A stretch of DNA of 64,000 bases, taken from the NCBI GenBank assembly GCA_022449455.1, contig JAKUPL010000003.1, positions 124,001-188,000 on the forward strand. The letters are read 5' to 3'. Position 1 is the first letter of the stretch. Every line of letters starts with the position of its first letter. The position numbers and the translations under genes were made by a program. Below are positions 1 to 64,000 of this stretch, piece by piece. Origin of the DNA: Alcanivorax sp. Its GTDB lineage: Bacteria > Pseudomonadota > Gammaproteobacteria > Pseudomonadales > Alcanivoracaceae. The notes beneath the pieces were generated by a model. It did no database searches. It was not told the DNA's origin and worked only from the letters and a program-made list of their open reading frames with translations.

Positions 1-2
1 TG

Positions 3-1595
3 GGCCTGACCACCGTGATCCTGGTGTTCCTGGTCTATCAGTTCTGCGGCCCGCTGCTGCGCGAGGTGCCGCTGCTGCGCATCATCGGCCACGACGGCCA
101 ACCCAGCCGCATGTTCTTCGAGACCTTTATCGATCTGCAGACCATGCAGAACGAGGGCGTGTTCGGCATTCCCAGCATCGTCTCCTACGGCCAGGTGTTC
201 TATTTCCTGCTGTTCGGCGCCTTCCTGCAACTGTTTGGCGGCGGTCAGCTGTTCATGGATCTGTCCATGCTGCTGGTGGGCCGCCTGCGCGGCGGCATGG
301 CCAAGGTGTCCATCGTCTCCTCCACCCTGTTCGGCGCGGTCAGCGGCAGCGCCACCGCCAACGCGGCGGTGATGGGCATGTTCACCATTCCCGCCATGAA
401 ACGCTCCGGAATGCGCGCCGAGCAGGCCGCCGCGGTGGAGGCCACCTCCTCCACCGGCGGGCAACTGATGCCGCCGGTAATGGGCGCCGCCGCCTTCCTG
501 ATCGCCCAGTTCATGGGCATTCCCTACGCCGAGGTGGCGCTGGCGGCGATCATTCCGGCGCTGCTGTTCTATCTGGCGCTGTACTTCGTGGTCGATCTGC
601 TGGCCCGCCGCAACAATCTGAGCGGCCTGACCAAGGCGGAACTGGAGACCGACTGGGGCAGCGTGCTCAAGCGGCTGTATCTGCTGATCCCGGTGTGCGT
701 GCTGGTCTACCAGATCATGGCCGGCCGCGCGCTCAGCTCCGCCACCCTGGAAGCGGTCTGGCTGACCGTGTTCCTGGGCCTGTTCACCCGCTGCTGGGAC
801 GGCGTGCGCGAGCACGGCCTGGCCGGCCTGACCGGCGCCGTTCGCTCGGTGGTGGGCGACTCGGTGCAGGCGCTGGACTCCGGCGCGCGCAGCGCCATCG
901 CCGTGGCCATCCCCTGTGCCGGCGCCGGCATCGTGGTGGGCATCGCTTCCAGCACCAACCTGGGCCTGACCTTCGGCACCTTCGTCACCACCCTGTCCGG
1001 CGGCATGATGATCCCGGCCCTGCTGCTGGTGATGATCATGGTGATCGTGATGGGCATGGGCATGCCGACCACCGCCGCCTACATCATGGGCGCCATTCTC
1101 GCCATTCCGGCGCTGGATAAACTGGGCGTGCCGCAGCTGTCCTCGCACTTCTTCGTGCTGTACTTCGCCGCCCTGTCGATGGTGACGCCGCCGGTGGCGC
1201 TGGCCGCCTTCGTGGCCGGCGGCATCGCCAAGGCGGACGTCTGGAAAACCGGCTGGGCCGCGTTCCGCTACAGCCTGGCCGGCTTCCTGGTGGCGTTCGC
1301 CTTCGCCTTCAGCCCGGCACTGCTGCTGCAGGGCGAGTGGACCAAGATCGCCACCGCCACGGTCACCGCCGCCATCGGCTGCTACGCCCTGGCCGGTTGC
1401 GTGGCCGGCTTCCTGCGCACCCGCAATTCAAGACTTGAATCGGTGCTGCTGCTGGCCGCCGCGGTGCTGCTGATCACGCCCAAACTGGCCGCTTCGCTGG
1501 TCGGTCTGGTGCTGCTCGCCGCGGTGTTGGGCGGGCAATTGTGGCGCCGGCGCGCGGCCGACACGGCATCCGTATCCACCGCGCGGCAAGAATAA
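3..1595 (+). CDS. TRAP transporter permease, large (DctM-type) part; 5' end outside the window
   Basis: The reading frame is open to the left window edge, so the N-terminus is missing; about 530 residues are visible. They are almost entirely hydrophobic helices, with the SGSATANAAVMG and GGQLMPPVMGAAAFL motifs typical of DctM domains in TRAP-TAXI systems, where the small and large membrane subunits are usually fused into one long protein. The next gene, 36 bp downstream, encodes a TAXI binding protein, which supports a sodium- or proton-driven TRAP-TAXI importer for an organic acid in the inner membrane. Whether the missing part carries the fused DctQ domain cannot be seen. The substrate is unknown. 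Confidence 0.9.
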   Translation, partial: GLTTVILVFLVYQFCGPLLREVPLLRIIGHDGQPSRMFFETFIDLQTMQNEGVFGIPSIVSYGQVFYFLLFGAFLQLFGGGQLFMDLSMLLVGRLRGGMAKVSIVSSTLFGAVSGSATANAAVMGMFTIPAMKRSGMRAEQAAAVEATSSTGGQLMPPVMGAAAFLIAQFMGIPYAEVALAAIIPALLFYLALYFVVDLLARRNNLSGLTKAELETDWGSVLKRLYLLIPVCVLVYQIMAGRALSSATLEAVWLTVFLGLFTRCWDGVREHGLAGLTGAVRSVVGDSVQALDSGARSAIAVAIPCAGAGIVVGIASSTNLGLTFGTFVTTLSGGMMIPALLLVMIMVIVMGMGMPTTAAYIMGAILAIPALDKLGVPQLSSHFFVLYFAALSMVTPPVALAAFVAGGIAKADVWKTGWAAFRYSLAGFLVAFAFAFSPALLLQGEWTKIATATVTAAIGCYALAGCVAGFLRTRNSRLESVLLLAAAVLLITPKLAASLVGLVLLAAVLGGQLWRRRAADTASVSTARQE

Positions 1596-1631
1596 CGTTC
1601 GACTCAACTTTTACTATCAGGAGAACAAGAA

Positions 1632-2627
1632 ATGCGACATCTCAGCTTCCGCTCTCTCGCTCCCGCCCTGTTCGCGGTGCTGCTCGCCCTGACCGGCGCC
1701 ACGCAGGCCGCCGATCCGGTCAAGGTCAAATTCGCCGCCGGCCCCACCGGCACCACCTGGTACGCCTACGCCGGCGCCCTGCGCACGGAAATGCTCAACG
1801 GTCTGCCGCAGGGCTCCACCGTGGACATCCTCGGCACGCCGATGGCGATCGCCAACACCAAGCTGCTCACCGCCAAACGCACCGACGTGGCGCTGATCTT
1901 CCCGCCGGTGGCGTCCTGGGCGGAGCGCGGCTTCGGCCCGTTCGACAAGAAAATCGACAATATCCGTGGCCTGGTGGGCGGCCTGGATCAGTACTACCAG
2001 CGCGTTACCGTGCAGAAGAACAGCGACATCAAAAGCCTCGCCGACATCAAGAAAGGCAAGCTGGCGGTGCGCATCGGCACCGGCCCCCAGGGCAGCCTCA
2101 ATGAGTACATCGCGCGTTTGATCCTGGCCGCCAACGACCTCAGCTACGAGGACATCGAATCCTTCGGCGGCAGCGTCAGCCGCTCCAGCCTGAGCATCCT
2201 TCAGGACCAGTTCGGCGACGGTAAACTGGACATGATCATCGGCATCACCACCGCCGGTCATCCCAACACCTCGCAACTGTCGATCACTCCCGGGCAGCGC
2301 TTCCTGAGCCTCGGCGACGACGCCATCGCCTACCTGGAAAAATACGGCTTCACCCCGGCCACCATGCCGGCGGACCTGTTCGAAGGACAGAACGAACCGG
2401 TCAAGGGCGTGGGCTTCAGCACCTCCATCTACGCCAACGCGGACATGCCGGAAGAAGAGGCCTACCAGATCACCAAGGCGATCATGGAAGGCCGTGAGAG
2501 CGTGCAGCGCTCGTTCGGCTCCATGTCCGGCTGGACCGTGGACGGTTCCGCCGCCGATGAAAACCTGGCGGCACCGCTGCACCCCGGCGCCAAAAAGTAC
2601 TACCAGGAAGCGGCGCAAGCACAATGA
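1632..2627 (+). CDS. TAXI family TRAP transporter solute-binding protein
   Basis: This 331-residue protein has a Sec signal peptide (basic RHLSFRS start, hydrophobic core, likely cleavage after ATQA near residue 26), so it should be periplasmic. The early GPTGTTWYAYAGALRTEM stretch and the central RIGTGPQGS motif fit the TAXI/NMT1-like family of TRAP binding proteins. A good Shine-Dalgarno (CAGGAGAAC) precedes the ATG. It follows the TRAP permease and overlaps the ThDP enzyme gene by 4 bp (ATGA), indicating one transcription unit of import plus first metabolic step. The ligand is probably a carboxylate, but that is inferred from the family only. Confidence 0.92.
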   Translation: MRHLSFRSLAPALFAVLLALTGATQAADPVKVKFAAGPTGTTWYAYAGALRTEMLNGLPQGSTVDILGTPMAIANTKLLTAKRTDVALIFPPVASWAERGFGPFDKKIDNIRGLVGGLDQYYQRVTVQKNSDIKSLADIKKGKLAVRIGTGPQGSLNEYIARLILAANDLSYEDIESFGGSVSRSSLSILQDQFGDGKLDMIIGITTAGHPNTSQLSITPGQRFLSLGDDAIAYLEKYGFTPATMPADLFEGQNEPVKGVGFSTSIYANADMPEEEAYQITKAIMEGRESVQRSFGSMSGWTVDGSAADENLAAPLHPGAKKYYQEAAQAQ

Positions 2628-4264
2628 CCACCGCCAGCGCGCAAGGCCGCACCGGCGGCCAGGTGATCGTCGACCTGCTGCGCCGCAACGGCGTGGACCG
2701 GGTGTTCACGGTGCCCGGCGAAAGCTTTCTGCCGGTGCTTGACGCGCTCCACGATGCCCCGGACATTGAATTGGTGGTGTGCCGTCAGGAGGGCGGCGCC
2801 ACCATGATGGCCGAGGCCCATGCCAAGCTCACCGGACGCCCCGGGGTGTGCTTCGTGACCCGCGGGCCGGGCAGCGCCAACGCCCTGACCGGCCTGCACG
2901 TGGCGTCCCAGGACTCGACCCCGCTGCTGGTGTTCGTCGGCCAGGTGCCGAGCGGCTTCCAGGAGCGCGAGGCCTGGCAAGAAGTGGACGTGCAGTCGCT
3001 GTTCGGTTCGGTGGCGAAGTGGGCCATCGATCTGCAGCACAGCGAGCGGCTTCCGGAATACCTGGGCCGCGCCTTCGCCACCGCCCGCTCCGGCCGCCAG
3101 GGGCCGGTGGTGATCGGCCTGGCCGAGGATCTGCTTTATGAATCGGTGACGGTGGTGGATACCGCCGCCGTCACCCCGGCGCAAAGCTATCCGGCGGTGC
3201 GCGACGTGCGCGCCCTGGAGCGCCGGCTGGCGGCGGCGCGCCGTCCGCTGGCGGTGTTCGGCGGCTCCGGCTGGGACAGCGAAAGCCACGACAAACTGCG
3301 CCGCTTCGCGGAGGCCCACGGCGTGCCGGTGGTCACCGGCTTCCGGCGCCAGGACCGCTTTGACAACAGCCACCGGCTGTACGCCGGTGACGCCGGGCTC
3401 GGCATGAACCCGGCGCTGGCGGCATTGATCGAGGAAGCGGATCTGATCCTGGCGGTGGGCACCCGGCTCGGCGACATCACCACCCGCCACTATCAACTGC
3501 TGGAGGTGCCCCGGCCCCACCAGCAACTGATCCATGTGCACCCGCAGCCGGAAGAGTTGGGGCGGGTTTATCACACCGATCTGGCGATCTGCGCCGGCGT
3601 GCGCGGCTTCGCCGAAACCGTCGCCCTGCGCGCCGACCGGCCGCTGGATGACAAACGCCGCGCCTGGCTGGAACGGGCCGGCCAGGTGTACCGGGACTGG
3701 GCCAACCCCACCGAATCCCCCGGTCCCATGCAACTGGCCCGGGTGGTGCAATGGCTCGGCCAACGGCTGCCGCCGGAGGCGGTGGTCAGCAACGGCGCCG
3801 GCAATTACACCCTCTGGGTGCATCGCTTCTATCCGTTCCGCGCCCTTGGCAGCGCCCTGGCGCCCACCTCCGGCTCCATGGGCTACGGGCTGCCGGCGGC
3901 GATCGCCGCCAAGCTCGCTGATCGGCAACGGCCGGCGGTGTGTTTCGCCGGCGACGGCTGTTTTCTGATGACCTGTCAGGAACTGGCCACCGCCGTGCAA
4001 TACGGCGCCAACGTCATCGTCATCGTGGTCAACAACTGCTCCTACGGGTCCATCCGCATGCACCAGGAAAGGCAGTATCCGGGCCGGCGCTACGGCACCG
4101 ATCTGGTCAACCCGGATCTGGTCGGCCTGGCGAAGTCCTTCGGTGCGGACGCGGAGCGTGTGGAAGAGAGCGAGGATTTTCCGGCGGTGTTTGAACGGGC
4201 CCTGGAGGCGGATCGCCCGTTTCTTATCGAGCTGACCATCGATCCGTCGATTCTCAAACCCTGA
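2624..4264 (+). CDS. thiamine diphosphate-dependent enzyme (acetolactate synthase/benzoylformate decarboxylase-like)
   Basis: This 546-residue protein has the three-domain ThDP fold of the acetolactate synthase family. The N-terminal Pyr domain carries the cofactor-activating glutamate in CRQEGGATMMAEA (Glu56). The C-terminal PP domain carries the GDG...NNCSYG metal/diphosphate motif (about residues 444-472). No separate regulatory subunit is encoded nearby, and the gene is translationally coupled to a TAXI binding protein, so it is more likely a catabolic 2-oxoacid decarboxylase or carboligase than a branched-chain amino acid biosynthetic enzyme. The exact reaction is not assignable; benzoylformate-, oxalyl-CoA- or sulfopyruvate-type activities are alternatives. 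Confidence 0.88.
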   Translation: MTTASAQGRTGGQVIVDLLRRNGVDRVFTVPGESFLPVLDALHDAPDIELVVCRQEGGATMMAEAHAKLTGRPGVCFVTRGPGSANALTGLHVASQDSTPLLVFVGQVPSGFQEREAWQEVDVQSLFGSVAKWAIDLQHSERLPEYLGRAFATARSGRQGPVVIGLAEDLLYESVTVVDTAAVTPAQSYPAVRDVRALERRLAAARRPLAVFGGSGWDSESHDKLRRFAEAHGVPVVTGFRRQDRFDNSHRLYAGDAGLGMNPALAALIEEADLILAVGTRLGDITTRHYQLLEVPRPHQQLIHVHPQPEELGRVYHTDLAICAGVRGFAETVALRADRPLDDKRRAWLERAGQVYRDWANPTESPGPMQLARVVQWLGQRLPPEAVVSNGAGNYTLWVHRFYPFRALGSALAPTSGSMGYGLPAAIAAKLADRQRPAVCFAGDGCFLMTCQELATAVQYGANVIVIVVNNCSYGSIRMHQERQYPGRRYGTDLVNPDLVGLAKSFGADAERVEESEDFPAVFERALEADRPFLIELTIDPSILKP

Positions 4265-4271
4265 TCCGCGA

Positions 4272-4293
4272 TCCGGCCCGCCCCCGGGCCGGA
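4272..4293. terminator. hairpin between convergent genes
   Basis: A 9-bp perfect inverted repeat (TCCGGCCCG / CGGGCCGGA, 4-nt CCCC loop) lies between the stop codons of the ThDP enzyme (4264) and the LysR gene (4298). No T-tract follows on either strand, so it may act only as a weak bidirectional terminator or as a 3' stability stem. Confidence 0.5.
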
Positions 4294-4297
4294 AGCG

Positions 4298-5197
4298 CTA
4301 CAACTCGTCGGTGAGGCGTTCCGACAGATAATCCAGAAACGCCCGGGTGCGCGCCGGCACCCGGGTGCGGCTGAGAATCAGCGCGGTGGCTTCCACCGGC
4401 GGACTTTCCCAGGCGGTCAGCACCCGCACCAGACGGCCGCTTTTCACATCGTTGCGGCACATCACATTAGGCAGCATGCTCAACCCCACCCCATCAATCG
4501 CCAGCTCACGGGCCACCGCGATATTGTTCACCACCACCTTGCCCTGCACCTCGATAAACTGATGTTTGATCTGATTGCGGAACGTCCAAACGCCGTTCTG
4601 TCGCTGCTGATCGGTGGTCACGCAATCGTGCAGGGCGAAATCCTCCACCGCCCGGGGCGTGCCCCGTCGACGCAGATACTCCGGGCTGGCATAGACCCCC
4701 CGGGTGATGGTCGCCAGCCGGCGATAAATCAGATTGGATTCCTTCAAGGGGCCGAGCTGAATGGTCAGGTCATAGGGGTCGTCGCGGGGATTGACCTCGC
4801 GACTGTTCACTTCCACTTCCACGTTGACTTCCGGGTAACGCAACACAAAGCCGGCGATGGCGCGGCTGATCCAGCCGACGCCGAAATCCGCCGGAATGCT
4901 GACGCGCAGGGAGCCGCTTAGCCCGGCCTGCAGCTCCGCCGCGTTGACGCCGATTTCCTCGATCTCCGACACCAGGCATTGCACCTGCTCGTAGAGCACC
5001 GAGCCGATCTCGGTCAACGCCAGGCCCTTGGCGCCCCGTTTCAGCAGCAAGGCACCGAAGTGCTGCTCGAGCTGATCGAGGCGGCGACTGATGGTGGATT
5101 TGGAAATTCTCAACTGCTCGGAGGCACGGGTCATGCTGCCGGCCTCCGCGACCTCACAGAAAAGCCTGAGCGTGTTCAGGTCCAAACGGTGATGCAT
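4298..5197 (-). CDS. LysR family transcriptional regulator
   Basis: This is a 299-residue LysR-type regulator. The N-terminal winged helix-turn-helix is clear (LDLNTLRLFCEVAEAGSMTR, then SEQLRISKSTISRRLDQLEQ), followed by a substrate-binding effector domain. The frame extends 15 codons further upstream, but the ATG at 5197 places LDLNTLRLF at the usual distance from the start. It is divergent from the ABC-importer operon at 5460 and convergent with the ThDP gene. By LysR convention it probably regulates the divergent operon in response to a pathway metabolite. A perfect palindrome at 5286-5301 is a likely binding site. Confidence 0.9.
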   Translation of the reverse strand: MHHRLDLNTLRLFCEVAEAGSMTRASEQLRISKSTISRRLDQLEQHFGALLLKRGAKGLALTEIGSVLYEQVQCLVSEIEEIGVNAAELQAGLSGSLRVSIPADFGVGWISRAIAGFVLRYPEVNVEVEVNSREVNPRDDPYDLTIQLGPLKESNLIYRRLATITRGVYASPEYLRRRGTPRAVEDFALHDCVTTDQQRQNGVWTFRNQIKHQFIEVQGKVVVNNIAVARELAIDGVGLSMLPNVMCRNDVKSGRLVRVLTAWESPPVEATALILSRTRVPARTRAFLDYLSERLTDEL

Positions 5198-5285
5198 CCG
5201 CGTACCCCTTACAAAGGCCAGCCGATCCATGCCCGGCGTCACAGTGGGCGTCGTAATGATTGAAACACGGATAACGGCGTTGTGC

Positions 5286-5301
5286 GTTCCATTATTGGAA
5301 C
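5286..5301. promoter_or_regulatory. candidate LysR operator palindrome
   Basis: GTTCCATTATTGGAAC is a perfect 6-4-6 palindrome and contains the T-N11-A signature of LysR binding sites (T5287 to A5299). It lies in the 262-bp divergent gap between the LysR gene (start 5197) and the ABC operon (start 5460). An AT-rich stretch with a further ATTCCAA half-site near 5388-5394 lies closer to the operon. Binding by the adjacent regulator is inference. Confidence 0.5.
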
Positions 5302-5459
5302 ACCGTGTCCTGCTTCCTTCGCTAGGCGCCGTGTGGGAGCGCTGCTAGCTTAATCACGACAAGAAGTGGCAAAAACACCGATCAAAAATTCCAACAAATA
5401 CACGGTGCCCGCGAACGTGATCGCTACAAAATCGCACGCGGCCCGGCTCGGAGAACATT

Positions 5460-6458
5460 ATGCAAAACCTTAACCGGCGACAGTTTCTTAGCGGCACGGC
5501 CCAGAGCCTGGCTTTCGGTCTGTGCGCGTCCAGCCTCGGCCTTCCCGCTCTTACCCGCGCTCAGGCCGCCAGCCTCAGCTGGGCCAACCTGATGCCCGGC
5601 TTCACCATTCTTATTTCGGAGTATCTGCGCGCCAAGGGGCTGGATAAGGAATACCGGCTTAATCTTCGAGAACCTACCACCTACGCGTCCGTGGGTACCT
5701 ACTATAACGACTTTATCGCGGGAAATTACGACGTCTGTATCGGCAGCTGGGACACTTTCGCCGCCCGTTATCTGGCCGGTGTGAAAGTGCAGTTCGTCTG
5801 CGGCATCAGTACCGGCAGCATGATCAACATCCTCACGCCGAGCGGTGGCGAGGGCACCCTGGAAGCGCTCAAGGGAAAGATCTTCGCGGCGCCGCAGTCC
5901 AGCGGCACCTACCGGATGATGCGCGCGGTGATCAAGGAGCTGCACGACATCGATCTGGAACAGTACATGCGGGTTCAGAACGTGGATAACCCGGCCGCCG
6001 CCGTCACCCTGGCGATGGCCGACCGCGCTGACGCGGTCCTGTCGTGGGAACCCAACATCAGCGCCGGCCTGGTCAAGGCGCCGGACATGCGGGTGCTGTA
6101 CAACGCCGGTGATGAGTACCGCAAGCGCCTCGGCAAGGAACTGCCCTACTTCGGTATCGCCGTGCGCCAGGAAGTGGCGGAGCGTGACCCGGAACTGGTG
6201 CAGCGGCTGGATCAGGCGTTTGGCGCCTGCGTCAACGGCATCATGGGCGACGTGGATGAGGCGGTGAGCCTGACCGCCGAGCGCTCCGGCTTTCCCCCCG
6301 AGGTTCTGAAGCTGGCCATCACCTCCGGCCGGATGGCGCTCAAGCACCTGTCCATGGGCACCCCGGACGGTCGCGACGCGGTGCGCACCGCCGCCGGCTT
6401 CCTGATCCGCAATGGCTCCCTGCCCCGCGAACTGGACGACGGGTTCTTCGCGGTATGA
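5460..6458 (+). CDS. ABC transporter substrate-binding protein, NMT1/SsuA-like, Tat-exported
   Basis: This 332-residue protein starts with a twin-arginine signal (NRRQFLSGTAQSLAFG, Arg6-Arg7), so it is probably exported folded. The mature part resembles the NMT1/THI5 and SsuA/TauA-like periplasmic binding proteins, which bind sulfonates, nitrate, pyrimidine precursors or aromatic acids. It is the first gene of a tightly packed operon and overlaps the permease gene by 4 bp (ATGA). Its neighbours are CoA-pathway enzymes rather than sulfonate or thiamine genes, which suggests an organic acid ligand; this is inference. Confidence 0.9.
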   Translation: MQNLNRRQFLSGTAQSLAFGLCASSLGLPALTRAQAASLSWANLMPGFTILISEYLRAKGLDKEYRLNLREPTTYASVGTYYNDFIAGNYDVCIGSWDTFAARYLAGVKVQFVCGISTGSMINILTPSGGEGTLEALKGKIFAAPQSSGTYRMMRAVIKELHDIDLEQYMRVQNVDNPAAAVTLAMADRADAVLSWEPNISAGLVKAPDMRVLYNAGDEYRKRLGKELPYFGIAVRQEVAERDPELVQRLDQAFGACVNGIMGDVDEAVSLTAERSGFPPEVLKLAITSGRMALKHLSMGTPDGRDAVRTAAGFLIRNGSLPRELDDGFFAV

Positions 6459-7291
6459 GTCAGCCCGCGCGTACCGCCTCATCCGTTACCCCCTCCCGCC
6501 TCGGCGTGCGGGCCGCCGCGCGCCCGGCGGCCAGACCGGGTCGGCGGCGGGATCTGACCGCATTGTGCGTGGTCTCGGTCCTGCTGATTCTGGCCATGGA
6601 AGTGGCCAGCCGCTTCGTGCCGCCGTTCATCATGCCCTCACCGCTGGTGGTCGGCCAGGCGGTGCTGGAATTGCTGACCAGCGATTGGCATCACGTCTCG
6701 GTGACACTGCTGCGGCTGGGCGCGGCGGTGGGCTTTTCCATGTTGGTCGGGGTCTTGATCGGCCTGCTGATGGGCACCTCCCGCCGGCTCGGCCCCTATC
6801 TCAATTCCCTGGTGATCATCGACACGGGTATTCCGGCGCTCTCCTGGATGCTGGTGGCGGTGTTCTGGTTCAAGGATCCGGAAGCCCGCATCTTTTTTAT
6901 TCTTACCGTGATTCTGCTGCCGTTCTACGCACTCAACGTCTACGAAGGGGTGCGCTCCATGCCCAAGGAATGGGTCGACATGATGGAGAGCTTCCGCCCC
7001 TCGCGCTGGCAGCTGATGCGCTATCTGGTGATTCCGCACATCGTCCAGTACGTCTTCATGACCACCAAATCGGTGATCGGTTACGCGATCCGCATGGTGA
7101 TTTTCGCCGAGCTGGTGGCGTCGGCGGTGGGCGTGGGCTCGCGCATGAGCCTGGCCCAATCGACCTTCCGCATCGACTACGTGCTGGCCTGGACCTTCCT
7201 GCTGGTGGTTCTCAATCTGGTGCTGCAGTCGCTGCTCAACCTGGCGGAACGGCACGTTCTCAAATGGCGGGCGGAGGCCAAAGTACGATGA
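6455..7291 (+). CDS. ABC transporter permease, SsuC/TauC-like
   Basis: This 278-residue inner-membrane protein has about six predicted membrane segments after a basic, alanine-rich cytoplasmic N-terminus. The cytoplasmic EAA coupling loop is visible (MPKEWVDMMESFRPSRWQ region), as in the BPD_transp_1 family used by nitrate/sulfonate/taurine importers. Its ATG overlaps the stop of the binding-protein gene, and its own stop overlaps the ATPase start, so the three subunits are translationally coupled. Confidence 0.92.
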   Translation: MSQPARTASSVTPSRLGVRAAARPAARPGRRRDLTALCVVSVLLILAMEVASRFVPPFIMPSPLVVGQAVLELLTSDWHHVSVTLLRLGAAVGFSMLVGVLIGLLMGTSRRLGPYLNSLVIIDTGIPALSWMLVAVFWFKDPEARIFFILTVILLPFYALNVYEGVRSMPKEWVDMMESFRPSRWQLMRYLVIPHIVQYVFMTTKSVIGYAIRMVIFAELVASAVGVGSRMSLAQSTFRIDYVLAWTFLLVVLNLVLQSLLNLAERHVLKWRAEAKVR

Positions 7292-8127
7292 ATCCGACAG
7301 CGAACTCAACAGCGAACGCAACAACGACGGCACAGGGCGATGCCTTTATCGAAATGCGCGACGTCAGTAAGCATTTCGGCGATTTTCTGGCGGTGGATCA
7401 GCTGTCGATGACGGTCCGGCGCGGCGAAATCGTGGCCCTGCTGGGCCGCACCGGCGCCGGTAAAAGCACGGTGATGAGCCTGTCCATGGGCACCATCGCG
7501 CCGGACCAGGGCACCGTGCAGGTGGGCGGCGTGGACCCGTCCCGGGAGTTCGACGCCCTGCGCGGCAAGATGGCCGTGGCCTTTCAGACCGACCGCCTGC
7601 TGCCCTGGCGCACGGCGGTGGAGAACGCCGAACTGGGCCTGCTGATCCTCAACCGCTCCAAAGCCGAGGCCCGCGAAGCGGCCCTGCACTGGCTGGCGCG
7701 GGTCAAGCTGGAAGGCGCCGAGCACAAATACGTGCACGAGCTGTCCGGCGGCATGCGGCAAAGGGTGTCACTGGCACGGGCGCTGGCGGTGGATCCGGAG
7801 CTGATTTTTCTCGACGAGGTATTCAGCCAGTTGGACCACGTGACCTCCCAGGTTTTGCGCCGGGATTTCTCCCGCATCGTGCGGGAGGTGGGCAAAACCT
7901 GTGTGTTCGTCACCCATCGCATCGAGGACGCCCTGGACATCGCCGACCGCATCTATGTGCTGGACGCGCCGGCGCGGGTGTGCCTGGCACTCAGTGTCAG
8001 CGAGCAGACCCGCCGTGATCCCCGCGCGCTGGCCGACCTGCACGACCAGATCGCCCAGGCCATCGGCGGCGACACGGAATCCGCGGACCACGATCCGAAT
8101 TACTCTGAAAATCAGGACCTGTCATGA
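7288..8127 (+). CDS. ABC transporter ATP-binding protein, SsuB/TauB-like
   Basis: This is a 279-residue ATPase with Walker A GRTGAGKST (about residues 53-61), signature LSGGMRQR (about 152), Walker B plus D-loop LIFLDEVFSQLD (about 172) and switch histidine in FVTHR (about 208). The ATG at 7288 overlaps the permease stop (ATGA) and was chosen over much earlier in-frame starts inside the permease gene. The N-terminus is an odd low-complexity NPTANSTANATTTAQ stretch. The gene overlaps the next one (crotonase) by 4 bp, tying uptake to CoA metabolism in one operon. Confidence 0.93.
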   Translation: MNPTANSTANATTTAQGDAFIEMRDVSKHFGDFLAVDQLSMTVRRGEIVALLGRTGAGKSTVMSLSMGTIAPDQGTVQVGGVDPSREFDALRGKMAVAFQTDRLLPWRTAVENAELGLLILNRSKAEAREAALHWLARVKLEGAEHKYVHELSGGMRQRVSLARALAVDPELIFLDEVFSQLDHVTSQVLRRDFSRIVREVGKTCVFVTHRIEDALDIADRIYVLDAPARVCLALSVSEQTRRDPRALADLHDQIAQAIGGDTESADHDPNYSENQDLS

Positions 8128-8918
8128 GCTACGAAGATATCGAGATCGAGCGGCGCGACGGCTGGGTGGAGATCACCCTGAACCGCCCCACCAAGATGAA
8201 CACCCTGCGCGACCAGACCGCCGGGGAGATCGCCACCGTGCTCGGCGAAGTGGAACAGGATCGCTCGGTGAGTTGCGTGCTGATCCAGGGCAACGAGAAA
8301 GCCTTTTGCGCCGGCATCGACACCAGCGGCTTCACCATCGAGGCGCATCAATATTTTGATTTCTATCGGCGCCGGCGTACCGCGCGGCCGGTCAATCAGC
8401 TGTTCCGCCAGCTGCAGCGCTACAGCAAGCCGGTGATCTCGGTGATCGAGGGCTACGCCCTGGGCGGCGGCCTGGAGCTGGCGTTGCTGGGCGATTTGCT
8501 GGTGGCCGGCGAAAACGCCCGGCTGGGTTTGCCGGAGGCGCGGCTCGGCATGATGCCCGGTGGTGGCGGCACCGCCACCCTGCCGCGCCGCATCGGCGCC
8601 GCCCTGGCCAAGGAAATGATCTGGACCGGGCGCCGCCTGAACGCCCGCGAGGCCCTGGAATACCGGCTCGTCAACCACGTCACCGAGGCCGGCGCGGCGC
8701 TCGACAAGGCCCGTGAGCTGGCCGCCGGCATCGCCGCCGCGGCGCCGCTGTCGGTGATGTTCAGCAAGCTGGCCATCGACCAGGGCCTGGACCAGCCGCT
8801 GCCGCAGGCCATGGACGCCGAGGGCGACCTGTCCTTCATGCTCTATTTCAGTCACGACCGGGACGAGGGGCTGGCGGCGTTCGGCGCCAAGCGCAGCCCG
8901 TCGTTCCGCGGGGAGTAA
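8124..8918 (+). CDS. enoyl-CoA hydratase/isomerase family protein (crotonase)
   Basis: This 264-residue crotonase has the oxyanion-hole segments CAGIDTSGF and GYALGGGLELAL. Both acidic residues used by classical hydratases are present: the Glu of GGLELAL and the Glu of GLPEARLGMMPGGGG. Water addition to an enoyl-CoA is therefore plausible, although isomerase or hydrolase activities occur in the same fold. It is coupled by ATGA overlap to the ABC ATPase and lies 5 bp before the thiolase-like gene. In this operon it would follow ligase and dehydrogenase action. Confidence 0.9.
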   Translation: MSYEDIEIERRDGWVEITLNRPTKMNTLRDQTAGEIATVLGEVEQDRSVSCVLIQGNEKAFCAGIDTSGFTIEAHQYFDFYRRRRTARPVNQLFRQLQRYSKPVISVIEGYALGGGLELALLGDLLVAGENARLGLPEARLGMMPGGGGTATLPRRIGAALAKEMIWTGRRLNAREALEYRLVNHVTEAGAALDKARELAAGIAAAAPLSVMFSKLAIDQGLDQPLPQAMDAEGDLSFMLYFSHDRDEGLAAFGAKRSPSFRGE

Positions 8919-8923
8919 CCACC

Positions 8924-10090
8924 ATGAAACAGAAAGACATCGTCATCGCCGGCTACGCGGAAACGCCGGTGCTTTACAAAAGCGGCCGCAGTGCCTACGA
9001 CTTCGCCGGCGAGGCGCTCGACAGCCTGCTGGAGCGCACCGGCATCGACAAGGATCTGATCGACGGGCTGTCGGTGACCACCGCCCTCAGCGAGGCCTCC
9101 AACCCGTTCTATGCCGTCTATATGTGCGAGGCCCTCGGGCTGACGCCCACCTGGCTGAATCTGGGCGGCATGGGCGGCTGTTCCGCCACCGGCGGCGTCG
9201 CCCGCGCCATGTCGGCGATCCGCGACGGCAGCTGCGAAATCGCCCTGGTGCTGTCGGCGGACGCGCCGAGCACCGACTGGCGGGCCAACTACGGCGCCTT
9301 TCGCGGCGAGTTCCAGGACCCGCCCGGGGTGCAGGGGCCGCCGGCCACCTTCGGCCTGCTGATGAGCCGCTATGCCCACCAGTACGATCTGAAACCGGAG
9401 GCCCTGGGCAAGATCGCCATCACCCAGCGCGAGCACGCGCTGCACAACCCCAACGCCCTGTCCAAGTTCAAGAAGCCGCTGAGCATGGACGATTATCTGG
9501 CGTCCAGGGTGATCGCCGATCCGTTGCGGTTGCTGGACAGCGTGATGTTCTGCGACGGCGCCAACGCCTTCCTGGTAATGAGCGAGAAGCGCGCCGAACA
9601 GCTCGGCCTTACCCGGGTCGCCTATCCGGTGGCCTACTCGGAAGTCACCAACGTCAACGGCAATCAGTCGACGCCGGACATCACCGAATCCGGGTTCGAC
9701 CGCATCGGCCCGGCACTGCTGCGCAAGGCCGGCCTGACGCCGTCCGACATTCGCATGTTTCAACCCTACGACGACTTCACCATCGCCGTTCTGATGCAGC
9801 TGGAAGCGTTCGGCTTCTGCGCCAAGGGCGGCGCCTCCGACTTCGTGCTGGGCACGGATCTGTCCCACCGGGGCGCCCTGCCCCTGAATACCGGCGGCGG
9901 ACAGATCTCCGCCGGCCAGCCGGGCCTGGCCAGCGGCGGCCTTAACCTGGCCGAAGCGGTACGGCAACTGTTCGGCGAAGGCGGCGCCACCCAGGTGGAC
10001 GACGCCCGCAATGCGCTGGTCACCGGCATCGGCGTCATTCCCTACGCCCGTAACTGGGGCACCAGCTCCGCCATGATTCTGGAGGCCTGA
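8924..10090 (+). CDS. thiolase-like protein of the DUF35-partnered (SCP-x/Ltp2-like) type
   Basis: This 388-residue thiolase-fold protein keeps a cysteine at the usual nucleophile region (GGMGGCSATGG, Cys86). The C-terminal catalytic motif, GHP in classical thiolases, reads SAGQPG (Gln332) after NTGGG, and the final block ends GIGVIPYARNWGTSSAM. Such changes are common in thiolase homologues encoded next to DUF35 proteins; in steroid side-chain degradation one of these (Ltp2) acts as a retro-aldolase with a DUF35 partner. The next gene here is a DUF35 protein only 2 bp away, so a complex is likely. Retro-aldol cleavage rather than thiolysis is an inference from these two facts. Confidence 0.85.
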   Translation: MKQKDIVIAGYAETPVLYKSGRSAYDFAGEALDSLLERTGIDKDLIDGLSVTTALSEASNPFYAVYMCEALGLTPTWLNLGGMGGCSATGGVARAMSAIRDGSCEIALVLSADAPSTDWRANYGAFRGEFQDPPGVQGPPATFGLLMSRYAHQYDLKPEALGKIAITQREHALHNPNALSKFKKPLSMDDYLASRVIADPLRLLDSVMFCDGANAFLVMSEKRAEQLGLTRVAYPVAYSEVTNVNGNQSTPDITESGFDRIGPALLRKAGLTPSDIRMFQPYDDFTIAVLMQLEAFGFCAKGGASDFVLGTDLSHRGALPLNTGGGQISAGQPGLASGGLNLAEAVRQLFGEGGATQVDDARNALVTGIGVIPYARNWGTSSAMILEA

Positions 10091-10092
10091 CC

Positions 10093-10515
10093 ATGGACAG
10101 CAAACCGACCCAACGACCGACCCCGCGCGCCAACGCCTATGTGGACACCCAACCGTTCTGGGACGCCACGCGGGACGGCCGGCTGATGATGCAGTACTGC
10201 ACCGAAGCGCAGCGCTTTCAGCATTACCCCCGCCCGGTATCCATTTTCACCGGCCGCCGCACCCTGGAGTGGCGGCCGGTGAAGGGCGACGGCGTGATTT
10301 ACGCCTGCACCGTGGTGCGTATTCCCGGCCCGGGCCTGGACGGCAGGCTGCCGCTGTGCGTGGCCACCGTGGAACTCGACGAAGGGGTACGTCTGATCGC
10401 CAATATCGTCGACTGCGAGCCGGATGAGCTGGCGATCGGCAAGCCGGTTCATCTGGTCTGGGACGCGTTGTCCGATGGCCAGCCCTACCCGGCGTTCGCC
10501 CTGTCCCGGGACTGA
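10093..10515 (+). CDS. DUF35 OB-fold protein with degenerate zinc ribbon
   Basis: This 140-residue protein has the DUF35 layout: N-terminal helix (QPFWDATRDGRLMMQYC), a short ribbon region, then a C-terminal OB-fold (VIYACTVVRIPGPG...PLCVATVELDEGVRLIANIV). Family members normally hold zinc through two CxxC pairs; here only Cys36 remains and the other three positions are not cysteine. It sits 2 bp after the thiolase-like gene, its expected partner. The role is probably structural: completing the acyl-CoA site or stabilising the partner. A good Shine-Dalgarno is not obvious, consistent with translational coupling. Confidence 0.85.
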   Translation: MDSKPTQRPTPRANAYVDTQPFWDATRDGRLMMQYCTEAQRFQHYPRPVSIFTGRRTLEWRPVKGDGVIYACTVVRIPGPGLDGRLPLCVATVELDEGVRLIANIVDCEPDELAIGKPVHLVWDALSDGQPYPAFALSRD

Positions 10516-10549
10516 TCCGGACCTCCCTATTTTGTTGGAGCACTGAATT

Positions 10550-12097
10550 ATGCGTCAGGACACCATCCTGCAGGCGCACGCTCGCCGCTCGCCGGAGAAA
10601 ACCGCGGTGGTCATTGGCGGGCGGCGCGTTACCTACGGCGAGCTTTATCGCCAGGCCCGGGCGCTGGCGCTCGGCATGCGCCAGCACGGCGCCGCGCCGG
10701 GCCAGCGCGTGCTGGTCTATCTGCCCAACGGCATCGAGTTCGTCCAGGCGGTGTTCGCCGCCTTCGCGGTGGGCGCCGTGGTGGTGCCGGTCAACACCCG
10801 CATGACCGCCCAGGAGCTGGCTTACTTCATCGACGACAGCGCGCCGGTGTTGGTGTTGTTTCATGCCGACCAGGCACCGGCACTGGCGCCGCTTCGCCAG
10901 CGCCACGACGGCATCGGCTGGGTGGCGGTGGGCGGCCCGGTGAGCGGCTGCCTGGACTGGGCCGATCTGAACCGCGCCAACGATGAAACCCTGCCCGAGG
11001 TGCCGCTGGACGCCGAGGCCTGCACGATCATGTATACCTCGGGCACCACCGGTCGCCCGAAAGGCGCGTTGATCACCCACGCCAATCTGATTGTTCAGCA
11101 CTGCTTTCTGAACGCCATCGAGTGGGGGCTGGACCGCGACGACCGCTTCCTGGTGACCACGCCGCTGGCCCACCGCACCGGGCTGGCGCGAATGCTCAAC
11201 GCGCTGCTGCTGGGCGCCACCCTGATCGTCATGGACCGCTTCGATCCGGCCGGCGCCATCGACGCGATCGAGCGGGAACGGGTGACCGCCCTGGGCATGG
11301 TCCCCACCATCTGTCGCATGCTGATGCCGCTGCTCGAAGAGCAGGCCGAACGGTGTGCCAGCCTGCGCCACCTGATCGTCACCGGCGAGGCGTTTCCGGT
11401 GGACCTGAAGCGGCGGCTGATCGAGCTGCTGCCCGCCATCCGCCTGCATTCGTTCTTCGCCATGACCGAAGTGGGCTCGGTCACCAGTCTGGAACACGAC
11501 GAGCAATTCTCCCACCCGGGCTCCGTGGGCCGGCCCACGCCCGGCGTGGAGGTCAAGCTGGTGAACGCCCAGGGGGCGCAGGTGTCGGTCGGTGAAGTGG
11601 GCGAAATGCTGGTGCGCTCGGGGACCCCGGGGCGGTTCACCACCATGCAGGGCTACTTCAATCGCCCGCAGGAAAGCGCCGCCGCGCTCACCGACGGCTG
11701 GCTGCACACCGGCGACATGGCGCGCTTCGACACCGACGGCTATCTGTACATCGTCGACCGCAAGAAGGACATGGTGCTGTCCGGCGGCTTCAACATCTAC
11801 ACCAAGGAAGTGGAACAGGCGCTGGTGGAACATCCGGCGGTGGCGGACGCGGCGGTGATCGGCATTCCCGATCCGATCTTCGGCGAGGCAGTGGTGGCGT
11901 TCGTGGAAACGGCCCCCGGCCTCACGGTCACCGAAACGGAGCTGATCGAGCACACCCGCCAGCGCCTCGCCGGCTACAAAAAGCCCAAGCACCTGCACTT
12001 CGTCGATGCCCTGCCGCGCACCCCGCTGGGCAAGGTGCTCAAGCCGGTATTGCGCGAGCGCGCCCTGGCGCACACCGATCAGGTCCGGCCGGCCTGA
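10550..12097 (+). CDS. acyl-CoA ligase (AMP-binding, class I adenylate-forming)
   Basis: This 515-residue protein carries the AMP-binding signature TSGTTGRPKG (about residues 163-172), the FAMTEVG adenine-pocket motif, the GWLHTGDMARFDTDGYLYIVDR hinge region (shortened to key residues G-D and D-R) and the C-terminal catalytic lysine in PLGKVLK. It should activate a carboxylic acid to its CoA thioester with ATP in the cytosol. Chain length and substrate cannot be told from sequence. It has its own Shine-Dalgarno (TTGGAG) 35 bp after the DUF35 gene and precedes the two dehydrogenase genes, so it probably supplies their substrate. Confidence 0.92.
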   Translation: MRQDTILQAHARRSPEKTAVVIGGRRVTYGELYRQARALALGMRQHGAAPGQRVLVYLPNGIEFVQAVFAAFAVGAVVVPVNTRMTAQELAYFIDDSAPVLVLFHADQAPALAPLRQRHDGIGWVAVGGPVSGCLDWADLNRANDETLPEVPLDAEACTIMYTSGTTGRPKGALITHANLIVQHCFLNAIEWGLDRDDRFLVTTPLAHRTGLARMLNALLLGATLIVMDRFDPAGAIDAIERERVTALGMVPTICRMLMPLLEEQAERCASLRHLIVTGEAFPVDLKRRLIELLPAIRLHSFFAMTEVGSVTSLEHDEQFSHPGSVGRPTPGVEVKLVNAQGAQVSVGEVGEMLVRSGTPGRFTTMQGYFNRPQESAAALTDGWLHTGDMARFDTDGYLYIVDRKKDMVLSGGFNIYTKEVEQALVEHPAVADAAVIGIPDPIFGEAVVAFVETAPGLTVTETELIEHTRQRLAGYKKPKHLHFVDALPRTPLGKVLKPVLRERALAHTDQVRPA

Positions 12098-12136
12098 GCG
12101 CCGTCATGGAGAACCGCCCATTCCGAGAGCAGAACC

Positions 12137-13291
12137 ATGCTGAGAGCAGAGACCGAAGCACAATCCCGCTGGCGCGCCGACATCGCCGCCTGGCTGGCCC
12201 ATACCCTGCCCGATTCGCTGCGGCATCTTACCTTCCGGCCGCCACCGGACCAGGCCATGGCCTGGTACCGCACCCTGGCCGCCCGTGGCTGGATCGCGCC
12301 CCATTGGCCCCGGGAGCACGGCGGCCTGGGCGCCACCCCGGTGGAGCAGGTGATTCTGATGGAGGAGATGGCGCGGGCCGGTGCGCCGGACCTGCCCACC
12401 CAGGGCCTCAACCATATTGGGCCGCTGCTGATGCACCGCGGCAGTGAGCGGCAACGGGCCCGTCATCTGCCGGCGATCCTGAACGGCGACGTGATCTGGT
12501 GCCAGGGCTATTCGGAACCGGGCGCCGGCTCGGACCTGGCCAGCCTGCGCACCAAGGGCGAGGTGGACGGCGACACCCTGGTGATCAACGGTCACAAGAT
12601 CTGGACCACCTGGGGCCACCACGCGGACTGGATGTTCGCGCTGATCCGCACCGCCAAGGGCCGTCGGCGTCAGGAAGGCATCACCTTCGTACTCCTCGAC
12701 CTGGCCTCGCCGGGCATCACCCGCCGCCCGATCACCACCCTGGCCGGGGACGACGAGCTGTGCGAGGTCTTCTTCGACGATGTGCGGGTGCCGCTGGATC
12801 AGGTGGTGGGCAATCTGAACGAGGGCTGGTCGGTGGCCACCGCCCTGCTGGACGAAGAACGTCTGCGGCTGGGTTCACCGGCCCTGGCTTTGAAGGCGCT
12901 GACCAAACTGCGCCATCTGGCGGCCGCCGCCAAGCACCGTGAAACCGCCCGCGGGCCGCTGCGCGAGCGCATCGCCCTGGCCGAGGTGGACACCGAAGCG
13001 GTGATCGCCGCCTATCTGGCCGCCGCCGAGGCGCTCGACCGGGGCCAGCCCGCCGATTGTTCCAGCCTCAAGGTGCTGGCCACGGAGACGGTGCAACGCA
13101 CCCTCGACACCCTGCAACGGCTGGCCGGCCCATCGGCGGCGCTCCGCGATCCGTGCCGGGACGGCGCACTGACCCTGGACTACAGCGAAATGTTTCTGCA
13201 GTCCCACCGTCTCAGCATCTACGGCGGCACCAACGAGATCCAACGTACCTTGATCGCGCGGAACACCCTGAATCTGCCCACAGGAGCCTGA
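12137..13291 (+). CDS. acyl-CoA dehydrogenase, FAD-binding-type subunit
   Basis: This 384-residue acyl-CoA dehydrogenase has the usual N-terminal helices, the flavin/substrate motif YSEPGAGSDLASLRT (about residues 126-140), the middle beta domain and the C-terminal IYGGTNEIQRTLIAR motif. The position of the medium-chain family catalytic glutamate (YEGT) is glycine here (YGGT), so the base must be elsewhere, as in several long/branched-chain members. The gene shares one base with the next dehydrogenase-like gene, suggesting co-translation and a heteromeric enzyme. It probably forms the alpha,beta double bond in the CoA thioester made by the preceding ligase. Confidence 0.9.
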   Translation: MLRAETEAQSRWRADIAAWLAHTLPDSLRHLTFRPPPDQAMAWYRTLAARGWIAPHWPREHGGLGATPVEQVILMEEMARAGAPDLPTQGLNHIGPLLMHRGSERQRARHLPAILNGDVIWCQGYSEPGAGSDLASLRTKGEVDGDTLVINGHKIWTTWGHHADWMFALIRTAKGRRRQEGITFVLLDLASPGITRRPITTLAGDDELCEVFFDDVRVPLDQVVGNLNEGWSVATALLDEERLRLGSPALALKALTKLRHLAAAAKHRETARGPLRERIALAEVDTEAVIAAYLAAAEALDRGQPADCSSLKVLATETVQRTLDTLQRLAGPSAALRDPCRDGALTLDYSEMFLQSHRLSIYGGTNEIQRTLIARNTLNLPTGA

Positions 13292-14355
13292 TGATGACCC
13301 ACCGGCCCGATAGCGACGCCGATGCCACCCTGGTGGCCGACAGCCTGCGTCAATTCGCCGAACGCGACGGCGGCCTGGCCCGCGCGCGAGACGCCAAGGA
13401 CAACCCACGCTTCCATGAGGATGCCACCCGACGGGCGCGCTTCGCCGAAGCCGGCTGGTTCGGCATCGCCGTAGCCGAGGCCCGGGGCGGCGCCGGCATG
13501 GGCTGGCACGAGACCTGCGCCCTGGCGGCCATGGCCGGCCGCTATCTGCTGCCCGATCCACTGATCGGCGCGCTGGCGTCCGCCCATGCCCTGTCCGCGT
13601 GCGCCGGAGACCATGCCGACCGGACCCTGGCCGCCCTGCTGAGCGGCGACCGGAACGTCTCTCTGCTGCCGGATCCGCTGGCGGCGGACGCCGCCTCGAT
13701 CATTGATGACATCGCGGATTGCCCGCCGGGGAGCGACCTGCTGGTTCTGATCGAGGACCGGGATGAGGCACGACTGGTGATACTGGGCGAGCAACAGGAA
13801 GGCCTGCGCGCCACCCGCCAGCCCTGCGTGGACGGCGGCACCCTGACCCACCTGTCTCTCGGCCCCGCCGCGTGGCGGCAGGCGCCGACCCTGGCCAACG
13901 GTACGCCGGCGCGGGTGGCCTTCGCCGCCGCCCGCGACCTGCAGTGGCTGGCCCGGGCCGCCTACCTGAACGGCCTGGCCGGGGCGGCGCTGGACATCAC
14001 CCTCGATTATCTGCGCCTGCGCACCCAGTTCGGTCGCGCCCTGGGCACCTTTCAGGCATTGCAGCATCGCATGGCCAGCTGCCATGTGGATCTGGCCGCC
14101 GCCAGGGCGCTGCTCACGGAAGCGTGCCTGGCACGGCACACCGACCGACAGGCGGAGGCGGCGCGGGCCGCCGTGGCCCGGGCCTGCGCCGGCGCGTTGC
14201 GGATCACCGCCGAAGCGATTCAATGCCACGGCGCCATCGGCTTTTCCGACGAGCACGATATCGGCCTGTTCCGCCGCAAGGCCATGGCCATGGCGGCGCC
14301 CGGCGGCGGTGAAACCGGGCACCTTCTCGAATACGCCCGCCTGACGGAACGTTGA
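13291..14355 (+). CDS. acyl-CoA dehydrogenase-like second subunit
   Basis: This 354-residue dehydrogenase-fold protein has a GIAVAEARGGAGMGWHETC N-terminal domain and the C-terminal QCHGAIGFSDEHDIGLFRRKA block. It lacks the SEPGAGSD and GGTNEIQR motifs of its neighbour. This is the pattern of the partner chain in heterotetrameric dehydrogenases (for example the actinobacterial FadE28/FadE29 pair). The start ATG at 13291 overlaps the previous stop by one base; ATG 13294 is an equally usable start. It ends the operon, 3 bp from the convergent hydroxylase-family gene. Confidence 0.87.
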   Translation: MMTHRPDSDADATLVADSLRQFAERDGGLARARDAKDNPRFHEDATRRARFAEAGWFGIAVAEARGGAGMGWHETCALAAMAGRYLLPDPLIGALASAHALSACAGDHADRTLAALLSGDRNVSLLPDPLAADAASIIDDIADCPPGSDLLVLIEDRDEARLVILGEQQEGLRATRQPCVDGGTLTHLSLGPAAWRQAPTLANGTPARVAFAAARDLQWLARAAYLNGLAGAALDITLDYLRLRTQFGRALGTFQALQHRMASCHVDLAAARALLTEACLARHTDRQAEAARAAVARACAGALRITAEAIQCHGAIGFSDEHDIGLFRRKAMAMAAPGGGETGHLLEYARLTER

Positions 14356-14358
14356 GGA

Positions 14359-15150
14359 TCAGTTCCCCGCCGCCGCGCCCCGCTCCGGTCGGGGCTTCTT
14401 CTGCGCATCCAGCTTTTCCTGAATCTCCGGTTTGCGGGCGTCATCGGACATGCCGTTGAAGAGCGTGCCGATCACGCCCTTGTTCAGATCGCTGGTGCCG
14501 AACAGGGCGTCGCAGAGCGGAAACGTCAGGTTGAAATTGTGGGTGTGCATGAAGTCCGGATTGTGGTGCAGCACGTGCATGCGCCGCACCGTGTTCACCA
14601 GCGGCAGGCGATCCAGAATCGGATGTTCCAGGTGGGAGAGGGTGTGCAGACCCTCGTACATCAGGAAGTACGCGGCCATGGTCAGCACCGCGATGTAGCC
14701 GGCGTTGGCGGACCACAGCATGCCCAGCAGCAGCGCCGGGGGCACCGCGGCGCCGACGAACAGCACCGGCGCGAACGGGGGAAACAGCAGCGCCCGCCAG
14801 TCGCGCTGGCCGTGGTAGTCCAGGGTCTGGTGGGAAAAGAACTGGTGGTGGGTGGCCACGTGGCGCTTGTAGGCGGACTTCAGCAGGCTGCGCGGGCTGT
14901 GCAGCAGGTAACGGTGCCCGGCCCATTCCGCCCAGTTGCCGAACACCAGCATGGGCACCACCACGAACAGCCATTCCGACCAGCTTGTGTCGTGCAGTCG
15001 GGTGGCGCAAAACAGAATCACGCCGAAGGTGAAAATCAGGGTGAACGCCAGATGCATTTCACCCCGGTACCAGGCAGGCGTGGACGCCCGATACTGCTCG
15101 CGAAAAGCGTGCGACTTTTCGACGATGACTTCTTCTCTACTGGGTTTCAT
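14359..15150 (-). CDS. fatty acid hydroxylase/sterol desaturase family membrane protein
   Basis: This 263-residue integral membrane protein has four or so hydrophobic segments and the histidine clusters of the membrane di-iron hydroxylase family: HRYLLH, HVATHHQF, HTLSHLEH and HVLHHNPDFMHTH. These should bind two irons for oxygen-dependent hydroxylation or desaturation of a lipid-like or alicyclic substrate. It is the last gene of the - strand cluster, 76 bp after the SDR gene. The C-terminal tail is charged and lysine-rich. The substrate is unknown. Confidence 0.85.
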   Translation of the reverse strand: MKPSREEVIVEKSHAFREQYRASTPAWYRGEMHLAFTLIFTFGVILFCATRLHDTSWSEWLFVVVPMLVFGNWAEWAGHRYLLHSPRSLLKSAYKRHVATHHQFFSHQTLDYHGQRDWRALLFPPFAPVLFVGAAVPPALLLGMLWSANAGYIAVLTMAAYFLMYEGLHTLSHLEHPILDRLPLVNTVRRMHVLHHNPDFMHTHNFNLTFPLCDALFGTSDLNKGVIGTLFNGMSDDARKPEIQEKLDAQKKPRPERGAAAGN

Positions 15151-15226
15151 GGTCCTCTCCCATACTACTTTGTTGGAATGTTTATTGATGACGGAGGTGT
15201 GGGGTGCCGGGCGAGCCCGGCGAGGC

Positions 15227-15985
15227 TCAGTGCATCACCGAGCCACCGTCCACCACCACGGTCTCGCCAGTCATGAAGGCGCTGTCATCGGACGCCAGAA
15301 ACAGCAGCGGCCCGATCAAATCGTCCGGCATCTGGTCGCGTTTGAGGGCGCGGCTGGCCAGGACCGGCGCGGTGAGCGTGTCGCGCATGGCTTCGTTGGC
15401 GATCACGCCTTCGCTGAGCACCAGCCCGGGGGCCAGCGTATTCACGGCGATGCCGAATTCCCCCAGCTCCCGGGCCAGGCCCCGGGTCAGGGTCAGGATG
15501 GCGCCCTTGGAGGTAACGTAATGCAGCAGGCCCGGGGTGCCCTTGAACGGCGTGCCGGAGGAAATATTGATGATGCGGCCGTAGTTCCGCGCCTTCATCA
15601 TCGGCGCCACCGCGCGGGCACAGACAAAGGGGCCGCGCACGTTCACCGCCATCACCTTGTCCCACTCGTCCAGATCGATCTGGTCGAACGGACGCATTTG
15701 CAGGGAGGCATAGATGGCGGCGTTATTGACCAGCACGTCGATGCGGCCGAACCGTTCCTGGACGGTTTCCGCCATGGCCCGGGCCTGGTCCTGGTCGGTG
15801 ACGTCGGTCTTGATGTACAGGGCCCGTTGCCCGCCGGCCTCGATCTCGGCGGCCACGGCGCTGCCGTCAAGCACGTCGGCGATGGCCACGTCGGCGCCTT
15901 CCGCCGCCAGCGCCCGGGCGTAGGTGGCGCCGATACCCTGGGCGCCACCGGTGACGATGACGACTTTATTCTTCATGCGATTCAT
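15227..15985 (-). CDS. short-chain dehydrogenase/reductase (SDR)
   Basis: This 252-residue classical SDR has the cofactor motif TGGAQGIG, the NNAA motif and the catalytic ISSGTP...YVTSK (Ser, Tyr, Lys). The frame runs further upstream into the permease gene, but the ATG at 15985 follows an excellent Shine-Dalgarno (AAGGAGAAC), and the start there gives the usual spacing to TGGAQGIG. An NAD(P)-dependent alcohol/ketone oxidoreductase is expected. It follows the TRAP permease by 11 bp, so it likely acts on the imported compound or its first intermediate. Confidence 0.92.
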   Translation of the reverse strand: MNRMKNKVVIVTGGAQGIGATYARALAAEGADVAIADVLDGSAVAAEIEAGGQRALYIKTDVTDQDQARAMAETVQERFGRIDVLVNNAAIYASLQMRPFDQIDLDEWDKVMAVNVRGPFVCARAVAPMMKARNYGRIINISSGTPFKGTPGLLHYVTSKGAILTLTRGLARELGEFGIAVNTLAPGLVLSEGVIANEAMRDTLTAPVLASRALKRDQMPDDLIGPLLFLASDDSAFMTGETVVVDGGSVMH

Positions 15986-15996
15986 AACAGTTCTCC

Positions 15997-17256
15997 TTAT
16001 AGGAACGCGGTCACCAGATCGGGCATCCAGGTGATCAGCAGCAGCACCAGCACCGTCACCAGCAGGAACGGCAGCAACGCCTTGATGATGTCGCCCGGCT
16101 TGCAACCGGTGACCCGGGAGGCCACGTAAAGGGCGGCGCCCACCGGCGGCGTCAACAGCCCCAGGGTCAGGTTGATGCACATCAGCACGCCCAGGTGATA
16201 GGGGTTGATGCCGTAGACGGCTTGCGCCACCGGCAGCACGATGGGCACCAGCAGGATCAGGGCGGCGATGCCGTCCAGCACCATGCCGACCATCAGCAGC
16301 AGGCCCATCAATAGCAGCAGATAAACGAACGGATCGGAGGTCATGCTTTGCATCAACTCGCCCAGCCGCTGGGGCAGCTGTTCGTAGATGATCACCCAGC
16401 CGAACACCGCCGCCGCCGCCACCAGGGCCAGCACCACGCCGCTGTTGATGGCCACGCGCAGCAGCATGTCGCCCATGCGGTCGGTCTTCATCTCGCCGTG
16501 GGCGAAGCGGCCCACCAGCACCGCCATGGCGGCGCCCACGGCGGCCGCCTCGGTGGGGGTGGCCAGGCCACCGACGATGCTGCCGATCATCACCACCGGC
16601 ACGCTCAGCGACGGGATACTGGCCACCACGTTGCGCAGTGCCTGGCGCAGGGTCAGCCGCTCGTTCTTCGGGTATTCATGAATAAAGCCGAGCACGGCGA
16701 TCACCAGAATGAAGCCCACCGCCATCAGCAGCCCGGGGACGATGCCGGCCACGAACAGATCGCCGATCGAGATCTGCGCCAGCACGCCGAAGATCACGAA
16801 CAGCATGGACGGCGGAATCACCGGCGCCAGCAAAGCACCGGCGGCGGTGGTGGCGGTAGCGAAACTGCGGTCGTACCCCTTGCGGTGCATTTCCGGCACC
16901 ATCACCTGGGACATCACCGCCACCTGAGCGTTGGCGGAGCCGACGATGGACGCCAGCATCATGTTGGCGAGGATATTGATATAGGCGAGCCCGCCGCGGA
17001 TGGAACCGAGAAAGACCGAGGCGAAGGCCACCAATCGGCGGGTCAGCCCGCCTTCGTTCATCAGTTCGCCGACCAGCATGAACAGCGGAATGGCCAGCAG
17101 ACCATACTGACTGAGCCCGCCGAAGAATTGTTGCGGGTAGGACAGGAACAGCACCGCGTTGTCGCTGCTAACGATATAGGCCATGGCGCTGACCGCCAGC
17201 ACCAGCGCAATCGGCACGCCGATAAAAAGCAGAACGAGAAAGATAACGGCTACCAT
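15997..17256 (-). CDS. dctM: TRAP transporter large permease DctM
   Basis: This 419-residue protein is a complete stand-alone DctM subunit with about 12 hydrophobic segments, the family motif SANAQVAVMSQVMVPEM and the C-terminal GLLTPPVGAALYVASRV. It forms the translocation pathway of a secondary importer for organic acids. The start ATG lies 4 bp after the DctQ stop. Together with the DctQ and DctP genes upstream, it makes a full three-part TRAP system separate from the TAXI system at the window start. Confidence 0.94.
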   Translation of the reverse strand: MVAVIFLVLLFIGVPIALVLAVSAMAYIVSSDNAVLFLSYPQQFFGGLSQYGLLAIPLFMLVGELMNEGGLTRRLVAFASVFLGSIRGGLAYINILANMMLASIVGSANAQVAVMSQVMVPEMHRKGYDRSFATATTAAGALLAPVIPPSMLFVIFGVLAQISIGDLFVAGIVPGLLMAVGFILVIAVLGFIHEYPKNERLTLRQALRNVVASIPSLSVPVVMIGSIVGGLATPTEAAAVGAAMAVLVGRFAHGEMKTDRMGDMLLRVAINSGVVLALVAAAAVFGWVIIYEQLPQRLGELMQSMTSDPFVYLLLLMGLLLMVGMVLDGIAALILLVPIVLPVAQAVYGINPYHLGVLMCINLTLGLLTPPVGAALYVASRVTGCKPGDIIKALLPFLLVTVLVLLLITWMPDLVTAFL

Positions 17257-17260
17257 GGAT

Positions 17261-17830
17261 TTACTCCGCCATCGGTTGCGCTTCGGGTGGATCGACGAAT
17301 TCCATGCCCGGGGTCCGACAAGTTCGCAGCAGATTGGCCAGGGCGTGCACGCTGCTGGTCAATGACACCACCGGGAGAATCAGCCAGAACCAGAATTTGG
17401 GGACGCCCAGGGTTTCGGTGGGCTCCTGATAGATGTAGTTGAAACTGTCCGCCGCGAAGGTCTCGATATTGAAATCGTTATTGATCAACAGCAGCGGGTT
17501 GAACCAGCGATAGCACAGCACGGCCAGGGCCACGCAAAAGCCCAGCACCACCAGATCGGAGATCAGCTGCAGCGCCTTCCGGGCCGGGGGCGGCACCGCG
17601 CCGGTGAGCAGCGTCACCGCCACCGCGTCACGACTTTTCAGGGTGATGCTCAGACCCAGCATCGCCAGCCAGACCATCATCAGCACGGCCAGTTCATCGA
17701 GCCAGAAGATCGGTGTCTTGAAGAAGCGACCAAACACGTTCACCAGAATCATGATCGGCAGCGCGACCACGAGAAGACGGACCGCGCCGCGTTCAACGCG
17801 GGCAAGCCCGTTGCTCAACGCCTGAATCAT
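17261..17830 (-). CDS. dctQ: TRAP transporter small permease DctQ
   Basis: This 189-residue protein has four predicted membrane segments and the DctQ-type region WLDELAVLMMVWLAMLG followed by SRDAVAVTLL. It pairs with DctM (4 bp downstream) and sits 65 bp after the binding-protein gene. The loop between the third and fourth segments is slightly long (NDFNIETFAADSFNYIYQEP). Confidence 0.9.
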   Translation of the reverse strand: MIQALSNGLARVERGAVRLLVVALPIMILVNVFGRFFKTPIFWLDELAVLMMVWLAMLGLSITLKSRDAVAVTLLTGAVPPPARKALQLISDLVVLGFCVALAVLCYRWFNPLLLINNDFNIETFAADSFNYIYQEPTETLGVPKFWFWLILPVVSLTSSVHALANLLRTCRTPGMEFVDPPEAQPMAE

Positions 17831-17895
17831 AGTGGGAGTTTCCTGACGGTGGTTCTTTCAGAAATCGGGCCGCCGGGTCGACGGCCCGAGGAGGC

Positions 17896-18873
17896 TCAGA
17901 GTGCGTCCGCTTCCTTGCGAAGCTCGGACAGGACCGGGGCTTTCTTCGTCCAGATTTCTTCCCACTGATCCAGTTTATCGCCGAAGTAATCAGGCCCGGC
18001 TTCCACCACGTTGACACCTTCGCTTTCGATGTCGGCGCGGGTTTTCTCACCGAAGGCCATGTAATAGGCGGCCAGCTCACCCAGGTGCTTGCGGGTCAGC
18101 TCGCGCAGCACCTCACGGTCCGGCTCGCTCATGCCGGCCCAGGTCCGACCGGACACCAGCCCCACCACCGGGAACATCATGTGGCCGCTGAGCAGCAGTG
18201 TTTTGGCGCGCTCGTAGAGGCGCAGTTTCCAAACCAGTTCCAGGTCCGCATCGACGCCGTCCACCTGACCGTTGGCCAGAGCGTCGTACACATCGGTGAG
18301 CGGCATCGGGGTGGAGACCGCGCCCAGCAACCGGTAGAAGTCCTGCACCGGCGGGAAGGGGGTGATGCGAATCTTGCGACCGTCCAGGGCGCCGACGTTG
18401 TCGGAGGGGAAGGCGTTGAGCATCATGCGCATGCCGGCCACGCCATAGCCGAGGCCCACGGTACCCGTTTTGACCGGAAGCTTTTCAAGCAGACCCTGGG
18501 CGGCGGGCCCCCTGAGCAGCTGGTCCGCCTGCTTCTCGTTGTCCACCAGATAGGGGGCGAACAGCGCGCCGAACTCAGGCACCCGGTTGACCACCTGGGC
18601 CACGGTCATAAAGGACATATCCAGCGCCCCGGTCTGCATCTGCTGCAGCATCTGCGCTTCACTGCCGAGCTGGCCGGCGGGGAACAAGGTGACGCTGTAA
18701 CGGCCGTCGGTGCGCTGTTCCAGTTCTTCGCCCATCTCCTTGGCCGCCTGGCTCCAGGCGTGATCGCCGGGCACGATCAGTCCCAGTTTCAATTCCTTGG
18801 CGCCGACCGCCGTGCTAAATGCCAGGACGGCCACACAGATCAAGGCTCGAAAGCAAAGGGTTGTTGTATTCAT
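17896..18873 (-). CDS. dctP: TRAP transporter solute-binding protein DctP
   Basis: This 325-residue DctP/TRAP binding protein has a Sec signal peptide (MNTTTLCFRALICVAVLAF, cleavage near VGA) and the family stretch GVAGMRMMLNAFPSDNVGAL with the conserved Arg that binds substrate carboxylates. The ATG at 18873 is preceded by AAAGGTAG and was chosen over an in-frame ATG 7 codons upstream. It is the first gene of the - strand operon and is divergent from ubiD. The ligand is probably a carboxylic acid. Confidence 0.92.
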   Translation of the reverse strand: MNTTTLCFRALICVAVLAFSTAVGAKELKLGLIVPGDHAWSQAAKEMGEELEQRTDGRYSVTLFPAGQLGSEAQMLQQMQTGALDMSFMTVAQVVNRVPEFGALFAPYLVDNEKQADQLLRGPAAQGLLEKLPVKTGTVGLGYGVAGMRMMLNAFPSDNVGALDGRKIRITPFPPVQDFYRLLGAVSTPMPLTDVYDALANGQVDGVDADLELVWKLRLYERAKTLLLSGHMMFPVVGLVSGRTWAGMSEPDREVLRELTRKHLGELAAYYMAFGEKTRADIESEGVNVVEAGPDYFGDKLDQWEEIWTKKAPVLSELRKEADAL

Positions 18874-18927
18874 CGCACTACCTTTTTTCTGCAAGTATTT
18901 GTTTTTTGTTATTTCCTGATCTGAAAA

Positions 18928-18985
18928 GACGCTATCACAGCGTCGTGAAAGCCGCCCATTAACTTATAGTGATTCGTTCAATCAC
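18928..18985. promoter_or_regulatory. two palindromes in the divergent dctP/ubiD control region
   Basis: Two perfect 6-5-6 palindromes lie in the 286-bp gap between dctP and the UbiD gene: GACGCT-ATCAC-AGCGTC (18928-18944) and GTGATT-CGTTC-AATCAC (18969-18985). Their centres are 41 bp apart, close to four DNA turns. The half-sites differ, so one or two regulators may bind. Candidates in the window are the LysR (22123) and AraC (24669) products. No other gene is seen in this gap. Confidence 0.45.
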
Positions 18986-19159
18986 CGAACATTATGGAAA
19001 AAAAACGGCGCTTTCTCTTACGTGGTGAGACAGCGAACTTGAGGGGACGGGAGCGCGTTATCGCCGGTGCTGATGAAGCGCATCAGAAATGCTTAATAGG
19101 AAGGTGACAACCCGACTTATAGCATGACGGGCAAACAAAAACGGACAAAGGACGACGAC

Positions 19160-20581
19160 ATGCCCACCCTGCCCTCCGACACGGCCCCACCGGACACCCG
19201 GCCCGGAACCAGCCTGCGCGGCTGGCTCGATCACCTGCAGAAAAGCGGGCGACTGAGTGTGATCCGTCCGGGCTCCAATCTGCGTTTCGAGGTGGCCGCC
19301 ATCGCCAACCGCCTCGACAGTCACAGCGCCTCCCTGTTTCTCGAGCCCGGCGGCCACGCGATTCCGGTGATTTCCGGTCTGCTTTCCGACCGGGCCTGGA
19401 TGGCCGAAGCCATGGGCGTGGCGCCCGCCGATGTGCTGGCCCGCTTCCAGGATGCCAGTCTGAATCCGATTGCCTGGCGGGAAGTGGACGACGCGCCCTG
19501 CCAGGAAGTGGTACACCGCGAGGTGGACCTGCTTGAGCAACTGCCCATCCCCACCCACAACGAGCACGACAGCGGTGCCTACATCACCGCCGGCCTGTTG
19601 ATCAGTCGCAATCCCCGCACCGGCGTGCAGAATGTGTCGATTCACCGCCTACAGGTAAGCAGCGCCAACCGGCTCGGCGCCCTGCTGCTGCCGCGTCATA
19701 CGCTGGCCTATTTCCAGGAAACGGAAAGCGCCGGCGAGGACCTGGAAGTGGCCGTGGTGGTGGGCAACGATCCGCTCACTCTGATGGCCTCCCAGGCGAT
19801 CGTGCCGCTGGACCACGATGAACTGGAGATCGCCGGGGCCCTGCACGGCGAGCCGCTCAAGGTGGCACAGTGCGTGACCAACCGCATTCGCGTACCCGCG
19901 GAAGCGGAGATCGTCATCGAAGGGCGCCTGCTGGCCAACACCCGCGAGCAGGAAGGTCCCTTCGGCGAATTCCCCCAGTACTACGGCGAACGGGCCGAAC
20001 GGCACGTGATCGAGGTGGATGCCATTACCCACCGCCAGGCGCCCATGTTCCATACCATTGTCGGTGGCGGCCTGGAGCACCTGTTGCTCGGCGGCATTCC
20101 CCGCGAGGCCACCATGCTGGCGCATCTGCAGCGCAGCTTTCCGTCGGTGCGCGATGTGCATCTGGCCCGCGGCGGCGTGTGCCGCTATCACCTCTACGTG
20201 CAGATCGAAAAGCGTTCCGAGGGCGAAGGCAAGAACGTGATCCTGGGTGCGCTCGGTGGCCACTACGACATCAAGCATGTGGTGGTGGTGGACACCGATG
20301 TGAACATTCATGACCCCAACGAAGTGGAATGGGCGGTGGCCACCCGCTTCCAGGCCGACCGTGACCTGGTGCTGGTGCACGACAGTCAGGGCTCCAAGCT
20401 GGACCCGTCCACCCGCGACGGGGTGGGCTCGAAGATGGGCTTCGACGCCACCGTGCCCCTGGACGCCCCGACCATGCGCTTCAAGCGCATCCGGGTGCCC
20501 GGTGAGCAGGACGTGGATCTTGCCGCCGTCAGCGAACCCGCCGGCGACGACTGGCAGCAACGGCTCGCCCCCTCCCGTTAA
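19160..20581 (+). CDS. UbiD family (prenyl-FMN-dependent) decarboxylase
   Basis: This 473-residue UbiD-fold protein carries the catalytic set: Arg in NVSIHRLQ and the Glu residues in EGPFGEFPQYYG, which in this family hold and work with prenylated FMN. It should carry out reversible non-oxidative decarboxylation of an aromatic or unsaturated carboxylic acid. A UbiX gene 2.5 kb downstream supplies the cofactor. I chose the ATG at 19160 (AAAGGA 7-8 bp upstream) over an in-frame ATG at 19124. A role in ubiquinone synthesis is less likely than catabolism because of the neighbours (TRAP importer, aldehyde dehydrogenase, regulators). Confidence 0.9.
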   Translation: MPTLPSDTAPPDTRPGTSLRGWLDHLQKSGRLSVIRPGSNLRFEVAAIANRLDSHSASLFLEPGGHAIPVISGLLSDRAWMAEAMGVAPADVLARFQDASLNPIAWREVDDAPCQEVVHREVDLLEQLPIPTHNEHDSGAYITAGLLISRNPRTGVQNVSIHRLQVSSANRLGALLLPRHTLAYFQETESAGEDLEVAVVVGNDPLTLMASQAIVPLDHDELEIAGALHGEPLKVAQCVTNRIRVPAEAEIVIEGRLLANTREQEGPFGEFPQYYGERAERHVIEVDAITHRQAPMFHTIVGGGLEHLLLGGIPREATMLAHLQRSFPSVRDVHLARGGVCRYHLYVQIEKRSEGEGKNVILGALGGHYDIKHVVVVDTDVNIHDPNEVEWAVATRFQADRDLVLVHDSQGSKLDPSTRDGVGSKMGFDATVPLDAPTMRFKRIRVPGEQDVDLAAVSEPAGDDWQQRLAPSR

Positions 20582-20590
20582 CCTCGGTGC

Positions 20591-20632
20591 CGGCCGTCGC
20601 CCTCGTGGCGGGTGGCGGCCGCGCCTTTTTTT
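20591..20632 (+). terminator. intrinsic terminator between ubiD-like and aldehyde dehydrogenase genes
   Basis: Left arm CGGCCGTCGCC (20591-20601) pairs with GGTGGCGGCCG (20611-20621) over 11 positions with two G-T wobbles and a 9-nt loop. CGCC and then seven T residues (20626-20632) follow. This is good terminator form inside an otherwise co-directional gene set, so readthrough may be partial. The aldehyde dehydrogenase Shine-Dalgarno (CCAGGAGAAC) comes directly after it. Confidence 0.65.
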
Positions 20633-20658
20633 GGGACCTCTCCCAGGAGAACAACAAC

Positions 20659-22101
20659 ATGCAGGCACGACATCACATCAATGGCGAATGGATCGACGGC
20701 GACGGCTGGGTGGACAGCCTGGACCCGGCCACCGGTGAACGGCTGGGCGCCTTCGCGGAAGGCGGCGAGGCGCAGGCCCGGGCGGCGGTGGACGCCGCCA
20801 CGGCCGCCTTCGCCCAGCCGCTGTGGAGCCAGAATCCCCGTCTGCGCCAGCAGGTATTGCTGGCCTGGGCGGCGGCGCTGGAGCCGCGCCGCGATGAACT
20901 GGCACGCCTGCTGACCCGCGAGAACGGCAAGCCCCTGGCCCAGTCCCTGGGCGAGATCGGCGGCGCCATCTCGGAAATTCTCTATTACGCCGGCCTCGCC
21001 CGGCACAACCCGGGCCCGGCCATGGAAGTGGCGCCGGGGGAATTCTCCGCCCTGTTCCGTGAACCCGCCGGCGTGGCCGGGCTGATCATCCCCTGGAACG
21101 CCCCCGGCGTGCTGCTGATCCGCGCCCTGGCACCGGCCCTGGCGGCGGGCTGCACCACGGTGGTCAAGCCGGCGCCGCAGACCGCGCTGTTCAACGCCGC
21201 CATTCTGGAACCGCTGCTGGCCCTGGACGCCCTGCCCGCCGGGGTGGTCAATCTGTTCATGGAAAGCGGCCATCAGGGCGCCGCCCATCTGGTCACCAGC
21301 CCGCGGGTGGACGTGCTCAGCTTCACCGGCTCCACCGCCACCGGCACCCGCATCATGCAGGACGCGGCGCCGACCATGAAAAAGCTGTCCCTGGAACTGG
21401 GCGGCAAATCCTGCTGCCTGGTGTTCGAGGACGCGGACGTGGACGCCATCGCGCCGCAGCTGGCGGCGGCGGCCACCATCATTTCCGGGCAGCAGTGCAC
21501 GGCGGCCCGCCGGGTGCTGGTGCACGCCAGCCAGCTGCCGGCCATGAAGACCGCCCTGCGCGCCGCCCTGGCCGCCCTGCCCCTGGGCCACGGCCTGGAG
21601 CCGGCCAGCCGCATCGGCCCGCTGATCGACCATCGGGCCCGGGATCTGGTGGGCCGCCGCATGGACGAGGCGGAGCAAAGCTGCGACCAGGTGATTCTCG
21701 CCGGCGGCCAACCGGGCGATCCCGCCCTGCGGGACGGCGCCTTCCTGTTGCCGAGCCTGATCCATCACCGCGACAGCGGCGCCTTCTTCTGCCAGGAGGA
21801 AATTTTCGGCCCGTTACTGGTGCTGGAGGCCTTCGAGGACGAGGCGGAAGCGGTGGCGCGCGCCAATCACACCGAGTTCGGGCTGTCCGCCAGTGTCTGG
21901 ACGCGGGATGGTGCCCGCGCCTTGCGCGTGGCCCGGGCGCTCCGCGATGGTACAGTATGGATCAACGACCATAACAAGCTGTTCGCCGAGGCGGAGACCG
22001 GTGGCTATCGCAAGAGCGGCCTCGGCCGCCTGCACGGCTTCGATGCGTTGATGGACTTCACCGAGCTGAAGCACGTCTATCAAAACGTCGGTACGGTCTG
22101 A
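20659..22101 (+). CDS. NAD(P)-dependent aldehyde dehydrogenase
   Basis: This 480-residue ALDH-superfamily enzyme has the catalytic glutamate in LELGGKS (about residue 246), the catalytic cysteine in SGQQCTAARR (about 281), the cofactor motif SFTGSTATGTRI and EEIFGPLL near the C-terminus. It oxidises an aldehyde to its acid in the cytosol. The ATG at 20659 follows CCAGGAGAACAACAAC; the open frame extends upstream without a better start. It could process an aldehyde released by the UbiD, ThDP or thiolase/DUF35 steps; this link is inference. Confidence 0.92.
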   Translation: MQARHHINGEWIDGDGWVDSLDPATGERLGAFAEGGEAQARAAVDAATAAFAQPLWSQNPRLRQQVLLAWAAALEPRRDELARLLTRENGKPLAQSLGEIGGAISEILYYAGLARHNPGPAMEVAPGEFSALFREPAGVAGLIIPWNAPGVLLIRALAPALAAGCTTVVKPAPQTALFNAAILEPLLALDALPAGVVNLFMESGHQGAAHLVTSPRVDVLSFTGSTATGTRIMQDAAPTMKKLSLELGGKSCCLVFEDADVDAIAPQLAAAATIISGQQCTAARRVLVHASQLPAMKTALRAALAALPLGHGLEPASRIGPLIDHRARDLVGRRMDEAEQSCDQVILAGGQPGDPALRDGAFLLPSLIHHRDSGAFFCQEEIFGPLLVLEAFEDEAEAVARANHTEFGLSASVWTRDGARALRVARALRDGTVWINDHNKLFAEAETGGYRKSGLGRLHGFDALMDFTELKHVYQNVGTV

Positions 22102-22122
22102 ATCCACCCTGCCGAGGCCGCC

Positions 22123-23073
22123 ATGGAGCTACGCCAGCTGAAGTACTTCACCTGTCTGTACGAGGAGGGCTCGGTGACCCGGGCCGCCACACGTCTTAAT
22201 ATCGTGCAGCCGGCGTTGTCCATGCAGATCTCCAAACTGGAGGAAGAATTGGGCCAGGCGCTGTTCGAGCGCACCTCCAAGGGTATGATTCCCACCGAGG
22301 CCGGCGAACAGGCCTACCGCCTGTTCATGCCGCTGCTTGGCGAGCTGCTGGAGGCCCGGCAGACGCTGATTCATCGCAACGGCGAAATCAGCGGCCGCAT
22401 CAACGCCGGCTTGATCGCCTCGGCGGCCAACCAGGCCCTGGCCAGCACCCTGGCCTATTTCGTCGAGCATCACCCCAACGTGGATCTGCAGGTCAGCTAC
22501 GGCTACAGCCAGAACCTGATCGACCGGGTGCTGGCCGGCGATCTGGATTTCGCGGTGATCAACCAGGCCTTCCAGCAGGAACGGCTCAACCGCATCGACC
22601 TGGTGGACGAGGAACTGCTGGTGGCCACCGGCGCCGCCAACCGGCTGCGGGTGCCGGCGCCGGTGCCGCTGGCCGCCCTGAGCGGCATGAAACTGGTGCT
22701 GCCATCGCGGCTGCACGGCCTGCGCATCGTCATCGATCAGGCGCTCGCCGCCCTGGGTCTGGAGGTAATGCCGCATCTGGAACTGGACGATCTCACCGTG
22801 GTCGAAAGCTTTCTGCGCCGTAGCGACTACGTCAGCGTGCTGCCCGCCACGGTGCTGCGCCAGGGCCTGGAAGAAGGCGCCCTGCGCGGCTATCCGCTGG
22901 ACAGCCCCGGCCTCACCCGCCGCATGGTGTGCGTGCACGACAGCCGGCGGCCGCTGACGCCGGCGGCGCATCTGTTCGTCGACATCATTGGCAAGACCCT
23001 TGCCACCGGTCTCAACGCCATTCATTTCTATAAGGAAGGCGCCAGCCAGGATCCCGACCATGAACTCGGTTAA
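22123..23073 (+). CDS. LysR family transcriptional regulator
   Basis: This 316-residue LysR regulator starts MELRQLKYFTCLYEEGSVTR with a standard N-terminal helix-turn-helix (AATRLNIVQPALSMQISKLE) and a periplasmic-binding-protein-like effector domain. It is embedded in the catabolic operon, between aldehyde dehydrogenase and UbiX, and its 3' end overlaps the UbiX gene by 14 bp. It is a candidate regulator of the ubiD/dctP divergent promoters. Confidence 0.92.
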   Translation: MELRQLKYFTCLYEEGSVTRAATRLNIVQPALSMQISKLEEELGQALFERTSKGMIPTEAGEQAYRLFMPLLGELLEARQTLIHRNGEISGRINAGLIASAANQALASTLAYFVEHHPNVDLQVSYGYSQNLIDRVLAGDLDFAVINQAFQQERLNRIDLVDEELLVATGAANRLRVPAPVPLAALSGMKLVLPSRLHGLRIVIDQALAALGLEVMPHLELDDLTVVESFLRRSDYVSVLPATVLRQGLEEGALRGYPLDSPGLTRRMVCVHDSRRPLTPAAHLFVDIIGKTLATGLNAIHFYKEGASQDPDHELG

Positions 23074-23689
23074 TACCCGTCCGCAACGACTGATTATCGG
23101 CATTTCCGGCGCCTCCGGCGCCATCTACGGCGTGCGCCTGCTGGAACTGCTGCGCGATACCCCCATCGAGACCCATCTGGTGGTCAGCAAGTCCGCGCTG
23201 ATCACCGTCTCCCACGAAACCGGCCTGTCCTGGTCCGATCTCAAGCCGATGGCCTCGGTGTGCTATTCCAATCAGGACATCGGCGCCGCCATCGCCAGCG
23301 GCTCGTTCAAGACCCTCGGCATGATCGTGGCGCCCTGTTCCATGCGCTCCATGTCGGAGATCGCCAGCGGTGTCACCTCCACCCTGCTGACCCGCGCCGC
23401 CGACGTGGTGCTCAAGGAGCGGCGCCGGCTGGCGCTGATGGTGCGCGAGACGCCCCTGCACCGGAACCATCTGCGCACCATGACCGATCTGACCGAGCTG
23501 GGCGCCATCATCGCGCCGCCGGTGCCGGCCTTTTACGCCCTGCCGAAAACCCTGGACGAGATGGTCGATCACAGCCTGGGCCGGGTGCTGGATCTGTTCG
23601 ACATCGAGCTGGGCATCGTGCGGCGCTGGCGCGAAAACGACGCCGGCACCGGCAGCGACCCGACGGACGGCGACCATGCAGCCTCTTGA
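23060..23689 (+). CDS. ubiX: UbiX-type flavin prenyltransferase
   Basis: This 209-residue flavoprotein shows the UbiX/Pad1 motifs GISGASGAIYGVRLLE, VAPCSMRSMSEIASG and RRRLALMVRETPLH. It makes prenylated FMN, the cofactor of UbiD-type decarboxylases such as the one at 19160. The ATG at 23060 lies inside the end of the LysR gene. The C-terminus (GTGSDPTDGDHAAS) is a short polar tail and overlaps the XdhC start by 14 bp. This copy is probably dedicated to the catabolic UbiD, since the genome would need another for ubiquinone or share this one. Confidence 0.93.
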   Translation: MNSVNTRPQRLIIGISGASGAIYGVRLLELLRDTPIETHLVVSKSALITVSHETGLSWSDLKPMASVCYSNQDIGAAIASGSFKTLGMIVAPCSMRSMSEIASGVTSTLLTRAADVVLKERRRLALMVRETPLHRNHLRTMTDLTELGAIIAPPVPAFYALPKTLDEMVDHSLGRVLDLFDIELGIVRRWRENDAGTGSDPTDGDHAAS

Positions 23690-24641
23690 CCTGCAGGTGA
23701 TCGAACAGGCCCTGAGCTGGGCCACCGACGGCCATCCGGTGTGGCTGTGCACGGTGTTGTCCACCTATGGCTCGGCGCCCCGTTCGCCCGGTGCCATGCT
23801 GGTGGCCCGCGGCGACGGCGCCCACGTGGGCTCCCTGTCCGGCGGCTGCGTGGAAGAGGAATTTCTCGAGGGGCTGGCGCGGGGCGAGTTCCCGGCACCC
23901 GCCCAGGTGGTGCGCTACGGCGAAACCGAGGACGAACGCCAACGGTTGGAACTGCCCTGCGGCGGCAGCCTGCAGGTGCTGGTGGAACATCGCGTGCCCA
24001 CCGAGGACTGGATCGACCACCTGACCACGCTGCGCTATACCCTGCTTGGCCAGCACCGCCGCGTGCGCCATGTGGACCTGAGCAGCGGCGAGCTGACCCT
24101 GGGCACCGACCAGGGCGGCGAAGCGGCACGGCTGCTCGGCGAGCGGGTGGAAATCCGCATCGGCCCGGTGCTGCGCTTGCTGCTCGCCGGCGTATCGCCG
24201 GTGGCGCGGGTCTGCGCCAGCTTCGCGGTGGAGCTCGGCTGCGAGGTGATCGTCTGCGATCCGCGCGAAGACAAACAGGGCGTGCTGGCTGCCGGTGTCC
24301 AGGTGCGGCCGGTGATGCCCTCGGAGTTCATCGCCGAGGGCGGCTGCCATGACACCACCGCGGTGGTGGCGCTCACCCACGACCCGCGCATCGACGATCT
24401 GGCGATGATGGAGGCGGTGCGCACGCCGGCGTTCTATATCGGCGCCATGGGCTCGCAGCGCACTTCCGAGCGGCGTGCCGAACGGCTGCGCCGTATCGGC
24501 GGGCTGAGCGACGCGGACATCGCCCGCATCCGGATGCCCATCGGTCTCAACCTGGGCAGCAAGACGCCGGCGGAAATCGCCCTGGCGGTGATGGCCGACG
24601 TGCTGCGCGTCTATCGCGGCAAGTCACGAGACGAATTGTAG
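23676..24641 (+). CDS. XdhC/CoxI family protein
   Basis: This 321-residue protein has the N-terminal XdhC_CoxI domain (CTVLSTYGSAPRSPGAMLV, GSLSGGCVEEEF) and the C-terminal Rossmann-like XdhC_C domain (EVIVCDPRED, FYIGAMGSQRTSERR). Family members insert or sulfurate the molybdenum cofactor for hydroxylases such as xanthine dehydrogenase. No molybdenum hydroxylase genes are in this window, so its client enzyme is elsewhere or it has a different role here. It overlaps ubiX by 14 bp. Confidence 0.9.
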   Translation: MQPLDLQVIEQALSWATDGHPVWLCTVLSTYGSAPRSPGAMLVARGDGAHVGSLSGGCVEEEFLEGLARGEFPAPAQVVRYGETEDERQRLELPCGGSLQVLVEHRVPTEDWIDHLTTLRYTLLGQHRRVRHVDLSSGELTLGTDQGGEAARLLGERVEIRIGPVLRLLLAGVSPVARVCASFAVELGCEVIVCDPREDKQGVLAAGVQVRPVMPSEFIAEGGCHDTTAVVALTHDPRIDDLAMMEAVRTPAFYIGAMGSQRTSERRAERLRRIGGLSDADIARIRMPIGLNLGSKTPAEIALAVMADVLRVYRGKSRDEL

Positions 24642-24655
24642 GGCCACGGGCCCTA
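24639..24655 (+). other. stem-loop covering the xdhC stop codon
   Basis: TAGGGCC-ACG-GGCCCTA is a perfect 7-3-7 hairpin that includes the TAG stop of the XdhC gene; the AraC gene Shine-Dalgarno (GAGG) begins directly after it. It may limit readthrough or affect AraC translation; no T-tract follows. Confidence 0.4.
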
Positions 24656-24668
24656 GAGGTATCCGACC

Positions 24669-25523
24669 ATGTCCATTGCACAACGCGTCTTTCACGGTTC
24701 GTTCGGCCGGGTCGCCCTGCTCGACATGGACCACACGCTGGTGACCCACTCCCACCATGAATGCCATGTGCTGGTAAAAGCGGCCGGCGCCGATACCTTT
24801 TTCAACGTCAATGGACGGCGGGTTCCGCTCACCGACCGCCAGGCGGTGCTGGTCAACGCCTGGCAGCCGCATTTCTACGATCACCAGAGCGGCGCCGGCC
24901 CCACCCAGATTCTGGCGCTCTATATCGAGCCGTCCTGGCTGGCGGAGATTCAGCATTCCCTGGCGCTGAGCGCCCACCCGGGCTTTTTTACCCAATCCGG
25001 CATCGACCTGAACAGCAAGAACCGGCGCCTGGCGGACCTGCTGATCGCCGAGGCCTATTCCCCGGAGCTGGTGCCCCGGGAGCGCATCGAATCGCTGCTG
25101 TTCGACTTTCTCATCGAGCTGATCGAGGACCATTCCGAGTGGCGCCAGCTGCGACGCCTGGGGGCCGGTTCCCGGCTCGGCTTCCAGGACACCCGCATCC
25201 GCCGCGCCTGCGACTACCTGCGCACCCATTTCAACGACCCGGAGTGCCTGACCAACGCCGCCCGCGCCGCCAACCTGTCCCGCGCCCATTTCTTTACCTT
25301 GTTCCGACGCGACACCGGCATGTCGCCCATGCTGATGCTCAACGACACACGCATGCGGCGCGCCTTCGACTGGCTGGAAACGGAACGCAACGGCACCCTC
25401 GGTCAGTTGGCCGAGGATCTGGGCTTCTCCGAGCAAGGGCATTTCACCCGCTTTTTTCAACAGCACATCGGCGCCGCCCCCAGCCAGTACCGACGCGTGA
25501 TCGACACCTACGCCGCCCGCTGA
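24669..25523 (+). CDS. AraC family transcriptional regulator
   Basis: This 284-residue regulator has an N-terminal cupin-like sensing domain (HHECHVLVKAAGADTFF and VLVNAWQPHFY) and a C-terminal double helix-turn-helix (about residues 180-280; CLTNAARAANLSRAHFFTLF and LGQLAEDLGFSEQGHFTRFF). It is the last gene of the ubiD-xdhC set, 27 bp after xdhC, and is followed by an intrinsic terminator. It may control the same cluster; the ligand is unknown. Confidence 0.92.
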   Translation: MSIAQRVFHGSFGRVALLDMDHTLVTHSHHECHVLVKAAGADTFFNVNGRRVPLTDRQAVLVNAWQPHFYDHQSGAGPTQILALYIEPSWLAEIQHSLALSAHPGFFTQSGIDLNSKNRRLADLLIAEAYSPELVPRERIESLLFDFLIELIEDHSEWRQLRRLGAGSRLGFQDTRIRRACDYLRTHFNDPECLTNAARAANLSRAHFFTLFRRDTGMSPMLMLNDTRMRRAFDWLETERNGTLGQLAEDLGFSEQGHFTRFFQQHIGAAPSQYRRVIDTYAAR

Positions 25524-25544
25524 GGCGGCCCCTCGGATCGGTCG

Positions 25545-25567
25545 ACGGCCCCAATCCGGGCCGTTTT
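25545..25567 (+). terminator. intrinsic terminator after the AraC gene
   Basis: ACGGCCC (25545-25551) and GGGCCGT (25558-25564) form a 7-bp stem with a CAATCC loop; the run of T residues 25564-25567 follows. It closes the catabolic cluster. The remaining intergenic bases to 25713 hold only an AT-rich stretch near 25580-25595 that may include the next promoter. Confidence 0.65.
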
Positions 25568-25713
25568 GGCCGGTCCGGGTAAAAGCTTTATAAAAACCCG
25601 CCGCCCGCGCTCTTCTCTCACGCCTCCTTCATTGACTCAGGCCTCACCATAGGCAAATGTGATTAACACACTGAATGCCGCTGCATAGTCGGCGGCCCAA
25701 GCAGGGAGGCATC

Positions 25714-27006
25714 ATGACGCCATCGGTAACCGTTGAGGGAAACGAGCCGCTCAGTAATGGTCGTTTCCATCTGCACGACCCGGTGGAGGACGCGCGCCAT
25801 CTTCTCGACACCGCGCGCAACGGCGATGGCCGCGCCCAGGCCCGCCTGGCGTTGCATCGGACTTCCTCCGCGAGCACGCCCCTGGAAATGAAGGACGCCC
25901 TGCACACGGTGGCCAGGGAGATGGGTTTCCCCGGCTGGCAGAGTTTCGAGCAACACGTGGGCGAACTGGATGCCGCCGGGCGACGCTCCGGCGACGCGGT
26001 GGACGGCGAGCACAACACGGTGCACATTCGCTGTGGCGACGATCTACGGGATAACCTGCCCCGCTGCGGCCTGCGGGGCCGCTGCCTGACGTTCGCCGAC
26101 CCGTTCTGCGTGGGGCCGGTTCAGCGCCCTTCCGACGGTGATCGCTTCGTGGAGGACCGCTCGCGCTTTCTTTCCGGTGCCCTGCATCTGGACCCTGACC
26201 GGACTCTGGAACGTCAGCGCCGGGAATACCGGGACCTGGGCGAAGTGGGCGGCGAGGAACGGGTGGTGCTGTGGTTCGAGCATGACAGCTACGACCAGCT
26301 GATTCTGGCCTACGTGCTGGAGCATTTTGGCCGGCGCTGGCCCCGGGTACGGCTGGAGCTGGTGGCCACCGACGCCATTCCCGGCGTCAAACGCTTCGTC
26401 GGCCTGGGCCAATTGGCACCGGAGGTGCTCGGCTGGCTGTGGGATCGGCGCCAGCCGGTGGAGGAACCGCTGTTGGTGCTGGGCCGCCGGGCCTGGCGCT
26501 CGATCAGCGACGAGACCCCGGAAGCCTTGGACCGTCTTACGCAACGCAATACGCCGGCGCTGCCGATGCTGGGCCGCGCCCTGCGTCGTCACTTGCTGGA
26601 GCTACCGGATGAGGAAACCGGGCTGGGTCTGAGCGAACAGTTGATCGTGCAGTTGGTGGCCGAGCGCGGCCCCAAACCCGCCGGCGAAATCTTCCGGGAC
26701 CTGATGCTGGAGCGGGAACCGCTGCCCTATCTTGGCGACAGCCTGTTCCATTGGATGCTGCAGCCGCTGCTGTCCGGGCCATCTCCGGTACTGGAATGGC
26801 ACGGTGACGATGACACCCGCTGGCAGGACCGGGAACTGACCATCACCGCCGACGGCCACGCGGTGCTCAGCGGCCACCAGAACTGGCTGGACACCCACCC
26901 GCCACGGCGCTGGGTCGGCGGCGTTCCGGTGGACGGAGATCGGCAAAGCTGGTGTCTGAACAAGGCCAACGGCCGGCCGCAGCGGCGGCCCGCCAATTCG
27001 CTTTGA
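25714..27006 (+). CDS. DUF1835 domain-containing protein with ankyrin-associated N-terminal segment
   Basis: This 430-residue soluble protein of unknown function has DUF1835 beginning near residue 105 (HIRCGDDLRDNLP...ADPFCVGPV). The N-terminal 90 residues include LEMKDALHTVAREMGFPGWQ, a motif often seen ahead of ankyrin repeats, but no ankyrin repeats follow. The ATG at 25714 has GGGAGGC just upstream and is preferred over an in-frame ATG at 25675. No signal peptide or membrane segment is seen. It stands alone between two terminator-like regions. Confidence 0.8.
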   Translation: MTPSVTVEGNEPLSNGRFHLHDPVEDARHLLDTARNGDGRAQARLALHRTSSASTPLEMKDALHTVAREMGFPGWQSFEQHVGELDAAGRRSGDAVDGEHNTVHIRCGDDLRDNLPRCGLRGRCLTFADPFCVGPVQRPSDGDRFVEDRSRFLSGALHLDPDRTLERQRREYRDLGEVGGEERVVLWFEHDSYDQLILAYVLEHFGRRWPRVRLELVATDAIPGVKRFVGLGQLAPEVLGWLWDRRQPVEEPLLVLGRRAWRSISDETPEALDRLTQRNTPALPMLGRALRRHLLELPDEETGLGLSEQLIVQLVAERGPKPAGEIFRDLMLEREPLPYLGDSLFHWMLQPLLSGPSPVLEWHGDDDTRWQDRELTITADGHAVLSGHQNWLDTHPPRRWVGGVPVDGDRQSWCLNKANGRPQRRPANSL

Positions 27007-27027
27007 GGACGGGTGATTCGCGGTGAT

Positions 27028-27104
27028 GGCGGTGGCCAAAGCCACCGCCGGTGATACCGCCCCCCGCGGTATCACCGGCCCCGGCGACGATGCATCCGGC
27101 ATCG
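27028..27104. other. overlapping hairpins between convergent genes
   Basis: Three stems are packed in the 249-bp gap 27007-27255. GGCGGTGGC/GCCACCGCC (27028-27036/27041-27049, loop CAAA) shares bases with GCCGGTGATACCGC/GCGGTATCACCGGC (27047-27060/27066-27079, loop CCCCC), and CGATGC/GCATCG (27088-27093/27099-27104) follows. The first two share bases 27047-27049 and so partly exclude each other. No T-tract is present. The rest of the gap shows no gene. Confidence 0.5.
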
Positions 27105-27255
27105 CCACCCCTGGCGACACGCCTCCCCTTACAGCGTGCTCGCCCCCAGTACGACACCGGCGGCGCAATCACACACCCGTATCGACCCGCTCAGTATCGT
27201 CGCTCCAAGGCGGCGGTGTCAGTCTCATTTCTCTCAAACCTCTCACGCGGTTTGC

Positions 27256-27978
27256 TCATCCGCGCTCCTGAATCGTACCGGTGAACACCACCCCCTTGCC
27301 GAAGATCGAGCGGATCGGCAGATCGATGCCCTGCTCCCGCGCCTTGCGCCGCAGCCGGCTGAGAATCACGTCGATACGATGGGTGTCCGGGTGCGGCGCG
27401 TGGGCGAACATCAGATCGTGCAGGGCCTCCTTGCTGAACACCTGATGGGCGGCGCGCAGAAGGATCTTGAGCAGTTCGGTTTCCTGCTGGGACAACGGCA
27501 CCTGGCGGTCACCGGGCGCTTGCAACCGGCCGCCGGCGGCGTCCAGCCACCAGGCCCCGGGCCCGTCGCCGTGGCGCGCCCGGCCCGGGTCGCCGTCGGC
27601 GGCCTGGCGCAGGCGGCTGCCCAAGGTGTCCAGAGCACGACGCAGCTCGGAGAAATTCAGCGGCTTCACCAGAAACAGATCGGCGCCCAGGTTCAACCCG
27701 CGCAGCCGCTCCGGCTCGCCGCCCTTGGCGGTGATGATCACGATGCCATAACCGCTCAGTTCGTACAGGTACTCCACCACGCTGAAGCCGTCCTCGCCGG
27801 GCAGGCCCAGATCCACCAGTACGATGTCCACCGGATTGCGGTGCAGCTGCTTCCAGAACGTTTCAGCGCTGTCGGCGCCCCAGGCGGCATAGCCGTTGTG
27901 GCGTAGAAAAAACAGCAATTCCTCGCGCAGGTCGTCGTTGTCCTCGACGATGGCGAGTCGCGGCGCGGTGTTCTCCAT
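27256..27978 (-). CDS. response regulator, OmpR-like (receiver plus winged helix)
   Basis: This 240-residue protein has an N-terminal receiver domain with the acidic pair Glu12/Asp13, phospho-acceptor Asp56 (VDLGLPGEDG), Thr in ITAKGG and Lys in LVKPLN. A C-terminal winged-helix DNA-binding domain follows (PLSQQETELLKILLRAAHQV, IDVILSRLRRKA). The ATG at 27978 overlaps the sensor kinase stop by one base, so the two form a co-expressed two-component system. Target genes are unknown. Confidence 0.92.
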   Translation of the reverse strand: MENTAPRLAIVEDNDDLREELLFFLRHNGYAAWGADSAETFWKQLHRNPVDIVLVDLGLPGEDGFSVVEYLYELSGYGIVIITAKGGEPERLRGLNLGADLFLVKPLNFSELRRALDTLGSRLRQAADGDPGRARHGDGPGAWWLDAAGGRLQAPGDRQVPLSQQETELLKILLRAAHQVFSKEALHDLMFAHAPHPDTHRIDVILSRLRRKAREQGIDLPIRSIFGKGVVFTGTIQERG

Positions 27979-29933
27979 CAGAACGATACGTCCTCCGGCA
28001 GCAGCGGTAAGGTGAAAAGAAAACAGCAACCCTGGCCTTGTTCGTTCGCCAACACCAGGTCACCGCCGTGGGCGCGGGCGATGCGGCGGCTCACATACAG
28101 GCCCAGGCCGACCCCGCCTTGCCGCCCGCCGGGCGCGGCCGGCGCGGCGCGACGATAGCGCTCGAACACCAGCGCCCGGCGATCCTCGGCGATGCCCGGG
28201 CCCTGGTCGCGGATCGCCACCCGCCAGGCGGTGCCGTGGCGGCTGATGTCCACCCGGGGCCCGCCGTCGCCGTGCTTGACCGCGTTGTCGATAACATTGG
28301 ACAGGGCAATGCGCATCATCGCCGGATCCAACCAGGCCGGCAGCGGCGCCGGCGGCTCCACGGGTGGCCGCTCTTCCACCGTCAGCCGCCAGCTGTGCCC
28401 GGCCGGCTGCACCAGCGAGGCCGCCTCGGTGACCAGCTCCCGCAGGCACACCCGGCGGCGGTCCACGGACAGGTCGTCGGCGTCCAGCCGCGCGTCCGCC
28501 AGGCAATTGTCGGTGAGCTGCACCAGCCGATCGGTGGCGCGACCGATCTTGTCGTAGCGGCTGGTGTGGCGCGGGTCCGACGCCCCCAGGTAACGCAGAT
28601 TCTGCAAGCTGGCGGCGATGATCGCCAGCGGCGTGCGGAATTCGTGGGCCACCAGCCCCATGAATTGGCGCTGGTTGAAGCGGGCCTCCCGTTCCACGTC
28701 CAGGGCCCGCGCCAACTGGCTCTTTTCCTGCTCGCGCAGGTGCTTGATGCGCACCTGATAGACCGCCAGCCCGGTGACCATCAGCATGTTCACCACCAGG
28801 GCATACTGCCAGACCACGTAGATCTCCTCGCGAAACGGAATCCAGCCCACCGTGGAAAACAGGCCGAACAGACTGGCCAGCATACAGATCAGGGGGCTCA
28901 GGCCCAGCAACACCGAGGACAGTTGAAAACGGTCCCGCCACCAGATGTACCCGCAGGCCAGCAGGAACACCGCGCCGGTGGTCAGATAGACCAGGGTATG
29001 AATGCGGATCGCCGCGCCGTAAAGATCCAACGGCACGCTCAACAGCAGCACCAGAATCAATCCGCAGGCGGCCATCAGCAGACGATGCGCCCAGGGCAGC
29101 CGCCGCCGCAATTGCAGCGCCTCGGAGGACATCCACAGCAGCAGGCCGTAGGACGCCAGGGTGAGCAGACCGGTCAGATAATGCTGCAGCCGCCAGCCCA
29201 CCTCCGGCACCAGCCAGGCCACGTAGCCTTGCACGCACGCCACCAGCACATAGGCGGCGGAAATACCGGTCACCGACCACAACAGGCGACTGCCCAGCAC
29301 CACCGCGAGCACCAGGGCGAGCAGCGCGGAGAGCGTGGCGAGCCCGAAATAGAAACTCCAGAACCCGGCATCCCGGGCCGCCGCCGGCAGAAACTCCCGG
29401 GGCGACCACAGTTTCATCTGCAGCAATACGGCGCTGCTGCTGGCCACCCGAACCAGCATCTCGTAGCCGCGCGGCTCCGGCGGCAACACGAACAGGGGAA
29501 AACGGTGATCAATGTCGCCGATGGGGCCGTCGAAGGTGTCGCCGGCACGCCGTTGCCGCCAGGGCCCGTCGCTGCCGAGAGGACGAATAAACAACCGGAT
29601 ATCGTCGAGGAAGGCGGGCTTCAGCTCCAGCCAGTGTTCGCCGTCGGCGACCCGTTCCGGCGGCAGCGTGAGTCGTAACCAGTAGGCCGCGCGGGTGTAC
29701 CCGCGGGAGAAAACGTCGAGGTGCGGGACGCCGTCGCGCAGTGTCGGCAGTACCTGGTCCGGGGTGGCGGAGCCGTCCGGATCCGTCACCAGGGTGTAGG
29801 GCAGGTCCGGGCCCAGGCGCAGCGGCGATGCGGTCACCACCGTACTCAGTAACAGCCCCAGCAGCGCCACCAGGGCGAACCCGGCGGGCACGAGCGCCGA
29901 CCGCGACGCGGCCGGTGGTGGTCGCCTGAACAT
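27978..29933 (-). CDS. 7TMR-DISM sensor histidine kinase
   Basis: This 651-residue membrane kinase has an N-terminal signal/anchor, a periplasmic 7TMR-DISMED2-type beta domain (about 45-170), seven membrane helices (about 190-395), a dimerisation/phospho-acceptor domain with VAHEFRTPLA (His about 429) and an ATPase domain with NVIDNAVKHG, DQGPGIAE and GGVGLGLYVS. Such receptors sense periplasmic small molecules, often carbohydrates. I use ATG 29933; a TTG one codon earlier is possible. The SD-like GGGGACC upstream lies in a hairpin. It pairs with the response regulator downstream. Confidence 0.9.
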   Translation of the reverse strand: MFRRPPPAASRSALVPAGFALVALLGLLLSTVVTASPLRLGPDLPYTLVTDPDGSATPDQVLPTLRDGVPHLDVFSRGYTRAAYWLRLTLPPERVADGEHWLELKPAFLDDIRLFIRPLGSDGPWRQRRAGDTFDGPIGDIDHRFPLFVLPPEPRGYEMLVRVASSSAVLLQMKLWSPREFLPAAARDAGFWSFYFGLATLSALLALVLAVVLGSRLLWSVTGISAAYVLVACVQGYVAWLVPEVGWRLQHYLTGLLTLASYGLLLWMSSEALQLRRRLPWAHRLLMAACGLILVLLLSVPLDLYGAAIRIHTLVYLTTGAVFLLACGYIWWRDRFQLSSVLLGLSPLICMLASLFGLFSTVGWIPFREEIYVVWQYALVVNMLMVTGLAVYQVRIKHLREQEKSQLARALDVEREARFNQRQFMGLVAHEFRTPLAIIAASLQNLRYLGASDPRHTSRYDKIGRATDRLVQLTDNCLADARLDADDLSVDRRRVCLRELVTEAASLVQPAGHSWRLTVEERPPVEPPAPLPAWLDPAMMRIALSNVIDNAVKHGDGGPRVDISRHGTAWRVAIRDQGPGIAEDRRALVFERYRRAAPAAPGGRQGGVGLGLYVSRRIARAHGGDLVLANEQGQGCCFLFTLPLLPEDVSF

Positions 29934-29941
29934 CAAAAGCA

Positions 29942-29961
29942 GGTCCCCTATCGCGGGGACC
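29942..29961 (-). promoter_or_regulatory. hairpin overlapping the sensor kinase ribosome-binding site
   Basis: On the - strand GGTCCCC-GCGATA-GGGGACC forms a perfect 7-6-7 hairpin ending 8 bp before the kinase ATG (29933). The only Shine-Dalgarno-like bases (GGGGA) are in its 3' arm, so folding could hide the ribosome site. It also lies 10 bp after the stop of the upstream oxidoreductase gene and could simply be a 3' stem. Confidence 0.45.
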
Positions 29962-29971
29962 CGTCACGGTG

Positions 29972-30961
29972 TTACAGGTCCCGGCAAAGCTGCGCGGCGA
30001 TGTCGAACGAGCGCAGTCGTTTATCGTGATCGAAAATGCCCCCGGTGATGATCAACTCGTCCACATTGGTGTGGTCGCGGAAGGCACGCAGACCTTCCAT
30101 CACCGTTTCCCGGGAACCGATCATGGCGTATTTCATCGCCTGACGCACGCCGTGGGCTTCCATCGGCGACCACAGCTCGTCCATGTTCTCCACCGGCGGC
30201 GGCAGCGGCCCCGGGCGGCCCCGGCGCAGGTTCATGAACTGCTGCTGCATGGACGTGGCCAGATAGGCGCCCTCCTGGTCGGAATCGGCGGCGAACACGC
30301 TGATGCCGGCGGCGGCGTAGGGCTTGTCCAGTTGCGCGGAGGGTTGGAAATGGGTGCGGTAGACGTGCAGCGCCTCTTCCAGGGATTCCGGCGCGAAGTG
30401 CGAGGCGAACGCGAACGGCAGGCCCATCTGCGCCGCCAGGCGGGCGCTGAACAGGCTGGAGCCGAGCAGCCACAGCGGTACCTTGCTGCCTTGCCCCGGT
30501 ATCGCCCGCACCCGCTGCTCGGGGCCCGGAGCGTCCAGGTAGCCCTGCAGCTCGGCCACGTCCCGGGGGAATTCCATGGCGTTGCTGTTCAGGTCCCGGC
30601 GCAGCGCCCGGGCGGTTTCCATATCGGTGCCCGGGGCGCGTCCCAGGCCCAGATCGATACGGCCGGGGAACAACGCCTCGAGGGTGCCGAACTGCTCGGC
30701 GATCACCAGCGGCGCGTGATTGGGCAGCATGATGCCGCCGGAGCCCACGCGAATGCGCTGGGTGCCGGCGGCGATGTGGCCGATCACCACGCTGGTGGCG
30801 GCGCTGGCCACACCGGGCATGTTGTGGTGCTCCGCCACCCAGTAGCGGGTGTAGCCCCACTGCTCCGCGTGGCGGGCCAGATCCAGGGAATGGCGCAACG
30901 CCTGACCGGCGTCGCCGCCGCGCAGGATGGGCGCGAGATCAAGAATCGAATAGGCGGTCAT
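29972..30961 (-). CDS. LLM class flavin-dependent oxidoreductase (luciferase-like)
   Basis: This 329-residue (beta/alpha)8 protein of the bacterial luciferase-like superfamily shows the family segments [49 protein letters not shown] and [10 protein letters not shown]. It likely uses reduced flavin to oxidise a small organic molecule. The start at 30961 follows GGGAGG, and the in-frame ATG 15 codons upstream lacks one. It is 38 bp from the sensor kinase gene in the same direction. The substrate is unknown. Confidence 0.9.
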
Positions 30962-31047
30962 TGGGCCTCCCGAGCCGGCATGACTTGCGGTAACGAACCC
31001 TTGCAAGTGGGGGCGCCGCCCGGCTTTTCAATCGTGCCCGCCGCTCG

Positions 31048-31287
31048 TCACTCGTGATTGAGGCGCCGCAGAATGGCGTCCTTGAGGCGCAAACGCTCGG
31101 CTTTCATGGCTTCCATGTCCTGGTCGGCGATGGGACTCTCACGCAGTTCCAGGCCACGGATGGTCTTGTCCAGCCGGTCGTGTTCCTCGACCTGGGCGTG
31201 AAATTCGGGATGGTCCTTCATCAGCGCGTCGATGCGCGCGTGGTGTTCGGGAAACTCGTGGTGGATGCTGTGGGATTCTCCGAGCAT
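31048..31287 (-). CDS. YdcH/DUF465 family small protein
   Basis: This 79-residue, highly charged, helical protein matches the DUF465/YdcH family (HHEFPEHHARIDALMKDHPEFH, here key residues H-E-F-P and H-P-E-F; then EEHDRLDKTIRGLE; C-terminal LRLKDAILRRL). It probably forms a coiled coil. The function is unknown; family members are abundant small cytosolic proteins. It stands alone between the LLM oxidoreductase and DjlA-like genes. Confidence 0.85.
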   Translation of the reverse strand: MLGESHSIHHEFPEHHARIDALMKDHPEFHAQVEEHDRLDKTIRGLELRESPIADQDMEAMKAERLRLKDAILRRLNHE

Positions 31288-31345
31288 GGCTGCTACTTCC
31301 TCCGCGAAACACTGAATATCACGCTACTATCGGCCACCGGACGGA

Positions 31346-32173
31346 TCAACGAAAACCGCGCGATTCCTTGATCATTTCGTAGGCCTTGCTGATCTCGGCG
31401 GTCTTTTCCGTGGCCACCCGGATCATTTCTTCCGGCACGCCACGGGCGGCCAGTTTGTCCGGGTGGTTCTCGCTCATCCGCTTGCGATAGGCCTTCTTGA
31501 TCTCCTGGTCGGAGGCGGACTCGGCCACCCCGAGTACCTGATAGGCCTGGCTCAGCGACGGCCGCGAGCGGTCGGCGGCGGCCCCGCCGGCCCCGGCGCC
31601 GGCACCGCTGAATCGGGATTGCGCCAGAATCATATTGAGAATCTGGCGGAACTGCGCCTCCGGCACGCCCAGCCCTTCGGCCACGCGGAACAGAATGCGC
31701 TCTTCCTCCGGCGCCAGTTCGCCATCGGCGAGCGCCATTTGCAGCAGCACTTCCAGGAACACCAGCACCATATGGCGGCGGTAGCGGACCTGCTCGCGGA
31801 ACGCCGCCACCGTCTGGTCGAGGGGGAAATCGTCCTCCTTGCCACGCCGGAACGCCTCCCGGGCCCGGCGGCGCTGCTCCTCGTCCAGTTGCATGCGCGT
31901 CATCACCGCCTCGGCGGCGCCGATTTCCTGCTTGCTGACCTGGCCGTCGGCCTTGGCCAGATGCCCCATGATGGAAAAGCCGGCGGAGAACAGCGCTTCC
32001 TGCAGCGCCTCCTTCTCACCCGGGGCGTAGGGCCGGAACGGGTTGAAGGCGCGCACGCGCTCCACGCCCCGGTCCAGAAAATGGCCCACCAGCACGCCGA
32101 CGATCAGGCCGATGGGCCCGCCCACCAGCATGCCCAGCAGGCCGACGATGATTTTGCCGCCCCAACTTCTCAA
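31346..32173 (-). CDS. DjlA-like co-chaperone (TerB and J domains)
   Basis: This 275-residue protein has an N-terminal membrane anchor (KIIVGLLGMLVGGPIGLIVG), a TerB-like helical domain (about 60-180) and a C-terminal J domain with the essential HPD motif (RMSENHPDKLAARG). It should stimulate DnaK at the inner membrane, like E. coli DjlA. The only start that fits is TTG at 32173, overlapping the previous gene's TGA as TTGA with GGAG upstream; the next ATG would cut the anchor. Confidence 0.88.
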   Translation of the reverse strand: MRSWGGKIIVGLLGMLVGGPIGLIVGVLVGHFLDRGVERVRAFNPFRPYAPGEKEALQEALFSAGFSIMGHLAKADGQVSKQEIGAAEAVMTRMQLDEEQRRRAREAFRRGKEDDFPLDQTVAAFREQVRYRRHMVLVFLEVLLQMALADGELAPEEERILFRVAEGLGVPEAQFRQILNMILAQSRFSGAGAGAGGAAADRSRPSLSQAYQVLGVAESASDQEIKKAYRKRMSENHPDKLAARGVPEEMIRVATEKTAEISKAYEMIKESRGFR

Positions 32174-33000
32174 TCCACTTCTCCTTCTTGATGGTCTGTA
32201 AGGGACCCCGTCCGCCGGCGAAGGTTCGCCAGCCAGCCGGTGCCGTCAGCGCCCGCGCCGGCGGCGGACGGAAGGTATTCGGCGCTGGCCCAGCCGGAGT
32301 AACCGAGCGTGTCCAGATGCTCGAGCAACGCCGCCAGCGGCAGATCGCCGGTGCCGGGCTGGTGACGGCCCGGATGGTCGGCGAACTGCACGTGTTCGAT
32401 CAGCGGCAGATACTCGGCCAGGGAGGCGAACAGCTCCTCGCCCATCACCCGGGCGTGGTACAGGTCGTATTGCAGGCGCACCGCCGGATGGTTCAGCGCC
32501 TCGATCACGGCGCGGGCCCGGCCCGGGGTATCGATCAGGTAGCCCGGCATGTCCAGGCGGCTGTTGATCGGTTCCAGGGTCAGCACCCGGTCGTGGGCCG
32601 CGCAGCGCCCGGCGGCATGGTCCAGGTTGGCGATCAGGGTGTCCAGGGCCCGGTGCGGCGCCAGGTCGGCGCCGGGAATGCCGGCCATGCAATGCAGACG
32701 CGGGCAGTCCAGCGCCTCGGCGTACGCCAGGGCCTGATCCAGGCCGTCGCGGAACTCCGCCTCCCGGCCGGGCAGGCCGGCCAGGCCGCGCTCACCGGCC
32801 CGCCAGTCGCCGGGGGGCAGGTTGAACAGCACCAGCGGCAACCCGGCCTGGTCCAGGGCGGCGCGCAGCTCGGTGGCCGGCCCGTCGTAGGGGAACAGGC
32901 ATTCCACCCCCTGGAAGCCCGCCGCCGCGGCGGCGGCGGGACGCTCCAGAAAAGGAAGCTCGTTAAACAGCAGAGTGAGATTGGCGGCGATACGGGGCAT
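32170..33000 (-). CDS. hydroxypyruvate isomerase-like TIM-barrel protein
   Basis: This 276-residue xylose-isomerase-like TIM barrel shows the Hyi family landmarks: ANLTLLFNELPFLER at the N-terminus, GFQGVECLFPYD, LTLEPINSRLDMPGYL, LQYDLYHARVM and EHVQFADHPGRHQPGTGD. Metal-binding Glu, Asp, His and Glu are in these segments. It probably interconverts hydroxypyruvate/tartronate semialdehyde or a related sugar acid. No glyoxylate-pathway genes adjoin; its stop overlaps the DjlA-like start. Confidence 0.85.
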   Translation of the reverse strand: MPRIAANLTLLFNELPFLERPAAAAAAGFQGVECLFPYDGPATELRAALDQAGLPLVLFNLPPGDWRAGERGLAGLPGREAEFRDGLDQALAYAEALDCPRLHCMAGIPGADLAPHRALDTLIANLDHAAGRCAAHDRVLTLEPINSRLDMPGYLIDTPGRARAVIEALNHPAVRLQYDLYHARVMGEELFASLAEYLPLIEHVQFADHPGRHQPGTGDLPLAALLEHLDTLGYSGWASAEYLPSAAGAGADGTGWLANLRRRTGSLTDHQEGEVD

Positions 33001-33069
33001 GGCGCGGCCTCCGGCATGGGGAGCCCCAGCCTACACCAATGCCCCGGGTCCGTCCGACCGGGATGCGCC

Positions 33070-34992
33070 TCAGGCGCGGGCGGCGCTGCGCCCGGAGCGC
33101 CACCAGGCCAGCACCGCCAGCACCACCGCCACCGCCTGGGCCAGGGCGCCCTGCAGGGTCGGGAAGAAGCCCACCCACTCCAGGGTCGGCCAGCCCGGCA
33201 GATAGTTGGCGTTGAGCAGACCGGCCTCCTGCAGGGCGGCGATGCCCTTGCCGAGCAGGATCACCGACAGCACCAGCAGCACCAGGCTGGTGGCCTTGAA
33301 GAACAGCCCCAGGGGCAGCTTCATGCCGAGTCGGAAGATCAGCACGCAGACCACCGCCAGCGCCACCAGGGCGGCGCCCATGCCGTACAGCAGGTAGGGC
33401 TGGGTAACCTCGGTGACCTGGGTCCACAGGGCCTGGTAGAACAGAATGGTCTCGAACATTTCCCGGTACACGGAAATGAACGCCACGAACGTCAGGGTCC
33501 AGACCGTGCCGCTGCCCAGGGCGGTGTCCACCTTGCCCTTCAGGTAGCCCAGCCATTTCTGGCTGTTGGAATTGCTGTGCATCCAGAAGCCCACGTAGAA
33601 CAGGATCACCGCCGCCACCAGACCGGCGACGCCCTCGGTGAGCTCCCGGGAGGCCCCGCTGAAGTTGATCACCGTGGAGGCGGCGAACCAGGTGGCGATA
33701 CCGGCAATGATCGCCGCCACCCAGCCGAAGTGGATATGGCGGGTGGCGGAGGTGGCGCCGGCCTTGCGGGTGAAGGTCAGCAGCGCGGCCACGATCAGCA
33801 GCGCTTCCAGACCTTCCCGGAACAGGATGAAGAAGCTGGCCGAGAAGGTGGCGGCGGCGTTGAGACCGTCGCCGCCCAGGGCATCGGCGGCCTGCTCGAG
33901 ACCTTCCAGGGCCTCGGCCACGCGCTCGCTGACCTGCTCGGCGGGGTCGCCTTCCTGGATCGCTTCGCGCACCGCCATGAACTTCCGTTCGGTGGTGCGC
34001 ATCAGGCCGCTGTCCAGGGCGGCGATTTGCGATTCCAGCATTTCGAAGCCGTCCAGATAGGCGGACAGCGCCGCCGAGCGGGCGGCGGCGGCGTCACCGG
34101 CGGCGTAGGCCTGGTCCGCCTCGCGCAGTTTGGCGGCGCTGATTTCCACGAACCGGTTCTGGCTGAACAACGCGCCGGGCTCGCTGCGCAGATACCCCAT
34201 CGCCGCCAGGGCGTCGTCGCCGTAGGCGTCACGGGCGTCGGCGGGCGCCTTGGCGATCACCGTGTCCAGGGTCATGTCGGTCTTCAGGTCCTGGTTGTCG
34301 TCCAGCGCCTGGCGGCCGGCCTCGGCCTCTTCCGCCGGCACCGCCATGCTGCCCACATAGAACGCCAGCGCCCAGCGCTCCGCGTCGCTCAGCTGGCTCT
34401 CATAGGCGGCCATGCCGGTGCCGTCCACGCCACCGGTGATGGTGGTGTACAGGCCCAGCACCGAGCGGCCCATGTAGCGGGCGCGCTCGTGGAAGTCGGT
34501 GGGCGCCGGCTCCAGATTGGCGCCGGCGGGGCCGTCGCCGTAGCCCTCGCGGCCGTGGCAGGCGAAACAGTGGGTCTGGTAGAGCTGTTCGGCGGCGGCC
34601 ATGTCCGGGGCCTGCTTGGGCACCACCGGCAGGCCGTAAACGTCCACCAGGGAACCGCGGATCTTCTGCGCCAGGCTCTGGATGCGCGCTTCCGGGGCCT
34701 TGTCGTCCACCGCCTCTTCCAGGTCACGGGCCTGCCGCAGCAGGGTGTCCTTGCCATCCGCCTCCGGCAGACCTTCAATGCCCTCGCTGAGCAGCGCGGT
34801 GAACTCGTCCATCTCCGCGTATTCCGCGTCGCTGACGATCTCGCCGTCCTGCACCGCGTTGACGTAGTCCGCGCCGACGTATTCCACCAGCTGTACCAGG
34901 GCGGTCTGATCCGCGGCCCGGGCGGTAAAGCTCAACAACAAAAGGGACGACAACAAAAAGACGCCCAGCGGGCGCCGCAGAAGGAGGGTCAT
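33070..34992 (-). CDS. cytochrome c-FTR1 fusion iron permease
   Basis: This 640-residue protein has a signal peptide, then a periplasmic region containing a class I cytochrome c motif CFACH (Cys142, Cys145, His146) and a helical segment. The C-terminal FTR1 permease domain follows (about 375-630) with seven membrane helices and the iron motifs REGLE (about 390) and REMFE (about 507). FTR1 proteins import iron, with oxidation coupled to transport; here the heme domain may act as the electron acceptor. No EfeO/EfeB-type partners are adjacent. A Fur-box-like site lies upstream (35016-35034). Confidence 0.9.
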   Translation of the reverse strand: MTLLLRRPLGVFLLSSLLLLSFTARAADQTALVQLVEYVGADYVNAVQDGEIVSDAEYAEMDEFTALLSEGIEGLPEADGKDTLLRQARDLEEAVDDKAPEARIQSLAQKIRGSLVDVYGLPVVPKQAPDMAAAEQLYQTHCFACHGREGYGDGPAGANLEPAPTDFHERARYMGRSVLGLYTTITGGVDGTGMAAYESQLSDAERWALAFYVGSMAVPAEEAEAGRQALDDNQDLKTDMTLDTVIAKAPADARDAYGDDALAAMGYLRSEPGALFSQNRFVEISAAKLREADQAYAAGDAAAARSAALSAYLDGFEMLESQIAALDSGLMRTTERKFMAVREAIQEGDPAEQVSERVAEALEGLEQAADALGGDGLNAAATFSASFFILFREGLEALLIVAALLTFTRKAGATSATRHIHFGWVAAIIAGIATWFAASTVINFSGASRELTEGVAGLVAAVILFYVGFWMHSNSNSQKWLGYLKGKVDTALGSGTVWTLTFVAFISVYREMFETILFYQALWTQVTEVTQPYLLYGMGAALVALAVVCVLIFRLGMKLPLGLFFKATSLVLLVLSVILLGKGIAALQEAGLLNANYLPGWPTLEWVGFFPTLQGALAQAVAVVLAVLAWWRSGRSAARA

Positions 34993-35015
34993 GGATGCGG
35001 ATTCCAGGCTCTAAA

Positions 35016-35034
35016 GATGAATAATTCTTATTTA
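35016..35034 (-). promoter_or_regulatory. candidate Fur box upstream of the iron permease
   Basis: On the - strand the sequence TAAATAAGAATTATTCATC, an AT-rich island in GC-rich DNA, resembles the Fur box (hexamers of NATWAT type in 6-1-6 order). Its core AATAA-GAA-TTATT is palindromic. It sits 24-42 bp upstream of the FTR1 start codon, where Fur would block transcription when iron is plentiful. Confidence 0.5.
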
Positions 35035-35103
35035 TGGTCCTATCCCGAGCGGCGCCCGTCAAGGAACAAAAGAGCAAAGTGCCGCCTCTGCCCTGGCAGG
35101 CTG

Positions 35104-35772
35104 CTAGCCCACCGTGAACGCCAGAATCTTGCTGATGTGCGCCTGGGGCCGCCCGGACTCCGCCTGCCAGGCGTTGAACGCCGCCTGGGCGGCGCGCTGA
35201 TCGCGCTGGCTGGACGGGGCCTTGTCGATGATGTTGTGGCTCTTCAGCGCCGCCACCACGTCGCCGGTGGGGTACCAGGTGTCACGGCCGACCATGCGCA
35301 GAAAGGCGGCGCCGGAGTTGCCGCCGAGCTGCTTGCCGCGCTTCTTGAGCAGCTGCCACATGCCCACCGTGTCGTCCACCGGCCAGTCCGCCAGCCAGTT
35401 GCCGACTCCGCCGTATTCCTCGCGCAGGTCCAGCACCAGCCGCGCGTTGTGACGGATCGCCTTCATCTTGCCCCAGTGGCGGATCAGACGGGTGTCCTGC
35501 ATGCGATCTTCCAGCATGGTGTCCGGCATCAGCACCAGCTTCTCCGGGTCGAAGCCGAAAAAGGCTTCCTCGAAGGCCGGCCAGCGCGCGTCCACCAGGG
35601 AATGAGTGAGCCCGGCGCGGAAGATGCGCCGGGTCAGCGCCGAGAAGTAGAAGGCGTCGTCGGGCTTGCGCAACTGCGCCGGCGTTTTCACCGCCGGCAG
35701 CTGCGCCTCGACCTGCTTGACCCCGCCCTTGCGGTTCACGGCCAGCGCCATCAGGTCCCTGAATTCAATCAT
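35104..35772 (-). CDS. DNA-3-methyladenine glycosylase I family protein
   Basis: This 222-residue protein belongs to the HhH-superfamily 3-methyladenine glycosylase group that differs from E. coli Tag. Conserved stretches are MTRRIF-like LTRRIFRAG, WPAFEEAFFGFDPEK, IRHWGKMKAIRHNA, LLKKRGKQLGGNSG and the C-terminal SGRPQAHISKILAFTVG. It should excise alkylated adenines. It is divergent from alaA with 89 bp between; GAGGAAA precedes the ATG. Zinc-snap residues of classical Tag are not evident, so substrate range may differ. Confidence 0.85.
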   Translation of the reverse strand: MIEFRDLMALAVNRKGGVKQVEAQLPAVKTPAQLRKPDDAFYFSALTRRIFRAGLTHSLVDARWPAFEEAFFGFDPEKLVLMPDTMLEDRMQDTRLIRHWGKMKAIRHNARLVLDLREEYGGVGNWLADWPVDDTVGMWQLLKKRGKQLGGNSGAAFLRMVGRDTWYPTGDVVAALKSHNIIDKAPSSQRDQRAAQAAFNAWQAESGRPQAHISKILAFTVG

Positions 35773-35793
35773 TGGTTTCCTCTGTCGGCTTCA

Positions 35794-35822
35794 TATACAG
35801 GGTTTTCGGCCCACTGTAGAAT
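35794..35822 (+). promoter_or_regulatory. possible sigma-70 promoter for alaA
   Basis: TATACA (35794-35799), a 17-bp spacer and TAGAAT (35817-35822) give a moderate match to -35/-10 hexamers, about 40 bp before the alaA ATG. Confidence 0.35.
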
Positions 35823-35861
35823 CCCGGGCTTCCGGATTTTTTCAACAGCGGTTATCAAAAC

Positions 35862-37091
35862 ATGAGCGGTCAGCAAACCACGGTCAGTAAATCGGACAAA
35901 CTCCACGACGTCTGCTACGACATCCGCGGGCCGGTGCTGCGCGAGGCCCACCGCCTCGAGGACGAAGGCCACCGGGTGATCAAGCTCAATATCGGCAACC
36001 CGGCGCCGTTCGGTTTCGAGGCCCCGGAAGAACTGCTGCAGGACGTGATCCACAACCTGCCCGACTCCACCGGCTACTGCCACTCCAAGGGTCTGTTCCC
36101 GGCTCGCAAGGCGGTGATGCAGTATACCCAGACCAAGGGCATCGCCGACGTGACGGTGGACGACATCATCATCGGCAACGGCGTCTCCGAACTGATCGTG
36201 ATGGCCATGCAGGCGCTGCTCAACAACGGCGACGAAGTGCTGCTGCCGGCGCCGGACTATCCGCTGTGGACCGCCGCCGTGCGCCTGTCCGGCGGCAACC
36301 CGGTGCACTACCTGTGCGACGAGCAGCAGGACTGGCAGCCGGCCCTGGACGATATCCGCGCCAAAATCACCAGCCGCACCAAGGCGCTGGTGATCATCAA
36401 TCCGAACAACCCCACCGGCGCCAACTACCATCCGGACCTGCTGGCGGAGATGGTGAAGATCGCCCGGGAACACAACCTGATCATTTTCGCCGACGAGATC
36501 TATGACAAGATTCTCTACGACGGCGAGGTGCACACCTCCATCGCCTCCATGGCCGAGGACCTGCTGTGCATCACCTTCAACGGCCTGTCCAAGAACTACC
36601 GGGCCGCCGGTTTCCGCGCCGGCTGGATGGTGATCTCCGGCGCCAAGTACCGCGCCGAAAGCTACATCGAGGGCCTGGACATGCTGGCCAGCATGCGGCT
36701 GTGCGCCAACGTGCCCAGCCAGCACGCCATCCAGGCCGCCCTGGGCGGCTACCAGAGCATCAGCGACCTGGTGCTGCCCACCGGGCGCCTGGGCCGCCAG
36801 CGCGACAAGGCCTGGGAAATGCTCGACAGCATTCCCGGGGTGAGCTGCGTGAAACCCAAGTCGGCGCTCTATCTGTTCCCGAAACTGGACCCCAAGGTGT
36901 TCCCGTTCCAGGACGACGAGGCCTTCGTGCTCGACCTGCTGCGTCAGGAGAAGGTGCTGGTGGTTCAGGGTACCGCTTTCAACTGGCCCCACCCGGACCA
37001 TTTCCGGGTGGTGTTTCTGCCGCGCCTGGACGACCTGCAGGATTCCATCGGCCGCATCGCCGAGTACCTGGACCGCATTCGCAAGAAATAA
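35862..37091 (+). CDS. alaA: alanine-synthesising aminotransferase AlaA-like (PLP-dependent)
   Basis: This 409-residue fold-type I aminotransferase has NPNNPTGA, DEIYDKILYDG, the PLP lysine in FNGLSKNYRAAGFRAGW (about Lys244) and the C-terminal FRVVFLP arginine. Full-length similarity in motifs to E. coli AlaA (glutamate-pyruvate aminotransferase) is high. It likely makes alanine from pyruvate and glutamate. It is followed 12 bp later by the convergent methyltransferase gene and divergent from the glycosylase gene. Confidence 0.92.
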   Translation: MSGQQTTVSKSDKLHDVCYDIRGPVLREAHRLEDEGHRVIKLNIGNPAPFGFEAPEELLQDVIHNLPDSTGYCHSKGLFPARKAVMQYTQTKGIADVTVDDIIIGNGVSELIVMAMQALLNNGDEVLLPAPDYPLWTAAVRLSGGNPVHYLCDEQQDWQPALDDIRAKITSRTKALVIINPNNPTGANYHPDLLAEMVKIAREHNLIIFADEIYDKILYDGEVHTSIASMAEDLLCITFNGLSKNYRAAGFRAGWMVISGAKYRAESYIEGLDMLASMRLCANVPSQHAIQAALGGYQSISDLVLPTGRLGRQRDKAWEMLDSIPGVSCVKPKSALYLFPKLDPKVFPFQDDEAFVLDLLRQEKVLVVQGTAFNWPHPDHFRVVFLPRLDDLQDSIGRIAEYLDRIRKK

Positions 37092-37103
37092 GCGGCGTGC
37101 CGG

Positions 37104-38021
37104 TTAATGGCCACGCCGGTAGCGGTAGGCCAGCGCCTTCAGCGCCGGCTCGGCGGCTTCGTCGAAGCCCGGGGCGCCGGGCAGCCGGCCTTCCAGGGTG
37201 GCGCCGGGCAGATTGTCCGCCACCAGGGTCTTCAGCCAGTCCGCCCCCAGCCAGGGGGCGTTCAGACAGATCAGCAGTTCCGCCTCCGGCGCCAGCAGCT
37301 TGGGCAGCCGCCGCAGCACCTTGGCGTAGTCCCGCTCCACCTGAAAGCTGCCCTTCTGGGCGCTGGGCGGGTCCACCACGATCAGATCGTAACGCCCCAG
37401 GCTGTGCAGTTTTTTCCAGCTGCGAAACACGTTGTGCGGCAGGTAGTGCACGTCCGCGTCGCCGAAGCCGTTGGCCTGCTGGTTCACCTGCCCCAGGGCC
37501 AGCGCCGGCCGCGACAGGTCGATATTGACCACCCGCCCGGCGCCGCCGGCCAGAGCCGCCACGGAAAACGCGCAGGTGAAGCTGAACAGGTTCAACACCC
37601 GCTTGCCGGCCGCCCGCTCACGGAGCCAGGCGCGGCCCGGCGCCATGTCCGCGAAAAAGCCCAGGTTCTGGCCACGCTCGAAATCCAGCCGATAGCGCAG
37701 GCCGTCCTCCTCCGCCCAGGGCGTGGCCGGCAAGGCGCCGTGTACCACCCGGGTTTCCGCCGGGCGGCGGTGGCGATGCTGAACCACCAGGGTGTCGCAG
37801 CCCAGCGCTGGCAGCGCCTGGATCAGCCGCGCCTGCAGGGCGTCCAGCCGCGGCGCCGGGTAGTCGTCGAACAGGGTGGCCATCAGCACCGGCGGAAACC
37901 GGTCAAGGGTCAGCCCTTCCCAGCCGGGCAAGGTCTTGCCACGGCCGTGAAAAAGACGGTGTCGGGCGTCCTCCGGGGGAACCAGAAAGGGCGCCAATTG
38001 GTCTACATTCTCTGGGGTCAT
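37104..38021 (-). CDS. class I SAM-dependent methyltransferase (RlmI-like)
   Basis: This 305-residue protein has a C-terminal Rossmann methyltransferase domain: [16 protein letters not shown] (SAM site), [10 protein letters not shown] and the catalytic-type [16 protein letters not shown]. The N-terminus gives an RlmI/RlmK-like central region ([17 protein letters not shown]) but lacks the PUA RNA-binding domain of RlmI. It probably methylates rRNA or another nucleic acid; the target is not assignable. Confidence 0.85.
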
Positions 38022-38072
38022 GATGCGGGAGTCAGGGACGGCTCAAAGGCGGCGAGTATCGCCGTCACCGAT

Positions 38073-38100
38073 CTTGAACACAACCGCCGCGCCCCCATTG
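38073..38100 (+). promoter_or_regulatory. sigma-32-type heat-shock promoter for htpX
   Basis: CTTGAAC (38073-38079) and CCCCATTG (38093-38100) are separated by 13 bp, close to the sigma-32 consensus CTTGAAA-N11-16-CCCCATNT. The -10 lies 50 bp before the htpX ATG. HtpX is heat-shock-induced in E. coli, so position and gene agree. Confidence 0.65.
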
Positions 38101-38150
38101 AGGCTTTGCTTTCAAGACGTCCGTTTTTATTTTTCGGGAGTACCTTCGGA

Positions 38151-39047
38151 ATGATGCGCATCGCGCTGTTTCTGCTTACCAACCTGGCGGTGATCGTGGT
38201 CGCCAGCATTACCCTCAGCCTGCTGGGCGTGAATTCCTATCTGGCGCAGAGCGGCACCGGTCTGGATTTGGGCAATCTGCTGGTCTTCAGCGCCGTGTTC
38301 GGTTTCGCCGGCTCCTTCGTGTCGCTGCTGATCTCCAAACCCATGGCCAAATGGTCGGCGCGCGTTCAGACCATCAAGCAACCGTCCAACAGCGGCGAAA
38401 AATGGCTGCTCGACACGGTCCGCGAACTGTCCGACAAGGCCGGCATCAAGATGCCGGAAGTGGGCGTGTTCCCGGCGCAGCAGTCCAACGCCTTCGCCAC
38501 CGGCTGGAACAAGAACGACGCCCTGGTGGCGGTGTCCCAGGGCATGCTGCAGCGCTTCCGCCCGGAAGAAGTGCGCGCGGTGCTGGCCCACGAAATCGGC
38601 CATGTGGCCAACGGTGACATGGTGACCCTGAGCCTGATCCAGGGCGTGGTGAACACTTTCGTGATCTTCGCCGCCCGGGTGGTGGGCTCGGTGGTGGACA
38701 GCTTCCTGCGCCGCGACGGCAACGGCGGGCTGGGCTTCGGCTATTACATCGTGGTGTTCGTCGCCGAGATCATCTTCGGCATCGCCGCCAGCACCATCGT
38801 CATGTGGTTCTCCCGGCGCCGGGAATACCGGGCCGACGTGGCCGGCGCCCAGCTGGCCGACCGCCGCGACATGGTCAGCGCCCTGCAACGCCTGAAGGCG
38901 GAGTACGAAGTGCCCAACCAGATGCCCGATTCCCTGGTGGCCTTCGGCATCAACGGCGGCGTGCGCCACGGCCTGGCCGCCCTGTTCCGCTCCCACCCGC
39001 CGCTGGATGATCGTATCCAGGCGCTCAACGAAAAGCGGTACGGGTAA
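38151..39047 (+). CDS. htpX: membrane metalloprotease HtpX
   Basis: This 298-residue M48 protease has two N-terminal membrane segments ([17 protein letters not shown]...), the zinc-binding catalytic HEIGH motif (about residues 147-151), two further hydrophobic segments and the third zinc ligand Glu in [14 protein letters not shown]. It degrades misfolded inner-membrane proteins together with FtsH. The [14 protein letters not shown] start matches the E. coli N-terminus, so 38151 is preferred over ATG 38154. A heat-shock promoter lies directly upstream. Confidence 0.96.
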
Positions 39048-39070
39048 GCGCCGCTAACGCGGCGCAGTTA

Positions 39071-39214
39071 AAAGTTGAAAGTTGAAACGCGACGGGGGCC
39101 TTGCCACACGGTAGGGCCCCCGTCGCGCTTACCCGCCATCCTTTCCCAGGCGCAGGCCGCGCGCGAACCGACCCGGCACGACCTTTCAACTTTTAACTTT
39201 AAACTTTCAACTTT
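39071..39214. repeat. nested inverted repeats in the htpX 3' gap
   Basis: AAAGTTGAAA occurs twice, overlapping, at 39071-39080 and 39078-39087; its inverse TTTCAACTTT occurs at 39184-39193 and 39205-39214. They frame a 13-bp perfect hairpin (CGCGACGGGGGCC 39088-39100 / 39115-39127, 14-nt loop). The AT-rich arms contrast with the GC-rich surroundings. The hairpin may terminate htpX and the convergent gene at 39219. Confidence 0.6.
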
Positions 39215-39218
39215 TCTC

Positions 39219-39965
39219 TCAATCCAACTGCCGGATATGGTAGTCCAGCTTCCCCTTCCGTAAGGCCTTGCCCAGGTCCGGGTGCTTTTCCAGGCGCCGG
39301 CGCAGGTGGATGCTGCGCGCCGGTTGGCGGGTGAAGGCGATCACCGCGTTGTGGCAGTCCTGGCAGGACAGCCGGAAGCGGCTGCTCCAGCCGGCCATGC
39401 GGGCGGCGTCGGCGGCGTGGCTTTGGCGGTACTCCGGGTAATCGCCGAAATTCATCACCAGGGTGCCGTGGTCGCTGACGTGGCGCTGCAGCAGGGTGAC
39501 CCATTCCCGGTCCGCCTCCACCGCCCGGCTCACCTGGTCGTTGTGCGGCGCGAACAGGTCCTCGATGATCAGGTCGAAGGGCTCGCCGTCGTAGGCCTTC
39601 AGCCAGGCCACCGCGTCGCCGAGCACGGTCTGCTCGCCGGGCCGGACCACCGAGAACACCTCCCGGGCCACGGCCAGGTGATGGGGGTCCAGCTCCACCG
39701 CCACCAGCCGTTCCGGCGCCAGCAGCGCGCGCAGGGGCGGAATCAGCGAGCCCCCGCCCAGCCCCAGAATCAGCACCCGTTTTAGCTGCTCCGGCTCACC
39801 GAGCAGGACCGGCAGCCACAGCAGGTCCCAGACGCTGCCGGTAACCAGCCGCTTGGGGTGGAATTCGGAATGCTGCACGCCGTTGGCGAAGAGCCGCAGC
39901 CGGGCGCCGTGGCGGCGTACCTCGTAGCGTACGCCCGCCTCTTCCCGTTCCCAGATCACCGCCAT
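39219..39965 (-). CDS. spermidine synthase-like methyltransferase-fold protein
   Basis: This 248-residue protein has the spermidine synthase/Rossmann methyltransferase fold: LILGLGGGSLIPPLRALL (nucleotide site), LVAVELDPHHLAVAREVF and FDLIIEDLFAP. The polyamine-synthase gatekeeper region is poorly matched and the N-terminal tetramerisation domain is short, so it may not make spermidine. Its start shares one base with the stop of the upstream DUF748 gene. Confidence 0.8.
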   Translation of the reverse strand: MAVIWEREEAGVRYEVRRHGARLRLFANGVQHSEFHPKRLVTGSVWDLLWLPVLLGEPEQLKRVLILGLGGGSLIPPLRALLAPERLVAVELDPHHLAVAREVFSVVRPGEQTVLGDAVAWLKAYDGEPFDLIIEDLFAPHNDQVSRAVEADREWVTLLQRHVSDHGTLVMNFGDYPEYRQSHAADAARMAGWSSRFRLSCQDCHNAVIAFTRQPARSIHLRRRLEKHPDLGKALRKGKLDYHIRQLD

Positions 39966-42859
39966 CAGAGGCCCTCGGCGCCGAGGCCGACGCCGTGGTA
40001 CTCGGCGTCCACCTCCGGACTCTCCAGCCGGACCCGTCGGGCGGCCAGGCCGAATTCACCGGTGAGCAGATCCCGGGCCTGTTCCGCCCGTTGTTCCGCC
40101 AGCCGGCGCAGGGCGTCGTCGTCCACCTGCTCCGCCGCCTGCTCCAGCAGTTGCCGCCAGGCCTGGCGGGCCCGTTCGCGGGGGTCCGCGTCCAGGCTCT
40201 CCGGGTCCCGGTCGAGCCGGTCCCGGTAGGCATCGAGAATGCGCTCGCGGCCCGCTTCGCTGGTCAGGGCCATGTCCAGGCCGCGCCAGTCGCCGCCCAG
40301 GTCGTCCACCAGTTCCGCCTCGCCGAGCGCCCGACGGTCGTCGGCGTTGCTCTGGCCGGTGAGCAGCAGGGTAATCGCGCCGCGTTGCTCGAGGATGGTG
40401 GCCAGCTTCTCCAGCGCCTCGCGGGTGTCTTCCCGGGGCCGCGCCTCGCCGGCCCCGTAGGGCACGTACTCCAGGTCGTCGTCGCCGCCGCCGATCAGGC
40501 CGGCGAGCATGGAGAACGGCGCGGTGGCCGCCTTCACCAGCACATTGCGGATCACCCGCAGCACCACCCCGCTGACGCTGAAGTCCGGGTCCGACAGGTC
40601 ACCGGACAGGCTCACCGGCAGGCGGATCATGCCGGAGCCGTCGCGCAGCACCGACAGGCCCAGCTTCACCGGCACGTCCATGGCCTGGTCGCTGGGCATG
40701 CGCTCACCCAGATAGAAATCGTCGGCGGCCAGATCGATGCTGCTGTCCAGGCGGTTGTCCTTCACATTCACCCGGGATTGCAGACTCAGTTGCCCTTTCT
40801 CCACGCCGAAGCCCAGGTAGCGGCTGGTGAAGGGGGTCAGGGTGTCCATGCCGTAGCCCTTGAGCGTGCCGTCCAGATCCAGGGTCAGCGGATCGGCGTC
40901 CACGGTGCCCTTGAGGGTCAGGGTGGCGGTGCCGTTGACCTCGCCACGGGTGTCCACCCGCGCTTCGCCGCCGGCGCTGTCGAAGCCGTCCATCCGCCCC
41001 TGCCAGTCCTGCACCGTGACCTGGTATTCCGGCGACAGGGTCAGGTCCCGGTGGGCGATCCGCGATGCGTTCACCGACACCCGGCCCAGGCGCACCCGCC
41101 AGCCGCCGTCGTCCGATCCGTCGGCCTCGTCGTCGCCGGACAGCCGGGCCGCCAGGCCCCGGCCCTGATCGTCGATCACGTGCAGAACGTCCAGGCCCCG
41201 GGCGGCCAGGCCGTCCACGGTGACGGTTTCGGCGCCGGTATCCACCTTGAAGCCATCGGCGCTGAGGTTGGCCACCGACAGGAAACGCCGGCCGTTCTCC
41301 GCCAGCGCGCCCTCTTCCACACTGGCGCGGCCGCTCACCGTCACCCGGGGCGCGTCGCCGGCCACGGTCACCGTCAGGTCACCGCCGGCGCGGCCCTGCT
41401 GAACGGTGATCGGCGACGCCGCTTCCACCCAGGGAGACAGGGTGGCCAGGGGCAAGCCCTGCAGTTTCAGGTCCGCGTTCAGGTCCAGGGGAGCCAGACG
41501 CGCCTGGCCGGAGTGGCCGAGCCGGCCCTCCTCCAGCACCCGGGTGTCGCCTTCCCATTGCCAGCGCAGCCCGTCCTGGTCGATCCGGAAGTCGGTGACC
41601 GTCAGGGCCCCGTCGGTGAGCGTCAGTTCGCGGGCCTCGGGCAAGGTGGTATCGCGGAACACGGCGGCGGCCCCGGTGACCGCGAAGCGGTCCAGCCGGA
41701 CGCGCCAGTCCGCCTCGCCCTGGCGCAGTTTCTCCTCGGCCTGGCGGGCTTCCTCGCGGACCTTCTCGCGGGTCTGCTCGGCCCGTTGCGGGTCCACCGG
41801 CAAAAACAGGGTGGCCAGATCCAGGCCCTGGTCGGTGAGCACCGCCCGGGCGGCCGGATCGCTGACCGTCACCTCCGGCACGGTGACCGTGCGGCCGGCG
41901 GTGTCCAGCGCGGCGCCGCTGACGGTGAGCTCCGGCACCGTCACCGCGTCCTCGTCACCGTCCCGGGGGCGGAGGCGCAGACCGGTCAGGGTCAGTTCGC
42001 CGTTGTCCACGGTGAGCCCCTGGCCGGGGGCGGCGCTGAAGCGGTAATCGGCGCCCAGGGCCAGCACCCCGGCGGGCACGGTGAAGCGGAAGTGGGGTTC
42101 CAGCAGGCGCGCGAACGACACCAGGTCCACCTGGTCCATGCGCAGCCGTCCGTCCACGGACAACGGCTCGAACGCGAAGCGCCCGTCCCAGTCCAGGCTG
42201 CCGCCGTCCGGCCCCTCGATGTGCAGCCGGTAGCGGTTGTCGTCCTCGTCCACGCCCCGGGTGGTCAGGTCCTCCACCACGAAGGCCACCGGCAGGGTCA
42301 GCGTCAGCGGTTCCCCGGCGGCGGCGTCGATCAGGTCCACGCTGCCGTCCTCGACACTGAAATGGCTGACCGTGAAGGCCGGCGGGCCGGCCTGCTCCTG
42401 CTCGCCATCGGCCTCGGGCCCGGTGGGCTCGTCGGCGGCCCGCTGGCGCAGCCGGGCCAGGATGTCGTCCACGTTGAGGGCGCCGTCCGCCTCGCGGCGC
42501 AGGCGGGCGCGCAGCCCGTTCAGGTCCACGTCCCCCACCCAGGGCCGCCAGTGGAACAGGGAGGCCCACAGCTCCGCGTTCACATAGAGCCGGTCGAAGC
42601 GCACCAGGGTGTCGGTTCGCGGGTCGGCGACGGCGAAGCCCTCGGCGGTCACCGACAGGGTGAACGGATTGAGCGCCACCCGTTCCAGGGTCACGTCGCG
42701 GCCGAGCAGCTCGCTCAGCCGCTGGCGGGCCTGATCCCGGGCCCAGCCGGGCAGCAGCAGCCCCACCACCAGCACGTACAGCACATAGAGCACGGCCAGG
42801 ATCGCCAGAATACGGCCGCCCCATCCCCGTGAACGCCACCACTGCGCCGGTGTCTGCAT
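39965..42859 (-). CDS. DUF748/AsmA-like envelope protein
   Basis: This 964-residue protein has one N-terminal membrane anchor (about residues 16-37) and a long beta-rich periplasmic region typical of DUF748/AsmA-like proteins ([20 protein letters not shown], then many short repeat-like strands; DUF748-type block around [19 protein letters not shown]). Related AsmA-like proteins bridge inner and outer membranes and move phospholipids; that role is inferred here. The C-terminus has a charged helix rich in Arg and Glu. The ATG at 42859 is chosen over 42895 because it places the anchor normally. Confidence 0.82.
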
Positions 42860-43015
42860 CGTGTTGCTTCCTTGTCGTCGCGTATTTTTATGCAAGATGG
42901 CGCGAGTCTAACACTGAACCGCCAGGTCCGCCGCGCCGCCGGGGCCACGACCCGGCGGCCATTGTCCGTCGCCCGCCGGTCCCGACAATGGGCGCTTCGA
43001 AATCGGGAGGTTCCC

Positions 43016-43489
43016 ATGAGCGACAACTATCTGCTGAAGCTGTACCAGCGCAGCGCCCGCCTGCCCAAGGGCAAGCTGCTGTTCTCCAAACTGTTCGCCC
43101 GCCAGGCGCCCTACTTCGGTACGGTGCGCCCGGTGGTGGAAGAGCTGCGCCCCGACTACTGCAAGGTCACCTTCAAGAAGCGCCGGGCGGTGCAGAACCA
43201 CATCGGCACGGTGCATGTGATCGCCATCTGCAACGCCCTGGAAGCGGCCATGGGCGCCATGGCCGAAGCCTCCATCCCCAAGCACCTGCGCTGGATTCCC
43301 AAGGGCATGGACGTGCGCTACACCGCCAAGGCGGACAGCGACATCACGGCGGTGGCGGAAGTGGCGCCGGGGGCCTGGGAGAACGGCCCGGATCTGCCGG
43401 TGACGGTGTGCGCGCGCCGCGAGGACGGCACCGTGGTGGTGGAAGGCACCATCCATCTCTGGGTCACGGAAAAACCGGGCCGCTCATAA
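43016..43489 (+). CDS. hotdog-fold DUF4442 protein (possible thioesterase)
   Basis: This 157-residue protein matches the DUF4442 hotdog family: PYFGTVRPVVEELRPDYCKV, then RRAVQNHIGTVHVIAICNAL and WIPKGMDVRYTAKADSDI. The NHIGTVHAxA-type stretch corresponds to the active-site helix of acyl-CoA thioesterases. It probably hydrolyses an acyl-CoA, substrate unknown. GGGAGG precedes the ATG. Its last 26 bp overlap the end of the convergent hydrolase gene. Confidence 0.85.
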   Translation: MSDNYLLKLYQRSARLPKGKLLFSKLFARQAPYFGTVRPVVEELRPDYCKVTFKKRRAVQNHIGTVHVIAICNALEAAMGAMAEASIPKHLRWIPKGMDVRYTAKADSDITAVAEVAPGAWENGPDLPVTVCARREDGTVVVEGTIHLWVTEKPGRS

Positions 43490-44114
43490 AGGCGACGGCG
43501 CGGTCGGCGGCGGCCACCAGGTTAGCATCCTGGTCACCGCCACTGCGCTTGCGCGGCTTCAGATCGTGGTCGCCGTCGAAGGCCCAGTGCAGGGTCACCG
43601 GGTCGGTGAGGCGGTAGCCTTCCACTTCCTCGCGGCGGCCGAACGGATCCCGTTCGCCCTGGCAGATCAGCAGCGGCCCGGTCAGGTCCGGAAAATGGTC
43701 CAGGCGGGTGCGTTCCGGCTTGCCCGGCGGGTGGAACGGGTAGCCGAACACCACCGCTCCGGCCAGCGCCGGGTCCGGCTCCGCCAGCAACAGGGAAGCC
43801 ATGCGTCCGCCCATGGATTTGCCGCCCACCCAGAGCGGGCCGGCGGCCTGCTCCGCCACCGCCGCCCGCACCGCCCGGAAGCGGTCCAGCAGCTTCGGCG
43901 CCCGGTCCGGCGGCGCCTTGACCCCGTCCTCCCGACGCCGCGCCATATAGGCGAACTCGAACCGCGCCACCGCCACGCCCCGCTCCGCCAGCAACGCCGC
44001 CATGCGCGCCATGAACGGGCTGTCCATGGGCGCGCCGGCGCCGTGGGCCAGCAGCAGCGTGGCCCGGGCCGGGCCGGTGGGGCGGTCCCACAGCAGATTC
44101 AACGCATCGGTCAT
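43464..44114 (-). CDS. alpha/beta hydrolase family protein (KANL3/Tex30-like)
   Basis: This 216-residue alpha/beta hydrolase has LLLAHGAGAPMDSPFM at the oxyanion region, the nucleophile motif GGKSMGGRMAS (Ser in GKSMG), ICQGERDPFG (acid) and FDGDHDLKPRKRSG (His). This set is typical of the small bacterial Tex30/dienelactone-hydrolase-like group. The function is unknown. The ATG at 44114 was chosen because the upstream frame lacks family similarity and runs into the radical SAM gene. Confidence 0.83.
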   Translation of the reverse strand: MTDALNLLWDRPTGPARATLLLAHGAGAPMDSPFMARMAALLAERGVAVARFEFAYMARRREDGVKAPPDRAPKLLDRFRAVRAAVAEQAAGPLWVGGKSMGGRMASLLLAEPDPALAGAVVFGYPFHPPGKPERTRLDHFPDLTGPLLICQGERDPFGRREEVEGYRLTDPVTLHWAFDGDHDLKPRKRSGGDQDANLVAAADRAVAFMSGPVFP

Positions 44115-44137
44115 CGGGGCTCCCGGGTGAACAGGCC

Positions 44138-45184
44138 CTAACCCTCCCACAAATGCATCTGACCGGCCAGCCCGGGCGGACGGAAGGCGCTGGTGTCCAG
44201 CGTAAAGCTCTCCCGGGGCGCCAGGCCGGCGCGCTGGCAGGCGGTCTGGAAGCGCCGCGACAGCAACTGCGCCCAGGGGCCCTGGCCCCGGTGCCGGTGG
44301 TGCCAGCGGCTGTCGTAGGTGGCGCCACCGTGCAGCTCGCGCACCGTGGCCATCACCTTGCCGGCCCGGTCCGGGTAGTGGGTGGCCAGCCACTCCTCCC
44401 ACAGCGGCCCCAGTTCGTGGGGCAGGCGCAGGATCACGTAGCCGGCGCTGCGGGCCCCGGCGGCGGCCACCTGCTCGACGATGTCTTCCAATTCATGATC
44501 GTTGATGAACGGAATCAGCGGCGCCACCAGCACCGTCACCGGCACCCCGGCCCGGGCCAGCTCACGCACCGTGCGCAGCCGCTCGCGGCCGCCGCTGGCG
44601 CGGGGCTCCAACTGGCCCTTGAGGCGGTTGTCCAGGGTGGTCACCGACACCGCCACCGAGGCCCGGCCCTCCCGGGCCATGGGCCCGATCAGGTCCAGAT
44701 CGCGCAGCACCAGGGCGCTTTTGGTGATCAGACTGAACGGGTGCCGGCATTCACTGAGCACCTGCAGCACCTCGCGGGTGAGGCGCCGTTCCCGCTCCAC
44801 CGGCTGGTAGGGATCGGTGGCGGTGCCGATCACGATCGGCCGGCACCGGTAGCCGGGTTTGCGCAGGGTATCGCGCAGCACCTCGGCGGCGTTGTCCTTG
44901 CAGAAGATTTCGCTTTCGAAATCCTGCCCCGGGGAGAGGTCCACGTAGGCGTGGTTGGGGCGGGCGAAACAGTAGATGCAGCCATGCTCACAGCCCCGGT
45001 AGGGGTTGAGGCTGGTATCGAAGTGCAGGTCCGGGCTCTGATTGCGGGTCAGGATCGACCGGGCGATTTCGCGATGGTAACGGCTGGGCCGGGCCGCCGC
45101 CGGTTCGTCGTGCTCGCTGTGAATCACCGCGAAGCGCCCCCGACGCTGGTTCAGGGTGCCCCGATTGGACGCGCGGGTGGCCAT
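44138..45184 (-). CDS. PA0069-type radical SAM protein, SOS-regulated
   Basis: This 348-residue radical SAM enzyme has the cluster motif CEHGCIYC (Cys65, Cys69, Cys72; Cx3Cx2C) within NPYRGCEHGCIYCFARPNH and a conserved ending SFTLDTSAFRPPGLAGQMHL. It is of the PA0069 family, related to the SplB-like radical SAM group; as I recall, PA0069 itself belongs to the Pseudomonas LexA regulon. Here a perfect-form LexA box overlaps its promoter (45202-45217). A DNA-damage role is likely, the reaction unknown. The ATG at 45184 has GGAGAG upstream. Confidence 0.9.
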   Translation of the reverse strand: MATRASNRGTLNQRRGRFAVIHSEHDEPAAARPSRYHREIARSILTRNQSPDLHFDTSLNPYRGCEHGCIYCFARPNHAYVDLSPGQDFESEIFCKDNAAEVLRDTLRKPGYRCRPIVIGTATDPYQPVERERRLTREVLQVLSECRHPFSLITKSALVLRDLDLIGPMAREGRASVAVSVTTLDNRLKGQLEPRASGGRERLRTVRELARAGVPVTVLVAPLIPFINDHELEDIVEQVAAAGARSAGYVILRLPHELGPLWEEWLATHYPDRAGKVMATVRELHGGATYDSRWHHRHRGQGPWAQLLSRRFQTACQRAGLAPRESFTLDTSAFRPPGLAGQMHLWEG

Positions 45185-45201
45185 GGGGATGCTCTCCGAT
45201 A

Positions 45202-45217
45202 CTGTTCTTATGGACAG
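45202..45217 (-). promoter_or_regulatory. LexA (SOS) box
   Basis: CTGT-N8-ACAG (CTGTTCTTATGGACAG on the + strand) matches the gammaproteobacterial LexA consensus, and flanking ATA/TAT extend the palindrome to 45199-45220. It starts 18 bp upstream of the radical SAM start codon and overlaps the promoter -10. Confidence 0.88.
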
Positions 45218-45243
45218 TATAGTGAGCGCGGGCGGGACTGCAA
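45216..45243 (-). promoter_or_regulatory. sigma-70 promoter of the radical SAM gene
   Basis: On the - strand TTGCAG (45243-45238), a 16-bp spacer and TATACT (45221-45216) form a good -35/-10 pair. The -10 overlaps the LexA box, so repressor binding would exclude RNA polymerase. Confidence 0.7.
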
Positions 45244-45247
45244 TGTC

Positions 45248-45559
45248 TCAGTGCGGCCGTACCGGCTGCACCAGAACCCAGGGTTTGACCACCAGGGTCC
45301 ACATGTCCTGGCCGGCGTCGAACCAGCCGCGCGCCTGCTCATCGCTGACCGCGTCCACCCGGCCCTGGGCGCGCCACTGGCGGATCTGCTCGACCCGGTC
45401 CTCGGCGAACGCCACCGCCACCTCGATCAGGTCCAGGTCACCGGCCACCGCCACGGTTTGGCCGCGGGCGAAGAAGGGCTGCAGCTCGCGCCAGTCGGCG
45501 CGGGCGGTTTCCTGGTTGAGTTTGGCTTTGAGTATCGCGGTGTCGTCGGGTTCGGCCAT
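45248..45559 (-). CDS. DUF2288 family protein
   Basis: This 103-residue soluble protein matches the DUF2288 family (ILKAKLNQETARADWRELQP, FFARGQTVAVAGDLDLIEVAVAFAED, here key segments). The function is unknown. The ATG at 45559 has GGAGGACCC directly upstream; an in-frame ATG at 45613 is less likely. It is co-directional with the radical SAM gene, but that gene has its own LexA-controlled promoter in between. Confidence 0.85.
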   Translation of the reverse strand: MAEPDDTAILKAKLNQETARADWRELQPFFARGQTVAVAGDLDLIEVAVAFAEDRVEQIRQWRAQGRVDAVSDEQARGWFDAGQDMWTLVVKPWVLVQPVRPH

Positions 45560-45640
45560 GGGTCCTCCGGATTCAGGGGACGCCATTATGGCGAAAAGCA
45601 TGGTTTCTCGCACTTTCAGCGGATTCTCTCCAGCCGGGGC

Positions 45641-45751
45641 GCGGCTCAGGGCGCGACGCCCTTCCGGGAACGCCGTGAACCCGTCCCTGGGGGCTCCCTT
45701 TCGAACGTCCTGTTCTCAAGGGTCCCGGAAGGGCGTCGCGCCCTGAGCCGC
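45641..45751 (+). repeat. hairpin element copy 1 (29-bp arms, 53-nt loop)
   Basis: The arms 45641-45669 and 45723-45751 are perfect 29-bp inverted repeats ending in CTTCCGGGA/TCCCGGAAG. The 53-nt loop contains CCGTCCCTGGGGGCTCCC and an internal small stem GAAC-GTCCT-GTTC, and ends AAGGG. It lies in the 645-bp gap 45560-46204, which holds no convincing gene. Copy 2, inverted, is at 45911-46005. Confidence 0.85.
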
Positions 45752-45910
45752 TGAGCAGTGAACCTCGGCGCCAAGGGACGCTTCAGGTGCCTGGCGGTGC
45801 CAATATCGGAGGTTGCCGGCGCAAAGATGGGCTCTACGGAGCCGCCACCTCTATCCCTCCTGGTTCATCGTTGTCCGTACCCGGAACGGTTCCGCTACCT
45901 CGGAGCGGAG

Positions 45911-46005
45911 CTGTGTGGGTGCCTTCCGGGACCCTTTTTGGCAAGGATGCCAAAAACGGGAGCGCCCAGGGACGGCTTGAGCGATCCCGGAAGGCACCCA
46001 CGCAG
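45911..46005 (-). repeat. hairpin element copy 2 (21-bp arms, 53-nt loop)
   Basis: The arms 45911-45931 and 45985-46005 pair over 21 positions with one G-T wobble, and share the inner CCTTCCGGGA with copy 1 while the outer part differs. Read on the - strand, the 53-nt loop contains CCGTCCCTGGGCGCTCCC (one mismatch to copy 1), an internal 9-bp stem TTTTTGGCA/TGCCAAAAA with a TCCT loop, and ends AAGGG. Smaller palindromes (CGGAAC-G-GTTCCG at 45882-45894) adjoin it. Confidence 0.85.
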
Positions 46006-46070
46006 ATCCGCGTCCCGGATAGAGATCTCCCGCATCGATTTCCCGCCAAAGCGCGATGAACCAAAAGAAA

Positions 46071-46090
46071 GCCCGCCGGGGAGGGCGGGC
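46071..46090. terminator. GC hairpin upstream of the PhoD-like gene end
   Basis: GCCCGCC-GGGGAG-GGCGGGC is a perfect 7-6-7 hairpin. It lies about 115 bp beyond the stop of the - strand PhoD-like gene (46205). The bases on its left, read on the - strand, are TTTCTTTTGG, so it can act as an intrinsic terminator for that gene. Confidence 0.55.
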
Positions 46091-46204
46091 GGCTGTAGTG
46101 GGCCGAAAAGGGACGTCCGTGTCCTTTAGCGTCCGTGCAACGACCACTCTAGGGCAGCGCCGGGGCCGTGGGGATCGGAGATCTGCCATGATCTTTGTAG
46201 GACA

Positions 46205-47629
46205 TCAGCCATCCCACCGGATTTCCCGACTCGCCGCCGGCACCGGTTCGCCGTCCCGGTTGAACAGCTCCAGGCGCGCGCCCTCCCCGTCCAGGGTCAC
46301 CCGCGAAAACGCATCGCGGCTGTACACCTCGCCGGGCACGCTGACCCGCCCCAGGGACGGCTTCCACAGCCCGGCCAGGCGATGATCGTCACGGATCATC
46401 GGCCGGTACCAACGGAACGCCATCAGCGCCGTGGGCCAGAACAGGCCGGAACAGATCCAGGCGTGGATCGGCGGCTTGCCGGCGCCGTCCAGGCGCGCGT
46501 ACAGGGACGCGTGCACGTCGCCGCTGAGCACCAGCAGGCGCCGGGCGCGGCTGGCGCGCATGGCGTCGATCAGGCGCTGGCGCTGAGCGCGGAAGCCCTC
46601 CCAGCTGTCCTCGCCCCGGAACGGCCAGCGCTGCTCCGGCAGCAGCGGCACCGACGACACCAGACACTTGATGCGGTCCGGGCCGTCGTTGAGCCAGGCC
46701 ACCACCGCCGCCTCTTGCTCCCGGGACATGATGTTGCGCTGCCAGGGCCAGCGGCTCAGCGCCCGCTCGGTGCGCAGGTCCATCAGGAAGAAGTCGGCGC
46801 CGCCCCAGCGGTAGCTGTACCAAAGCCGCTCCGGGTCGCGGTCCAGGCGACGGCCCTCGGCGTTGAGCGGCACCGCCGGCGAGTGCGAGGCCTGGTAGAT
46901 TTGGTAGGCCTTCATGGCCGCCGGGTACTTGCTGGTCCACAGGTCCGGGTTGGCGCGCGCCGGCCAGTTGTTCTCGATCTCGTGGTCGTCGAGGATCATA
47001 TGGTGGTTGTGGTGGGCCATCAGTCGGCGAATATGAGGCTGGCCGAAGCTCTGCCGGTAAAGATCGAAATACTGCTGCTGGGAGGACGCCGCGCCCACCC
47101 GCCAGGTGGCATCGGCGTACACCTGATCGCCGGCGTAGAGCACGAAGTCGGTGTGCCGCTCCCGGGCCTGGTCGGCCATCACCGCGAACACCCGGTCGGC
47201 GCGGTCGTCCTCCACCTGGTGGTCCAGGCCGGTGAAGCGGTAGCAGCAGGAGCCGAACAGAAAGCTCACCGGTTCCTGATCGGAGGCCGGCGCGGTGCGG
47301 AAATGCCCGTCCGTGGCCCGGTGCCAGTCCAGTGCCGTGTCCACCGTCCGCGGGTCGTCCACGTAGCCGGCCTGGTACTGGTAGCGGGTGCCCGGCGTCA
47401 GCTCGCGCAGCACCACCACGCCACTGCTGTCGAAGTTGCCGTTGATGCGGAAATGGCGCGGGCCGAGCCAGCGGGTCTCGCCGACCGCCCGCCAGCGGAT
47501 GCGGCCGTGGGGCGCTTTGCGCCCGGCGCCCAGGGCGCCGCCGGGCATGGCGCCGAAGATGCGAATGCTGGTGCGGTCGGCGCTGCCGGCCAGTGGGCCC
47601 ACCGCGAACGGCGCCACGGTTACGGTCAT
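46205..47629 (-). CDS. PhoD-like metallophosphatase (alkaline phosphatase D family)
   Basis: This 474-residue protein has the PhoD layout: an N-terminal beta domain (WRAVGETRWL, LTPGTRYQYQAGYVDD), then the metallophosphatase core with FGSCCYR, LYAGDQVYADATW, MILDDHEIENNW, DLRTERA and VLSGDVHASLY. The metal ligands Asp, Asp, Asn/Asp and His are present. There is no signal peptide, unlike secreted PhoD, so it may act in the cytosol. GGAAGG precedes the ATG. A second, divergent PhoD-like gene is at 52655. Confidence 0.88.
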   Translation of the reverse strand: MTVTVAPFAVGPLAGSADRTSIRIFGAMPGGALGAGRKAPHGRIRWRAVGETRWLGPRHFRINGNFDSSGVVVLRELTPGTRYQYQAGYVDDPRTVDTALDWHRATDGHFRTAPASDQEPVSFLFGSCCYRFTGLDHQVEDDRADRVFAVMADQARERHTDFVLYAGDQVYADATWRVGAASSQQQYFDLYRQSFGQPHIRRLMAHHNHHMILDDHEIENNWPARANPDLWTSKYPAAMKAYQIYQASHSPAVPLNAEGRRLDRDPERLWYSYRWGGADFFLMDLRTERALSRWPWQRNIMSREQEAAVVAWLNDGPDRIKCLVSSVPLLPEQRWPFRGEDSWEGFRAQRQRLIDAMRASRARRLLVLSGDVHASLYARLDGAGKPPIHAWICSGLFWPTALMAFRWYRPMIRDDHRLAGLWKPSLGRVSVPGEVYSRDAFSRVTLDGEGARLELFNRDGEPVPAASREIRWDG

Positions 47630-47740
47630 GGTTCCTTCCCCCTTGTCTCCATTGATTGAGCCCCCGTGGCCGCGCTGCTAGCATCCTGAAACGGTAAACA
47701 CAGGATTCCGCCAGGATCCGGTCACGGGGTACCTCTTATT

Positions 47741-50560
47741 TTGGTGCAGGACGCTGTTTCATCCCTTTCGCGGTTCGCCGTGCTGATCCTCCTGATCGGG
47801 CTGTGGCCGGCTCTGGCCTGGGGCCAGGCTGCCGCGCCATCGGCGGCGGTCATCGACGGCCGTTCCGACAGCCTGCGGCCCTACCCCGCGCTGAGCTATT
47901 TCTGTCTGCCCCGCGACCAGGCGCCGGATCTGGCCAGCCTGCGCCGCGACCCGGACGCCTGGCCCTGGCGCGCCGCCCGGGGCATGCCCAATCTCGGCTT
48001 CACCCGCGACCGCTGCTGGTTCCGCCTGCCGGTGCGCAACGCCACCGACCAGCCCCTGGATTGGCGGCTGGTGGTGGAGTACGCCATGCTCGGCGAGCTC
48101 GACCTGTACGTGCTCGGCGGCGACGACGAACCGGCGCACTACCGGGCCGGCATGGACCGGGCCTTCGACGTACGGCCGGACGACGGCGCGCTGCCGTCGT
48201 TTCCGCTGACGCTGCCCGCCGGCGCCGAGCGCACCGTGTTGATGGAAGTGGTCTCCCCGCACAGCATTCAACTGCCTCTGAAGCTGATGAGCAAGCCCGC
48301 CCTGGATCAGGCGCTGCTCAGCCACACCCTGGTTCAGGGGCTGTTCTTCGGCGGCATGCTGGTGATGATCCTCTACAACCTGTCGCTGTTTTTCTCGATC
48401 CGCGAGAAGGCCTACCTGCTGTACGTGTTCTGGTCCCTGGCAATTACCCTGTTCATGGCGGTGCTGCACGGTTACGCGCAAAAATACCTGTGGCCCGGCG
48501 CGCCGCTGCTGAGCCGCTACGTGCTGCATTATCTGCTGCCGGTGCTGGTGATTTTGCCGACCCTCTTCACCCTGCATTTTCTCGATCTGCCCCAGCGAGC
48601 GCCGCCCCTGGCGCGGCTGCTCAAGGCGCTGGTGGGCACCGGCGTGGTGCTGCTGCTGGCGGCGCCCTTCGTGGAGCGCCAATGGCTGATCCCGCTGGCG
48701 GTGCTGGCGATCCTGGCGATGGATTTCAGCATCCTGCTGGCCGGCCTGCTGCGCGCCGCCGCCGGCGATCCGGACGCGCGCATCTTCACCGCCGCCTGGC
48801 TGTGCTTCATCGTCGGCGCCGCCGCCATGTCCCTGAACAAGTACGGCGTGCTGCCGCGCACCGACCTGACCGAGAACCTGCTGCAGGCCGGCGTGTTTCT
48901 GGAGGTGATTTTGCTGTCCCTGGCGCTGGCGCGGCGCATCAACCGGCTCAAGGAAGCCCACGCCCTGTCGGTGCGCGACAAGGCCATCGCCGAGATGGAC
49001 GCCTTCAAGGCCGGCGCCCGCAACCAGGCCAAGAGCGAATTCCTGGCCACCATGAGCCACGAAATCCGCACGCCGATGAACGGCATCATCGGCATGACCG
49101 ATCTGCTGCGGCGCACCACCCTGAATATCCAGCAGGCCCAGTACGTGGACACCATTCACCAGTCCACCCAGTCCCTGGTGACGGTGATCAACGACATCCT
49201 GGACTACTCGCGCATCGAGTCCGGCAAGCTGGAGCTGGAATACCAGGACGTGGACGTGGAGCAATTGCTGGACGACTGCGTGCGCCTGTTCGCGCTGCGC
49301 GCCTCGGAGACCGGCGTGTCCCTGTACACCTTCGTCGATTCACGGGTGCCGCGCCGCATCCAAACCGACCCGATCCGCGTCAAACAGGTGCTCACCAACC
49401 TGCTCAGCAATGCCTATAAGTTCACTGATCACGGCCAGGTGGCCCTGCACCTGGGCGTGCGTCAGCCGCCGGACGACCAGGGCCACTGCGTGCTGATGCT
49501 GGAGGTGGTGGACACCGGCATCGGCCTGGACGAGGCCCAGCAGCAGAACCTGTTCCAGGTGTTCGGCCAGGGCGGCCGCACCCACCGCCACCGGATGCAG
49601 GGCACCGGCCTGGGGCTGACCATCTGTAAGCGCCTCACCGAGCTGCTCGGCGGCGAAATCGGCGTGTCCAGTTCCCTGGGCCGCGGCGCCACCTTCTGGG
49701 TGACCCTGCCCACGGTGGCCCGGGAACCGGCGCGGCCGGAGAAGGCGCTGGCCGGCCATCGGGCGGTGATGATCAGCCACGACGCCTCCCTGGCGCTGAG
49801 CTTGTCCCAGCTGATGACCCGCTGGGGCCTGTCGGTGCGCGAGTACGCCGACTGCGACCAGGCCCTGGCGGCGCTCAACGACGAGACGCCCGAGACCGAC
49901 ATTCTGCTCGCCTCGGAGCCCAATCTGGCGCGCCGGGCCGAGCTGATGGACATCCGCCAGCGGCTCGGCGACCCGCCGCTGCTGATCCTGCAGGCCACCG
50001 GCGCGGAGATCACCGGCGAGTTGCCCGGCGACATGCTGCTGGTGGAAACGCCGGTGTCGTCGCGGGCGCTCAAACACAGCCTTTCCACCCAGTTGCGTGA
50101 ACGGGAAGAAGCCGCCGCCGGCGCGCCGCCAACGGAAAGCGGCGAACGCCTGCCACGGCTGTCGCGCCTGAACGTGATGGTGGTGGAGGACAACGCGGTG
50201 AACCAGCTGGTGATCGACAGCATTCTGCGCTCCATCGGCATCCAGGCCACCCTGCTCACCGACGGCGCCCAGGCGGTGCGGCGCATGGAGGACACCCCGG
50301 GCAACTGGGACGTGATCTTCATGGACTGCGAGATGCCGGTGATGGACGGCTACGACGCCACCCGGGAAATCCGCCGGCTGGAGCAGGATCGGGACGTGGA
50401 CCCGTGCTGGATCATCGCGCTGTCCGCCCACGCCACCGGCGACTACGTGCAGAAGGCCCGCGACGCCGGGGTCGACGACTACCTGAGCAAGCCGGTGTCC
50501 CGGGATCAGGTGCTGGAGGCGCTGCAACGCAACCGCGCGCTGAGCGGCGCGGGGGGCTGA
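47741..50560 (+). CDS. 7TMR-DISM hybrid histidine kinase with two receiver-like domains
   Basis: This protein of about 939 residues has a signal peptide, a periplasmic DISMED2-type domain (about 45-175), seven membrane helices (about 195-400), a histidine kinase core with [20 protein letters not shown] (His about 440) and an ATPase domain ([23 protein letters not shown]). A degenerate receiver follows (about 670-790) and then an intact receiver with [11 protein letters not shown] (Asp about 863). No Hpt domain is present, so it likely passes phosphate to a separate Hpt protein. The start is TTG 47741 or, more likely, GTG 47744; no ATG fits. Confidence 0.9.
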
Positions 50561-50620
50561 AAAGCCGCCCCCGGACCAGTATCATACCGGTCCCGATTTA
50601 CCGCCGACCGCGAAGGCCCC

Positions 50621-52642
50621 ATGAGCGACACTCCCCGCAAGATCCTGGTCACCAGCGCCCTGCCCTATGCCAACGGCCCGATCCACCTGGGCCACCTGCT
50701 GGAATACATCCAGACCGACATCTGGGTGCGCTTCCAGAAGCTGCACGGGCAGAACTGTCTGTACGTCTGCGCCGACGACGCCCACGGCACCGCCATCATG
50801 CTCAAGGCGGAGGAGAACGGCGTCACTCCGGAGCAACAGATCGCCACGGTGAAAGCCGACCACGAACGGGATTTCGCCGATTTCCAGATCCGCTTCGACA
50901 ACTACTACAGCACCCACAGCCCGGAGAACCGCCAGTTCTCAGAGATGATCTTCCAGCGCAACAAGGACGCCGGCTACATCGTCGAGAAGGAGATCACCCA
51001 GCTGTATGATCCGGAAAAGGGCATGTTCCTGTCCGACCGCTTCGTGCGCGGCACCTGCCCGAAATGCGGCGCGGCGGACCAGTACGGTGACAACTGCGAA
51101 GTGTGCGGCGCCACCTATTCGCCGTCGGAGCTGATCGACCCCTATTCCGCGGTGAGCGGCGCCACGCCGGTGGAGAAGCAGACCACCCAACTGTTTTTCG
51201 ACCTGCCCCAATTCGAGCCGCTGCTGCGCGAGTGGACCCGCTCCGGCTCTCTGCAGGAAGGCGTGGCCAACAAGCTGCAGGAGTGGATCGAGGAACTGCA
51301 TCCCTGGGACATTTCCCGGGAAGCGCCCTACTTCGGCTTCGAGATTCCCGGCTACCCGGGCAAGTATTTCTATGTGTGGCTGGACGCGCCGATCGGCTAC
51401 ATGGCCAGCTTCAAGAACCTGTGTGACCGCGAAGGCCTGGACTTCGACGACTACTGGAAGGCGGATTCCGACGCCGAGCTGTACCACTTCATCGGCAAGG
51501 ACATCATCAACTTCCACGGCCTGTTCTGGCCGGCCATGCTGGAAGGCGCCGGGCTGCGCAAGCCCACCGCCATCTACAGCCACGGCTTCGTCACCGTCAA
51601 CGGCGCCAAGATGTCCAAATCCCGGGGCACCTTCATCAAGGCGCGCACCTATCTGGACCATCTGAATCCGGAATACCTGCGCTATTACTTCGCCGCCAAG
51701 CTCAACAGCCGGGTGGACGACTTCGACCTGAATCTGGAGGACTTCGCCCAGCGGGTGAACACCGACCTGGTGGGCAAGGTGGTCAATATCGCCAGCCGCA
51801 CCGGCAACTTCGTCAAGAAATTCGGCGGCACCCTCAGCGCCCATCCCGACAATCCGCTGCTGGTGCAGGAAGCCCAGCAGGCCGCCGCCACCATCGCCGG
51901 CTTCTATGAACAGCGGGAATTCGGCAAAGCGATGCGCGAGATCATGGCCCTGGCCGACCACGCCAACGGCTACATCGCCGACAAGGCGCCCTGGTCCCTG
52001 GCCAAGGAAGACGGCCGCGAGCAGGAGGTGCTGGAAATCTGCACCACCGCCCTCAACGTGTTCCGCCTGCTGGTGCTGTACCTGAAGCCGGTGTTGCCGG
52101 CGCTGGCCGAGCGCGCCGAGGCGTTTCTCAATATCCCGCCGCTGACCTGGGCGGACAGCGAGGCCCTGCTGCTGGAGCACGAGATCAACAAGTTCAGCCC
52201 GCTGCTGGGCCGGGTGGACATGGCGCAAATCGAAGCGGTGCTGGCCGATTCCCGCGAGACCAACCCGGCCTCGGCGGCTCCGGCCGGCGACGACACGGCG
52301 GCGGAGGAAGACGCGCCGATCAGCATCGACGATTTCCTCAAGGTGAAGCTGCGCGCCGCCCGGGTGATCCAGGCCGCCCATGTGGACGGCGCCGACAAAC
52401 TGCTGCAGCTGACCCTGGACGTGGGCGAACTGGGCCAGCGCAATGTGTTCGCCGGCATCAAGGCCAAATACGCACCGCAGGACCTGGAAGGGAAGATGGT
52501 GGTGCTGGTGGCCAATCTGGCCCCGCGCAAGATGAAGTTCGGCGTCTCCGAGGGCATGGTGCTGGCCGCCGGCCCCGGCGGCGAGGACATCTTCCTGCTG
52601 TCACCGGACAGCGGCGCGGAACCGGGCATGGAGGTGCGCTGA
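50621..52642 (+). CDS. metG: methionyl-tRNA synthetase
   Basis: This 673-residue class I aminoacyl-tRNA synthetase has HLGH (residues 22-25, HIGH motif), a four-cysteine zinc knuckle (CPKCG...CEVCG, about 146-162), KMSKSRG (about 331) and the C-terminal tRNA-binding OB-fold (about 570-673) that allows dimer formation. It charges tRNA-Met. Length and layout match E. coli MetG. It is the second gene after the hybrid kinase and 12 bp before the larger PhoD-like gene. Confidence 0.98.
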
Positions 52643-52654
52643 CCGGCGGCGCCC

Positions 52655-54556
52655 ATGCCCTCCCCGGCCGACCGTTCTCCGGTACTTGCCGGCCCGCTGC
52701 TGCGCCGGCTGGAAGCGGGCCGCGTGGTGCTGTGGCTGGTGGCGGAACGGCCACTGACCGGACAGCTGGAGCTGTGGGAAGGCGATGACCGGGCGCCGCG
52801 CCAATGGCCCCTGGCCGAGCCCCATTGCCAGGTGGTGCCACTGGGCGAACGGGCCCACCTGCACCTGATCGACCTGGCGCCGGACCCGCCGCTGCCCGAC
52901 GACACCCTGATCGGCTACGACCTGCGCCTGGATGGTCCGGGCGGCGTGGCCGACTGGGCGCCTCATCTGCTCTACCCCGGCCAGACGCGCCCGGCGTTCG
53001 TGTTGCACCGGCGGCGCCGGCAACTGTTCTACGGCTCCTGCCGCAAACCCCATCACCCCCAGCGCGACGGCCTGGCCCGCGCCGACCGGCATCTGGCCGC
53101 CGACCCGGCCTCGGTGAGCCGGCGCCCGGCCCTGCTGCTGCTCACCGGCGATCAGGTTTACGTGGACGACGTGGCCGGCCCCATGCTCAGCGCGGTGCAG
53201 GCGCTGGTGCGGGCACTGGGGCTGCCCGACGAGGATCTGAGCGGCGCCCGCATCACCGACAGCGCCGAGCTGTTCGGCCATCCGGACAACCACAACCGGG
53301 AACGGTTGCTGCCCGCCCTGGAATCCAACGAGGCCCTGCGCGAGCGTTTCTTCGGCGGCGTGGAAAAGCCGGTGTTCACCTCCGACCACGCCCACCGTCA
53401 CCTGATTACCCTGTCGGAAATGTTCGCTCTCTACCTGCTGGTCTGGTCGCCCGAGCCCTGGCGCCGCATCGCGCCGGCCCGGCCGCCCCTGGACGACGAG
53501 CAGGCCGAGGAGTACCAACGTCAGCAGCCGATCATCGACACCTTCGTGGCGGACCTGCCGGCGGCGGCGCGGGTGATGGCGCAGCTGCCCACCCTGATGA
53601 TCTTCGACGACCACGACATTACCGACGACTGGAACCTGACCGCCGCCTGGGAGCGCAGCGCCTACGGCCATCCTTTCTCCCGGCAGATCATCGGCAACGC
53701 CCTGATCGCCTATCTGCTCTGCCAGGGCTGGGGCAACGACCCGGACGCCGTGGCCGAGCTGCTGCCCGACACCCGCGCCCTGCTCGCCGACGCCACCGCC
53801 CGGGGGCGCCTGGACGATCCCCGCCATACCGAACTGATCGCCCGGCTGCTGGCGTTCCAGCATTGGCACTATGAGCTGCCCGGCACCCCCAAGCTGGTGG
53901 TGCTGGACACCCGCACCCGGCGCTGGCGCAGTGAGCGGCACGCCGGCCGCCCCTCGGGCCTGATGGACTGGGAAGCGCTCAGCGAATTCCAGCAGGCGCT
54001 GCTTGGCGAAACCTCGGTGGTGATCGTGTCGGCGGCGCCGATCTTCGGCGTCAAACTGATCGAGACGGTGCAGAAGCTGTTCACCCTGGCCGGCAAGCCG
54101 CTCACCGTGGACGCGGAAAACTGGATGGCGCACCGGGGCGCCGCCCGGGTGATGCTGAATATTTTCCGCCACTCCCGAACGCCGGGAAACTACGTGATCC
54201 TGTCCGGGGACGTGCATTATTCCTTCGTGTACCGGGTGCGCATCCGGCAACGGGACGGCGGCCCCAACGTCTGGCAGCTCACCGACAGCGGCTTGAAGAA
54301 CACCTTTCCGCACCGGCTGCTGACCCTGTTCGACCGGCTCAACCGCTGGCTCTATTCGCCCCGTTCACCGCTCAACTGGTTCACCCAGCGCCGGCCCATG
54401 GCGGTGCACCCCTTTGCCCCGGACCACCGCGACGCCGGCGAGCGCCTCTGGAACGGCGCCGGCATCGGCCTGGTCACTTTGGACGACCAGGGCCGCCCGG
54501 AACGGATCCGGCACCTGAGCGTGGACGGCGAGGACGTGGATTTTAATCCACTATAA
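52655..54556 (+). CDS. large PhoD-like metallophosphatase
   Basis: This 633-residue PhoD-like protein has an N-terminal domain (about 1-120, LRRLEAGRVVLWLVAERP), YGSCRKPHH, LTGDQVYVDDV, LMIFDDHDITDDWN, LDTRTRRW and ILSGDVHYSF with the expected metal residues. It has no signal peptide. A long helical insert (about 190-300) separates the first two metal motifs. It follows metG by 12 bp and is probably co-transcribed. The substrate is unknown. Confidence 0.87.
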   Translation: MPSPADRSPVLAGPLLRRLEAGRVVLWLVAERPLTGQLELWEGDDRAPRQWPLAEPHCQVVPLGERAHLHLIDLAPDPPLPDDTLIGYDLRLDGPGGVADWAPHLLYPGQTRPAFVLHRRRRQLFYGSCRKPHHPQRDGLARADRHLAADPASVSRRPALLLLTGDQVYVDDVAGPMLSAVQALVRALGLPDEDLSGARITDSAELFGHPDNHNRERLLPALESNEALRERFFGGVEKPVFTSDHAHRHLITLSEMFALYLLVWSPEPWRRIAPARPPLDDEQAEEYQRQQPIIDTFVADLPAAARVMAQLPTLMIFDDHDITDDWNLTAAWERSAYGHPFSRQIIGNALIAYLLCQGWGNDPDAVAELLPDTRALLADATARGRLDDPRHTELIARLLAFQHWHYELPGTPKLVVLDTRTRRWRSERHAGRPSGLMDWEALSEFQQALLGETSVVIVSAAPIFGVKLIETVQKLFTLAGKPLTVDAENWMAHRGAARVMLNIFRHSRTPGNYVILSGDVHYSFVYRVRIRQRDGGPNVWQLTDSGLKNTFPHRLLTLFDRLNRWLYSPRSPLNWFTQRRPMAVHPFAPDHRDAGERLWNGAGIGLVTLDDQGRPERIRHLSVDGEDVDFNPL

Positions 54557-54562
54557 AAAAAA

Positions 54563-54583
54563 CGGCCCGAAGGCCGCTTTTTT
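54563..54583. terminator. bidirectional intrinsic terminator
   Basis: CGGCC-CGAA-GGCCG (54563-54567/54572-54576) is flanked by an A-run on the left (54555-54562) and a T-run on the right (54578-54583). It can end both the + strand PhoD-like gene and the - strand Spy-like gene. Confidence 0.85.
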
Positions 54584-54605
54584 CTCGATGCGCGGGAGCC
54601 GGCAA

Positions 54606-55067
54606 TTACTGCTGCTGGCCCTGCTGCTGGCGCATCTGTTCCTGCATCTGGCGCATTTGCTCGCGCTGCTGGCGGGCACGCTCTTCCAGAGTGTTGCGCT
54701 GCTCCTCGGTCAGGTTTTCCTGAATCCGGGCCTGCAGCAGCACGGTCTCGGCGGCGATGTCGCCGGTCAGTTCACCCAGTTCCTCGGCGTCGTCACGGAT
54801 TTTGTCTTCGTCGTAATCCGGGCCGATCTGGCTGCTCAGCGATTGCTGCAGTTCCTGGGCCTCCATGCGCTTGCTGTTGATCTTGGCCTCGGAGTCCTGC
54901 ATCAGCTCACGCATCTCCTTTTTCTGGTCGGCGCTCAGGCTGACCAACTGGTCGAGCTGATCCACCTGATCACCCTGGGCCATTCCCGGGCCTTGCTGCG
55001 CCATGGCGGTACCACTTACCCCCAGGGCCATCAGCAGCGCGATACTCAGTCGCTTAACGGTCGTCAT
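54606..55067 (-). CDS. Spy/CpxP-like periplasmic protein
   Basis: This 153-residue protein has a clean Sec signal peptide (MTTVKRLSIALLMALGVSGT, cleavage AMA-QQ) and a helical mature part with LSADQKKEMRELM and LTEEQRNTLEERA, the LTxxQ-type motifs of Spy/CpxP chaperones. The C-terminus is a Gln/Met/Arg-rich tail (QMQEQMRQQQGQQQ). It probably acts as a periplasmic chaperone or metal-stress sensor. The ATG at 55067 is preceded by GGAG and is preferred over ATG 55079. Confidence 0.82.
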   Translation of the reverse strand: MTTVKRLSIALLMALGVSGTAMAQQGPGMAQGDQVDQLDQLVSLSADQKKEMRELMQDSEAKINSKRMEAQELQQSLSSQIGPDYDEDKIRDDAEELGELTGDIAAETVLLQARIQENLTEEQRNTLEERARQQREQMRQMQEQMRQQQGQQQ

Positions 55068-55256
55068 ATGGTTCTCCATTCAGCCAATCTCGGATCGGTG
55101 ATCCGCAGTGAGGGAATCACCCTACCCGATGGGGCAACGCAACTTCATCCCCGTTCCGCACGTTTTGCCCGCCAATAAGGGCCCGCACCCCGCCCCGTCC
55201 CGGCGCGCCCCGCCAATGACGCGGCTTCCAGGGGGTCTCGGGGAATCGGAAAATTT

Positions 55257-55265
55257 TGCTAAACT
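55257..55265 (+). promoter_or_regulatory. possible extended -10 promoter for rnfB
   Basis: TG-C-TAAACT is an extended -10 match 35 bp before the rnfB ATG. No clear -35 is seen. The rest of the 232-bp gap 55068-55299 shows no other gene. Confidence 0.35.
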
Positions 55266-55299
55266 GCCGCCCAACCCGCGCCACAACCGACCGGATGCC

Positions 55300-56136
55300 A
55301 TGACAGACACCCCGTTTCACGGCGGCCGCGCCATTGAAGTAGAACGCATCGACGCCCTGTTACCGCAGACCCAGTGCGGCAAATGCGGCCACCCGGGCTG
55401 CCGCCCCTATGCCCGGGCGGTGGCCGACGGCGAGGCGCACAACCGCTGCCCGCCGGGGGGCCAGGGCACCGCCGACGCCCTCGCCGAGCTGCTGGATCGC
55501 GCGCCGCTGCCCCTCGACGAACGCGGCTACGACAACGCCACCGCCCGCAAGGTGGCGGTGATCCGTGAGGACGAATGCATCGGCTGCACCAAATGCATCC
55601 AGGCCTGCCCGGTGGACGCCATCGTCGGCGCCGCCCGGCGCATGCACACGGTGATCACCGACGAGTGCACCGGTTGCGATCTGTGCGTGCCGCCCTGCCC
55701 GGTGGACTGCATCGATATGCTGACGGTGTCGGCGACACCGTTTCAGCCGGACGCCCCGGCGGATCGCGCCCGCGCCGACCAGGCCCGGGCCCGTTATGAG
55801 GCCCGCGAGGCGCGCCTGGCCCGGGAGCGGGCCCACAAGGCGGCGCAAAGCCGCGCCCGGCTGGCGGCCCGGCAACGGCGGATGGAGCCCCAGCGGGACG
55901 CCGCCGCGCCGCCTTCGCCGACCGCCGACTCGCGGCGCCAGCGGCTCAAGCTGACCACCGCCTATAACCGCGCCAGCAAGCAATGCAAGGAAGCGCGGGC
56001 GGCGCTGGAACGGGCCCGCCGCCAGGGCGCCGGCCAGCTCGATGCCATGCAGCAACGGGTGGACGCCATGACCGCCCGGGCCGAGCAGGCCCGACGCCAG
56101 TTGGAGGCGTTCAAGGCGGCCCATTCCGAGGATTGA
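55300..56136 (+). CDS. rnfB: soluble RnfB-like iron-sulfur protein with coiled-coil tail
   Basis: This 278-residue RnfB/RsxB homologue has the N-terminal 4Fe-4S domain (CGKCGHPGC...C), then two ferredoxin clusters [12 protein letters not shown] and [12 protein letters not shown]. The N-terminal membrane helix of standard RnfB is absent, and a C-terminal Arg/Ala-rich coiled coil (about 155-278) is added. The ATG at 55300 is the only start that places the first cluster normally. Neighbours metG and nth frame the rnf operon in Pseudomonas, but here the other rnf genes are missing between rnfB and nth. Confidence 0.88.
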
Positions 56137-56236
56137 GAACCCGGCCGCGTTGTTTAACCACCTTATACAACGTTCACGTTCCGATTCCGTTACAACTACG
56201 GCCAAGCCAAATCCAATAAGGAAGAAGGAGGCCGTT

Positions 56237-56767
56237 ATGAATAATTCAGCAACCGTGGCCCTGGCCGTGGTCGGCACGCTGGCGGTGGTCGGCGTCGGCT
56301 ACGCCGGGTTTCAAGCTCTGGGCGGCGACGCGGATCGCTACGCCGAAGTGGTCAAGGTGGAACCCGCCACCAAAAGCTACCAGGAACCGGAACAGCGCTG
56401 CGAGCAGGTCAACGTGCAGCGGCAGAAGCCGGTGAAGGACGAGCACCAGATCGCCGGCAGCGCCATCGGCGCCGTGGTCGGCGGCGTGATCGGCCACCAG
56501 TTCGGTGGCGGCAGCGGCAAGGACGCGGCCACCGCGGCCGGTGCCATCGCCGGTGGCTACGCCGGCAACAAAACCCAGGAACATATGCAGAAGAGCAACA
56601 CTTACACCACCACCGAGGAACGTTGCCAGACGGTGATGAACACCCGCACCGAGAAAAACGGCTATAACGTGACCTACCGGCTCGACGGCCAGACGCACAC
56701 GGTGCGCATGGACGACGAACCCGGCGACCGTCTGCCGGTGGAAAACGGCAAGGTCGTGACCGACTGA
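56237..56767 (+). CDS. glycine zipper 2TM envelope protein
   Basis: This 176-residue protein has an N-terminal hydrophobic segment (TVALAVVGTLAVVGVGYAGF), a glycine-zipper region (IGAVVGGVIGHQFGGGSGKD...AGAIAGGYAGNK) and a C-terminal domain with two cysteine-containing segments (EQRCEQV, EERCQTV) and YNVTYRLDGQTHTVRMD. It resembles the 17-kDa antigen/SlyB-like family, but no lipobox cysteine is seen. AAGGAGGCC precedes the ATG. The role is unknown, probably in the envelope. Confidence 0.8.
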   Translation: MNNSATVALAVVGTLAVVGVGYAGFQALGGDADRYAEVVKVEPATKSYQEPEQRCEQVNVQRQKPVKDEHQIAGSAIGAVVGGVIGHQFGGGSGKDAATAAGAIAGGYAGNKTQEHMQKSNTYTTTEERCQTVMNTRTEKNGYNVTYRLDGQTHTVRMDDEPGDRLPVENGKVVTD

Positions 56768-56780
56768 ACCCCTCCCCCGT

Positions 56781-56864
56781 CGTGGCGGGCCCCCGGCCCC
56801 CCCCCCCCCCCCGGGCCCCCCCCCCCCCCCCCCCCCCGGGGGGGGGGCCGGGGGGGCCGCCACG
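56781..56864. repeat. homopolymer C/G tract inside a stem
   Basis: The runs are C16 (56797-56812), C22 (56816-56837), G10 (56838-56847) and G7 (56850-56856). They are enclosed by CGTGGCGG (56781-56788) and CCGCCACG (56857-56864), which pair. It looks like a strong GC terminator hairpin whose homopolymers are expanded, either truly or by sequencing/assembly error. It sits between the glycine-zipper gene and nth. Confidence 0.75.
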
Positions 56865-56934
56865 CCCCCCGGGCAACACCCGCCCACCTCCGTTATACTG
56901 CGCGTTTTCGTCGATCAGGCTTGCACCGCGAATC

Positions 56935-57573
56935 ATGAACCGGGAAAAACGCACCGAGATCTTCCGCCGGCTGCGCGACCAGCGTCCGGTCCCCACCACC
57001 GAACTGAACTACGACACCCCCTTTGAATTGCTGGTGGCGGTGGTGCTGTCCGCCCAGGCCACCGATGTGGGCGTCAACAAGGCCACCGCGCGGCTGTTTC
57101 CGGTGGCCAACACGCCGGCGGCGATTCGCGCCCTGGGCGTGGACGGCCTGAAGGAATACATCAAGACCATCGGGCTGTTCAATTCCAAGGCCAACAACGT
57201 CATCAAGCTTTGCGATCAGTTGATCGAACAACACGACGGCCAGGTGCCGCGTTCCCGGGCCGCCCTGGAGGCCCTGCCCGGGGTCGGTCGCAAAACCGCC
57301 AACGTGGTGCTCAATACCGCCTTCGGCGAGCCCACCATCGCCGTGGACACGCACATTTTCCGGGTCAGTAACCGCACCCGCATCGCGCCGGGCAAAAACG
57401 TGGTCGAGGTGGAAAACCGCCTGATGCGGGTGGTGCCGGAGGAGTTCAAACGGGACTGCCATCACTGGCTGATTCTGCACGGCCGCTACACCTGCACCGC
57501 GCGTAAACCGAAATGCGGCGAATGCATCATCGCCGACCTGTGCGAGTTCCCCCCCAGCCAGCGTCCGTCCTGA
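56935..57573 (+). CDS. nth: endonuclease III
   Basis: This 212-residue base-excision glycosylase/AP lyase has the HhH motif LEALPGVGRKTANVVLN with the catalytic Lys, the catalytic Asp in IAVDTHIFRV and the C-terminal 4Fe-4S motif Cx6Cx2Cx5C (CTARKPKCGECIIADLC). It removes oxidised pyrimidines. Length equals E. coli Nth. A TATACT -10-like hexamer (56894-56899) is 36 bp upstream. The frame extends upstream into the homopolymer tract, which is not coding. Confidence 0.97.
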   Translation: MNREKRTEIFRRLRDQRPVPTTELNYDTPFELLVAVVLSAQATDVGVNKATARLFPVANTPAAIRALGVDGLKEYIKTIGLFNSKANNVIKLCDQLIEQHDGQVPRSRAALEALPGVGRKTANVVLNTAFGEPTIAVDTHIFRVSNRTRIAPGKNVVEVENRLMRVVPEEFKRDCHHWLILHGRYTCTARKPKCGECIIADLCEFPPSQRPS

Positions 57574-57582
57574 CGTAAAAAG

Positions 57583-57610
57583 CCGGCTATCCCGGGGCCA
57601 GGATAGCCGG
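57583..57610 (-). terminator. intrinsic terminator for the comEA gene
   Basis: CCGGCTATCC (57583-57592) and GGATAGCCGG (57601-57610) form a perfect 10-bp stem. Read on the - strand, the bases after it are CTTTTTACG, giving a T-tract. It ends the comEA transcript 83 bp after the stop and also serves as a 3' stem for nth on the other strand. Confidence 0.8.
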
Positions 57611-57692
57611 TCGCGCGGAACCAAGGAGAGTGGGCTTGCCATGGACGAACAAGCGGTTACTCCGCGCAAAAAGCGCCATCAGCGCGAAAACC

Positions 57693-58022
57693 TCACAGCG
57701 TCAGCCGGTCACGGAAGCGCGCCAGCGTCTTCTCGCCGATCCCCCTGATCGCCATCAGTTGATCCACCGAGGTGAAAGGCCCCTCCTGCTCGCGCCAATC
57801 CACGATCCGCGCCGCCGTGGCCGGACCGATGCCGCGCAGCTGTTGCAGCTGTTCCGCGCTGGCCGTGTTCAGGTTGATGGGGGCGATGGCCGGGCTGTCC
57901 GCCGTCGTCGGGGTCGCCTCCGGCGCCGCCTGTGCCCAGGGCGCGGCGGTGGCCAGCAGCGTGCCGAGCAGCAGGGCGCGGCCCAGGCGGGGGCTTTTCG
58001 TGAAGAGTTGGAACATTCGCAT
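57693..58022 (-). CDS. ComEA-like helix-hairpin-helix protein
   Basis: This 109-residue protein has a signal peptide ([20 protein letters not shown]) and two helix-hairpin-helix motifs ([20 protein letters not shown] and [19 protein letters not shown]). ComEA proteins bind incoming DNA in the periplasm during natural transformation; short versions are widespread in Proteobacteria. The start at 58022 has GGAG 7 bp upstream; ATG 58016 is also possible. It lies alone 101 bp beyond pyrF. Confidence 0.9.
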
Positions 58023-58123
58023 CGTTGATCTCCCTTTCAGGTCATCCTTGTGAAGGTCCGACCACTGTAGGGAAAACGAAGCGGAACGCCTGTCAGCCGA
58101 TTCGGCGAGTGAGCGCGCGACGG

Positions 58124-58819
58124 CTAGGAAAGGCTTTGTAGGATATCGTCCACCACCGCTGTAGGATTTTCCGCACGGGTGATGGGCCGACCGATCACCA
58201 TATGGCTCACGCCCAGGTCCCGGGCCCGGGCCGGTGTCACCACCCGGCGCTGGTCGTCGCCGGCGCTGCCTTGCGGGCGGATACCCGGTGTCACCAGGTC
58301 GAAGTCCGGGCCGCAGGCCTCGCGCAGCATGGGCGCTTCCCGGGCCGAGCAGACCACCCCGTCGAGGCCGTGATCGCGGCTCAGCAGGGCCAGCCGGCGC
58401 ACCTGCTCCTCGGCGCTCACGGTAAGGCCGATTTCGCGCAGATCGGCCTCGGTCTGGCTGGTCAGCACGGTCACCGCGATCAGTCGGGGGCGGTCATGGC
58501 AATTCGCCAGTGCCTCCCGGGCGGCGTCCAGCATGCGCCCGCCGCCACTGGCGTGCACATTGACCATCCACACGCCCAGATCGGCGGCGGCGCGCACCGC
58601 GCCGGCCACGGTATTGGGAATGTCATGGAATTTCAGGTCCAGAAACACCTGGAAACCACGGGCGCGCAGCGCTTCCACCACCGCCGGCCCCGCCCGGGTG
58701 AACAGCTCCTTGCCCACCTTGACCCGTACCCGCGCCGGGTCCAGCCGGTCGGCCATGGCCAGGGCCGGGTCGGCGGCGTCGTAGTCCAGGGCAACGATGA
58801 TGGGGCTTTCGGCGGTCAC
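58124..58819 (-). CDS. pyrF: orotidine 5'-phosphate decarboxylase
   Basis: This 231-residue TIM-barrel enzyme has [37 protein letters not shown] with the catalytic Lys/Asp set and VTPGIRPQG. It makes UMP from OMP. The start is GTG at 58819, overlapping the LapB stop (GTGA), with AGGAGG upstream; the alternative ATG far upstream lies inside lapB. Order lapA-lapB-pyrF is conserved in gammaproteobacteria. Confidence 0.96.
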
Positions 58820-59994
58820 GACTTGCTGCCTCCTTCGGAACGGGGCTTGATGGTGCCCCAGCGGCGGCAGCTCGGGCAGCGCCATTGCAGCAGCGGGGTC
58901 TGGAAGCCGCAGCGGCGGCATTGGTAAACGGTTTTGTCGGAGGTGAGCCGTTCGGTGAGCTCCTTGAGCATGCCCAGATGCTCACGGGCCTCACCCTGGG
59001 CGGACACCTGCAGATTCATGTCGATGATGCGGTGCAGGCCGCGCACCGACGGGTTGGCCTTCATGTAATCAGCGATAAAGTCCGCCGCCTCGCGATCACC
59101 GTAGCGCTCGCGCAGCTGCTCGGAGAGCAGCAGCACCCGGGCGGTGGACGGCTCCTCGGCACTGAAATCGGCGAGCAGACGGATAAACTCCTCTTCCTTT
59201 TCCAGGCGCTGGTAGCACTGGCGCAGCTCGTCCAGCACCTCGTCGAAAAACGCCTTGTCCTGCTGCCAGATGCGCTTGAAGGCATCGATGGCGTCGGCCC
59301 ACTGCTCCTCGCGCATTTCCAGGCGGCCCTGCACCACGCTGGCGCGCACGCACTGCTTGTCGAAGCCCAGCGCCCGGCGCAGCATGCGGCGGGCCGGCGC
59401 CATCTCGCCCCGGGCGATCTGGCCGTCGGCTTCCTCACAGCAGTAATGGGCCAGGATCGGGCCCATCTTGGGGTCGGACTTGACCAGTTGCTCGCCCATG
59501 GAAATGGCACTGGTCCAGTCGCGTTCCTGCTCGTAAAGGTGGGTGAGCTGGCGGATCACCTGCTCGCGCTTTTCGCAGTCCTGATCGAGCATTTCCAGCA
59601 GCACTTCCTCGGCCCGGTCGAACAGGCCGCCGGCCAGATAGTCCTCGGCCAGTTCCAGCTGAATCTGCTCCTGGGTCGGGCGCGGCAGCTCGCCCTGCTC
59701 CAGCAGGTGAGAATGAATCAGAGTGGCCCGGTCGAACTCACCGCGTTTGCGGAACAGCCGCGCCATGCTGAGGTGGGTTTCCAGCGTCTGGTCGGACACT
59801 TCCAGGCTGTTGAGCAGAGCCTCCACGGCCTTGTCCGGCTCTTCATTGAGCAGAAAGTTGAGCCCGGCCACGTATTCCTGGGACAGGGATTCCATGCGCC
59901 GGCGCTGGCGGCGCTTGCCTTCCCGCCGCCCCAGGTAGAAGCCGGTGGCGATGGCGAAGAAGAACAGCGGAATCAGCCAAAGCGGTTCGCTCAT
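58816..59994 (-). CDS. lapB: LapB, lipopolysaccharide assembly regulator
   Basis: This 392-residue protein has an N-terminal inner-membrane helix ([18 protein letters not shown]), a series of TPR-like helical repeats (about 35-350) and a C-terminal rubredoxin-type metal site CRRCGF...CPSCRRW. It controls LpxC turnover by FtsH and so LPS synthesis. The ATG at 59994 overlaps the lapA stop (ATGA), and the stop overlaps pyrF. Confidence 0.95.
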
Positions 59995-60230
59995 GAACGG
60001 GACCCGAACAGACCACGTACTCCGCGCAGGCCCAGTCCGGTGAGCAGCCCCAGCAACAGCCCCAGGGCCAGCAGCAGCACCGCCATGGCGCCCAGGGTCA
60101 CCTGCCATTGCCAGCCGGTCACCGGCATCGCCAGGGTCACCAGCTGGGTGTTGGTGGTGACAAACAAAAACGCCGCGACGAACACCGCCAGCAGCGCCAG
60201 AATCAAACACATTCGGTAGAGATTTCGCAT
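59991..60230 (-). CDS. lapA: LapA family inner-membrane protein
   Basis: This 79-residue protein has two membrane helices (LILALLAVFVAAFLFVTTN and LGAMAVLLLALGLLLGLLTG) and the LapA-domain residues NTQLVTL between them. It works with LapB in LPS assembly control. The start at 60230 (MRNLYRMCLIL) is preferred over an in-frame ATG at 60299. It lies 22 bp after ihfB. Confidence 0.9.
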   Translation of the reverse strand: MRNLYRMCLILALLAVFVAAFLFVTTNTQLVTLAMPVTGWQWQVTLGAMAVLLLALGLLLGLLTGLGLRGVRGLFGSRS

Positions 60231-60252
60231 CACTTCGTCCTGTCCGGCGGGA

Positions 60253-60600
60253 TCAGCCGTGGGCGGTACCCCGGGAATCATCCCGGCCGTCGCCTTCACC
60301 CTCGATCATGGAATCGTTGACCCGTTCACGCAGTTCCTTGCCGGACTTGAAATGCGGAACGTATTTACCGTCCAGCTCGACGCTGGCGCCGGTCTTGGGA
60401 TTGCGACCCACGCGCGGGGCGCGGAAATGAAGGGAAAAGCTGCCAAACCCGCGGATTTCGATGCGGCCCCCCTCGGACAGGGTGTCGGCCATGTAATCGA
60501 TCAGGGTTTTGACGGCGAGCTCCACATCCCTGGGAGACAAGTGGTCGTTTTGCTTGGAAATCCGGGCTATCAGTTTCGACTTCGTTAACGCTGACGCCAT
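60253..60600 (-). CDS. ihfB: integration host factor beta subunit with extended C-terminus
   Basis: This 115-residue HU/IHF protein has TKSKLIARI at the start, [22 protein letters not shown] (key DNA-intercalating arm with Arg-Asn-Pro) and [17 protein letters not shown]. coli IHF-beta has 94 residues, so about 20 extra acidic/basic residues ([18 protein letters not shown]) form a tail. GAAGG precedes the ATG. It follows rpsA, as in many gammaproteobacteria. Confidence 0.94.
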
Positions 60601-60614
60601 TGCAACCTTCTCCC

Positions 60615-60656
60615 CTGGGCTCCCTGCCCAGCGGGGCCGGCCGGTTGGCCGGCCCC
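60615..60656 (-). other. two hairpins between rpsA and ihfB
   Basis: GGGGCCGGCC-GGTT-GGCCGGCCCC (60633-60656) is a perfect 10-bp stem; CTGGGC-TCCCT-GCCCAG (60615-60631) is a 6-bp stem. They fill the gap after the rpsA stop, without a T-tract. They may reduce readthrough into ihfB or protect the rpsA 3' end. Confidence 0.55.
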
Positions 60657-60669
60657 CGGGGAGGAGCCG

Positions 60670-62349
60670 TTATGACTCGTTGCTGTTTTCCATTTGCTGC
60701 TTGATCAGGTCACCGATGGTCTTCGGTGCATTGGCGTCCTGATTCTGCAGGTTGTCCATGGCTTCGCGATCCTGTACCTGATCCTTGGCACGCACGGACA
60801 GATTGATGATGCGGTTCTTGCGGTCGACATTGGTGATGCGTGCTTCCACCTCGTCGCCCACTTTGAGAACCTCGGAGGCATCGTTGACACGGTCGCGGCT
60901 GATTTCGCTGGCACGCAGGGTGCCTTCCACGTTCTCGGCCAGGTCGATGGTGGCGCCTTTGGCGTCCACTTCCTTCACCGTACCCTTGACGATGCTGCCC
61001 TTCTCATTCGCAGCAACATACTGAGCAAACGGATCGTCTGTCAACTGCTTGATTCCAAGGGAAATTCTTTCCCGCTCGGCATCAATGGACAGGACCACGG
61101 TTTCCAGCTCGTCACCCTTGTTGAAGCTGCGTACCGCTTCCTCGCCCTGCTCTTCCCAGGAGATGTCGGACAGGTGCACCAGGCCGTCGATACCGCCTTC
61201 CAGGCCGATGAAGATGCCGAAGTCGGTGATGGACTTGATCTTGCCGGTGATGCGGTCGCCTTTCTGGTAGTTCTCGGCGAAGGATTCCCACGGGTTCGCC
61301 ATGCACTGCTTGATACCCAGGGAAATACGGCGGCGGTCCTCGTCGATATCGAGGATCATCACTTCCACTTCGTCGCCGATCTCTACCACTTTGGAGGGGT
61401 GGATGTTCTTGTTGGTCCAGTCCATTTCGGAGACGTGAACCAGACCTTCCACACCTTCCTCGATCTCGGCGAAGCAGCCGTAATCGGTGAGGTTGGTGAC
61501 GCGGGCACGGACCTTGGAACCTTCCGGGTACTTCTGCACGATGTCGTGCCACGGATCCTCGCCCAGCTGCTTGAGGCCCAGGGACACGCGCATTTTCTCG
61601 CGGTCGAACTTGAGAACCTTGATCTCGATTTCCTGGCCCACTTCGACGATTTCGCTGGGATGCTTGATGCGCTTCCAGGCCATGTCGGTGATGTGCAGCA
61701 GGCCGTCGATGCCGCCCAGGTCCACGAACGCACCGTAGTCGGTGAGGTTCTTGACGATCCCCTTGACCACCATGCCTTCCTGCAGGGACTCCAGCAGCGC
61801 TTCGCGCTCGGCGGAGTGTTCGGCTTCCATGACTGCGCGGCGGGAAACCACCACGTTGTTGCGTTTCGGATCCAGCTTGATGACCTTGAAGTCCAGGTCC
61901 TTGCCTTCCAGGTGGGTAACGTCGCGAACCGGACGAATGTCCACCAGGGAGCCGGGCAGGAACGCGCGGATCGGGCCGATGTCGACGGTGAAGCCGCCCT
62001 TGACCTTGCCGGAGATCTGACCCTTGACGATTTCGTCCTTGTCGAAAGCCACTTCCAGCTCGGCCCAGACTTCGGCGCGCTTGGCTTTCTCACGGGACAG
62101 GCGGGTGAAGCCCATACCGTCGTCGATGGCGTCGACCGCCACTTCCACTTCGTCGCCTTCGGCGATTTCCAGCTCACCGCTCTCGCTGATGAATTCGTTG
62201 CGGGCGATGATGCCTTCGGACTTCAGACCGGCGTTGACGGTGACCCAGTCACTGTCGATGGCGACCACGGTGCCCTTGATGATGGAGCCGCGGGCAACGT
62301 CCAGGTCCTTGAGGCTTTCTTCGAAAAGTTCGGCAAAAGATTCAGTCAT
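60670..62349 (-). CDS. rpsA: 30S ribosomal protein S1
   Basis: This 559-residue protein contains six S1-type OB-fold repeats (for example [20 protein letters not shown], key residues [20 protein letters not shown]). It starts [18 protein letters not shown], as in other gammaproteobacteria, which fixes ATG 62349 over upstream in-frame starts. It brings mRNA to the 30S ribosome. Codon use looks more biased than in neighbouring genes, as expected for high expression. Confidence 0.98.
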
Positions 62350-62473
62350 GGATAATCTCGTGATACACATGCCAACCAGCAGACATGGGTTGTTCATAAA
62401 AGGCCGCGATTCCAAGCTGGTTTACTGTCAGAAACCGGGCAGCCTGTTTTCAAAAAATCAGAACACCATTGTA

Positions 62474-62532
62474 GGAGCGGCTTCAGCCGCGATACCGGCC
62501 GGCGGGGGGGGTATCGCGGCTGAAGCCGCTCC
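62474..62532. repeat. REPIN-type doublet (inverted REP pair)
   Basis: Two 23-bp perfect inverted arms (62474-62496 and 62510-62532) flank a 13-nt GC loop. Each arm carries its own short palindrome (GCGGCTTCAGCCGC) after TAGGAGC. This is the form of REP sequences spread by RAYT transposases in Pseudomonas and relatives. It lies in the 210-bp gap between rpsA and cmk. Confidence 0.8.
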
Positions 62533-62559
62533 TTCGGGGTAATCTGGCCACCGATGCCG

Positions 62560-63231
62560 TCATGTCAGCGAACGGGCAGCGGCTTCATCGATTATACGGT
62601 CCACCACCTGCTCCACATTGAGCTCGGTGGAATCGATCTCCACCGCGTCCGGCGCCGGCTTCAGCGGCGCGACGGCGCGCTGCATATCACGCTCGTCCCG
62701 GGTACGGATGTCCTCGATGAGGGTGGCGAGGTTAGCATCAAAGCCCTTTTCCTTCAACTGGCCCAGGCGCCGCCGGGCGCGCTCCTCGGCGCTGGCGGTG
62801 AGGAACACCTTGAGCGGCGCGTCGCGGAACACCACGGTGCCCATGTCGCGGCCATCGGCCACCAGGCCCGGGCGCTGAGCGAAGGCCCGCTGGCGGGCGA
62901 ACAGGGCGTCGCGCACCGGCTGCAGCACCGCCACCTGGCTGGCCAGCTCGCCGACCCGCTCCTCGCGGATGATCTGGCCCACGTCCTCGCCCTCCATCAG
63001 CACCGCGGTGTCGCCCTCGCCCTCCCGGAATTCCACCGGCAGCTGCTCGGCCAGATCCACCAGGCGCATTTCGTCGTCCAGCGCCACGCCACGGCGCTCC
63101 GCGTGCAGGCCCAGCACCCGGTACAGAGCGCCGGAATCCAGCAGATGCCAGCCCAGCCGGGTGGCCACCTGGCGCGCCACGGTGCCCTTGCCGGAGGACA
63201 CCGGCCCGTCGATGGTGATCACCGGGATCAT
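62560..63231 (-). CDS. cmk: cytidylate kinase
   Basis: This 223-residue kinase has the P-loop [32 protein letters not shown] and the LID arginines in [16 protein letters not shown]. It phosphorylates CMP/dCMP. The ATG at 63231 overlaps the aroA stop by 4 bp (ATGA). The order aroA-cmk-rpsA is conserved in gammaproteobacteria. Confidence 0.96.
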
Positions 63232-64000
63232 GAGTTTTCTCCCGCGTCCGCGGTGTCCTGGCCCAATACCTCCAGCGCCAGCCCGGCGCCGGCGGCCAGC
63301 CCGGCGAAGCCCGGGAAGCTGGTGGCCACGTTGGCGCAATGACGGACGGTGATCGGCGCGCCGGCGCGCAGGGCCGCCATGGCGAAGCTCATGGCGATGC
63401 GGTGGTCACCGTGGGACTCCACCTCGCCGCCGCCGAAGGCGCCGCCGACGATGCGGATGCCGTCCGCGTACACTTCATGCTCCACGCCCAGGGTGGCCAG
63501 GCCATCGGCCATCACCTGGATGCGGTCGGATTCCTTGACGCGCAGCTCCTCGGCGCCGCGCAGCACGGTCTCGCCCTCGGCGCAGGCGGCGGCGATGAAC
63601 ACCACCGGCAGCTCGTCGATGGCCAGGGGCACCAACTCCTCGGGGATCACGATGCCCTTCAGCGGGGCGCTCTTCACGACCAGGTCCGCCACCGGCTCGC
63701 CGCCGGCATCCCGTTGATTTTCCAGGCGAATATCCGCGCCCATCAGCTTGAGAATGTCGATCACGCCGGTGCGGGTGGGGTTCACGCCCACATGGGGCAG
63801 GGTCAGTTCGCTGCCCTCGGCGATGCTGGCGCCGACCAGGAAGAACGCCGCCGAGGAAATGTCCGCCGGCACGTCCAGAGGACCACCGCTCAGGGTGCCG
63901 CCACCGCGCAGGGTGGCGGTGGGCCCGTCCCGGCGCACCGCGTAGCCGAAGCCGCCCAGCATCCGTTCGGTGTGGTCCCGGGTGGGGGCCGGTTCGGTCA
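63228..64000 (-). CDS. aroA: 3-phosphoshikimate 1-carboxyvinyltransferase (EPSP synthase), 5' end outside the window
   Basis: The frame is open to the right window edge; about 257 C-terminal residues are visible of an expected 430 or so. Visible family features are [63 protein letters not shown] and [16 protein letters not shown], which include active-site Asp, Glu-Ser-Asp-Arg and His-Arg residues. It makes EPSP in aromatic amino acid synthesis. It is coupled to cmk by a 4-bp overlap. Confidence 0.95.

Follow-up and report, generated by a model that had tools for sequence, protein, structure and literature searches.

A mobile hairpin family of Gammaproteobacteria with loops that resemble CsrA sites

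What are the two hairpins that face each other in an intergenic region of Alcanivorax, with a common core and stems that differ in sequence? The window, by which we mean the whole stretch of DNA analysed, comprises 64,000 nucleotides of an Alcanivorax sp. contig (GenBank assembly GCA_022449455.1, JAKUPL010000003.1, positions 124,001 to 188,000). A first-pass annotation had left the choice between a structured RNA, a recombination or protein-binding site and a mobile palindromic repeat. Our analysis supports a structured RNA, a protein-binding site and a mobile repeat all together: the structure covaries and its wobble bias lies on one strand, the loop pattern fits the site of a known RNA-binding protein (there are no binding data), and an empty site and a target duplication reveal mobility. 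The best explanation of the pair is that it represents one copy of a gammaproteobacterial mobile, MITE-like family. We lean, with some reserve, towards the view that the transcripts of this family mimic bivalent CsrA sites, and that the YPAL/RU-2 repeats are its Yersinia relative.

In Gammaproteobacteria, CsrA/RsmA governs metabolism, motility and lifestyle and is titrated by dedicated sRNAs. If this view is true, tens of CsrA sites per genome are missing from current models (the host has 22 elements with two arms each), and YPAL, a repeat class described in 2006-2007, gains a function.

Two hairpins in one mobile unit

The pair is intergenic, with a PhoD-like phosphatase gene on one side and a DUF2288 gene on the other, both on the minus strand. 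The features of the locus are given below, where R2 designates a broader strand-specific covariance model built from 51 diverse elements (alignment A3).

45248-45559, minus strand: flanking gene, DUF2288 (Pfam PF10052)
45594-45598, no strand: left target-site duplication AAAAG; AAAAG stands on both sides of the insert, and a single AAAAG in the empty-site relative G002
45599-46062, no strand: complete mobile unit of 464 bp, two hairpins and a spacer, present in G000 and G003; its ends, CATGGTTTCTCGCAC.../...GCGCGATGAACC, are imperfect inverted repeats
45641-45751, minus strand: hairpin element 1; predicted RNA from 45751 to 45641; R2 match at 45656-45736, minus strand, 66.8 bits
45672-45694, minus strand: element 1 arm 1, from the fold; hexaloop AGGGAC (45683-45688) with C-G closing
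45696-45722, minus strand: element 1 arm 2, from the fold; loop AGGAC (45707-45711), a 5-nt GGA loop
45752-45904, no strand: spacer of 153 bp between both predicted 5' ends; no sigma-70-like promoter found in it
45905-46011, plus strand: hairpin element 2; predicted RNA from 45905 to 46011; R2 match at 45918-45998, plus strand, 58.4 bits
45943-45948, plus strand: element 2 arm 2 loop AAGGAU, with C and G on its sides in the sequence; in the minimum-energy fold the outer A-U forms an extra pair
45968-45973, plus strand: element 2 arm 1 motif AGGGAC, its GGA partly paired in the minimum-energy fold
46063-46067, no strand: right target-site duplication AAAAG
46071-46090, minus strand: intrinsic-terminator-like hairpin whose T-tract is the insertion target (1 found vs 0.8 expected from shuffles)
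46205-47629, minus strand: flanking gene, PhoD-like phosphatase (Pfam PF09423)

Two hairpins in opposite orientation had been reported here, and both are present (45641-45751 and 45905-46011), with inverted arms at 45641-45680/45712-45751 in element 1 and at 45905-45931/45985-46011 in element 2. The 53-nt loops described for them were recovered as an inner distance of 53 nt in each (locus L004), and the common core CCGTCCCTGGGNGCTCCC occurs once per strand. Compared with dinucleotide shuffles, under RNA and DNA parameters and on either strand, the hairpins fold with z scores of -9.1 to -10.8, and 0 of 200 shuffles did as well. The TCCT apical loops noted earlier do exist on the strand that was read then, but their meaning was missed, as they are GGA loops on the complement; the functional strand is most likely the one opposite to that first read. 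Rfam models gave, for 45000-46500 of the window (E<=1), only microRNA-precursor families, a long-hairpin effect that is meaningless in a bacterium.

The extent first assigned to the feature, 45641-46005, does hold the hairpins, but the mobile unit is wider. In G002, whose flank is 96% identical, the intergenic region runs straight through a single AAAAG and thus offers the empty site, whereas the host reads AAAAG, 464 bp, AAAAG, a 5-bp target duplication. It follows from the empty site and the duplication that a single 464-bp unit contains both hairpins. The insertion target was the T-tract of the intrinsic-terminator-like hairpin (46090-46071). The copy in G003 is bordered by AAAAG and AAAAA; from the other 11 genomes of the genus the unit is absent at this site, and G009 bears a single hairpin elsewhere in the same intergenic gap. 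Judged as a MITE, the unit has its target-site duplication, and its end repeats are only partly alike.

A second site, with a single hairpin, is occupied in 5 of 13 genomes (G000, G002 where it is truncated at the end of a contig, G011, G012 and G003) and empty in 8. The G003 copy there is disrupted and no longer found by R2. In G004 and G010, where this site is empty, a divergent pair lies a few hundred bases off, beyond the neighbouring gene. By eye, the hairpin element of L308, the G003 counterpart of the L002 site, is interrupted by another REP-like repeat.

Copies, covariation and the constrained strand

The first-pass annotation had proposed a covariance-model search and stated that the absence of further copies in this or related genomes, or copies whose stems do not covary, would refute it. 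Neither refutation succeeded. The core was found with at most 2 mismatches in 15 places of the host genome, 14 of which are true copies by inspection; the remaining match, L015, lacks a stem and was excluded. R1, a covariance model built on these 14 copies, gave matches at E<=0.01 in 19 of the 38 genomes searched, including 13/13 of the genus with the host counted. With R2, the host has 22 strong places (E<=1.1e-9) and one weak (E 6.4e-4). Across the class, 47 of the 229 genomes drawn, host included, have R2 matches; this search used stricter filters and counted at most 20 matches per genome. In a phylum-wide sample R2 matched 18/249 genomes, all 18 labelled as the same class or nearer, the sample's share of genomes from outside the class not being given. 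A pattern scan of named genomes yielded at least 119 stretches. Among the matches listed are Stenotrophomonas, Xanthomonas, Marinobacter, Rheinheimera, Microbulbifer, methanotrophs, Yersinia, Sodalis and others.

Two IMG/VR contigs classed as viral (L253 and L254) also bear the element, L254 being 98.2% identical to Yersinia RU-2. On two other loci (L187 698-6377 and L204 631-5301), two opposed core copies stand about 4.7-5.7 kb apart and could bound a larger mobile segment.

The head-to-head arrangement of the window is that of a clear majority. Among the matches listed in 121 named and viral loci, R2 neighbours within 500 bp are divergent, with predicted 5' ends facing each other, in 28 cases, convergent in 6 and tandem in 5. 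In Xanthomonas, three of the six convergent cases stand between two divergent pairs, and three of the five tandem cases belong to one four-copy array (L151). We rely on this model-based count; under stricter detection the neighbours were 18 divergent, 1 convergent and 0 tandem. That four-copy array (L151 3119-3738), from a Saccharophagus MAG, has its four R2 matches on the same strand at about 180-bp spacing. G003 harbours six same-strand copies with a 227-bp period and 12 GGA arms (L301 888-2252, G003:C1), possibly a CsrB-like multi-site RNA. The repeats of the G003 array contain REP-like GGCTGAAGCCGCTCCTACA units. A promoter search found no promoter-like sequence at the window pair or at the six-copy array.

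Where gene calls were clean, 25/63 elements lay between convergent genes, although these calls are weak. A cis leader as the main role was considered and dropped, divergent genes not being favoured (7/63); this count is itself unreliable, since 68/131 elements overlapped an ORF call.

Each element consists of an outer stem followed by two short arms at a three-way junction. The compensatory change that had been claimed for the stems of this pair is real and not peculiar to it. Double changes affect 17/32 predicted pairs among the 14 host copies. In A3, 89.8% of cells pair vs 59.5% when shuffled and at most 49% with partners slid, and double-change cells number 456 vs 149 in shuffles. The A3 elements were picked partly for good stems and GGA loops, which favours the percentage paired. 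Free of such selection, since the search pattern permitted all 16 inner-letter combinations, is the pairing of the arm 1 inner triplets in 128/131 places (among the matches listed). Orthologous copies at the second site also display paired changes by eye (arm 1 CCC/GGG vs TAC/GTA, stem T-A vs C-G), and in the copies of relatives 3028/3083 stem cells are Watson-Crick despite wide divergence among copies. Some inner stem columns of A3 hold A.C cells, which we attribute to off-register alignment without having checked them cell by cell.

The strand under constraint can be recognised from the mismatches that the stems tolerate. Over 96 representatives, and with mismatches scored without favouring any type, the GGA strand carries 89 G.U vs 8 A.C (p=2e-18); the same mismatches read as 89 A.C/C.A and 8 G.T/T.G on the strand of the first-pass annotation. 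Taken element by element, the split is 48 to 6, and isolated mismatches alone, with three Watson-Crick pairs on each side, give 47 G.U vs 7 A.C. Most of this bias is due to the distant set (86 vs 8); the 19 relatives' representatives add 3 vs 0. The count used 113/115 relatives' rows and 93/131 pattern places (among the matches listed), rows being dropped for want of a stem of 15 bp and a score of 10; its label 'genus' covers mostly same-genus copies, plus other genera or families (L058-L062). Such a one-sided wobble bias identifies the complement of the strand first read as the molecule under constraint, and the evidence for constraint on the GGA strand is strong.

After G.U, the next mismatches on the GGA strand of the outer stems are G.A (32) and G.G (19), above A.A (8), U.U (4), C.U (4) and C.C (2). 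The G.A excess perhaps corresponds to the tandem G.A noted for TwoAYGGAY.

GGA loops, CsrA and the rival readings

On this strand GGA loops cap both arms. Arm 2 was left unconstrained by the search pattern and had a stem of at least 3 in 76/77 distant representatives. Of these 76, 60 have hexaloops that read A (58), a variable position (T 30, G 24, A 6), G (60), G (59), A (58) and a last position with T 47, C 9, A 2 and G 2, closed by C-G in 54/60; the other 16 have 5-nt loops, with GGA in 13. Hexaloops occur in 9 of the 19 relatives' representatives (A 8, G 8, G 9 and A 8 of 9), the other 10 having 5-nt loops. The scoring gave a half-point preference to loop size 6. In unconstrained minimum-energy folds the commonest arm 2 loop has 4 nt (44/77 distant representatives), because the outer A-U of the loop pairs; GGA lies in the first hairpin loop of 66/77 distant and 18/19 relatives' representatives and is absent from it in 11/77 and 1/19. 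The GGA-GGA spacing is 20-22 nt in 51/51 A3 elements; the elements of A3 had been restricted to an inner length of 51-54, a range that covers 219/228 detected elements.

This pattern matches the CsrA/RsmE site, for which the accessible part of one review gives an ANGGAN hexaloop with variable N, a SELEX consensus RUACARGGAUGU and dual-site bridging over 10-63 nt with an optimum above 18 nt (PMC7652899). The family meets both points, with ANGGAN hairpin loops and two sites more than 18 nt apart. The copies of the window are an imperfect fit: element 1 has a 5-nt loop in arm 2, and in arm 1 of element 2 the GGA is partly paired. Binding extends to GGA loops of 5 nt, as far as the available text of PMC3791407 goes. 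A point against the match is the mean length of the arm 2 stems, 7 bp; the SELEX selected short unstable stems, according to the same portion of PMC7652899. The host encodes csrA, and 51/52 residues compared of its CsrA are identical to the solved CsrA 7yr6. We consider that CsrA as the partner best accounts for the loop, the spacing and the closing pair, its binding being inferred without binding data.

The csrA gene was found in 43/47 element-bearing genomes, the other 4 being 67-98% complete, and its association with the elements is not significant (1/36 vs 21/162, p=0.14); co-occurrence did not discriminate.

In the mechanism that we propose, each hairpin would act as RNA on the GGA strand, a long stem of free sequence leading to two short arms at a three-way junction, and its ANGGAN loops, with GGAs about 20 nt apart, would offer the geometry that one CsrA/RsmA dimer clamps. 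The unit landed in a terminator T-tract at the only site known to the base, and might be transcribed by read-through or from a promoter not found here. Each GGA-strand transcript would then tie up one CsrA dimer or bring CsrA to the mRNA that carries it. That the element is transcribed in the host, that CsrA binds it and that titration results are inferences, in the absence of binding or expression data for the host, and titration as the function is a hypothesis. This reading is weakened by the missing binding and promoter evidence, by the strand on which Ysr224 is annotated, by the imperfect loops of the two window copies and by the four element-bearing genomes in which csrA was not detected. 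More tentatively, and with the odds rather against it, the family could be a selfish decoy system: a transposable family would spread bivalent CsrA sites, mostly head-to-head and sometimes in arrays, copy number and local transcription would tune the pool of free regulator, and the element would gain from CsrA control or be domesticated into it.

Other readings account for part of these observations. REP hairpins are single-stranded DNA substrates of RAYT, and the present hairpins could similarly be single-stranded substrates of a transposase that contacts the conserved loops and handles the GGA strand in transposition. A mobile unit with a target-site duplication and facing hairpins near both ends is compatible with this, and a folded DNA strand could also yield a G.T bias. 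We nevertheless judge it unlikely, because the loops vary at just those two positions that are N in the CsrA site, the 5-bp duplication and the end repeats suggest (by inference) cut-and-paste of duplex ends, and transcripts of the Yersinia relatives are reported in the accessible parts of PMC12112432 and PMC9029176. That the hairpins serve in cis as stabilisers or processing signals of 3'-UTR or intergenic RNA, as proposed for YPAL, with GGA loops that bind something else or nothing, also receives little credence from us. The adjoining terminator and the 25/63 elements between convergent genes (weak gene calls) speak for it, as does the expression of YPAL together with upstream genes, whose stability it might affect according to the portion of a review available (PMC2229807); a pure stabiliser, however, needs neither ANGGAN loops nor a near-fixed spacing.

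The near-perfect stems of the relatives (3028/3083 cells Watson-Crick in widely different copies) could also betray a selfish palindromic repeat without RNA function, in which apparent covariation results from hairpin-templated correction of one arm by the other. Such copying of arms would leave no 89:8 wobble bias on one strand, a bias that rests on the distant set, nor is it expected that loops stay conserved while the arm stems turn over, and we hold this reading to be very improbable. As the sole cause of the covariation, hairpin-templated correction is rejected on account of the strand bias.

Relation to known systems

The reading that we prefer, a mobile family of bivalent CsrA-site mimics, borders on several known systems. 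REP/REPIN are dispersed intergenic palindromes like the present elements and are paired in inverted orientation; to our knowledge they have no three-way junction with GGA loops. CsrB/RsmZ-type sRNAs share with the elements several ANGGA hairpins that sequester CsrA, but they are dedicated genes and not mobile dispersed repeats. REP elements measure 20-40 bp in the source text available. CsrR1/CsrR2 of Alcanivorax dieselolei have been proposed to titrate CsrA there, according to an accessible section of PMC9788540.

TwoAYGGAY (RF01731; PMC2864571) comprises, like the elements, two hairpins whose loops read AYGGAY, under an external stem that is poorly conserved, and was proposed in 2014 to bind CsrA (PMC4333381); the parts of these sources available do not describe it as a mobile repeat. 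The elements likewise set two neighbouring hairpins with ANGGAY-type loops on an outer stem, and of the 10 RF01731 loci fetched 7 coincide with same-strand R2 matches, one of which is weak. In the host genome the RF01731 model matches nothing at E<=1 and does not reach its gathering cut-off; it exceeds this cut-off in 4/38 genomes searched, and its best match among relatives (L255, 58 bits) is missed by R2.

The Yersinia sRNA Ysr224 (Rfam RF02770) scores 83-134 bits in Sodalis, Yersinia and a viral contig, overlapping R2 matches, but is annotated on the strand opposite to the GGA strand; it has no match at E<=1 in 45000-46500 of the window. Ysr224 is expressed, and its copies have different expression profiles, in the available part of PMC12112432, expression being mentioned also in that of PMC9029176. 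At L247 7888-7994 and L254 6178-6284, the strand of the Ysr224 model is opposite to the wobble-favoured one.

The literature searched, which leaves out most subscription journals, gave no match to the core letters and no paper on YPAL together with CsrA. Queries for CsrA with 'extragenic palindromic' returned nothing on these elements, judging by titles and abstract starts, and those for MITE with CsrA/RsmA met only Rfam 12, the available text of which treats plant MITEs and CsrA motif annotation separately.

The YPAL/RU-2 repeats of Yersinia were reportedly described by De Gregorio in 2006, a work known to us via later papers. They resemble the window element in their three-way-junction hairpin, GGA loops and conserved core, and RU-2/YPAL of Y. 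pestis is printed on the GGA strand in the part of PMC2759123 available. Over 167 nt, the RU-2 sequence printed there shares 98.2% identity with the Y. similis locus L247, where R2 finds the copy with 72.1 bits. YPAL is mobile, with target duplications and adjoining dyad symmetries (PMC2229807, partial text), and the window unit matches it in mobility, AAAAG duplication and an adjacent terminator-like hairpin. It differs in that YPAL/RU-2 is about 168 bp long with one hairpin, against 464 bp with two, and by eye the ends differ. The accessible descriptions present YPAL/RU-2 as a DNA repeat of Yersinia and Erwinia and mention neither head-to-head pairs nor CsrA. The first-pass annotation mentioned similar palindromic repeats of other gammaproteobacteria and knew of no assigned function for this one, but it missed this likeness. 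The window unit is YPAL-like without being YPAL in the strict sense, and the shared architecture is secure; as far as the literature searched goes, what is new here is the unification of these systems, the assignment of the strand, the head-to-head layout and the hypothesis of decoys.
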